Shown here in pieces: positions 1 through 34,894 of a DNA stretch of 34,894 bases. Under the pieces are notes generated by a model. That model had not been told where the DNA came from. It searched no databases and worked only from the letters and a program-made list of their open reading frames with translations. A program made the translations under genes and the position numbers. Source of the stretch: Nitrospirota bacterium (GTDB lineage: Bacteria; Nitrospirota; Nitrospiria; Nitrospirales; Nitrospiraceae); the NCBI GenBank assembly GCA_013388555.1, contig JACAFD010000063.1:1-34894 (forward strand). The letters are read 5' to 3'. Position 1 is the stretch's first letter, and each line of letters begins with the position of its first letter.

Positions 1-328
<328 letters not shown>

Positions 329-363
329 ATCATCATCTTTGCTCCTGATAGACATGGTCTCAG

Positions 364-436
364 CCCGCGAGAATCGCGGGACATGCGCGAAAGGCGAGAC
401 GAGTCTCGCGAGTCGCGCTAGTCTCGCCCGTCGCGC
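364..436 (+). other. 23S-5S spacer with strong stem-loops (probable rRNA processing stem)
   Basis: The spacer holds two GC-rich hairpins. The first is CCCGCGA (364-370), loop GAA, TCGCGGG (374-380). The second is a longer two-part stem: GCGCGA (385-390) pairs with TCGCGC (431-436), and GGCGAGAC (393-400) pairs with GTCTCGCC (421-428). The 3' arm belongs to an 18-base-period near-duplication: 403-418 and 421-436 agree at 14 of 16 bases. A processing role for RNase III-like cleavage before 5S is inferred from position only. Confidence 0.6.
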
Positions 437-444
437 GGAAGATG

Positions 445-563
<119 letters not shown>

Positions 564-570
564 TATAAAA

Positions 571-605
571 GGCCGGTCAGGTTGCAAAGCCTGGCCGGCT
601 TTTTC
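571..605 (+). terminator. Rho-independent terminator of the rRNA operon
   Basis: A GC-rich stem GCCGGTCAGG / CCTGGCCGGC (572-581 with 590-599, one G-U pair) closes an 8-base loop and is followed by TTTTTCTTTT. It starts about 8 bases after the 5S 3' end, as expected for an rRNA operon terminator. Confidence 0.85.
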
Positions 606-662
606 TTTTATATCCCGGCAGCGTCCATAAGAAAGTCGAAGGGTTTTATCCGGCAACGTCCA
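606..662. repeat. Inverted partial copies of the 5S rRNA 3' end
   Basis: Bases 606-625 are the reverse complement of the 5S 3' end plus flank (551-570) with 19 of 20 positions matching. A second, shorter and more degenerate copy lies at 644-662 (TTTATCCGGCAACGTCCA). In RNA, 606-625 could pair with 551-570 and enclose the terminator hairpin in a larger stem, competing with 5S helix I. It may be a back-up terminator or processing stem, or a relic of an inverted 5S fragment. Confidence 0.7.
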
Positions 663-983
663 CAGCCTGGCTCATCTCCCGTGCTCGCAGAACGTGCACG
701 ACGGGGGCCACCAGGCTGTCCTCGCTTGCGCTACCTCGGATTTCATGGACACCGAGTTAAGACACATGGACAGCAAAAACAGGGACAATTTCCATTTCGG
801 GTGCGGGTGAGTGTTGAGCCCGGCTCAACGATTTGTCGGTCGGCGGCAGGAGCCATCTTGATGAGAGGTGTATGTTCTTCCTTCCGCGTTCGCCTGGACT
901 GATGCGATCGAACTTGCCGAAGAGCACATCAAGCGTCCATCCTCTGCTCCCTCTTGTCTCGACGCACGATTCTCAACATTTCG
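663..983. other. Intergenic stretch without a supported gene
   Basis: I find no credible coding frame here. An imperfect hairpin spans 662-719: ACAGCCTGG (662-670) with CCAGGCTGT (711-719), and CCCGT (678-682) with ACGGG (701-705). A short hairpin GTTGAGC-CCG-GCTCAAC lies at 813-829, without a U-tract. Short frames crossing the region lack ribosome binding sites and recognisable protein features. It could hold a decayed mobile fragment, but no family can be named. Confidence 0.5.
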
Positions 984-1012
984 TTGGCCGGCGGTGGGTC
1001 CCGTTCTATACT
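984..1012 (+). promoter_or_regulatory. Putative sigma-70 promoter for the REC-GGDEF-EAL gene
   Basis: TTGGCC (984-989), a 17-base spacer and TATACT (1007-1012) fit a housekeeping promoter. Initiation near 1019 would leave a leader of about 78 bases before the chosen start at 1097. This is a pattern match only. Confidence 0.5.
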
Positions 1013-1096
1013 CAGCCATAGTCGTGAGCGAGGTTGCCGCTTGCACACTCCTCTTTATGGAGTAAAGGCGCGGCTCCGTGCCAGGCGTGGACGGCG

Positions 1097-2812
1097 ATGG
1101 CAATGAATCTCAATCTCCTGCTACTTGAAGACTCTCCCAATGATGCCGAGCTGATTCTCGACGTACTCCAGGAGGCTGGGTTCTCGGTGGCTTCCCGCCG
1201 CGTCGATTCGCAAGACGAGTACCTTCGCGCACTTGACCAGCCTACGGATTTCATTCTCTCAGATTTCTCCATGCCGCAATTTACAGCGCGCGATGCGCTG
1301 CGACTCATGAAGGAGCGGGGGCTCGATATTCCATTTATTGTCGTGTCGGGCTGTATCGGTGAGGATATGGCGGTCGAATGCATGAAGGCCGGGGCGAGCG
1401 ATTATCTGCTGAAAGACCGACTCGCCCGCCTGGGTCACTCGGTGTCACAGGCGCTCGAACGGAAAAGGTTGATCGAAGAAAAGCACCAGGCTGAGCAACG
1501 GCTGTTTCTGGAAACGTTTCACGATTCGCTCACAGGCCTCCCCAATCGAGCCCTATTTTTGGACCGATTGGATCGGGTCTACCAGCAGAGCAGGCGTCAA
1601 CCCAGCCATCTGTTTGCGTTGCTGTATCTCAATCTCGACGGGTTTCGCGTTGTCCGCGACAGCTTGGGGCCTGCGGCGGCTGATCGCCTGCTGATTGAGG
1701 TGAGTCAACGGATTCTGCGTCGCGTGCGCTCGGCTGACACGGTGGCGAGGATGGAAGGGGATGAATTCGCGTTCCTGCTGGATACCCTGAAAGCGGTCGG
1801 GAATGCGACGCGTGTGGCCGATCGTCTCCGGCAGGAATTCTCTACGCCGTTTACGGTCGAGGGCCGGCAAGTTTGCCTCACGGCCAGCATGGGCCTCACG
1901 TGCAGCAACCAGGAATATGAATGTGGCGAACATCTCTTGCGTGATGCGACGACCGCGATGCATCAGGCGAAAGCCTCCGTTCGGACGAGGTTCGTGATTT
2001 TCGATACGGCCATGCATGAGCAGGCGATGGTCCGTCTGAAGCTGGAAGCCGATCTTCGGCAGGCGCTGGAGCGGCAGGAGTTCCGGCTGGAGTACCAGCC
2101 GATCGTGGCATTGAAGTCCGGCCATGTCACCGGATTTGAGGCGTTGCTCCGCTGGGAGCATCCTGAGTACGGGCTCACCAGGCCGGAAGTGTTTCTGGAG
2201 GTTGCAACGGAATTGGGGTTGATGACCAAGATCGGTGAGTGGAGCCTTCTCGAGGCTGCCAAGCAACTGAAGCTCTGGCAGGCTGAGTTTCCTAAAATTC
2301 GTCCGTTGACCGTGAGCGTAAACTTCTCGCTCAACCACTTGGCGAATGCCGACCTGGCGGTACTTGTCAACGAGGTTCTGCTGACAACCGGCGTGGATCC
2401 ATCGAGCATCAAGATCGAAATCACGGAGTCGGACATCATGCAGAATCCTGAAGCGGTCACCGCGGTGTTGAAACAGATCGAATCGCAGAAGATTCAAGCC
2501 TGCATGGACGATTTCGGCACGGGCTATTCGTCCCTGAGTTATCTTCAGCAGCTGCCGATCACGTTTTTGAAGATCGATCAGTCGTTCATCCGGCGACTGG
2601 GAGCGGACGACGACGCCCTCGCCATCGTGAAAACCATTATTGTCCTCGCGCATCAACTGGGGCGGCAGGTGATTGCCGAAGGAGTGGAAACCACTGAACA
2701 TCTGACGACGCTCCGCTTGCTCGGATGCGAATACGGTCAAGGCTATTTGTTTGCCAAGCCGCTGCCCTACGCGGAAGTGTCTTCTTTCCTTGCCTCAGGC
2801 CGCCACTGGTAA
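1097..2812 (+). CDS. Response regulator with GGDEF and EAL domains (cyclic-di-GMP turnover)
   Basis: A 571-residue cytoplasmic protein. An N-terminal receiver domain (about 4-125) has the acidic pair ED and the phospho-acceptor Asp56 in LSDFS. A GGDEF domain (about 140-305) has signature EGDEF (220-224), preceded at the correct spacing by an RxxD inhibitory-site motif (RSAD). An EAL domain (about 315-565) starts from EALLRW (348-353). It keeps the family residues for metal binding and catalysis: VSVNFS, IEITES, MDDFGTGYS, FLKID (Lys492) and IAEGVET. The phosphodiesterase is therefore probably active, while the cyclase half is altered at the first signature glycine and may be weak or GTP-binding only. 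I place the start at the ATG at 1097, just before the receiver domain; a TTG at 1034 would add 21 unconserved residues. The 1097 start has only a weak ribosome binding site. No sensor kinase is adjacent. Confidence 0.93.
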   Translation: MAMNLNLLLLEDSPNDAELILDVLQEAGFSVASRRVDSQDEYLRALDQPTDFILSDFSMPQFTARDALRLMKERGLDIPFIVVSGCIGEDMAVECMKAGASDYLLKDRLARLGHSVSQALERKRLIEEKHQAEQRLFLETFHDSLTGLPNRALFLDRLDRVYQQSRRQPSHLFALLYLNLDGFRVVRDSLGPAAADRLLIEVSQRILRRVRSADTVARMEGDEFAFLLDTLKAVGNATRVADRLRQEFSTPFTVEGRQVCLTASMGLTCSNQEYECGEHLLRDATTAMHQAKASVRTRFVIFDTAMHEQAMVRLKLEADLRQALERQEFRLEYQPIVALKSGHVTGFEALLRWEHPEYGLTRPEVFLEVATELGLMTKIGEWSLLEAAKQLKLWQAEFPKIRPLTVSVNFSLNHLANADLAVLVNEVLLTTGVDPSSIKIEITESDIMQNPEAVTAVLKQIESQKIQACMDDFGTGYSSLSYLQQLPITFLKIDQSFIRRLGADDDALAIVKTIIVLAHQLGRQVIAEGVETTEHLTTLRLLGCEYGQGYLFAKPLPYAEVSSFLASGRHW

Positions 2813-2936
2813 CGCCTTCCTCCCACGATGGATTCGCAGAAGGGTATTGAATGTAGCCCTACGCCATTCCTTGATGCCCATGGCATACACGACAGGGGGA
2901 AACTGGAATCAGGGGGAATGTGAGCATGTGAGAGGA

Positions 2937-3368
2937 TTACGCGGCGACTTTGGTGAGAAGTTTTTTGACTTCGACGTGGGCAAAGATGACGTCAGGTTCC
3001 CGCTGGAGGGCTTCGTAGTAACTGCGTTCGAAACCGTCTCCTTCCTCTGAAGGGCGGATAAGGGCTCGGGCTTCGATCAGAAAGTGCTCCATCTCGACAT
3101 GCAATAGTTCGGACTCGTCATCTAGGAGTTCATCGATACGGATGACCAGCTGCGAGAGTGGGTGAAGCCAGGTAAACCAGGGATCGTTCAATACCAATTG
3201 CAGCAGTTGGCTGGTTGACGCGACTCTGCCATGGATGCGTTCATACGTCACTTGTTCCGCAAGAATAAGGGCCTTGTGAAGGCTCAAGAGGCCGCCTCGC
3301 ATGTCGAGGAGCCTTTTACGGAGAGGGCAGGATTCCCTGGATGAGGTCTTTTGCGACACAGGTGACAT
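2937..3368 (-). CDS. Conserved protein of unknown function, paralogue 1
   Basis: A 143-residue, probably cytoplasmic protein; I do not recognise the family. It aligns almost without gaps with the product of 3604-4038. Shared blocks are YERIHGRVAS (42-51), LNDPWFTWL (60-68) and EGDGFER-YYEAL (109-121) followed by PDV and AH. It appears all-helical with acidic patches, and has no signal peptide, membrane segment or metal-binding Cys cluster. There is no Shine-Dalgarno before the ATG at 3368. Instead an extended -10 element, TGC-TAAAAT, ends 6 bases upstream, suggesting a leaderless message. It converges with the GGDEF-EAL gene across a 124-base gap. The tandem arrangement indicates gene duplication; any role beyond that is unknown. 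Confidence 0.8.
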   Translation of the reverse strand: MSPVSQKTSSRESCPLRKRLLDMRGGLLSLHKALILAEQVTYERIHGRVASTSQLLQLVLNDPWFTWLHPLSQLVIRIDELLDDESELLHVEMEHFLIEARALIRPSEEGDGFERSYYEALQREPDVIFAHVEVKKLLTKVAA

Positions 3369-3374
3369 AAATTA

Positions 3375-3383
3375 ATTTTAGCA
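3375..3383 (-). promoter_or_regulatory. Extended -10 element directly before paralogue 1
   Basis: On the minus strand TGC-TAAAAT ends 6 bases before the ATG. There is no good -35 match at the usual distance, but the TGn extension can compensate. Initiation would fall at or next to the start codon. The arrangement mirrors that of paralogue 2. Confidence 0.45.
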
Positions 3384-3476
3384 GGTTATTGAAAAAATGG
3401 TGCCCTGGAGGCTCGATCATGAGGTTAACATCAGCCAATGTTTGAATATCGGCATATTCTGCCGCGCACTGTAGCC

Positions 3477-3586
3477 GGCTGGTTGCCTTGATGCGGTTGG
3501 TCTATCTGGTTGATCTGGTCTGTCTCGTGTGTTTGGTTGAGCCGGATAGACGAGAGAAATCAGTACACCTCTAACGGTCTTCTGAT
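3477..3586. repeat. 9-base-period intergenic repeat, element A
   Basis: From 3477 to 3539 the plus strand reads as seven consecutive 9-mers approximating RTCTGGTTG, for example ATCTGGTTG (3504-3512), ATCTGGTCT (3513-3521) and GTTTGGTTG (3531-3539). The core at 3516-3540 recurs, inverted, at 4105-4129 with one substitution and one indel. A separate block TAACGGTCTTCTGAT (3572-3586) recurs in direct orientation at 4132-4146. The elements flank paralogue 2. Their function is unknown. Confidence 0.6.
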
Positions 3587-3603
3587 CCTCGCGCAGAATC
3601 GAT

Positions 3604-4038
3604 TTACGCGGCATCCGTCTGCAGGGCGCGCGTGACGTGAAAGTGGGCGAGCACCACATCGGGAGCTCGATTGAGAGCCTCGTAGTAGGCACGCTCGAAC
3701 CCGTCGCCTTCAATCGACGGGCGGGTCAAGTTGCGTACCTCGGCGACAAGATGTTCCATGTTGTCATGAGTGATGTCGAATGCATTGTCTTCCAGGAGAA
3801 GCTCGATCCGGAGCAGCAGATCCAGTACAGGGCGGAGCCATGTGAACCAGGGATCGTTGAGCAGCAACTGAATGAGTTCGTCACTCGAGGCTACGCGGCC
3901 GTGGATGCGCTCGTAGGTTGCTTGCTCCGCCACAATCAACGCGCTATAGAGGGCGGTGAGTCTCTGGTGGACTTCCAGCAGGGTGCGGCGTGGAGGATCG
4001 GCTTGGGCAGATTGAGTGAATGGTGAGAATGAAGCCAT
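3604..4038 (-). CDS. Conserved protein of unknown function, paralogue 2
   Basis: A 144-residue relative of the neighbouring gene product, sharing YERIHGRVAS, NDPWFTWLRP and EGDGFERAYYEAL at equivalent positions. The N-terminal 20 residues and the middle (about 70-95) diverge most, so the pair is not a recent duplicate. No known motif, signal peptide or membrane segment is visible. The start at 4038 is supported by the promoter: TTGACC, a 16-base spacer, then TACACT ending 6 bases before the ATG, with no Shine-Dalgarno. The gene is flanked on both sides by copies of the 9-base-period repeat element. Each paralogue seems to have its own promoter. No function can be assigned. Confidence 0.8.
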   Translation of the reverse strand: MASFSPFTQSAQADPPRRTLLEVHQRLTALYSALIVAEQATYERIHGRVASSDELIQLLLNDPWFTWLRPVLDLLLRIELLLEDNAFDITHDNMEHLVAEVRNLTRPSIEGDGFERAYYEALNRAPDVVLAHFHVTRALQTDAA

Positions 4039-4044
4039 GGAGTA

Positions 4045-4072
4045 AGTGTAGCAGGGCTATAGGCCCGGTCAA
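4045..4072 (-). promoter_or_regulatory. Promoter of paralogue 2 (leaderless arrangement)
   Basis: On the minus strand TTGACC (4072-4067), a 16-base spacer ending in TGC, and TACACT (4050-4045) are followed by only 6 bases before the ATG. The predicted transcription start coincides with the A of the start codon. Confidence 0.6.
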
Positions 4073-4147
4073 TCTGGTTGTGTTTGGTTAATTTGCTTGT
4101 TTTGTTCAACCAACACACGAGACAAACCAAATAACAGTCTTCTGTTA
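4072..4147. repeat. 9-base-period intergenic repeat, element B, with terminal hairpin
   Basis: The element begins with 9-mers of the ATCTGGTTG type (4072-4108), then switches to the complementary sense (4105-4129), so TTTGGTT (4083-4089) can pair with AACCAAA (4125-4131). It ends with a perfect hairpin TAACAG-TCTT-CTGTTA (4132-4147) that overlaps the stop codon of the NlpC/P60-like gene. On the minus strand that hairpin is followed by TTTGGTTTG and may act as a weak terminator. Confidence 0.55.
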
Positions 4148-4822
4148 GTTCCCGACCCGCGTGGCGAAGCGCGCAAACAGTTCTCCCGTGAGATAGCCGG
4201 TATTGGATGGATCGGCGACATCTTTTCTACGAAGGTAGTCGTTGAGGATTCTACCGTCTGAGGTCTTGTGGACGTGGGGTAGGCTGAGATTCATGTGGTA
4301 GCGTTCGATGGCGCCTGCCACGCGACTGATGAAGACGATCGTGCCATTCGGCTCCTGCCGCTCGACGATCCCGACATGAGTCAGGGGGTCGTTCACCTTA
4401 CCGTCCCGGTTGAAGTCCCATGTGTTGTTGAAGAAGACGAGATCTCCCGGGTGGGCAACCGGCCCTTGGTGGAACGTGCCCTGCTGCTGGATATGGGCAT
4501 GGATGATTCGAACGCCGTTGGCGTCCGAATCGTCCGGTTCACCGTCGTAGAGATCGATCCCGTGCGCGAGAAACACGGCGCGGGTCACTCCGGCACAGTC
4601 ATAGGCGATGCGTCGCCCGTTGCTCGTAATCGTTTTCGCGCCGACGAGCTTGACCGCCGTCTGTACTATGGCGCTCCGGCTCGGTCTGTGCTGGAGGGGT
4701 CCACAACAAGTGCCTGTCTCCGATGCCAATGGGCGAAATCGTTCCACCGGTGGTGTGGCGCAGCCCACGAGCGTTACCATTGCGATCGTAGATGTGATGA
4801 AGAGAAATCGCATCGATTTCAC
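4145..4822 (-). CDS. NlpC/P60-like cysteine peptidase lipoprotein
   Basis: A 225-residue predicted lipoprotein. A basic start and hydrophobic stretch end in the lipobox LVGC (Cys21). The catalytic domain shows YDCAG with the presumed nucleophile Cys76, the HPGDLVFF strand (124-131) and the catalytic His149 in LTHVGIV. NlpC/P60-type enzymes usually hydrolyse peptide bonds in peptidoglycan stems; the substrate here is unknown. Directly before the catalytic His is DFNRDGKVND (136-145), which resembles an EF-hand/dockerin calcium loop. The start overlaps the stop of the upstream ATPase gene by 4 bases (ATGA), so translation is probably coupled. This is the last gene of the operon. Membrane anchoring implies action in the periplasm. 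Confidence 0.85.
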   Translation of the reverse strand: MKSMRFLFITSTIAMVTLVGCATPPVERFRPLASETGTCCGPLQHRPSRSAIVQTAVKLVGAKTITSNGRRIAYDCAGVTRAVFLAHGIDLYDGEPDDSDANGVRIIHAHIQQQGTFHQGPVAHPGDLVFFNNTWDFNRDGKVNDPLTHVGIVERQEPNGTIVFISRVAGAIERYHMNLSLPHVHKTSDGRILNDYLRRKDVADPSNTGYLTGELFARFATRVGN

Positions 4823-6381
4823 CGTACGTTGACAAACCGGCCTTGGGCCGTCTCCCGGAGCTGATCGATGTCCTCACTCCGGGTGACGGAGAGCGGCACA
4901 GTGTTGGTCAATTCTTCAATCAATAGATCGGTTGTGAGCGGTGTTTTTTGATGGAGCGCACGATAGAGGCCTGCGACCACAGCCTGTTCGATTTCCGATC
5001 CGCTGAAGCCGTCGCTGGCGCTGACGACCTTGAGTAGATCGAACTGTTTCACGTCCTGCTTCCGAAGACCCAGGTGAATCTTCCAGATGGATTCCCGTTC
5101 CCTGTCGTCCGGAAGATCTACGAAGAATATTTCATCGAATCGCCCTTTGCGAAGGAGTTCGGGAGGGAGTAAGGAGAGGTTGTTGGCGGTCGCCACGACG
5201 AAGACTTCTTGTTTTTTCTCCTGAAGCCACGTGAGAAATGCGCCAAACAGCCGGCGGCTCAACCCTGCATCTGCCTCGCCGTTCCCGCCCCCTGCGGCCA
5301 TTGCCTTTTCGATCTCATCGATCCAGAGAACGATGGGGGACAGTGATTCCGCTGTCTCAATCGCCTTGCGGAAATTTTTCTCCGACTCTCCGACGAACTT
5401 ATCGAACAACCGACCCGCATCGAGCTTGAGGAGTGGCAGTTGCCATTCCCGCGCAATGGCCTTCGCGGCCAGCGATTTCCCGCAGCCCGGCACGCCCACC
5501 AGCATGATGCCTCTGGGAGGCGTGAGATTGAGTGCCTTGGCCTCTGCCGTAAACCCCACTTTCGCCCGTTCCAGCCAGGATTTCAGGTTGACGAATCCAC
5601 CCAACTCGAACCGGTTGTCTTCGAGTGGGTAGTATTCGAGCAGGCCTCCGTCTTTAATGGCCTGCACCTTGCGCGTGAGAATCTTCTGTACGTCATCGGC
5701 GGAGAGTGTGCCGTCCTCAACGACGCATTGCGTAATGATCTGCCGGGCCTGATGGAGGGTCATCCCCTGCAAGGCGCGTAGGATAGCGTCACGCTCGTTG
5801 GCCACAGGATGCTGGTCCGCCGCTCTTGAATCGATGATGGAGCTGAGGATGCTTTGCACGACGGTGGTCGAGCGTGGACGACGGGGCGAGATCCTAGGAG
5901 CGAGCGATTGCAGGACGCCCTGGAGCATGGATTGGAGTTCATCACGACCCGGCAGTCGCAGGTCGAACCGGACGGCGATCTGTTCGATATCGAGCGGCAG
6001 GGCAATGGGATGGCCGGTGAGTACGCAGGTGGAACGCGAGCGCCCGTAGACTGTCGCGACTTCCCGAAGTTGACGGGCGGCGGCTGGATCTTGTAGGTGC
6101 AGCGCGAGGTCTTTGAGCCAGAAGACCGCCTCGATTGTCAGACCCTGCAGATGTTGGAGGGCAGCCAGAGGAGAGGCTGTCATTTTGCTTAGTGTGGGTG
6201 TGTCGTCGCTTCGGGTCAGCCCTCTGGTGACGGACCATTCGAACAGCGGCATACGTTCCTGTGCGGCAACCGATTGCAGCAATGCCAGTACTCGCTCCTC
6301 TTCCACCGTTTCGATGACGATCAGTGGGTGGCAAGAACGAATGAGAGTGCGGAGATCATGGACGCTGGTTGCCAGAGCCAT
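4819..6381 (-). CDS. AAA+ ATPase, Ycf46-like
   Basis: A 520-residue cytoplasmic protein. The N-terminal half (1-240) opens with a segment typical of the Ycf46 family ([19 protein letters not shown], 13-31) and contains a degenerate P-loop-like fold. The C-terminal AAA+ module (about 255-500) has Walker A GVPGCGKS (296-303), Walker B VLWIDE (351-356), sensor-1 Asn near 400 and arginine-finger candidates in LRKGRFDE (410-417). Ycf46-type proteins occur in cyanobacteria, plastids and other bacteria, but their substrate is poorly known. The gene overlaps the downstream NlpC/P60-like gene by 4 bases and lies 63 bases from the SUMF1 gene. No Shine-Dalgarno precedes 6381; an extended -10 (TGC-TAGCAT) ends 9 bases upstream, so an internal, near-leaderless promoter is likely. 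Confidence 0.88.
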
Positions 6382-6390
6382 AGGAGGAAA

Positions 6391-6419
6391 ATGCTAGCAC
6401 GAGGCTTGCTCCCCACCAA
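6391..6419 (-). promoter_or_regulatory. Internal promoter before the AAA+ ATPase gene
   Basis: On the minus strand TTGGTG (6419-6414), a 17-base spacer ending in TGC, and TAGCAT (6396-6391) lie 9 bases before the ATG. Initiation would leave a leader of only 2-3 bases. Confidence 0.5.
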
Positions 6420-6444
6420 GGAAAGGGAGCTTTATTGCGACAGG

Positions 6445-7344
6445 CTATGGACCAGGAGATGTCGAGGATTTGGCGCAGCGGAATCCGATTGTGGCTGAAC
6501 GCTGATCCGGTGCTGAGCCGCCTCGAGTAGCAGTTCTGAGCATAACCTGATGGCTTTTCCACGAGCCGCCGCGAACGCTCTTGTAGCGTCCGGTTGTCGG
6601 TCCCGAAGGATTCCGTTCCGGCATGGAGGCGTAATAGTCGGATCCGAACCAGTCCTCTACCCATTCGGCGGCGTTCCCCGCCATATGGTGAAGGCCATAG
6701 GGGCTCTTACCTGCGTCATGCGAATCCACTGCCGCGAGAATCGGGATTTCATGGACGTGGTATTGTCCGAACATGGCGAGTGTGGGGTTGGGCGCGGTGT
6801 TACCCCAGGGGAATAGGCTGCCTTCTGTCCCCCGGGCTGCCTTCTCCCATTCAGCTTCCGTCGGCAGCCTTGTGCGCTTTGCCATACAGAGATTCTTCGC
6901 TTCTTCCCATGTGACATAGAGTGCAGGCCAGCGGGCCAGGGTCTTGTCCGTGATGGAATGGATGGTAATGACGTGCCAGATCAGTTTTTGCAGCTCGTCC
7001 GGTGGATAGAGCTTCCCCTGTTGTAAGAAAGCGAGGTACTCCCCGAGGCTCACTTCGTCCCGATCCATCTCGTAGCTGTCCAGCCAGATTCGATGTTGGG
7101 GGAGTTCCGTATCGTCGAACGGCGCCCAGTTTCCATGGGGGTCGTCAGCCACTCGCTTGCTGCCGAGTAAGAAAACGCCGGCTGGGATGGTGATCATCGC
7201 TGACGGTTGGGCCAACTCTGCAATCTCGGTCAAATGACGGGCCAGTTCAAGCGAGGGCTTCGATCCAGCCTCTGCCTCGGGGACGCTTCCCATGATGATG
7301 AGGAAAGAGAGGGCGATTGCGGGCCAGGCGTGATAACGCTGCAT
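6445..7344 (-). CDS. Exported SUMF1/formylglycine-generating-enzyme-like domain protein
   Basis: A 299-residue protein with a signal peptide (about 1-26, ending AEA). The rest is a SUMF1/FGE-sulfatase fold: IPAGVFLLGS (53-62), RLPTEAEWEKAARG (159-172), FPWGN (178-182), MAGNAAEWVEDWF (221-233), VRGGSW (257-262) and IGFRCA (286-291). True formylglycine-generating enzymes carry two active-site cysteines after the RGGSW strand. Here the segment after RGGSW (263-275) has none, so sulfatase activation is unlikely and a binding or structural role is more plausible. The start codon overlaps the stop of the upstream lipoprotein gene by one base (TGATG), indicating an operon. The partner molecule is unknown. 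Confidence 0.88.
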   Translation of the reverse strand: MQRYHAWPAIALSFLIIMGSVPEAEAGSKPSLELARHLTEIAELAQPSAMITIPAGVFLLGSKRVADDPHGNWAPFDDTELPQHRIWLDSYEMDRDEVSLGEYLAFLQQGKLYPPDELQKLIWHVITIHSITDKTLARWPALYVTWEEAKNLCMAKRTRLPTEAEWEKAARGTEGSLFPWGNTAPNPTLAMFGQYHVHEIPILAAVDSHDAGKSPYGLHHMAGNAAEWVEDWFGSDYYASMPERNPSGPTTGRYKSVRGGSWKSHQVMLRTATRGGSAPDQRSATIGFRCAKSSTSPGP

Positions 7345-8078
7345 CAGGTTTTATTGGGAGAGACCAAGGCCTTGTTGATTTCCCGGATGAGGCTCCGTTC
7401 GATTTCCGCGACCTCCTCTGCGCTCACACTGAGGACGCGTCCTCCCTGGGCCAGTTTTTCGAAGTCGGCTTTGACGCTGAGCCTGGTGACGTTCGAGGGG
7501 AGCGCGTGGAGCGACAGCACGTACTGATTTCGCGAGCCTGCGACTTCAAGCGAGGTAGGGGGGGAGACCTTGCGCTCAGTCACGTAGACCGCTTTCTGAT
7601 CTGTCTTGATACTCACTTTGATGTGGTACCCATGGCGACTGAGGGCATCTTCTGCAATCTTGGCGACGCTGCTCAAGGGGCGGGGGAGGTCATCAGTTTG
7701 TGCCCCCTTCTCTTCGACGTGGATATACTGCGCTGCCTGAGCCGCTGCGGTTTTCTGAACCTCGGCGCTCAGCTTCTTTGCCTGGGCTGCTTGTATTGCC
7801 AAATTTTCGACGGCGGCTTTTGCGTCGGCCCTAGCGGTCTCGGCAGATTTCTTCGCGTCGCGCAGCTCTTGGTTCAGTAGATCGATTTGTTGCTGCATGA
7901 CCTTGTTTCCGTCCTGCAAGGAGGTCACGACCGACTCCTCCTTGGCCAGTTGCTTGCGAAGCGACTCATTTTCCGCCTTGAACGGAGAGTCGTCAGGTTT
8001 GCAGCCGCTGGCCATAAGACAGAGCGCCATCACGCCGATCCACAATGGCCATTGGTTCGATTGTGTTTTGTCCTGCAC
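7344..8078 (-). CDS. Coiled-coil lipoprotein of unknown function
   Basis: About 244 residues. I choose the GTG at 8078 because a strong GGAGGGA Shine-Dalgarno lies 6 bases upstream and the product then starts with a compact lipoprotein signal ending in MASGC (Cys26). The in-frame ATG at 8093 is possible but has no binding site. After Cys26 comes a coiled-coil-prone region (about 32-125) rich in Glu, Lys, Gln and Ala, then a mixed alpha/beta C-terminal domain (about 140-240) containing SVSAEEVAEIERSLIREI. I do not recognise the C-terminal domain. It is the first gene of the lipoprotein-SUMF1-AAA+-NlpC/P60 operon and is divergent from the metallo-hydrolase gene. Confidence 0.8.
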   Translation of the reverse strand: MQDKTQSNQWPLWIGVMALCLMASGCKPDDSPFKAENESLRKQLAKEESVVTSLQDGNKVMQQQIDLLNQELRDAKKSAETARADAKAAVENLAIQAAQAKKLSAEVQKTAAAQAAQYIHVEEKGAQTDDLPRPLSSVAKIAEDALSRHGYHIKVSIKTDQKAVYVTERKVSPPTSLEVAGSRNQYVLSLHALPSNVTRLSVKADFEKLAQGGRVLSVSAEEVAEIERSLIREINKALVSPNKT

Positions 8079-8162
8079 GTCACGTCCCTCCATCGGATTT
8101 TCAGGATTATCTACGCTTCGTGCCGGCTTGTCCACGTCGGATTCCATGAACAGGGCCACTGC

Positions 8163-8192
8163 TTGCGCCCTGAAGGGCATGGGCGGTAGCAT
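8163..8192 (+). promoter_or_regulatory. Putative promoter of the metallo-hydrolase gene (leaderless arrangement)
   Basis: TTGCGC (8163-8168), an 18-base spacer and TAGCAT (8187-8192) are followed by 6 bases and then the ATG at 8199. No Shine-Dalgarno is present. Confidence 0.4.
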
Positions 8193-8198
8193 GCATCC

Positions 8199-8840
8199 AT
8201 GACACCGGCCCTGATCCGAAAAACCTTTTCCGTCCCGCCCCTTGGCTGTAATTGCTCGATCATTGGAGATCCGGTGACGAAACAGGCGATCGTGGTCGAC
8301 CCGGGTGGCGCCCATGAACAGATTTTGCGCGAGGTGCTGAAATTGGGATTGAAGGTCACGCATATCCTCCATACCCATGCCCACTTCGACCATTTTCTTG
8401 CTTCAGGCGAAATGAAGCGGGCAACGGGGGCGACAATCTGTTTGCATCAGAGCGATCTTGACCTATGGCGGAATCTGGAATTGCAATGCCGGATGTTCGG
8501 CGTCACCTACATGCCTGTTCCAATGCCAGACTACTGGCTCAAGGATGAGGAGAAGCTGATGGTCGGCCAGGTTTCCGCTGTTGCCCTCCATACGCCCGGC
8601 CACACTCCCGGGTCCATGAGTTTTCATTTTCCGGGCGACAACTTGGTCTTGGCCGGCGACACACTCTTTCGGGGCAGCATCGGGCGCACCGATCTCTGGG
8701 GCGGGGACTTCAACGCCATCGAGCAATCTATTCGGGAACGGCTGTATACCTTGGAGGATGACACAATTGTGGTGACAGGACATGGACCTGAGACTGAGAT
8801 CGGGGTAGAGAAGGAGACGAATCAGTTTGTCCGTGCTTGA
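8199..8840 (+). CDS. Metallo-beta-lactamase-fold hydrolase (glyoxalase II-like)
   Basis: A 213-residue cytoplasmic protein with all metal-site motifs of the glyoxalase II branch: HTHAHFDH (58-65), LHTPGHTPGSM with the third metal His, LAGDTLFRGSIGRTD with the bridging Asp, and the final His in VTGHGPET. Relatives hydrolyse thioesters such as S-lactoylglutathione or related thiol adducts. The protein is shorter than classic GloB and lacks its C-terminal helical domain, so the substrate is open. The start at 8199 fits the conserved N-terminus and sits 6 bases after a -10-like hexamer. The next gene begins 14 bases after its stop. Confidence 0.88.
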   Translation: MTPALIRKTFSVPPLGCNCSIIGDPVTKQAIVVDPGGAHEQILREVLKLGLKVTHILHTHAHFDHFLASGEMKRATGATICLHQSDLDLWRNLELQCRMFGVTYMPVPMPDYWLKDEEKLMVGQVSAVALHTPGHTPGSMSFHFPGDNLVLAGDTLFRGSIGRTDLWGGDFNAIEQSIRERLYTLEDDTIVVTGHGPETEIGVEKETNQFVRA

Positions 8841-8854
8841 CGCAGGAGGTGACC

Positions 8855-9361
8855 ATGCTCGCATTTAAACGGTCCGTCCTCTCGTTCTGTGTCCTCGGTT
8901 TGCTCGCGCTGCTGGTCGCGCAAGCCAGCGAATCTTCACCGCCAACTTCGCAGCAGGTCACGATCACCGAATTACAGGTGAGCATGTCCGATCATGGTCC
9001 TGTGGTGCTCTTGCGGGCCGAAGGCAGGGCTATTCCGATCTTCGTCGACTTTACAGTCGCGCGGTCGATTCAAAGCGCGCTGAACGGCGAAAAGCTCCCT
9101 CGCCCACTCTCTCACGATTTGATGCACACAATCTTGGATGCGTATGGCGGAAAAGTATTGCGGACCGTCATCACGCTAAGGGACGGTACCTTTTACGGCG
9201 CCTTGAGCGTTTCGGTGCAGGATCAGGTGAAGACGTTCGATAGCCGGTCGTCCGATTCGATCGCGCTCGCCGTTCATTTCAAGGCACCGATCATGGTGGG
9301 ACGGGATTTGCTGAACTCGGCTGGGTCTCTGTCGGGGGAATCGAAAGCGGAACCCTTGTGA
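8855..9361 (+). CDS. Exported bifunctional nuclease (BFN/DUF151) domain protein
   Basis: 168 residues from the ATG at 8855, chosen for the ideal AGGAGGTGA Shine-Dalgarno 4 bases upstream. The first 24 residues form a signal peptide (RS, long Leu/Val core, AQA). Residues 35-150 match the bifunctional nuclease (DUF151) fold: GPVVLLRAEGRAIPIFVDF (48-66), a PRPLSHDLM block (82-90), LRDGTFYGAL (108-117) and RSSDSIALAV (131-140). Most family members are cytoplasmic, so an exported version is unusual. It may be periplasmic or anchored by an uncleaved signal. Nuclease activity is known for some plant and bacterial relatives; here it is an inference from fold. It is probably co-transcribed with the metallo-hydrolase. 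Confidence 0.82.
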   Translation: MLAFKRSVLSFCVLGLLALLVAQASESSPPTSQQVTITELQVSMSDHGPVVLLRAEGRAIPIFVDFTVARSIQSALNGEKLPRPLSHDLMHTILDAYGGKVLRTVITLRDGTFYGALSVSVQDQVKTFDSRSSDSIALAVHFKAPIMVGRDLLNSAGSLSGESKAEPL

Positions 9362-9365
9362 GGGG

Positions 9366-9701
9366 CTATTCCTTTTCCATCCTGGCGCGGAGCCGTTCAA
9401 GACGCTTATCTGTGGACTGTTTGATGAAGGCCATATTTTCACCCAGGTGTTGTTCGGCATTGATTTTCCCTTGCTCGCGCCGCTTCAGCTGGTCCAGCCC
9501 GAATTGCGCGATCGATGGGCCGTCTTCCTTGTTGAGTTCTTTCCAAATCTCAGCGCACCGTGCTTGTTTTGCCGATGGATACTTGTCACAGGGTGGATCG
9601 GCTGCCCATGCGCTGCTCCAGTTCCCACCCAGTAGGGCGAATGTCAGTGCCAATACAGGTATGGTACGTTTCCTCGCGGCATGAATAACCCCTTTCAGCA
9701 T
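9366..9701 (-). CDS. Small secreted protein of unknown function
   Basis: 111 residues with a clear signal peptide (basic AARKR, hydrophobic core, AWA-ADPP cleavage near residue 33). The mature part has two cysteines (in PPCDKYP and ARCAEIW), which could form a disulfide, then a charged helical tail rich in Lys, Arg, Glu and Gln. No family is recognised. It converges with the BFN gene with only 4 bases between stops. No Shine-Dalgarno precedes the ATG; TGC-TATCGT ends 5 bases upstream, another leaderless arrangement. Confidence 0.72.
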   Translation of the reverse strand: MLKGVIHAARKRTIPVLALTFALLGGNWSSAWAADPPCDKYPSAKQARCAEIWKELNKEDGPSIAQFGLDQLKRREQGKINAEQHLGENMAFIKQSTDKRLERLRARMEKE

Positions 9702-9706
9702 GGCTC

Positions 9707-9735
9707 ACGATAGCACAACTCAACGTGTCTTGCAG
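9707..9735 (-). promoter_or_regulatory. Putative promoter of the small secreted protein (leaderless)
   Basis: On the minus strand CTGCAA (9735-9730), a 17-base spacer ending in TGC, and TATCGT (9712-9707) lie 5 bases before the ATG at 9701. The -35 is weak and the extended -10 is good. Confidence 0.4.
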
Positions 9736-9894
9736 ACGCTCGAAATGTATGAACGGTCGGCCAGGGAATGTGTCGCCCGCTGGAGAAACCAGCCGGATGG
9801 AACATTCTTGAACTAACAGTAATAACCAACCGGGAACGCAAGGGGCGGTGGTTAAACTTCCTCGCGCAGAAAGAGGGGTGAGTCGGCCTGCGGG

Positions 9895-10305
9895 CTATTT
9901 CGAAGTAGGTGGTTCTGATGTCATGCGGCGATCGAGGGTGAGAGTGATCTTGTCGTCGAATGTATAGAAGCCTCCCTGGTCCATGTCGTTCATGATGCAA
10001 ATTGGTGAAAAGATCACAAAGCAGCCGAAAATATCTCCGAGGACCCACCAGGACCAGGTGCGATCGATCTTGAGAGAGGTCGGTTCAAAGCCCTCCTTGT
10101 TCACCTGTGCGACGTGATTTTCTTTGCGGCTCAATGTCACAGTACCGGGCGCTGTGAGGTGCAGGTAGTCATCGATGACGACCGAAGCTTCCGGCGGGTT
10201 GGTGAAAATGGTGACCGACTGTTTGTCAGAATGCATCCAGGTTCCGCACCCAGAGAGTCCTCCGACCAGGGCGCAGAGCACGAGCCGTCCTTGCCAGTTC
10301 TTCAT
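9895..10305 (-). CDS. PEGA-like domain lipoprotein
   Basis: 136 residues from the ATG at 10305, which has GGGGTGG 5 bases upstream; an ATG at 10317, directly after the trpS stop, is the alternative. The lipobox LSGC follows a hydrophobic stretch. The next region (TNPPEASVVIDDYLHLTAPGT) resembles PEGA domains, short extracytoplasmic beta modules. A later hydrophobic patch (WWVLGDIFGCFVIFSPIC) could be a membrane segment or buried core. It sits directly downstream of trpS and is probably read through from the same operon. No function is known. Confidence 0.75.
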   Translation of the reverse strand: MKNWQGRLVLCALVGGLSGCGTWMHSDKQSVTIFTNPPEASVVIDDYLHLTAPGTVTLSRKENHVAQVNKEGFEPTSLKIDRTWSWWVLGDIFGCFVIFSPICIMNDMDQGGFYTFDDKITLTLDRRMTSEPPTSK

Positions 10306-10317
10306 CTTCCACCCCAT

Positions 10318-11307
10318 TCAGATGTTCATCGCCTCGTTCACGTCGTGGAGCGTCGCTTTGGCGACCTCGCCGGCCCGGCGGCTGCCCGCAGCCACGATGT
10401 CGTTGAGGCTCGCAGGATCTTTGCTCAGGCGCGCGCGCGCGTCCCACATCGGCGTCATCCGCTCCACCACTCGATCAGCCACGAGTTTCTTACAATCGAT
10501 GCACCCGATGGCGGCTGTCCGGCATTCGGTATTAATCTGCGCCTGAATTACCGGCAATGAAAAGGTTTTGTGAAAATCATACACAGGGCAGAGGTCGGGG
10601 TTTCCAGGGTCATGGCGCCGGACGCGGGCGGGATCTGTGACCATTGTCTTGAGTTTCTGGCGCACGACTGGTTCGGGATCTGACAGGTTGATCGTGTTGC
10701 TGTAGCTCTTGCTCATCTTCCGGCCATCCGTGCCGAGCACTTTCGGAAACTTGGTGAGCTGTTCCTGTGGTTCCGGGAATACCGGCCTGTACAGGCTATT
10801 GAACCGGCGGGCCAGCTCCCTAGTGAGTTCAAGGTGCGGCAGCTGGTCCTTTCCTACTGGGACGAAATCCGGCTTGTAGATCAGGATATCCGCGGCTTGC
10901 AAAACTGGGTAGCCGAGAAATCCGTACGTGCTCAGATCGCGCTCCTTCAGCTGTTCCTGTTTTTCTTTGTAGGTCGGATTCCGTTCCAGCCAAGCTATAG
11001 GAATTATCATGGAAAGCAGGAGATGCAAGACGGCATGTTCCGGGATACGCGACTGTACGAACACCGTGGCTTTCGCCGGGTCGATGCCCGCAGCAAGCCA
11101 GTCGATCAACAACTCGCGGACGAATTCTTTGATACGGCTGGTATCGGCATAATTCGTCGAGAGTGCGTGCCAGTCTGCGACAAAGAAGTAGCACTCAAAC
11201 TCGTTCTGAAGGCCTTTCCAATTCTCCAACGCGCCGAGATAGTTACCGAGATGGAGCAGCCCGCTCGGCTGCATGCCGCTGAGGACTCGTTTCCTGGATC
11301 TTGTCAT
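10318..11307 (-). CDS. trpS: Tryptophan--tRNA ligase
   Basis: 329 residues, a typical bacterial TrpRS length. It charges tRNA-Trp with tryptophan using ATP in the cytoplasm. The class I signatures are present: SGMQPSGLLHLGNYLG (10-25, with HLGN as the HIGH-type motif) and KMSKS (197-201). Other conserved blocks are VGKDQLPHLELTRELARRFN (160-180 region) and the C-terminal CIDCKK. The frame continues upstream, but the conserved N-terminus starts at the ATG at 11307, which overlaps the stop of the site-2 protease gene by 4 bases. The gene order protease-trpS with coupling suggests one operon. Confidence 0.96.
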   Translation of the reverse strand: MTRSRKRVLSGMQPSGLLHLGNYLGALENWKGLQNEFECYFFVADWHALSTNYADTSRIKEFVRELLIDWLAAGIDPAKATVFVQSRIPEHAVLHLLLSMIIPIAWLERNPTYKEKQEQLKERDLSTYGFLGYPVLQAADILIYKPDFVPVGKDQLPHLELTRELARRFNSLYRPVFPEPQEQLTKFPKVLGTDGRKMSKSYSNTINLSDPEPVVRQKLKTMVTDPARVRRHDPGNPDLCPVYDFHKTFSLPVIQAQINTECRTAAIGCIDCKKLVADRVVERMTPMWDARARLSKDPASLNDIVAAGSRRAGEVAKATLHDVNEAMNI

Positions 11308-12047
11308 GGTGTGTTTACCGCTCCAAGGCCAACGGCGGTAGAGAGAATCGTATTGGAGAGACTGTGGGTCAAGGTGCTTGTGATGGTATGGATCAGGTGA
11401 ATCTGCGGATCGAGTATGATGAGCCCCATGAGAATGAACATGCCATAGGGTTCGACGCGTGAAAGCGCTGTCGCCGCGTTGGGTGGGAGAAGACTTGTAA
11501 GAATTCTCCCGCCATCCAATGGGGGGAGCGGCAACAGATTGAACAGCATCAAGAGCACATTGATCAAGACGGAGTAGACCGACATCACAGCGATCGGCAG
11601 GAGGAACATTTGGTGCCAGGTGTCGGTGGGACCAGCGCTTCCCGATTTGGCCCAGTAGTTCCCAATCGCCGGATCGATCGACAACAGGAGTGCGAAGAGG
11701 AGGGCACTGCCGATGGCCAGCCCGAGATTCATGACAGGCCCCGCTGCTGCGACAAGCGCCATGTCGCGGCGTGGTTGGCGCATGGCGCCTGGGTCGACCG
11801 GGACCGGTTTGGCCCAGCCCAGGAAGAATCCTCCCGGTATCAGCAGACACATCAGCGGCAAGATGATGGTTCCAAATGGATCGATATGAGCGAGGGGGTT
11901 TATGGTAAGCCGACCTTGGAGCTTGGCGGTCGAATCGCCGCACCGATAGGCGACCCAACCATGGGCATATTCGTGCAACACCATCGCAAACAGGAGTGGA
12001 AGCCCCATGTAGGAAATCGTGTGGAGGATTTGCGGTAGGGAATTCAT
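11304..12047 (-). CDS. Site-2 protease family (M50) membrane metalloprotease
   Basis: 247 residues, polytopic. The zinc motif HEYAH (25-29) lies in the first membrane segment and the second motif NLLPLPPLDGGRIL lies near 169-182, both typical of the compact M50B/rhomboid-like-topology site-2 proteases without a PDZ domain. Hydrophobic segments cover about 12-35, 57-77, 96-122, 150-172 and 205-222. Such proteases cut membrane-embedded substrates; the substrate here is unknown. It lies 13 bases after the PBP-activator-like gene and overlaps trpS by 4 bases, an arrangement compatible with an operon of all four genes. Confidence 0.92.
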   Translation of the reverse strand: MNSLPQILHTISYMGLPLLFAMVLHEYAHGWVAYRCGDSTAKLQGRLTINPLAHIDPFGTIILPLMCLLIPGGFFLGWAKPVPVDPGAMRQPRRDMALVAAAGPVMNLGLAIGSALLFALLLSIDPAIGNYWAKSGSAGPTDTWHQMFLLPIAVMSVYSVLINVLLMLFNLLPLPPLDGGRILTSLLPPNAATALSRVEPYGMFILMGLIILDPQIHLIHTITSTLTHSLSNTILSTAVGLGAVNTP

Positions 12048-12060
12048 CCGGTCGCCTTTT

Positions 12061-14043
12061 TCAATTCACCTGAATGAACCGGCCTCGTTTGATCTGAATG
12101 AGGAAGAGGGGCCGATTCAATGTCCCGTCTTCCCCAAACGCCGCAGGCCCGGTGAGGGAGGAGAGATCCGGCTGGTTCAGAAGCTGTTCCTGGACCGCTT
12201 CGCCGGAGGAAGCGCCTGTACGAGCTGCATCGATGACCAGCTTCGCGGCATCGTAGCCCTGCATCGCAAAGAGTGTCGGGTTGGTCTGGAACCGTTTTTT
12301 GTACCGCTCGACAAAATCACGCACGACAGGGGTGGGGCTGTCCACAAAGAATCCGTCGACGAATACGGCCCCGTCGATCGACGAATCGGCCGTGCGGGCA
12401 AAGTCGGGTGAGTTCCATCCGTTCGCGCCCAGGAAAGGAACTTTCATGTCGTGGAAATTGAGCTGAGCTGTAATGATGCCGGCGTCGGCCGCGCGGCCTG
12501 GAATAAAGATCGCGTCGAAGCCCGGCGTATAGAGAATTTTCTTGTCCAGCTTTGTCAGTTTCCCGGTCAGTTTTGTCTGATCAATCGGCATGGACAAGCC
12601 ATATCTCTTGATATCCTCTTGCTTCATACGTTTGAGCTGCGCGCTCACGTCGGTTTCACCCTCTTTGTAAGATTCAATCGCGATCACTTCCCCATCGTGC
12701 TGGCGTACTTCCTGGGCGAAGAGGCGGGCCAATTCACGGCCGTAGGCGGTGTCGGGATGCAGGATGCAGAATCGGCGGAATCCCTGCTCCTTGATGGCAT
12801 AGGCTGCGATTCGTTTGGCTTGTAGTTGAAATGTGAGAGCCGTGCTGAATACATAGTTGCCGAGCCGTCTGACATTGGGTAAAGTTGCTGTCGGCGTGAT
12901 CAGAGGGATGTGGGCCCGCTCTGCGAGTTCAGCCATGGCTGGAAGATTCTTCGAGAGAAGAGGGCCGATCACGGCGAGGGGGCGATCGGTGTTCAGCAGT
13001 TCGGAGAAGTCGTCCAAAAATGAGCTGAGATCGGATTCAAAATCTTTGACGATGAGGCCAACTGACGCGCTCCCTGCCTTGTCTCTATTTGCTTCGACGG
13101 CAAGTTGAATGCCGCTGAGGACCTCGTTGGCGAAAGAGGCTAGTTTCCCTGAAAGCGGCAGGACCGCCGCAATGAAAAACTGGTTGGATTTTAGTTTGGC
13201 TTGAAGTGTTGCGAGGAGTTCCAAGGTTTTTTCTGTCTGCGGGTGCGTCGGAAAGTTCACGAGAAATTGCTGGATTTGCCGGATGGCCTGGTGTTCTTCC
13301 CCACGGCTGATGTAGAGGTCGATAAGCCGGAGGGATGCGACATCGCCGGGAAAACTGCGTGGGAAGGTATCCCTGATTTGCTCTAGGGCCTTCTTATCAG
13401 ACGTCGCGCTGGCCAGATCGCGAATGCGGGCACGCACGTCTTCTGCCTGGTCATCAGTTCCTAACGCTACTTCATCGAGCCATGCTTGAATAGCACGGGT
13501 CGCGTCCTTTTTTTGAGCGTAGAAGTTGCCGCTCAGCTGGAGGGCTTCGCGTTTCGTGCGGTCATCTTTTGAAAGGTTGCGCAGGCCCGTCAAGATTGGC
13601 ATAGCAAGGTCGAGATTCCCCATTGCTGCATGGACCCTGGCTTGCAATAACTTGCCTCGGTCCGTCACCTCTGAATTGGGAAACTCTGTTTCCAGCTGCC
13701 GTAAGAATTTTAAGGCTTCCCCATCTTGCTTTGCACGGTGCAGCGCTGCGCCGAGCAGCAGATAGGTATCGTCGAGCAGGTCGGGCTTCGGAGAAGCTGC
13801 TAGAAACCGACGGAGTATGGTGAGGGCTTCTTCGGCCTGATCCGCGTCGATCAGGCGCTTTGCCTGGTTCAGCGTGGGGTTGTTTGCCGGGCTTGCCGGG
13901 GCTGTTTCTGCATGGGCGAGGTGATTGAACTCAAACCCCGTGAAGAGAGAGAACATGCTCCAGGTAAGCACAAGCACGTGCCACCAGCGTACCGAACGTA
14001 CGTACGAACGATGCGAAGAAACGGATACCAACAGGCGGGCCAT
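12061..14043 (-). CDS. TPR plus periplasmic-binding-fold protein (PBP activator / LppC-like)
   Basis: 660 residues. An N-terminal membrane or signal segment (about 20-46, ending AHA) precedes TPR-like helical repeats (about 55-275) and a type I periplasmic binding fold (about 288-655), starting FFIAAVLPLSG and including VIGPLLSKNLPAMAE, ITPTATLP and FLGANGW. This order resembles LpoA/LppC outer-membrane activators of penicillin-binding proteins, but there is no lipobox, so anchoring differs. It could alternatively bind a small ligand like ABC-transporter receptors. The ATG at 14043 has AGGAG 4 bases upstream. It heads the operon running to the PEGA lipoprotein and is divergent from xerD. Confidence 0.82.
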   Translation of the reverse strand: MARLLVSVSSHRSYVRSVRWWHVLVLTWSMFSLFTGFEFNHLAHAETAPASPANNPTLNQAKRLIDADQAEEALTILRRFLAASPKPDLLDDTYLLLGAALHRAKQDGEALKFLRQLETEFPNSEVTDRGKLLQARVHAAMGNLDLAMPILTGLRNLSKDDRTKREALQLSGNFYAQKKDATRAIQAWLDEVALGTDDQAEDVRARIRDLASATSDKKALEQIRDTFPRSFPGDVASLRLIDLYISRGEEHQAIRQIQQFLVNFPTHPQTEKTLELLATLQAKLKSNQFFIAAVLPLSGKLASFANEVLSGIQLAVEANRDKAGSASVGLIVKDFESDLSSFLDDFSELLNTDRPLAVIGPLLSKNLPAMAELAERAHIPLITPTATLPNVRRLGNYVFSTALTFQLQAKRIAAYAIKEQGFRRFCILHPDTAYGRELARLFAQEVRQHDGEVIAIESYKEGETDVSAQLKRMKQEDIKRYGLSMPIDQTKLTGKLTKLDKKILYTPGFDAIFIPGRAADAGIITAQLNFHDMKVPFLGANGWNSPDFARTADSSIDGAVFVDGFFVDSPTPVVRDFVERYKKRFQTNPTLFAMQGYDAAKLVIDAARTGASSGEAVQEQLLNQPDLSSLTGPAAFGEDGTLNRPLFLIQIKRGRFIQVN

Positions 14044-14085
14044 GAGCTCCTGGGCGATGTGACGGATTATGTTATGCGCAGGTGA

Positions 14086-14114
14086 CTACTATCGGAAACC
14101 CTGTGGGGTGTCAA
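14086..14114 (-). promoter_or_regulatory. Putative promoter of the PBP-activator operon
   Basis: On the minus strand TTGACA (14114-14109), a 17-base spacer and TAGTAG (14091-14086). The -35 is perfect and the -10 is poor. Initiation near 14079 would give a 36-base leader with a good Shine-Dalgarno. Confidence 0.4.
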
Positions 14115-14135
14115 GGTAAACTCCCACAGCCTTCA

Positions 14136-14164
14136 TTGTGTTCATCTGAGCGATTGGCTATCAT
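14136..14164 (+). promoter_or_regulatory. Putative promoter of the tyrosine recombinase gene (leaderless)
   Basis: TTGTGT (14136-14141), a 17-base spacer and TATCAT (14159-14164) are followed by 7 bases and the ATG at 14172. No Shine-Dalgarno is present, and the spacing favours that ATG over upstream GTG or TTG codons. Confidence 0.45.
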
Positions 14165-14171
14165 CGCACAG

Positions 14172-15101
14172 ATGATACTGGACCCGCTGGCCGAGCGATA
14201 CTTGAGCCATCTCCGTGTTGAGGGTGGTCTCTCTGTCAACACGGTCGAAGCCTACCGTCGCGACCTGAGTAAATTCCACTCTTACTTGGAGCGAAAAGGT
14301 GTTGTGCCGCTTGGGCCTCTTACAACGGAGACATTCACGGGATTTCTTCGTTTCTTGCAGGAGGCACGGTTGTCTCGCGCGTCCTCTGTGCGCTGTCTTT
14401 CGGCTATTCGTGGATGGCTCAGGTTTCTGATTCGGGAACGGATGATTGAAGCGAGTCCTGTCATGGGTCCGGCTCCAGTGTCGCGGGGCGTTCGACTCCC
14501 CAAAACGCTGTCGCAGCACGACATCGTCGCATTGTTGGACCTGGGGACAGCTCCAACTCCGGAGGACTTGCGTGACCGGACGATGGTGGAGGTACTCTAT
14601 GCGACGGGGCTGCGCGTATCAGAATTGGTGATGGCCGAATTCGCGCATATGAACCTTGATGTCGGGTATCTCCGGGTCACGGGCAAGGGCGCGAAACAGC
14701 GTCTTGTGCCAATTGGCGAGGTGGCTCGACAGCTGCTGCAGCAGTATGTGGAAGAGGCTCGGCCACGGCTTCTCAAGGGGCGGGCATCGCGCTATGTGTT
14801 TGTGTCGAGGCGGGGCCGGCCCTTGACGCGGCAAGCTTTTTGGAAGTTGCTGAGATCTCGTGCACGGCGCGCGGGGATCACACAGGTCATTTCACCCCAC
14901 ATGATTCGGCATTCGTTTGCGACGCATCTGCTCGAAGGTGGTGCCGATCTTCGGTCAGTGCAGGTGATGCTCGGCCATGCAAACATTGCCACGACACAGA
15001 TCTATACGCACATTGAACGGGCACGCCTGAAGCTGGTGCATGACAGGTATTTCCCTCGAAAACCGGCGTCGCGAGTAAAAAATATACCTGAGAAGATGTG
15101 A
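14172..15101 (+). CDS. xerD: Tyrosine recombinase XerD/XerC
   Basis: 309 residues, normal for Xer recombinases, which resolve chromosome dimers at dif. The N-terminal SAM-like DNA-binding domain (1-95) shows SVNTVEAYRRDL. The catalytic domain carries all family residues: Arg148 (ATGLRVSE), Lys172 (TGKGAKQR), His243 and Arg246 (PHMIRHSFA), His269 (MLGHANI) and nucleophile Tyr278 (TQIYTHI). The ATG at 14172 gives the standard MILDPLAERYL start; an in-frame GTG at 14082 would add 30 unconserved residues. Whether it is XerC or XerD cannot be settled by eye. The nearby tRNA genes do not make it a phage integrase, since there is no other phage gene. Confidence 0.92.
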   Translation: MILDPLAERYLSHLRVEGGLSVNTVEAYRRDLSKFHSYLERKGVVPLGPLTTETFTGFLRFLQEARLSRASSVRCLSAIRGWLRFLIRERMIEASPVMGPAPVSRGVRLPKTLSQHDIVALLDLGTAPTPEDLRDRTMVEVLYATGLRVSELVMAEFAHMNLDVGYLRVTGKGAKQRLVPIGEVARQLLQQYVEEARPRLLKGRASRYVFVSRRGRPLTRQAFWKLLRSRARRAGITQVISPHMIRHSFATHLLEGGADLRSVQVMLGHANIATTQIYTHIERARLKLVHDRYFPRKPASRVKNIPEKM

Positions 15102-15156
15102 ATCATTGAGCGGAGTACACAACAAATGAAAAAGGCAAGAAGAGTGCGAGATTCGA

Positions 15157-15185
15157 TTGACAAGGCCAAGTGGAGTTGGTAGCAT
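15157..15185 (+). promoter_or_regulatory. Promoter of tRNA-Val
   Basis: TTGACA (15157-15162), a 17-base spacer and TAGCAT (15180-15185); initiation near 15192 is 16 bases before the tRNA. Confidence 0.65.
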
Positions 15186-15207
15186 CCCCAAGGTTGCTAA
15201 GAAAATC

Positions 15208-15283
15208 AGGCGGATAGCTCAGTTGGGAGAGCGCTGCCCTTACAAGGCAGGGGTCACAGGTTCGATCCCTGTTCCGCCTACCA
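15208..15283 (+). tRNA. tRNA-Val (anticodon TAC)
   Basis: 76 bases with an encoded CCA. The acceptor stem is AGGCGGA / TCCGCCT, the D-arm is GCTC...GAGC, and the anticodon stem CTGCC / GGCAG holds loop CTTACAA with anticodon TAC. The T-arm is ACAGG-TTCGATC-CCTGT. All helices pair fully. Confidence 0.96.
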
Positions 15284-15337
15284 TCAAGAGATCTCGCTTA
15301 GGGGGTGGGGCAGATAGTTGAACTGAAGAATGAAATG

Positions 15338-15365
15338 TTAGACAGGACCGACCGCTAGATATAGT
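15338..15365 (+). promoter_or_regulatory. Putative promoter of tRNA-Asp
   Basis: TTAGAC (15338-15343), a 16-base spacer and TATAGT (15360-15365), about 38 bases before the tRNA. The two tRNA genes are 120 bases apart, so separate transcription is plausible. Confidence 0.45.
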
Positions 15366-15403
15366 CGTGTCACCCACATCTCCCGCTATACGTAGAGCTT
15401 CGA

Positions 15404-15480
15404 GGGGCCGTCGTTCAGCTGGTTAGGACGCCAGATTGTCAATCTGGAGGTCGCGGGTTCAAATCCCGTCGGCCCCGCCA
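15404..15480 (+). tRNA. tRNA-Asp (anticodon GTC)
   Basis: 77 bases with an encoded CCA. The acceptor stem is GGGGCCG / CGGCCCC with discriminator G. The anticodon stem CCAGA / TCTGG holds loop TTGTCAA with anticodon GTC. The T-arm is GCGGG-TTCAAAT-CCCGT (one G-T pair). Confidence 0.97.
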
Positions 15481-15767
15481 TTTTCTCCTGGGTTTGCTAG
15501 ACTCGGTAGGCAGGACTGTGAGTACATCCCGGCAGTAGGTAAACAGTCCGCCAGCTTGTTCTCGAGTCGCTCCTAGGAACATACGAAGGGCGTGTCCTTC
15601 GCAAAGAGGCCATCTTGACAGACTCAGGGCGGCGGGTGAGAAGGCAGGCCTTATTGAGCGCCCCGCGCACGTGTGCTCCTGTTGATCCAGACATGTGAAC
15701 TATCGAAGTTTCGCGTGGCGCGATGGTTGTTCTGCAACTTGTTTAGAGCCGGGAAAGGTCATTCCGC

Positions 15768-16472
15768 ATGTTTCAAACGGGTCTCATCGGGCTGGTAGGT
15801 TCACTCGGCTCAGTGTCAAAAATCGTGCTCTTGGTCCTATTAGGCTTTTCAGTTATCTCGTGGGGCATAATTTTTTTTAAATGGCGGGCCTTTCGAGTGG
15901 CTGACCGCGAGGATAAGCGGTTTTTGGCGCTCCTCATGAAAACACGAGATCTCGATGAGCTCTATCGGCAAGTTCGCCGAATTGAAGGAAGTCCCACCGC
16001 AATTGTATTCGAAGGCCTTATGGAGCGTGTGGGGCCTGGGCGAGTCGAGGAGGGGGATGGTATCGGTTCGGGATCAATCGATCGACACGTTATAGAGCGG
16101 ACAGCATCCCATCTCGGGCAGCACCAGCTCGCACAGTTGGAAACCTATCTTCCATTCCTTGCCACGACTGGGAATATTACGCCGTTTGTCGGATTACTCG
16201 GGACGGTGATGGGGATTATCGACGCGTTTCGTGAAATCGGAACCCAAGGGACCGCGAGTATTTCTGCCGTCGCTCCTGGAGTTGCAGAGGCCTTGGTTGC
16301 GACGGCGGCTGGACTCTTCACAGCGATCCCCGCGGTGATTGCCTATAACTACTTTCTTACTCGGATTCGCAGCACTGCGTTCCGGTTGGATTCTGTCTCC
16401 ATCGAGCTTCTGTCATCCCTCTCAACCAGTGCATCGAAGACGAAACCAGTTCCGGTCGGAGTTCGAGGATGA
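15768..16472 (+). CDS. tolQ: Tol-Pal system proton channel subunit TolQ (MotA/TolQ/ExbB family)
   Basis: 234 residues of the inner-membrane proton-channel family that powers TolA. Hydrophobic segments lie near 10-37, 130-160 and 170-197. The conserved region PFLATTGNITPFVGLLGTV and the block AVAPGVAEALVATAAGLFTAIPAV are diagnostic. The ATG at 15768 has GGGAAAGG 8 bases upstream. The 287 bases after tRNA-Asp hold no gene, and I see no convincing promoter there. The stop overlaps the tolR start (ATGA). With tolR, tolA, tolB and pal following, TolQ is favoured over ExbB or MotA. Confidence 0.95.
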   Translation: MFQTGLIGLVGSLGSVSKIVLLVLLGFSVISWGIIFFKWRAFRVADREDKRFLALLMKTRDLDELYRQVRRIEGSPTAIVFEGLMERVGPGRVEEGDGIGSGSIDRHVIERTASHLGQHQLAQLETYLPFLATTGNITPFVGLLGTVMGIIDAFREIGTQGTASISAVAPGVAEALVATAAGLFTAIPAVIAYNYFLTRIRSTAFRLDSVSIELLSSLSTSASKTKPVPVGVRG

Positions 16473-16921
16473 CCCTAGAGTCCCGTCACCGCCGGTTTCT
16501 GGCAGAGATCAACGTCATTCCCCTCGTCGATGTGGTCCTTGTCCTCTTGGTGATTTTTATGGTCACTGCGCCGCTGCTCTATCGAGGGATGGATATTAAG
16601 TTACCGGCTTCTGCCACGAATACGATCAAACAGGAAATGCGCACGGTGCTCACGATCGAACAGGATCAGCGGTTGTATCTCGATAAAGACCCAGTAGGGG
16701 TGGCCCAGCTGGAACAGAAGTTGAAGCTGCTGAAACGGGACCATCCCGATGTCTCGCTCTATCTCAGGGCGGATCGCGACGTGCCGTACGGCGTTGTGGT
16801 GCAAGTCATGGATGGTGTGAAAAAAGCCGGGATCGAGAAGATCGGGATGGTGACGGAGCCGGTTGGACCAGAGCGTGTGGAAGCGCCACACCGCCCGCCT
16901 GTCCCGGGGCGAAAAAATTGA
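16469..16921 (+). CDS. tolR: Tol-Pal system protein TolR (ExbD/TolR family)
   Basis: 150 residues. One N-terminal membrane helix (about 17-38) contains the conserved proton-pathway Asp in PLVDVVLVLLVIFMVTAP, followed by a periplasmic domain (about 45-135) with LKRDHPDVSLYLRADRDVPY, typical of TolR/ExbD. It works with TolQ to convert the proton gradient into movement of TolA. Overlaps of 4 bases with tolQ indicate tight coupling. The Pro-rich tail after 138 is not conserved in the family. Confidence 0.95.
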   Translation: MTLESRHRRFLAEINVIPLVDVVLVLLVIFMVTAPLLYRGMDIKLPASATNTIKQEMRTVLTIEQDQRLYLDKDPVGVAQLEQKLKLLKRDHPDVSLYLRADRDVPYGVVVQVMDGVKKAGIEKIGMVTEPVGPERVEAPHRPPVPGRKN

Positions 16922-16951
16922 TGCAACGCATGTGTGAGGGGGCTGGTTGTT

Positions 16952-17896
16952 ATGGCGTTCCAGGCATCGGTCCAGTCAGGTCTTTGGTTCGATCAGGACG
17001 CTCACTCCAGGCTGTCGTCTCGGCTCAAGCGAATGCTGGTGCTTTCGCTTGTGTTTCATGTGGTGATCTTGCTCGTGGCAGTAGGGCTCCGGTTTCCGCG
17101 ACAGGGTGAACGGCCGTTGACGTCTGTGGAAGTGTCGTTGGTCAGTTTGCCGATGCCTCCGAAGCAGGCTGAGACGGCGAAGCCGGTTGAACCACCAAGA
17201 GTTTCAGACTCGAAGCCGGCACCGGCGCCATCAATCAAGGCGCTGTCCCCAAGCGCCGCCCCTTCTCCCGCGCCTCCGATAGGCGAAAAAAGAAGGGATA
17301 TACTGCAGGATCTTCAGCTTCCGCCTGATGCGCCGAAGTTTGGAGATTTGAGCCCGGCAACAAAAGCGGCGGCTCAGCCCCAACATGTGGCGAAGCTTCC
17401 GCAGCAGTCTACGGTAAGCGATGACTTGAATCGTGAGTTAGAAGAAGAGCTGAAAAAAGTCAAAGAGTTTCACCCTGCAGCCAAGCTGGACATTCCAAAA
17501 GAGGTGAAACCGAGCGAGGCATTGGTCAAGCCGATGCCCCAGCAGGAAGTAAAGATTCCAGCGGTCAAGACTCCCGAGACGGCCCTGAAGATTTCCGGTA
17601 CGGCAGGGTCGAATCCCTACTGGGCTCGTGTGCAGTCTATTATTAGCAGCCACTGGGAGCCGCCTCCGGTCGATATGGCAGGCCAAACCTATACCATGAC
17701 CGTCAAGTTTCGGCTTCAACGGGATGGGACGATCAAAGATGTGGTGGTGCAGCAGTCGTCCGGGAATGCCTACTTTGATCTGGCGGGCCAGCGTGCTGTG
17801 TTGCGGCCACGAATTCTTCCCGTATTTCCAGCTGAAATGGCAGACAGCTATAAGGATGTAGAGATGGTATTTCGAGTCGGAGAATCAGTCGGATGA
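16952..17896 (+). CDS. tolA: TolA/TonB-type energy transducer
   Basis: 314 residues from the ATG at 16952, which has GAGGGGG upstream; a GTG at 16934 is possible. One membrane anchor (about 28-46) is followed by a long Pro/Ala/Lys-rich periplasmic linker (about 60-205) and a TonB-type C-terminal domain (about 215-312) including NPYWARVQSIISSHWEPPP and YTMTVKFRLQRDGTI. Position between tolR and tolB identifies it as the TolA equivalent, although the C-terminal domain looks TonB-like and the helical central domain of enterobacterial TolA is shorter here. It spans the periplasm to contact Pal and TolB. Confidence 0.88.
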   Translation: MAFQASVQSGLWFDQDAHSRLSSRLKRMLVLSLVFHVVILLVAVGLRFPRQGERPLTSVEVSLVSLPMPPKQAETAKPVEPPRVSDSKPAPAPSIKALSPSAAPSPAPPIGEKRRDILQDLQLPPDAPKFGDLSPATKAAAQPQHVAKLPQQSTVSDDLNRELEEELKKVKEFHPAAKLDIPKEVKPSEALVKPMPQQEVKIPAVKTPETALKISGTAGSNPYWARVQSIISSHWEPPPVDMAGQTYTMTVKFRLQRDGTIKDVVVQQSSGNAYFDLAGQRAVLRPRILPVFPAEMADSYKDVEMVFRVGESVG

Positions 17897-19233
17897 CCAG
17901 GGTAAAAATGATCAGTGTCTGGTTCGGAGGGGTACTGTTTCTGGCAGGAGTTGCCGGTATTCTTGAATCTGGAGCAGCGGATGTGTTCCTCGAGGTCACC
18001 CGCCCCGACTTCCAAAAGATTTCCCTGGGTATTGCGGGGATACAAAACGGGGGAGGACCCGACTGGCTAGGGGGGCGAATCGAAGAAGTCCTCAAGAAGG
18101 ATGTAAAACGCTCCTTGGTTTTCGATCTGGTGGACCTGCCCAGTCTTGGAATTACACCATCCGATATTGGCAATGGGACAGGGACCGGGTCCAAGGCTGT
18201 ATTCAAACAAGTGGCTGAAAAGGGTGTCTCGGTCTTGGTCTGGGGAAAAGCAGTCATGAAAGAGGCGCAGAAGGATGCAGACGTCAATATGGAAGGCTTT
18301 GTGTATGACAGCGGTAGCGATGAAGTTGTGGGAGGGAAACGCTATGCGGGGTCTCCATCGGTTGTGCGGCTGATGGCGCACCGCTTTGTTGACGAACTGG
18401 TATTTCGGTACACGGGCGAGCCGGGTATCGCACGGACCAAGATCGCCTACGTGGCGCAGCAGGGGACCGCTCGCGAGTTGTTTGTGATGGATTATGACGG
18501 CTACGATGCGCGTCAACTTACTGCTGATGGTTTTCTGAATCTCATGCCGCAATGGTCTCCGGATCGCCGGTTCCTTGTCTTCACCGCCTATCGCGACCGT
18601 AATACACAGAATATTGACATGATTGAATTGGCGACGGGTAAGCGATGGACCCTTATTTCTCTGGGGGGGTTGAATATCACTCCGGCACTGTCCCCTGATG
18701 GAAACTTCCTGGCGTTCGCCTCCAGTCACGAAGGTAACTCCGAACTCTATCGGTTAGATACAAGGACGAAAGGCATCCAGCGATTGACTGTAAACCCCTC
18801 CGGAGACCTGTCTCCCTCCTGGTCTCCGAACGGGAGAGAACTGGTATTTGTGTCGGATCGGGGTGGCGGGCCGCAGCTATTCTTAATGGGCTCAGATGGA
18901 ACGAATGTACGCCGCCTGACGTTTGACGGTGACTACAATGCCGCGCCGGCGTGGTCGCCCCGCGGGAACTGGATCGCCTATGTGTGCCGGACGCAAAGAG
19001 AGTACAAGCTTTGCGTCATCTCGCCGGATGGGCAGAAGCGAATGCAATTGACGACAGGACCGGGCGTCGATGATTCACCATCCTGGTCGCCGGATGGTCG
19101 ACATCTCGTGTTCAGTTCGACGGTCGATGGAAAGAGTCACATCTATATGATTGGTGCCGATGGTAAGGATCTGGAGCGGCTCACCTTCCAGGGAACGCAC
19201 AATAGTGCACCTTCCTGGTCTCCGGCATCCTGA
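17893..19233 (+). CDS. tolB: Tol-Pal system beta-propeller protein TolB
   Basis: 446 residues with a signal peptide (about 1-29). An N-terminal alpha/beta domain (about 30-160) precedes a six-bladed beta-propeller made of WD40-like PD40 repeats with the recurring motif SWSPDGR/LVFSS, for example QWSPDRRFLVFTA, SWSPNGRELVFVS and SWSPDGRHLVFSS. TolB is periplasmic and binds Pal and TolA. The start overlaps the tolA stop by 4 bases (ATGA). No key part seems to be missing. Confidence 0.96.
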   Translation: MTRVKMISVWFGGVLFLAGVAGILESGAADVFLEVTRPDFQKISLGIAGIQNGGGPDWLGGRIEEVLKKDVKRSLVFDLVDLPSLGITPSDIGNGTGTGSKAVFKQVAEKGVSVLVWGKAVMKEAQKDADVNMEGFVYDSGSDEVVGGKRYAGSPSVVRLMAHRFVDELVFRYTGEPGIARTKIAYVAQQGTARELFVMDYDGYDARQLTADGFLNLMPQWSPDRRFLVFTAYRDRNTQNIDMIELATGKRWTLISLGGLNITPALSPDGNFLAFASSHEGNSELYRLDTRTKGIQRLTVNPSGDLSPSWSPNGRELVFVSDRGGGPQLFLMGSDGTNVRRLTFDGDYNAAPAWSPRGNWIAYVCRTQREYKLCVISPDGQKRMQLTTGPGVDDSPSWSPDGRHLVFSSTVDGKSHIYMIGADGKDLERLTFQGTHNSAPSWSPAS

Positions 19234-19311
19234 GGATGGAATAGTGACTATGGCGGATAAATGAAGGCAAAAGGCAGAGCTTACTAACGTCGGAATAAGG
19301 AGAAGGATGAC

Positions 19312-19971
19312 ATGAACAAGACACTCTGTACATTTGGTGTGGTGCTAGTAGCGAGTGCGGCATTGATTGGCATGCCTGGCTGCGGCAAAAAGTCTGTGCA
19401 ATCTGGCGGCGATGCCCAGTCTACTCAGCGATCGGCGGATAGTTCCAAGTCCGGTGTCGGGAGCTACCCGGACACCAGCGTACAGTCCGGTGGCGGCGGG
19501 CTTCGGGGCCTCGATAAGAACCCTTCAGAAGAGCGTGTGGGCAGCGGCACGATGCTGGCCAAGATAGATCCTTCGAGCAATGCTGGACGGCAAATGGATG
19601 AGATTCGTGCGGAGCAGGCTGCATCAGCCGCAGCGGGCTTACGAGATGTCTTTTTCGCCTACGATAGCTGGACAATCACCGAGGAGGGGCGCCAGGCATT
19701 GAGCCGCGATGCTGAGTGGATAAAGTCCAATCCGAATGCGCTGCTCAAGATTGAGGGGCACTGTGATGAGCGAGGGACCTCCGCTTACAATCTCGTGCTT
19801 GGTGAAAAAAGGGCAAAAGCCGCGCGGAACTATTTGGTCGAACTCGGTGTCGGTGCCAATCGTCTGTCCGTGGTGTCGTACGGGAAAGAGCGCCCGGTCT
19901 GCACCGAACATGCGGAGTCGTGCTACCAACAGAATCGGCGCGGGCATCTTGTAGTGAAGGCCGGGAAGTAG
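19312..19971 (+). CDS. pal: Peptidoglycan-associated lipoprotein Pal
   Basis: 219 residues. The lipobox MPGC (Cys24) follows a hydrophobic signal. A Ser/Gly-rich linker (about 27-85) leads to an OmpA-type peptidoglycan-binding domain (about 108-217): VFFAYDSWTI, IEGHCDERGTSAYNLVLGEKRA with the Asp and Arg that contact diaminopimelate, VVSYGKERP and QQNRRGHLV. A strong AAGGAG Shine-Dalgarno precedes the ATG. It anchors the outer membrane to peptidoglycan and partners with TolB and TolA. The 78 bases between tolB and pal contain nothing notable. Confidence 0.97.
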   Translation: MNKTLCTFGVVLVASAALIGMPGCGKKSVQSGGDAQSTQRSADSSKSGVGSYPDTSVQSGGGGLRGLDKNPSEERVGSGTMLAKIDPSSNAGRQMDEIRAEQAASAAAGLRDVFFAYDSWTITEEGRQALSRDAEWIKSNPNALLKIEGHCDERGTSAYNLVLGEKRAKAARNYLVELGVGANRLSVVSYGKERPVCTEHAESCYQQNRRGHLVVKAGK

Positions 19972-19978
19972 ACGACAT

Positions 19979-20020
19979 ACTCTTTGTCGTGCAGTTGTGA
20001 GTCCGTTGTCTGCAAAGAGT
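19979..20020 (+). promoter_or_regulatory. Inverted repeat between pal and the first cpoB-like gene
   Basis: ACTCTTTG (19979-19986) is a perfect inverted match to CAAAGAGT (20013-20020), with a 26-base loop. There is no U-tract, so it is not a clear terminator. It may stabilise the pal message end or modulate read-through into the next gene. Confidence 0.35.
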
Positions 20021-20057
20021 GAGTAGGGGATTCCTTTATCATAAAGTGGGTGGAACA

Positions 20058-21446
20058 ATGTGGAACCATTTGGATACAAAGGGAGCCTGGACAACGATCT
20101 GTGGGGTCTGTGTCTTGTTATCAACCGGCTGTATAGCTCAGCAAGCTGATCTCAAACAGACGGAGCGGAATCTCCAGCAGCGTATCAAGCAGTCGAGCGA
20201 TGAGTCGGCCCAGACCCGCGCGCGACAGAGTCAGGAGATTTCGCTGCTCCGCGAGCAGGAGTTGCCGCAGTTGCGTGGTGAACTGGAGCGGGCGTTGCAC
20301 CAGGCGCATGAACTCCAGGGCAAGCAGGAAGATCTCAAACAGCGCTCTGCACAACTTGAAGTACAAACCAAGCGGCTCGAACAGTTGGCCACAAAGCTGG
20401 ATGTGGATAATACCACCCGCTACAACCAGGTGCGCGAAAGCCTCAATGCTCAAGATGTCAAGAATAAACAGGAGCGTGATCAGCTCCGCATGGACGTCAA
20501 CGCCCGCCTTGACGATGTGAGCCGACAGATGGAGGTGGTGCGGAAAGAGATCATCGAGGTCGTGCAGAAGACGAACGGCGGGCTTGCCAAGAACCTCGAC
20601 GCACGTCTAGAGGAGCAGCAGAAGGTCCTGGCAGGATTGAGCGAACGGTTGAGCCAAGAAGAGCAATCGGGCAGACAGTCGACAACCCATATCAATGAGA
20701 TGAACAAAGCGGTGACCGGTCACTTGGGCGAGGTGAATAAGAGTGTCGCATCTGTCGCGCAAAAACTTGCCGCTCGTCTCGAAGAGCAGGAGCGTCGTCT
20801 GAATACCCTTTCCAAGGCCCTTGACCAGATTGTTCAGGATGGGCGTGCACGAGGGGGAAACAAGGGGGGGGCGCGTCAGTCGACCACGAAGCCGGCTCAC
20901 CGATCAGCTGTGGAGCCGTCATCGGAACCCCGAAAGGTTGATCAGGAGACCCTGTCGACCTCGCTTCGTGCACAAGGGGAAGAAGGGCAGTCAGCTGAGG
21001 GGATAACAGCGGCGGTCGAGCCCGAGGAACTGCCCAGATCGCAAGTCAGCCACAATGGAGAGCGCTCCGACAGAGTCGAGTACGAACGTCTACTGGCTCT
21101 GTTTCGTGAAGGTGATTTGGACGGAGCCAGGCAGGGGTTTGCTACGTTTTTACGGGACTATGAAAACTCGGATCTTTCTCCAAACGCTCGATATTGGCTC
21201 GGTGAAGCGCACTACGGCAAGAAGGATTATAAACAAGCAATCGATTCGTATGACCGCGTCGAGATGGATTTTCCCCGGAGCGAAAAAGTGCCGGCGGCCA
21301 TCTTGAAGAAAGGGTATGCGTATCTCGCAATGAAAGATAAGAAGCGCGCTTCTTCCGCGTTCACGCAGGTGGTGACGTTGTATCCAAGGAGTCCAGAGGC
21401 AGGAAAAGCTTCAGATAAATTATCACAGTTGAAGGAGTCGCAATAA
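20058..21446 (+). CDS. CpoB/YbgF-like lipoprotein with long coiled coil (paralogue 1)
   Basis: 462 residues from the ATG at 20058 (GGTGGAA upstream), giving a signal ending in LSTGC (Cys26). A very long coiled coil (about 30-270, rich in Gln, Glu, Arg and Leu) is followed by a linker with low conservation and three C-terminal TPRs (about 345-460) including FLRDYENSDLSPNARYWLGE and DFPRSEKVPAAILKKG, typical of CpoB/YbgF. CpoB coordinates Tol-Pal with peptidoglycan synthesis during division. At 462 residues with a lipid anchor it is much larger than the usual CpoB of about 260 residues. It lies 87 bases after pal and 5 bases before a second cpoB-like gene. Confidence 0.85.
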   Translation: MWNHLDTKGAWTTICGVCVLLSTGCIAQQADLKQTERNLQQRIKQSSDESAQTRARQSQEISLLREQELPQLRGELERALHQAHELQGKQEDLKQRSAQLEVQTKRLEQLATKLDVDNTTRYNQVRESLNAQDVKNKQERDQLRMDVNARLDDVSRQMEVVRKEIIEVVQKTNGGLAKNLDARLEEQQKVLAGLSERLSQEEQSGRQSTTHINEMNKAVTGHLGEVNKSVASVAQKLAARLEEQERRLNTLSKALDQIVQDGRARGGNKGGARQSTTKPAHRSAVEPSSEPRKVDQETLSTSLRAQGEEGQSAEGITAAVEPEELPRSQVSHNGERSDRVEYERLLALFREGDLDGARQGFATFLRDYENSDLSPNARYWLGEAHYGKKDYKQAIDSYDRVEMDFPRSEKVPAAILKKGYAYLAMKDKKRASSAFTQVVTLYPRSPEAGKASDKLSQLKESQ

Positions 21447-21451
21447 CCGTG

Positions 21452-22240
21452 ATGTGCAAGAAAATAGTTTCAAGGAGGATCGTTGTTCTCATAGCCGGAG
21501 CGATCTTGTCGGTTGCCGGATGTGCCAACCACGCGGATTTTGTGGAGGTGCGTGACCACTTGTCGGCGGTGTCGAAATCTCACGATCAAGATCAAAAGCG
21601 ATTAGATGCGCTGCAACGACGTGTGGAGTCACTGGAGCGGGTGAAGGATAGTGAGTCTGCCAGGCAGAAGCTCGATCCGAAGTTCGACGAACTGTCTGCG
21701 CGAATCCAGAAGTTAGAAGGCCGGTTGGCCAAATCCGATGAGGGAGGAGCTATCCCGGTTGTGCCCAGGATAGAGCCAGCCTCTGGAGAACAGGCTCGTC
21801 TCTCAAAATCACAGAAGGGAACCTCTCCCGGCGACGTATCGACTATGGTACCAGGTGTTCCTACAATTACTCCGACATCGGCTTTCAATCTAGCGTACAA
21901 CGACTATCTCAATGGGAAATACGATCTTGCCGTGGCCGGCTTTCAGCGGTTTGTGAAAGACTTTCCGGGCACGTCGCTGACGCCGAATGCCTACTACTGG
22001 TTGGGCGAGTCCTACTATCAGCAGAAAGATTATGTCCGCGCGATGCAATCATTCGAGTATCTTACGGCGGAGTATCCGGGAAATGAGAAGGTCCCGGCGG
22101 CGCTCCTCAAATCGGGGCTTGCGGCGGGAGAAACAGGAGATCTCGCCAAATCGAAAAAGAATCTCAAGCGAGTCATTGAAGAGTTCCCCACGTCGGATGA
22201 GGCAAAGCTGGCCAAAAACAAGCTGGCCGACATCCGATGA
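21452..22240 (+). CDS. cpoB: CpoB/YbgF-like lipoprotein (paralogue 2)
   Basis: 262 residues, close to standard CpoB length. The lipobox SVAGC ends the signal (Cys near 24). A short coiled coil (about 35-95) precedes TPRs (about 145-260): AYNDYLNGKYDLAVAGF, DFPGTSLTPNAYYWLGES and EYPGNEKVPAALLKSG. These align with the C-terminal TPRs of the upstream gene product. Coordinator proteins of this family link PBP1B-LpoB with Tol. A GTG at 21449 is an alternative start; GGAG lies 14 bases before the ATG. Lipidation is not typical of Escherichia coli CpoB, which is soluble. Confidence 0.88.
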   Translation: MCKKIVSRRIVVLIAGAILSVAGCANHADFVEVRDHLSAVSKSHDQDQKRLDALQRRVESLERVKDSESARQKLDPKFDELSARIQKLEGRLAKSDEGGAIPVVPRIEPASGEQARLSKSQKGTSPGDVSTMVPGVPTITPTSAFNLAYNDYLNGKYDLAVAGFQRFVKDFPGTSLTPNAYYWLGESYYQQKDYVRAMQSFEYLTAEYPGNEKVPAALLKSGLAAGETGDLAKSKKNLKRVIEEFPTSDEAKLAKNKLADIR

Positions 22241-22306
22241 TCGGATGTTCATTGAGATGCCGCGTGGTGGCTCCATTTTTTCCGGTATTCCCCGGGGTCT
22301 AACTTC

Positions 22307-24142
22307 ATGCCTGCCGCCAGCTGTTCGGCCAAGATTCATGTCCTCTCAGGCGATGTAGTCAGCCGCATCGCGGCTGGCGAGGTCGTCGAGCGCCCTGCTG
22401 CAGTCGTGAAAGAGTTACTGGACAACAGTCTCGATGCAGGGGGCCTCCATATCACGGTCGATGTAAAAGATGGGGGCCTGACCCTCATTCGAGTGACGGA
22501 TGATGGGGAGGGGATCAGCCGCGCCGATCTTCCCTTGGCGTTTGAGCGGCATGCTACCAGTAAGCTCCGGTCCGATCGGGATCTCGCCTCGGTGACAACG
22601 ATGGGTTTTCGAGGTGAGGCGTTACCCAGCATCGCGTCCGTCTCCCATGTGCTGGTGGTGACCGCGACGAGGCAAGATACCACGGTGGGATCGCAGCTTA
22701 CCCTGGTCGCCGGAGCAGGCGGTTCTATCGTGAACGCTCCCGCCGTGCCAGGCACCAGGATCGAAGTTTCCAATTTATTTTTCAATCAGCCGGCCAGAAG
22801 GAAGTTTCTGAAATCAGCCACGACTGAGTTCTCTCATATCAGTCGTGTCGTTCAACTTGCAGGCCTCGCCTGGCCATCGGTACATTTTCGCCTGACTCAT
22901 AACGGCCAGGAGATTCTCAACTATCCAGCTGTCACAACGGATCGTGATCGAATTCTTCAAGTCTATCGCCCGGCCTTTCTCGATCGGACTATTGAGCTGC
23001 GGGGTCGGATACCAGGAATGTCGGTCCGCGGCGTGATGGTCGATCCACTCCATGCAAAGTCCTCGAAAACACCACAGGAATTGTTTGTGAACCGGCGGCC
23101 CGTCCGCAATGCGACCGTGTTTCATGCGATCATGGACGGGTATGGGTCGTTCTTGCCCAAGGGGCATCACCCGACATTCGTGCTTTACCTGGATGTCGAA
23201 CCGGACCGAGTCGATGTCAACGTACATCCCGCGAAGAAAGAAGTCCGCTTTGCGGACACGGACGGCCTTCATCAGTTGGTGCGCCAGTCCGTCCGTCATG
23301 TACTCGATGGATCCGAGCGGAAGGTTGTGCAGGAGCTCGCGCAGAGTGGAGCCACGCAGGCGGTACCGGAGTCAATTCCTACGGCCGTCCGGAAGGACGA
23401 ATCGTCTGAGGGTTCTCACTGGGCCGGCTTGATGCCAGCCACCGGCCGGGACTCCCGGATCACTGGGAGAGATACGGTGTCCTTGTCCGGCATCGTTGAG
23501 GGAAATCAGTTGGCCTTTGCCCACGAGGCAGCCGCAATCTATCAGCGGGCAGAGCAGCCTGACATCGTACCACTCGGGCAAATCCTCCGAACCTACCTCG
23601 TGGCACAGGTGGGTGATGAACTGCAAGTGGTGGATCAACATACGGCGCACGAGCGAGTGCTCTTCCAACGGCTTTGGCGAGGATGGCAGAGCCGGGATAT
23701 CCCCTCGCAGCCGCTCTTGATTCCGGAGCCGATCGAACTCCCGGCTGCACAGAGTGCGCTGCTGCTCAAACGTCGCGACGATCTAGAGAAACTCGGTCTC
23801 CTGATTGAACCTTTTGGCGCAATGGCCGTGGCGATTCGAGGGGTGCCGGTCGGGCTGGGCAAAGTGGACGCGGGTGTGTTGGTGCAGGACCTGCTTGATG
23901 ACCTGACAGAGTGGGACAGCACATCATCTTTGGAATTACGGGTTCACCCAGTCTTGGCGTCTTTGGCGTGCCATGGGGCCGTGCGCGCCGGGCGTGCCTT
24001 GGCGCTTCCTGAGATTCAGCAGTTGATCTACGATTGGGTGCAGGAAGGGTTGATCATGACCTGCCCGCATGGGCGTCGCACGGCGTTTCGTCTTTCGACC
24101 GAGGAACTCGCTAAACTGTTCGGCCGGGTTGGCTGGTCATGA
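22307..24142 (+). CDS. mutL: DNA mismatch repair protein MutL
   Basis: 611 residues. The GHKL ATPase N-terminus has the catalytic Glu36 and Asn40 in ELLDNSLDAG (36-45), DDGEGI (65-70) and GFRGEAL (100-106). The transducer domain ends near 335. A linker (335-415) leads to the C-terminal dimerisation domain (about 418-605). There the endonuclease-type motif reads DQHTAHERVLFQ (443-454), compared with the family DQHAxxExxxxE. Other motifs are ACHGAVRAG (554-562) and CPHGRR (586-591). It couples MutS recognition to strand incision. The stop overlaps miaA by 4 bases. No mutS or mutH is in the window. Confidence 0.95.
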   Translation: MPAASCSAKIHVLSGDVVSRIAAGEVVERPAAVVKELLDNSLDAGGLHITVDVKDGGLTLIRVTDDGEGISRADLPLAFERHATSKLRSDRDLASVTTMGFRGEALPSIASVSHVLVVTATRQDTTVGSQLTLVAGAGGSIVNAPAVPGTRIEVSNLFFNQPARRKFLKSATTEFSHISRVVQLAGLAWPSVHFRLTHNGQEILNYPAVTTDRDRILQVYRPAFLDRTIELRGRIPGMSVRGVMVDPLHAKSSKTPQELFVNRRPVRNATVFHAIMDGYGSFLPKGHHPTFVLYLDVEPDRVDVNVHPAKKEVRFADTDGLHQLVRQSVRHVLDGSERKVVQELAQSGATQAVPESIPTAVRKDESSEGSHWAGLMPATGRDSRITGRDTVSLSGIVEGNQLAFAHEAAAIYQRAEQPDIVPLGQILRTYLVAQVGDELQVVDQHTAHERVLFQRLWRGWQSRDIPSQPLLIPEPIELPAAQSALLLKRRDDLEKLGLLIEPFGAMAVAIRGVPVGLGKVDAGVLVQDLLDDLTEWDSTSSLELRVHPVLASLACHGAVRAGRALALPEIQQLIYDWVQEGLIMTCPHGRRTAFRLSTEELAKLFGRVGWS

Positions 24143-25143
24143 TGGCCATTCCAGCGAGAGCGACTTGTCGTCTCTCCGAGAAGCAAGTCTGTTTCAAGCC
24201 TGTTGTTGTGATAGTTGGCCCGACGGCTGTGGGGAAGAGCCGCATCGCGGTCGAGGTGGCCAAGGCTTTCGAGACCGAGGTGCTCACGGCAGATTCCCGT
24301 CAGGTCTATCGTGGGATGGATATTGGGACAGATAAGCCGATCCCCGAGGAGCGCCAGGGGGTTCCCCATCGACTGATCGATCTCGTCAGTCCTGGCGAGT
24401 CATTTAATGCGGGTGTGTATCGGCGGCAGGCACTGGATGAGATCGAGCGCCTTTATAAAGACCGTCGCCTTCCTCTGGTAGTGGGTGGCACAGGGCTTTA
24501 CGTGAGGACCCTCCTTAAGGGCTTGTGTGGCGCACCACCGTCCGACCCAATTCTGAGGGAGGCCCTGCGGCAGGAAGCGAAAAACGAAGGACCCGATGGC
24601 CTTTATGCAAGACTCGTTGCTGTCGATCCAATGGGTGCGGCCCGATTGCATCCCCGCGATGAATCGAAGGTGATTCGTGCATTGGAGGTGTACCAGTTAT
24701 CCGGTCGTCGGATGTCTGACTTTCAGCAGGAACATGGGTTTGCCGAGCGGCCGTTTTCTCCTTTGATCATCGGTTTGAACCGGGATCGCGATGCGCTGTA
24801 TCGGCGTATCGAGGACCGTATCGATTGGCAACTGGCTCATGGTTTGGTAGAAGAAACGAAGCAGCTTCTAGCACAGGGGTGTGGATATGACAGTGGGGCC
24901 ATGAAGGGCTTGGGGTATCGTCAGGTGGCAGAGCACCTGGCCGGTGAGTATGATGCTGCTGAAATGGTTCGCCGGTTCAAAAGGGACACGAGACAATATG
25001 CGAAACGACAGCTGACGTGGTTTCGAAAGGAACCGGGGATTCAATGGTTGACAATTGGGGAGTCGGAGTCGGCCCAGCACACGGCGTCCCTGGTGATCGG
25101 ATCAATGGCTCAGTTTCTCGCTACACTTGAGGAGCAGGAATGA
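24139..25143 (+). CDS. miaA: tRNA dimethylallyltransferase MiaA
   Basis: 334 residues. It transfers a dimethylallyl group to A37 of tRNAs reading U-starting codons. The P-loop GPTAVGKS (27-34), DSRQVYRGMDIGTDKP (53-68), VGGTGLY (about 115-121) and the C-terminal KRDTRQYAKRQLTWFR are diagnostic. The N-terminus carries about 20 extra residues; a start at 24139 overlaps the mutL stop (ATGA). The mutL-miaA order is common in bacteria. The stop overlaps mtnP by 4 bases, so three unrelated functions share one translationally coupled unit. Confidence 0.96.
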   Translation: MMAIPARATCRLSEKQVCFKPVVVIVGPTAVGKSRIAVEVAKAFETEVLTADSRQVYRGMDIGTDKPIPEERQGVPHRLIDLVSPGESFNAGVYRRQALDEIERLYKDRRLPLVVGGTGLYVRTLLKGLCGAPPSDPILREALRQEAKNEGPDGLYARLVAVDPMGAARLHPRDESKVIRALEVYQLSGRRMSDFQQEHGFAERPFSPLIIGLNRDRDALYRRIEDRIDWQLAHGLVEETKQLLAQGCGYDSGAMKGLGYRQVAEHLAGEYDAAEMVRRFKRDTRQYAKRQLTWFRKEPGIQWLTIGESESAQHTASLVIGSMAQFLATLEEQE

Positions 25144-26039
25144 CACGACAGGGAGACAGCGGACGTGCAGACATCGGCATCATCGGTGGCAGTGGGTTGT
25201 ACGACATCGAGGGGCTTCGGAAGGTCACGGAACGCTCGGTCAAGACTCCTTTTGGAGCTCCCTCGGATAAGGTGATGCTCGGGGAGCTGGAAGGGGTTCG
25301 TATCGCATTTCTCTCTAGGCATGGGCGTGGGCATCGGGTCAATCCTTCGGAGATCAACTATCGCGCCAATATTTATGCGCTCAAGTTTCTCGGGGTTCGG
25401 CGGGTAATTTCCGTGAGCGCGGTGGGTAGTATGAAGGAGTCGATCAAGCCCGGGGACGTGGTGTTGCCTGATCAATTTATTGATCTCACTAAGCGGCGGG
25501 TGTCAACCTTCTTTGAGGGCGGGATTGTCGCCCATGTGGCATTTGGCGATCCGGTCTGCGCCTCGCTCGGTTCCGCACTGTTGGAAGCAGCCCGTATGGT
25601 CGGCGCCACGGTGCACCAGGGCGGCGTCTATCTTTGCATCGAAGGGCCGCAGTTTTCGACCAAAGGGGAGTCCAGGCTGTATCGTCAGTGGGGTGCGAGC
25701 GTGATCGGGATGACAAATCTTCCTGAGGCTAAACTTGCGCGGGAGGCAGAGCTCTGTTACTCCACGGTGGCCTTGGCGACAGATTACGATTGTTGGCATG
25801 AGACGGAAGAGGCCGTCACCGTCGAGGCGATCCTGACCACGCTTCGTCAGAATGTCGCGCTGGCTAAGGGACTGTTGCGGACGGTGTTGCCCTTGGTGGG
25901 CGAGGCCAAGGCCTGCAGCTGTCAGCGCGCGTTGCAGGATGCCATTATCACAGCCCCGGACCGGATGCCTGCCTCGCTCAGACGAAAACTGGCTTTGTTG
26001 ATGAAGCGGGTTGTTCCGGTCAAGAAAGGGATTCGTTAA
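25140..26039 (+). CDS. mtnP: S-methyl-5'-thioadenosine phosphorylase
   Basis: 299 residues of the purine nucleoside phosphorylase family, MTAP branch. It splits methylthioadenosine with phosphate into adenine and methylthioribose-1-phosphate. Motifs are IGIIGGSGLYDIEGL near the start, SRHGRGH, NYRANIYALKFLGV, SAVGSMKESIKPGDVVLPDQ, IEGPQFSTKGES, GMTNLPEAKLAREAELCYS and ATDYDCWH. The Asp in TDYDCW is typical of adenine-specific enzymes. MTA is a by-product of S-adenosylmethionine use. It overlaps miaA and lies 3 bases before the sugar kinase gene. Confidence 0.95.
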   Translation: MTRQGDSGRADIGIIGGSGLYDIEGLRKVTERSVKTPFGAPSDKVMLGELEGVRIAFLSRHGRGHRVNPSEINYRANIYALKFLGVRRVISVSAVGSMKESIKPGDVVLPDQFIDLTKRRVSTFFEGGIVAHVAFGDPVCASLGSALLEAARMVGATVHQGGVYLCIEGPQFSTKGESRLYRQWGASVIGMTNLPEAKLAREAELCYSTVALATDYDCWHETEEAVTVEAILTTLRQNVALAKGLLRTVLPLVGEAKACSCQRALQDAIITAPDRMPASLRRKLALLMKRVVPVKKGIR

Positions 26040-26042
26040 GTT

Positions 26043-26957
26043 ATGGGGAAGTTGCTCGTCGTCGGTTCAGTCGCATTAGACACGGTGAAAACACCCTTCG
26101 GGGAAGTCAGTGAGGTCCTTGGAGGTTCGGCCACCTATTTTTCAACTGCGGCCAGCTATTTTACCAGCGTCGATCTCATCGCAGTTGTGGGAGAGGATTT
26201 CCCTCCACAACACCTGGCCTTCCTCAAGAGCCGTGGCATCGACGTGACGGGGTTGGAGCGGAGGTCCGGGGCGACATTTCGATGGAAAGGAGAGTACACG
26301 CATCAGTTGAACGAAGCGCACACGCTCGATACGAAACTCAACGTGTTTGAAACCTTTCGACCAAAGATTCCCGATGCCTATCGATCCCCGGATCTATTGT
26401 TTCTCGGCAATATCGATCCGGAGCTGCAATTGGATGTGTTGCAGAAGATTTCACGTCCGCCCTTGGTCGCGTGCGATACGATGAACTTTTGGATCAATGG
26501 CAAGCGAGATGCGTTGTGGCGGGTTTTGGAGCAAGTCGATATTCTGATCATTAACGACGGGGAGGCCCGGGCGCTCGGCGAAGATTCGAATCTGGTGAAG
26601 GTCGCACAAAAAGTCCTCGCGCGTGGGCCCAAGCATCTCATCATCAAGCGTGGGGAATATGGAGTGTTGATGTTCAATGAGAAGCAGGTGTTCGGAGCTC
26701 CGGCCTTTCCGCTTGAAGACGTGCGCGATCCAACCGGTGCGGGGGATACCTTCGCCGGCGGTTTCCTGGGCTACTTGACGGCGACCGGCAATCGTTCGGT
26801 CGAGGCCTTTAAACAAGCGATTATCTTCGGGAGCGTCATGGCATCATTTACTGTAGAAGCCTTTAGTCTTGACCGTTTGAGAATCCTAGATTACAAAGAG
26901 ATTCAAGAGCGGTTTCGAGCCTTTAAGCAGTTGACTCATTTCGAGGACATTTCGTGA
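26043..26957 (+). CDS. PfkB-family carbohydrate/nucleoside kinase
   Basis: 304 residues. The ribokinase fold begins KLLVVGSVALDTVKTPFG and EVLGGSATYFSTAASYF. The anion-hole and catalytic motif DPTGAGDTFAGGFLGYL (about 229-245) includes the base Asp. It phosphorylates a hydroxymethyl group of a sugar or nucleoside; the substrate cannot be read from sequence. Being directly after mtnP, adenosine or a product of adenosine salvage is an attractive candidate, but this is inference. Its stop overlaps the next gene by 4 bases. Confidence 0.88.
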   Translation: MGKLLVVGSVALDTVKTPFGEVSEVLGGSATYFSTAASYFTSVDLIAVVGEDFPPQHLAFLKSRGIDVTGLERRSGATFRWKGEYTHQLNEAHTLDTKLNVFETFRPKIPDAYRSPDLLFLGNIDPELQLDVLQKISRPPLVACDTMNFWINGKRDALWRVLEQVDILIINDGEARALGEDSNLVKVAQKVLARGPKHLIIKRGEYGVLMFNEKQVFGAPAFPLEDVRDPTGAGDTFAGGFLGYLTATGNRSVEAFKQAIIFGSVMASFTVEAFSLDRLRILDYKEIQERFRAFKQLTHFEDIS

Positions 26958-27643
26958 CGCAAATTCGCTTTGCCTGTTCGATTGTTCGGCCATTCGCGTG
27001 TCCGTTGCTTGTGTTAGCCTTGTTCATCGGATGGTTACCCGGCTGTGCGACCTCGGAAGGCTCAGTCCAGAAATCAAAAGGATATTACCAGGAAGGCATC
27101 GCGAGTCTGGATCAAGATCAGCAGAAGGCGTTTGTGTCGTTCCAGAAGGCAGCGCAGCTCGACCCCAACAACAAAGAAGCGCGATATGGGCTCGGCCATA
27201 TTCTGGCGCTGCAGGGTAAATTGCCTCAAGCCGAAGAAGAATTCAGAGCCGCGACGAAGCTCGATGACAGTTACTCGGAAGCATACACGTATCTGGGCCA
27301 GGTCTTGGAAAAACAGGGGCGATGGACAGAAGCGATAACCGCATTCCGTCAAGCACTGACCAATCCCTTGTATGGAACTCCGGACCTGGCCCGGTTCCAT
27401 CTGGGCCGGGCGCTGGCTCACGAAGGTGATTATCAGGGTGCGATGGAAGCATTTGAGGACGCCTTAGTGGTCAATCCACCAAATATTCCACCGGCGTTGT
27501 TACAGTTGGAGCTGGGGCGTACGTATTACAAGCTGGGATTTGAACGACGCTCACGGGAAGCCCTGACCAAGGTGACGACTCTCGACAAGAGCGGCGAGTA
27601 TGCCGCCGTCGCGAAGGAACTCCTGACAAGGATCAAGCCATAG
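26954..27643 (+). CDS. TPR lipoprotein, PilF/PilW-like
   Basis: 229 residues. A signal ending LPGC (Cys31) precedes four to five tetratricopeptide repeats (about 42-225), for example AFVSFQKAAQLDPNNKEARYG and AITAFRQAL...YGTPDLARFHLG. The pattern of repeats and the position just before a rodZ-like gene match PilF/PilW, the outer-membrane lipoprotein that helps assemble the type IV pilus secretin. No other pilus gene is visible here, so a general assembly role is possible. The start overlaps the kinase stop by 4 bases. Confidence 0.8.
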   Translation: MTQIRFACSIVRPFACPLLVLALFIGWLPGCATSEGSVQKSKGYYQEGIASLDQDQQKAFVSFQKAAQLDPNNKEARYGLGHILALQGKLPQAEEEFRAATKLDDSYSEAYTYLGQVLEKQGRWTEAITAFRQALTNPLYGTPDLARFHLGRALAHEGDYQGAMEAFEDALVVNPPNIPPALLQLELGRTYYKLGFERRSREALTKVTTLDKSGEYAAVAKELLTRIKP

Positions 27644-27653
27644 AGAGACACCC

Positions 27654-28586
27654 ATGGAATCGATCGGCGAATTTTTCAGACAGGTGCGAGAAACGAAGGG
27701 GCTCACCATCGACGAAGTCGCATCTAAGACGCGAATTCGAACTGATTTTGTGAAGGCCTTAGAAGATGGGAACTTCGCCAAGTTGCCCGATCAAGTGTTT
27801 GCGCGAGGCTTTGTCCGGTCCTATGCCCGGTCCCTTGGGCTTGATGAAGACGATGCGATCCACCGGTTCGCTCAATCGGCAGGCACGTACTACGACAAAC
27901 AAGCCGAGCGAGAACGTTTGCGAGTCAGGCAGGCGGAAGAAGAACGGAAGCGACAAGTCAATCGAAAAGCTGTCGCAATCGCGATTGGTCTCGCAATTCT
28001 CACGCTCATCTTTCTGTTAAGCCGCGAACAGTCGTCGCTGCTCGTCCGGCGTTCGAGCATAGATCCCGCTCCTTCCGCATCCAAGCGAACCGCTCCACCG
28101 GCTCCAGAATCTCAGGATACGCCACCGAGCCAGCTGGCCGAAGAGATTCTTCCGACTCCCAAGACTAAGCCGAACGAGTCCCCGGTCTTGTCATCTGAGG
28201 TGAGTGCGGGGAATCGTGCTGAGTCAGTGACGAAGCCAGCATCTACAGCGCCGACTGCTCCGGTGCTAGGGGCTCCGAGCCCTTCGTCACCGGGGAGTGA
28301 CGGGCCCCTGGGCGGGATTTCACTCGAGGGGTCAGAAGCAACAGAGGGGCAACTGGCGCTGGAGCTTGAAGCGATAGAGTTGAGTTGGGTCGTCGTTCAA
28401 ATCGATGGTGGTAGCCCCCAAGAGGTCTTGCTCAGACCTGGAGAAAAGGCCGCATGGAAAGGTCAGGACCAGTTTATCTTGACGCTTGGTAATGCAGGGG
28501 GGGTCAAGGCCGAACTCAATGGTGTACCGCAAAAGCCCTTCGGCCCGAGTGGCAAAGTCGCACGCGATATCGTTATCAAGCGCTAA
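27654..28586 (+). CDS. RodZ-like helix-turn-helix membrane protein
   Basis: 310 residues. An N-terminal Cro/CI-type helix-turn-helix (about 1-70) contains LRETKGLTIDEVASKTRI-like features (here VRETKGLTIDEVA) and VFARGFVRSYARSLGLD, which is very typical of RodZ. A charged segment, one membrane helix (about 106-123), a Pro/Ser/Thr-rich periplasmic linker (130-225) and a C-terminal DUF4115-like domain (about 232-310) follow. RodZ links MreB filaments to the elongasome and sets rod shape. The gene lies 10 bases after the PilF-like gene; a pilF-rodZ neighbourhood is known in Proteobacteria. Confidence 0.88.
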   Translation: MESIGEFFRQVRETKGLTIDEVASKTRIRTDFVKALEDGNFAKLPDQVFARGFVRSYARSLGLDEDDAIHRFAQSAGTYYDKQAERERLRVRQAEEERKRQVNRKAVAIAIGLAILTLIFLLSREQSSLLVRRSSIDPAPSASKRTAPPAPESQDTPPSQLAEEILPTPKTKPNESPVLSSEVSAGNRAESVTKPASTAPTAPVLGAPSPSSPGSDGPLGGISLEGSEATEGQLALELEAIELSWVVVQIDGGSPQEVLLRPGEKAAWKGQDQFILTLGNAGGVKAELNGVPQKPFGPSGKVARDIVIKR

Positions 28587-28660
28587 TCTTTCGCCAGCAT
28601 TGTCTCTCCAGTCACACAGCACAAGTTTCTCCGATACCTATCTTAGTCGCCCTCTCTTTA

Positions 28661-28691
28661 CCCACATCCGAGCATACTCGGGTTTTGTGGG
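28661..28691 (+). terminator. Putative terminator after the rodZ-like gene
   Basis: CCGAG-CATA-CTCGG (28668-28681) is extended by CCCACA (28661-28666) with TGTGGG (28686-28691), with GTTTT after the inner stem. It lies 75 bases past the stop codon. Confidence 0.5.
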
Positions 28692-28994
28692 AGGTCGTCT
28701 TGTCTTTTCCCTCCTAACATCGCACAGGAATATGTTATATGAGGGATGGGGCGTGGCAGCAGGGACTGAGGCGCAATGGTGCCACCTTTTTAAGTTTTCT
28801 GATATTTATGGTAAGAGGGCACTCGTAAGTAGCTGGAATAATGTATCTCACTGTGTGTATGTTCTGGCACGAGCTTTGATTCTTTTCTGTCATAAGCTAA
28901 AGACAGCCGTCGCAAAGGGAAGGGAGTATGAGACCGGGAATGGTCGTGAATGTGAAATGGGGCTGTGAGGGCATACCGGAACGCGGCGGATTGC
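28692..28994 (+). other. Intergenic region with possible structured RNA/DNA element
   Basis: No credible gene is present. Between 28887 and 28966 several short helices can form: CTGTC (28887-28891) with GACAG (28902-28906), or alternatively ACAGCC (28903-28908) with GGCTGT (28961-28966), plus GACC (28932-28935) with GGTC (28942-28945). The unpaired segment CGCAAAGGGAAGGG lies between. Because GACAG and ACAGCC overlap, the two pairings are mutually exclusive. The stretch lies upstream of the cytochrome promoter, so it would only be in RNA if an earlier start is used. Confidence 0.35.
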
Positions 28995-29024
28995 TTGACA
29001 TGAGTGGAAAGCCATTGCTATATT
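28995..29024 (+). promoter_or_regulatory. Strong promoter of the cytochrome c gene
   Basis: A perfect TTGACA (28995-29000), an 18-base spacer ending in TTGC, and TATATT (29019-29024). Initiation near 29031 gives a leader of about 85 bases with an AAAGGAGG Shine-Dalgarno. It is the best consensus promoter in the window. Confidence 0.75.
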
Positions 29025-29115
29025 CGCCCGCGTTTTATCGCTTTGATGTGGATCTTAGGAGCAGGGGCCAAAGGCCGAGTGCATGTGCGTGGTTAACCAC
29101 AAAGGAGGAAGTCTG

Positions 29116-29565
29116 ATGGGGTATTTTTCTAAGTTTCTGGGAATCAGCGCAGCGATCATGCTGCTGTCGGTTTCGGCGTACGCAGGCGAAGAGAAAGACC
29201 CACTTAAGGCCCGCGTTCCGGCGGATCAGATGGCTGACGCGAGGGCTATGAAGAATCCGGTTGCCGTGACACCGGAAACCATTGCCAAAGGAAAGGCGAT
29301 ATTCGAGGGGAAGGGCACCTGTTTCAATTGCCATGGTAAGGACGGGGATGGCATGGGTGAGGCTGGTAAGATTTTGAATCCGGCCCCCCGCAATTTTACG
29401 AACTGTAAGTTCCATAAAAAGCGGAAAGATGGTGAGCTTTTCTGGGTGATCAAGAATGGTAGCGCTGGCACAGGTATGGTGCCTTTGATCCCAGCCGCGG
29501 TCACCGAAGAAGAGGCCTGGATGGTCATCAACTATGAGCGGAGCTTCTGCAGAGATAAAGAGTAG
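29116..29565 (+). CDS. Secreted monohaem class I cytochrome c
   Basis: 149 residues from the ATG at 29116, which has AAAGGAGGA 6 bases upstream. The signal peptide ends AYA (residue 23). The haem motif is CFNCH (69-73), with probable distal ligand Met121 in GTGMVPL, and the C-terminal helix EEAWMVINYERSF is typical of small c-type cytochromes. Two further cysteines, Cys97 and Cys145, could form a disulfide. It probably carries electrons in the periplasm; in a nitrite oxidiser it could serve nitrite oxidation or a terminal oxidase, but no partner gene is adjacent. It is monocistronic, with its own strong promoter and terminator. Confidence 0.93.
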   Translation: MGYFSKFLGISAAIMLLSVSAYAGEEKDPLKARVPADQMADARAMKNPVAVTPETIAKGKAIFEGKGTCFNCHGKDGDGMGEAGKILNPAPRNFTNCKFHKKRKDGELFWVIKNGSAGTGMVPLIPAAVTEEEAWMVINYERSFCRDKE

Positions 29566-29586
29566 TCTTGCCCTAGCTGCAGTTCA

Positions 29587-29622
29587 AGAGGGTGGAGGAT
29601 CGTATCCTCCACCCTCTATTTT
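29587..29622 (+). terminator. Rho-independent terminator of the cytochrome c gene
   Basis: A perfect 14-base stem AGAGGGTGGAGGAT / ATCCTCCACCCTCT (29587-29600 and 29604-29617) with loop CGT, followed by ATTTTG. It lies 21 bases after the stop codon. Confidence 0.9.
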
Positions 29623-29678
29623 GTCTTCCTCGTCTTCGAACCGTGTGATGCGGGCTCATTCTCAGTTTTAGCAGCCGC

Positions 29679-31484
29679 TTAGTGCCCTTCAGCACCCTGG
29701 ATCGCAGCAAGCTTGGTCAATATCAAGGCAGCAGAAGGATCAGTTGAGCGGATCGCCGGAACAGTGACCGGACGCTGCTCCTGATTCTGCTGGGTCTTGG
29801 AGGCCCATCGCACTTTCTGGCTGAGATAGGTCACTGTTTCGCCGAGCGTCACGTCGCCATCCCGGTTGGTATCGGCTTCGCCGCGCAGTGCCCGCAGCAG
29901 GTAGTATGTAAACAGGCCATGCCGGTGCAGGTTGTCCTCCAGCCCCTGCCCTAAGTCGCTGGTTCCTATGAGATGGATAATCGAACTTCCGGTAGGATTC
30001 CATTGGGGGAGGGAGGTCTTGGTTCGGTTATTCGGTCCCACAGGCGACACAATACCATCGAACAGAAACAGGGTGTGTTTGGCTTGTAAGCGAGACAGTG
30101 CTGTTTCCAGATGTTTGAGCGGGTACGATCGTGAGGCATCATACGGGGTTAGAAACACTTCTCCCGTTGATGAGACCGAAGCCAGGCCTGCGAAATAGAC
30201 AATGACGATCGCGTCCCTATTCATGTGAGATGGGAGCCAATCCAATAGGGCTTCGTCGATATCCGAGCGCGTCGCTTTCCAGTCCTGCAGCAAACGGACG
30301 TTGGAGGCAGGCACTCCCCCCAGAGACTGAAAATAGTTCGAGACCATCTCGGCATCCAGGGGAGCGAACTTGCGGGCGACGGCTTGCTGGTCTCGATAGG
30401 ACCCGATTCCAATTGAGATCAAGTAGGTGTGGGGCTGCCGAAACCCCTCTGTTACAGTCGGGACTATATCCACGTCCTCGGGTTTGAGGCCGGACGGTTG
30501 GATCGACAGAGGCAGGGTTTGAGTCGGCGGCTGACTACGGGTTCCTGAATCAGAGACCACCACGTGAATCTCTGCTTTCTGCTGTTGGATAGACTGCGGC
30601 AACGTCGCCACAAATTCGACTGAGCGGGACTGGCCTGGCTGTAGTCCTCCGATCACCACCGTGGTGGTCGGAAATTGGGCGAGTACCCAGTCGGTACCCT
30701 TCAAGGTCGCAGTGACACCCTGAAGCTCCTGTTCTCCTCCGTTCATAAGACCGATGCGCACGAGAAGGCGCTCGCCTCCCTCAAAGACCAAATTGCCGTT
30801 CTCGTCCAGCACAGTGGCCTTGAACGAGAGCGCCGATCGAGGGCTATCGGCCGCTGCTAACTGGATCCGCGCGACGCGCATGAATTGCGTTGAGAGGGCG
30901 ATCCCAGCGTCATGCACAAACTCCCCCATATTGCCGTAATCGCATCGGCGGACACTCGGTTCTGAAATAAGTCGTTGGTGGTGTGTGACGGACAGGGTCT
31001 GCTGGCCAAGTTCCTTTCCCGCAGCATCCTTAAAGGTTAAGAGTGTTTCGATGGCTATGTCCGCAGGCACCCGGTCGTAGACACTATCGGTCCAGAGTTT
31101 GAGGCTCGAGCGTTGGAGCGTGAGCACAATTTCCGTGTCGGGCCGGCTCGGCGCGGCAATTCCGCCATCGATAGTCACGGCCGCAAAGGTTTGGGAAGCC
31201 GCGTCAATCAGGATCGATGCGAGCTCTTCTCCCGCGTGAAGTTCGCGCGGGCTATTGCACCCATCGATATATGGCATCTTGAGATTGGTGAAGGAGGGGT
31301 CGAATGTCAGCTTGATGGAGTTGGCCAGACGCGGGCCCATATCAGGTAAGGGGGTTCGCTGAAACATCGAAGTCACCTTCTCACACCCCCACAGGCCACT
31401 CATGGTAATGAGGAAACACAAGAGGAGGGCACCATGCACTGTGAGTCGTTGAGATGAGCCTGTTGTGTGTCGTTCGAAGAGCAT
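29679..31484 (-). CDS. Lipoprotein with catalytically dead caspase-like (C14) domain
   Basis: 601 residues. A signal ends in LWGC (Cys34). Residues 45-210 form an unrecognised N-terminal domain; 215-315 look like an Ig/CARDB-type beta module (VLDENGNLVFEGGERLLVRIGLMN). Residues 352-560 have the caspase-like order: YLISIGIGSY, DAEMVSNYF, a first catalytic strand, a second catalytic strand, HRHGLFTYYLLRALRGEAD. In active C14 peptidases the strands end in a GHG His and a DxCHSG Cys. Here they read YFAGLA (His replaced by Leu434) and DGIVSP (Cys replaced by Ile478), so peptidase activity is unlikely. A calcium-loop-like DTNRDGDVTLGE (538-549) follows. It is presumably periplasmic and membrane-anchored; the role may be binding or scaffolding. 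Confidence 0.85.
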   Translation of the reverse strand: MLFERHTTGSSQRLTVHGALLLCFLITMSGLWGCEKVTSMFQRTPLPDMGPRLANSIKLTFDPSFTNLKMPYIDGCNSPRELHAGEELASILIDAASQTFAAVTIDGGIAAPSRPDTEIVLTLQRSSLKLWTDSVYDRVPADIAIETLLTFKDAAGKELGQQTLSVTHHQRLISEPSVRRCDYGNMGEFVHDAGIALSTQFMRVARIQLAAADSPRSALSFKATVLDENGNLVFEGGERLLVRIGLMNGGEQELQGVTATLKGTDWVLAQFPTTTVVIGGLQPGQSRSVEFVATLPQSIQQQKAEIHVVVSDSGTRSQPPTQTLPLSIQPSGLKPEDVDIVPTVTEGFRQPHTYLISIGIGSYRDQQAVARKFAPLDAEMVSNYFQSLGGVPASNVRLLQDWKATRSDIDEALLDWLPSHMNRDAIVIVYFAGLASVSSTGEVFLTPYDASRSYPLKHLETALSRLQAKHTLFLFDGIVSPVGPNNRTKTSLPQWNPTGSSIIHLIGTSDLGQGLEDNLHRHGLFTYYLLRALRGEADTNRDGDVTLGETVTYLSQKVRWASKTQQNQEQRPVTVPAIRSTDPSAALILTKLAAIQGAEGH

Positions 31485-31836
31485 GACCTAGCTCGCAGGA
31501 TTCATGATGGTGTATTGTAAAACCTCGGAGTTGCGTCGTGAGACCTGTACGCCGAGACCAGGGGACTGGACCAACAAGAAAAGCGCCCGTCCCCAACAGG
31601 GTTGGGCTACGGGAATGCAACCCGGGACCGTACCGAAATGTCTGACTGAATGCAACTTGTCGCTGGGTGATGTGCGTGTGAGAGAGTCTTCAGTAGCTAG
31701 CCTGTCTGAGTAGGGGAACGGGTTCAGCCGAGGAGTTCACGCACAGGCAGATTCAGAAGGAGGGACATAATAAGGGCAAGGGGTGATGATCCCCATGCAT
31801 CATCCGGGTGCGGGGCGGAAGGGCAAACGCGTCTTC
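31485..31836 (-). other. Intergenic region between glycosyltransferase and pseudo-caspase genes
   Basis: No gene is supported. It holds the terminator-like hairpin at 31586-31613 and, on the minus strand near 31530-31535, a TACAAT that could be the -10 of the pseudo-caspase gene, although no good -35 accompanies it. Confidence 0.5.
31577..31613 (-). terminator. Putative terminator on the minus strand
   Basis: On the minus strand CCCGT-AG-CCCAAC, loop CCT, GTTGGG-G-ACGGG (31613-31586) is followed by CGCTTTTCTTG. It lies about 220 bases after the glycosyltransferase stop and before the pseudo-caspase gene, separating the two units. Confidence 0.6.
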
Positions 31837-32652
31837 CTATTGTGGAGGAAACTCGAGCTGGCCGGCTGCGGGCGGATGAAAGTTCCGTGCCTGTGACGGA
31901 GAAGCATAGTAGCCCTTGGTGCCATTTCGTCGTATGAGAGCCATTTCGCGTAACGTGGCGAGGACATCTCTGAAGACGCGAAATTTCGAGTTGGGCTGGT
32001 GGGACCAATTCACAGGAATCTCTGCGATGCGGTATCCGCGTTGTTGCGCCACATAGAGCAGTTCGAGGTCGAAGCCGTAGCCGTCGATTGAGGATACACC
32101 AAAAAGGTCTGCTGCCACACTTTGACGGAAGAGCTTGAATCCGCATTGGGTGTCGGTGATCCCTCGGAGGCTGCTCCGCCTCACAACGGAATTGAATAGG
32201 CTGGTCAAAATGGTTCGATACCAACGGGTTTGGACTGTATAACCTGGCAACTGGGAGGCGAGGGCGCGCGATCCGATGGCCACGTCGGCTCCTCTCACTA
32301 CGGCCTGTTCAAGTCGGGCGAGTTCCTGAATAGGGGTGGCGCCGTCCGCATCGGCAAATAGTTGCATCCGCCCAACAGCGGCTTGCATCCCTCGTCGGAC
32401 AGCCGCGCCTTTACCTCGGCGCCAGGGTGCCCTGAGCAGCTGAATCTCCGGGACTGATGAAGCCAGTGTCTCAACAACGGAGACTGTGGTATCGGTACTG
32501 CCGTCGTCGACCACGAGAACCTCGTAAGGCTGTCCTCGGTCTTGCATGTATGAGGTGATGCTTCGAAGATAGGGAAGAATGCGAGCAGCCTCGTTATAGG
32601 CTGGAAGGATGATTGAGTAGTGAATAGAGGCTGGAACGTTCTGGTATGGCAT
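31837..32652 (-). CDS. Family 2 glycosyltransferase, ALG5/DPM1-like
   Basis: 271 residues with a GT-A fold. SIILPAYNEA (13-22), VVDDGSTD (nucleotide binding), GKGAAVRRGM, FADADGATP (metal-binding DxD type) and ITDTQCGFKLFR are typical of dolichyl-phosphate glucosyl/mannosyl transferases and bacterial undecaprenyl-phosphate counterparts. There is no C-terminal membrane helix, so the enzyme is probably peripheral at the inner face. It would transfer a sugar from a nucleotide donor to a polyprenyl phosphate. The gene is alone, with its own promoter; the destination glycan is unknown. Confidence 0.9.
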   Translation of the reverse strand: MPYQNVPASIHYSIILPAYNEAARILPYLRSITSYMQDRGQPYEVLVVDDGSTDTTVSVVETLASSVPEIQLLRAPWRRGKGAAVRRGMQAAVGRMQLFADADGATPIQELARLEQAVVRGADVAIGSRALASQLPGYTVQTRWYRTILTSLFNSVVRRSSLRGITDTQCGFKLFRQSVAADLFGVSSIDGYGFDLELLYVAQQRGYRIAEIPVNWSHQPNSKFRVFRDVLATLREMALIRRNGTKGYYASPSQARNFHPPAAGQLEFPPQ

Positions 32653-32715
32653 AGGAAACCAGTCTTGTTTTGATGAACGCGAGGCAGCAGCACCAGACCA
32701 GGCCCTAAGATAAAC

Positions 32716-32744
32716 ATACTAGCGAGTCACTGGCATGATTGCAA
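32716..32744 (-). promoter_or_regulatory. Promoter of the glycosyltransferase gene
   Basis: On the minus strand TTGCAA (32744-32739), a 17-base spacer and TAGTAT (32721-32716). Initiation near 32709 gives a 57-base leader; no clear Shine-Dalgarno precedes the ATG at 32652. Confidence 0.55.
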
Positions 32745-32805
32745 GGGGTATAGCTCTGCCGGGCTTGACAGATCCGTCAGGGGGGAGCGATCGTGCAAGG
32801 TACTA

Positions 32806-32997
32806 TTGGAGAATCAAACGAAGCACAAGCCTGCTGGCCGGAGGTGGAAGAGGCGCCATCTGTTCAAGTGGCTCAGTCTTGTGCTCAGCCCGGTATTCTT
32901 GGTTTCTTGTGTCTCCGCCATTCCGCCTGCACGAATCGGCGAGTATGTTTCTTCAAAACATCGGGCCGGTGGTGGCGCTTTCACGACAATCAATTAG
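32806..32997 (+). CDS. Possible small lipoprotein
   Basis: 63 residues starting from a TTG with a weak AAGG nearby. A basic N-terminus (KPAGRRWKRRH) leads into a hydrophobic stretch and a good lipobox FLVSC (about residue 35), then a short mature part VSAIPPARIGEYVSS. No ATG or GTG start exists in this frame, and the composition could be chance. If real, it would be a tiny membrane-anchored peptide between two divergent genes; if not, this 560-base gap holds only promoters. Confidence 0.3.
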   Translation: MENQTKHKPAGRRWKRRHLFKWLSLVLSPVFLVSCVSAIPPARIGEYVSSKHRAGGGAFTTIN

Positions 32998-33133
32998 TCT
33001 GAACTTTCATCTTCATGGGTCGCGTCTGTCGCGCGCACAATCCGCGAGCGACGAGTTACTGAGGCCTCGTCACGAGCGCCAATATCCCCTTCGGGCCAGG
33101 TTTTCCAGAGGGCTGACGGGGGCTAGTTAGTCT

Positions 33134-33162
33134 TTGAAGCCCTCGCAACTGTAGTGTACAAT
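33134..33162 (+). promoter_or_regulatory. Promoter of the DegP/HtrA gene
   Basis: TTGAAG (33134-33139), a 17-base spacer and TACAAT (33157-33162). Initiation near 33169 gives a 47-base leader before the ATG at 33216. Confidence 0.6.
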
Positions 33163-33215
33163 GTACCGTTCAGCTCATGATGCCACGTCAGTTAACCCTG
33201 TGGAGGAATGCTGTT

Positions 33216-34733
33216 ATGGTCACTCGGAGTAAGGGAGGGAATGTCCAAGGTTTTGCTGCAGGTCTCGGTCTGGTCATGAGTGTCTTTGCATGTACTGTCC
33301 TGCTGAGTGAACCCACAGCCATAGCCGCCGGGGTACCAGCCGGGCTGGCACAAGGATTTTCAGAGATTGTCAAACAGGTCACGCCCGCGGTGGTAAATAT
33401 TGCGGTGACCGGTGGTGAGAAAAGCGGAGGACGAGGCCGGAAATCGCCGTTACCCCCAGGTCCTTTTGAGGGACCCCCGGGCGAAGAAGCGCCGGGGGGG
33501 GAACTCCCGACTCCCCCGCCGATGCCTCCGGGTGGAGGGCATGGGCGCCCTGATCAAAGCGCTGGATCCGGTGTCATTTTTGACCCGAACGGATTTATCG
33601 TGACCAATAACCACGTAGTTGAAGGTGCCACGCAGATTACTATCACACTCAGCGATCGACGCGAATTCAGCGCGAAAGTGGTGGGGACTGATCCGAAGAC
33701 GGACTTGGCCGTGGTCAAGATCGAAGCGAAGAACCTTCCTGCCTTAAAGTGGGCAGAGTATGAGAAATTACAGGTGGGCGATCTTGTGTTGGCAGTCGGC
33801 AGTCCTTTCGGACTGAGTTCGACTGTAACATTGGGCATCATCAGTGCGTTGGGGCGAGGCAATGTCGGCATTGCCGACTATGAAGATTTCATCCAGACCG
33901 ATGCAGCAATTAATCCGGGCAATTCCGGCGGGGCCCTGGTCAATTTGAGCGGCGAACTCATCGGGATCAATACGGCAATTTTCTCAAGGACCGGAGGTTC
34001 GGAGGGGATAGGATTCGCAATTCCAAGCAGTATCGCATTGGACATCGTTGAGAGCCTGCAGAAAACCGGCAAGGTCGTGCGCGGCTGGATGGGTGTCGCG
34101 ATTCAAGAGATTACGCCGGCCTTGGCAAAATCTTTCAAGCTTCCGGAACATCGCAAGGGTGTGCTCATCAGCGATGTGAATGAGAACGGCCCTTCCCATT
34201 CCGCGGGTATTAAGCGCGGCGATGTGGTGATTGCGTTCAACGGGAAAGAAGTTCTCAACGTGAGTCAGTTGCGGAACCTCGTCGCACGTACGATGGTCGG
34301 CAAGGACGCACAGGTAAAGGTGTTGCGAGACGGTAAGGAACAGACTATCGCCGTGAAGGTGGCGGAGCGGCCGACGGATGAAATGTTGGCGAAAAGGGAG
34401 CCATCGCCTCCGAAGGAGCCGGTCGAAACCGTGAAGTTGCCTGATAATGTCTTGGCGTCCCTTCGTGTGCAGGGGTTGGATGCAGCCACGATGAGTCAAT
34501 TGAATATCCCGGCGAAAATGACGGGTGTGGTTGTGACGTCGGTTGAGAGCGGCGGTCCTGCGGAAGCAGCGGGTGTGCAGCGCGGCGACGTGATTCAGGA
34601 AGTGAACCACCAAGTTGTGGCCAAGCTCGAGGATTACCAAAAAGCTTCGAGTGCGCTAAAAAAAGACGAGATGGCCGTCCTGCTCCTGAGCCGGCAGGGG
34701 AATAGTCTATTCGTTGCGGTCAATCCCCAGTAA
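33216..34733 (+). CDS. degP: Periplasmic serine protease, DegP/HtrA (Do) family
   Basis: 505 residues from the ATG at 33216, which has GGAGGA upstream; an ATG at 33177 would spoil the signal peptide. The signal ends near AIAAG (39). The trypsin-like domain has the triad His133 (TNNHVV), Asp163 (DPKTDLAV) and Ser237 ([11 protein letters not shown]). Two PDZ domains follow (about 285-375 and 410-503), as in DegP and DegQ. It degrades or refolds damaged envelope proteins. Between the first strand and the catalytic core is a Gly/Pro-rich insertion (about 66-117), where the Escherichia coli protein has its LA loop. DegP, DegQ and MucD cannot be told apart by eye. Confidence 0.95.
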
Positions 34734-34894
34734 TACGTATGACGCTGGCCACGACCCCCCCACGAGTTAACGGGGCGAGTCGTGCGTCAATGCGCGATGG
34801 TTGGGCGGGCGGTCGGAGCAAAGGTGCCGACTGCCATTCCACGACCCTTTCGGCGCAGGCTACTAGTCGGCCGCGCACTTGCAGGGGGATCGAG
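34734..34894. other. Window end, no gene supported
   Basis: A possible hairpin joins CACGAC (34750-34755) and GTCGTG (34779-34784), with GGGG/CCCC inside, but no U-tract follows. It may be the degP transcript end. Confidence 0.35.

Follow-up and report, generated by a model that had tools for sequence, protein, structure and literature searches.

The window, by which we mean the whole 34,894-nucleotide stretch of DNA that was analysed (Nitrospirota bacterium, Nitrospiraceae; GCA_013388555.1, contig JACAFD010000063.1, positions 1-34,894), carries on its minus strand an intact open reading frame (29679..31484) for a 601-aa protein with a Pfam peptidase match, which we call the type A pseudo-caspase lipoprotein; its coordinates and residues agreed with the original prediction. 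The protein starts with a predicted lipoprotein signal peptide (residues 1-33) and the lipid-attachment Cys34 (31383..31484, minus strand; codons checked). The signal peptide and lipobox (LWG-C34) were read by eye, and the cysteine is at least 90% conserved in 47 sequences, in line with the lipid anchor that had been proposed. With these elements the protein would qualify as a bacterial lipoprotein. In all 35 type A proteins checked, Cys34, Cys76 and Cys181 were the only cysteines of the mature chain, which fits a lipid anchor and one disulfide in the oxidising periplasm; a periplasmic location is likely.

The gene is convergent with a cytochrome c gene (29083..29565, plus strand), and a terminator-like hairpin with a 14-bp stem (29587..29617, reported on the plus strand) lies between the two. 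The cytochrome c gene is a conserved neighbour, not an operon partner, at nearly all type A loci of the family, and beyond it type A loci have rodZ, TPR and pfkB-type genes; no operon partner was evident among the type A gene neighbours. One genome (G024) had two type A copies, on contigs C38 and C100, and the latter copy (L092) was without the usual cytochrome c neighbour.

The C-terminal domain of the protein (residues 352-575, 29760..30431, minus strand) has kept the caspase fold, as the original prediction held. Residues 358-574 matched Peptidase_C14 (PF00656; E 8.9e-9, 35.8 bits against a cut-off of 21.4), the only Pfam match in the C-terminal region. We modelled the protein with AlphaFold2 from 47 sequences (pLDDT 84.7 on average and above 85 over most of the C-terminal domain) and the best PDB match of the model in Foldseek was the human MALT1 paracaspase domain (3v4o, E 5e-10, probability 1.00), with caspases and metacaspases as further matches; a PDB search with the single sequence of the window protein returned nothing. 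A profile score above the cut-off and a caspase-type alpha/beta fold place the domain in the Peptidase C14 fold family, and the Pfam match, the fold search and the matches in 95 of 101 genomes (its own and 100 relatives) rule out a chance match or artefact.

Both catalytic residues, however, are missing. In ungapped alignments with active relatives, Leu434 (30183..30185, minus strand; VYFAGLA against VYYAGHG) occupies the site of the catalytic His, and Ile478 (30051..30053, minus strand; LFDGIVS against MLDSCFS, motif DSCFSG) that of the Cys; both codons were checked. The same two substitutions had been read from the sequence (YFAGLA and DGIVSP) and they align to GHG and DSCFSG without a shift; the late block that had been noted is also present (HGLFTYY, residues 522-528). 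The caspase domain of the window protein contains no Cys, which excludes an alternative Cys nucleophile and rules out another dyad by a shifted alignment. Of 73 dyad-less domains, 63, that of the window protein included, are without any Cys. The protein therefore lacks the His-Cys dyad of active orthocaspases and metacaspases, and its p20-type caspase fold with a substituted dyad would make it a pseudo-orthocaspase.

The loss of the dyad is not confined to this protein. Most genomes of its family (f1) contain two ancient paralogs, type A and type B (G000:C106 in its own genome), and none of 73 non-redundant relatives belonging to its order had Cys at the catalytic site; most were without the His. 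In type A (49 non-redundant domains) the His site was occupied by Q (21), L (20), V (4), H (3) or M (1), and the Cys site by I (17), T (10), A (5), S (5), M (3), G (3) and others. Type B had R/K at the His site and S/T at the Cys site, while the corresponding residues were N/S and S/A in family f2 and Q/H and P/Q in family f3. As to the suggested check whether the Leu/Ile substitutions are fixed in a clade, the loss of the dyad is fixed, but the Leu/Ile pair itself is a genus-level state. Close homologues with His and Cys, which would have contradicted the original prediction, were not seen, and recent inactivation is ruled out because no relative in the clade keeps the Cys. Hidden enzymatic activity based on a different catalytic residue or chemistry is extremely improbable: Ser/Thr occurs at the Cys site of some relatives and the His survives in a few, but in the window protein both sites are aliphatic in a domain devoid of Cys, and the residues at both sites vary widely between orthologs.

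We placed these proteins in a maximum-likelihood tree built after removal of the dyad columns and the columns directly beside them. Types A and B, f2 and f3 formed a single clade (support 100/100) that lies within the His/Cys orthocaspases, although the long f3 branch is placed with less certainty; the nearest active relatives included proteins with a CARDB and caspase architecture (L116-L120). The whole tree requires two losses, the second in a separate TPR protein family, and several losses within one interval would be compatible with parsimony. As no member has the Cys, loss of the nucleophile apparently came first and affected all lines; loss of the His seems to have followed in most of them, or else a few regained it. 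Selection on the domain has remained strong. The dN/dS of the caspase domain was 0.07-0.20 in ten pairs (Nei-Gojobori), indicating strong purifying selection; in most pairs it was no higher than that of the N-terminal and CARDB domains, and it was similar around the former dyad. These values and the structure model bear out the proposal that the fold is retained under selection, and in f1 the caspase domain is under full constraint. The protein is also retained in genomes of 1.7-1.8 Mb (G016, G021, G037). As far as sequences can tell, it is near certain that the window protein is conserved and without the catalytic residues, and that it is inactive and conserved is very highly probable.

The S1 pocket has fared differently from the dyad. 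Asp377 (30354..30356, minus strand), which aligns with the metacaspase NDA motif, and Asp476 (30057..30059, minus strand), two residues before the Cys site, are by alignment the equivalents of the S1-pocket residues Asp95 and Asp211 of TbMCA2 and Asp365 and Asp462 of MALT1. The S1 residues of these two proteins, which in MALT1 include also Glu500, bind the P1 Arg/Lys through the aspartates (PMC4357240), and cyanobacterial pseudo-orthocaspases are reported to retain the acidic pocket (PMC6426788). Each of the two aspartates was present in 49/49 type A domains, so that type A would have the Asp pair of pseudo-orthocaspases; the pair was nearly fixed in type B and f2 and present in 17/17 active domains. 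Asp377 was kept in 9/9 type B and 6/6 f2 domains and in 1/9 of f3. Both belong to the ∼26 positions that are conserved across the active and type A forms. The calcium-type loop of the original prediction was likewise recovered: DTNRDGDVTLGE (residues 538-549, 29838..29873, minus strand) fits the EF-hand pattern D-x-N-x-D-G-x-V-x-x-x-E and is predicted to lie between helices. Its Asp538 and Glu549 were found in 49/49 type A domains and were invariant in the type B, f2 and f3 samples; only ∼60% of the active set had them.

Since the protein is kept, and is still inactive, across a whole bacterial family, it probably binds rather than cuts. That it binds basic segments via the old pocket is quite possible, though we would put it somewhat below an even chance. 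Asp377 and Asp476 could also be kept for structural reasons. The fold might then be a rigid platform for surface contacts, with an idle pocket whose two aspartates hold the fold together. This somewhat unlikely explanation agrees with f3, where 8/9 domains have lost Asp377 yet keep the fold and the EF loop and where one genus has deleted the whole caspase domain, but it sits less easily with the retention of both aspartates in A, B and f2 among positions common to active and type A forms.

The N-terminal 170 residues had been described as an unrecognised domain; this has to be corrected, as an LptE-like fold was recognised in the model. The domain (residues 46-212, 30849..31349, minus strand) is modelled as an alpha/beta sandwich (pLDDT 90, pTM 0.84), and its top PDB matches in Foldseek were LptE from several bacteria, FlgT and other envelope lipoproteins (E 2e-5 to 1e-3), with TM (target) values up to 0.68 (3bf2) for the predicted LptE-like fold. 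Cys76 (31257..31259, minus strand) and Cys181 (30942..30944, minus strand), the probable disulfide partners, were invariant in 45 sequences with identity down to 16%. The window protein had no Pfam match to the LptE family profile (PF04390), and a profile comparison of the domain with the LptE of the same genome by hhalign gave a probability of 0.5%, with no kinship detected. As separate LptE and LptD genes also exist in this genome, the idea that the domain is the genome's LptE was rejected.

A putative CARDB/NEW3-type Ig-like domain (residues ∼216-330, 30495..30839, minus strand) follows, which the original prediction overlooked. We recognised it from a weak NCBIfam match, Pfam/NCBIfam matches of orthologs and beta strands in the model; the window protein itself had no match above cut-off, whereas one ortholog (L057) passed the NPCBM_assoc cut-off and others fell just below the CARDB cut-offs. 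The linker between the N-terminal and Ig-like domains (30837-30845, residues ∼214-216) is ∼29 residues shorter than in most close relatives, which have a length of ∼630 aa compared with 601 aa for the window protein.

Some lineages have done without the caspase domain. In one f3 genus (g32; L141, L143, L144) the ortholog consists of the N-terminal and Ig-like domains and ends after the latter, and tblastn of the available surrounding DNA found no significant caspase remnant downstream. A 1.7-Mb genome (G037) encodes a stand-alone type B N-terminal domain, a lipoprotein of 210 aa without Ig-like and caspase domains (L222:807-1439, minus strand). The caspase domain is thus dispensable in these lineages. 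A weakly similar N-terminal domain is borne by a caspase lipoprotein with intact His and Cys (L220 in G053), and fusion to this domain as the cause of the dyad loss was therefore not upheld. Given its survival in the f3 genus and, alone, in G037, and the weakly similar copy in G053, the N-terminal domain is the most widely kept part of the protein.

Type B genes adjoin a conserved respiratory cluster of cytochrome b, bd-like oxidase, cytochrome c and ethylbenzene-dehydrogenase-like (EB_dh) genes with a divergent ubiA (L162, L163, L164, L174, L165, L166). The f2 genes have this gene context in common with type B, so they are probably type B orthologs, and f3 and type A have one neighbouring lipoprotein gene in common. 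With f2 resembling type B and f3 resembling type A in this way, the duplication seems older than the families. The respiratory neighbourhood of type B, the envelope lipoproteins among the matches of the N-terminal domain and the persistence of this domain alone or with only the Ig-like domain would all suit a lipoprotein that works through its LptE-like part in the assembly of outer-membrane or respiratory complexes, with the pseudo-caspase domain as an accessory. We consider this improbable, as LptE and LptD are encoded separately in the genome, the domain shows no sequence kinship to that LptE by profile comparison, and in most pairs purifying selection on the caspase domain is at least as strong as on the N-terminal domain.

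We also searched the genome of the window (99.5% complete, 327 contigs) with a profile of active domains. It contained three caspase-fold proteins, namely the window protein, type B and a TPR protein (G000:C102, L047) in which the His is kept and the Cys is replaced by Ala; none with an intact His/Cys dyad was found. The TPR protein represents a third pseudo-caspase family, in which Ala for Cys (Asn/Gly in two) is fixed across the family (orthologs L205-L215). Two genomes of 1.7-1.8 Mb (G016, G021) likewise gave three matches each, from the same three families, while G001, G032 and G053 have additional His/Cys-intact members. In other genomes several caspase-domain genes were clustered in one contig region (G206:C33, G310:C92, G222:C8, G113:C1; e.g. 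L170), and the dyads read there were His/Cys-intact. Regulation of an active caspase by a decoy or dimer partner, as with cFLIP or TbMCA4, has eukaryotic precedent (PMC6426788) and would find a partner in those relatives with intact members. We nevertheless regard it as very improbable for the window protein, which seems not to need such a partner, because its own genome, like G016 and G021, revealed no active caspase.

Pseudo-orthocaspases are a known class. Those of Cyanobacteria and Alphaproteobacteria (YS and YN variants) share with the window protein the bacterial caspase p20 fold, the substituted dyad and the S1 Asp pair, and are sometimes the sole caspase form in a genome, as here; 90% were reported from two groups (PMC6426788). 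They have mostly Tyr/Ser at the dyad, whereas the Nitrospirota clade has Leu/Ile, Gln/various or Arg/Ser, and they differ from the window protein in that the latter is a lipoprotein with an LptE-like and a putative CARDB domain. In the accessible part of a 2012 survey, dyad conservation is given as only 57% in Nitrospirae and no description of the family of the window protein was found (PMC3501461). Literature searches for caspase-like proteins in the proteomes of Nitrospira yielded no usable results. The architecture, the lineage and the depth of fixation across the order appear to be undescribed in the literature searched. Among structures, MALT1 (3v4o) is the best fold match and combines, as the window protein would, a caspase domain, S1 aspartates and adjacent Ig-like domains, but in a different domain order. 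MALT1 is a catalytically active, cytosolic, eukaryotic protein. The active CARDB-orthocaspases of the same phylum (L116-L120) resemble the window protein in the caspase domain, the CARDB domain proposed for the latter, the HGLFTYY block and lipoprotein-like start, and differ from it in the intact His/Cys and the N-terminal region. LptE/RlpB is a lipoprotein with a similar modelled alpha/beta sandwich, but its sequence kinship to the N-terminal domain is not detectable and it has a separate gene in the genome.

Taken together, a sensor or scaffold role in the periplasm, as first proposed, is plausible. We tentatively favour, at close to an even chance, a periplasmic, lipid-anchored pseudo-orthocaspase that became fixed in the order to bind without acting as an enzyme. 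The N-terminal domain would sit at the membrane and the Ig-like domain would hold the caspase-fold domain, stabilised by Ca2+, outward. Active relatives use the acidic pocket to grip Arg/Lys before cleavage; here it would only recognise a basic segment of a partner protein. The protein may thereby serve the envelope as an adaptor or scaffold, perhaps in connection with respiratory or outer-membrane assembly. In a wider and rather unlikely extension, the core set of caspase-fold proteins in these Nitrospira-type bacteria would comprise pseudoenzymes only, namely two envelope lipoproteins and one TPR protein, and would have been fixed for as long as the family has existed. The lipoprotein pair would be a peptide reader, with a link to respiration or to assembly of the outer membrane, that uses the old protease pocket as a calcium-stabilised periplasmic receptor for basic segments. 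The role can be tested, given that the acidic pocket is retained and that sister lineages offer natural deletions. Discussion of caspase homologues in bacteria usually centres on proteases of death or stress. A deep, syntenic and near-universal clade that has lost the nucleophile while keeping the fold under strong selection shows that this fold can serve the bacterial envelope as a stable binding module.
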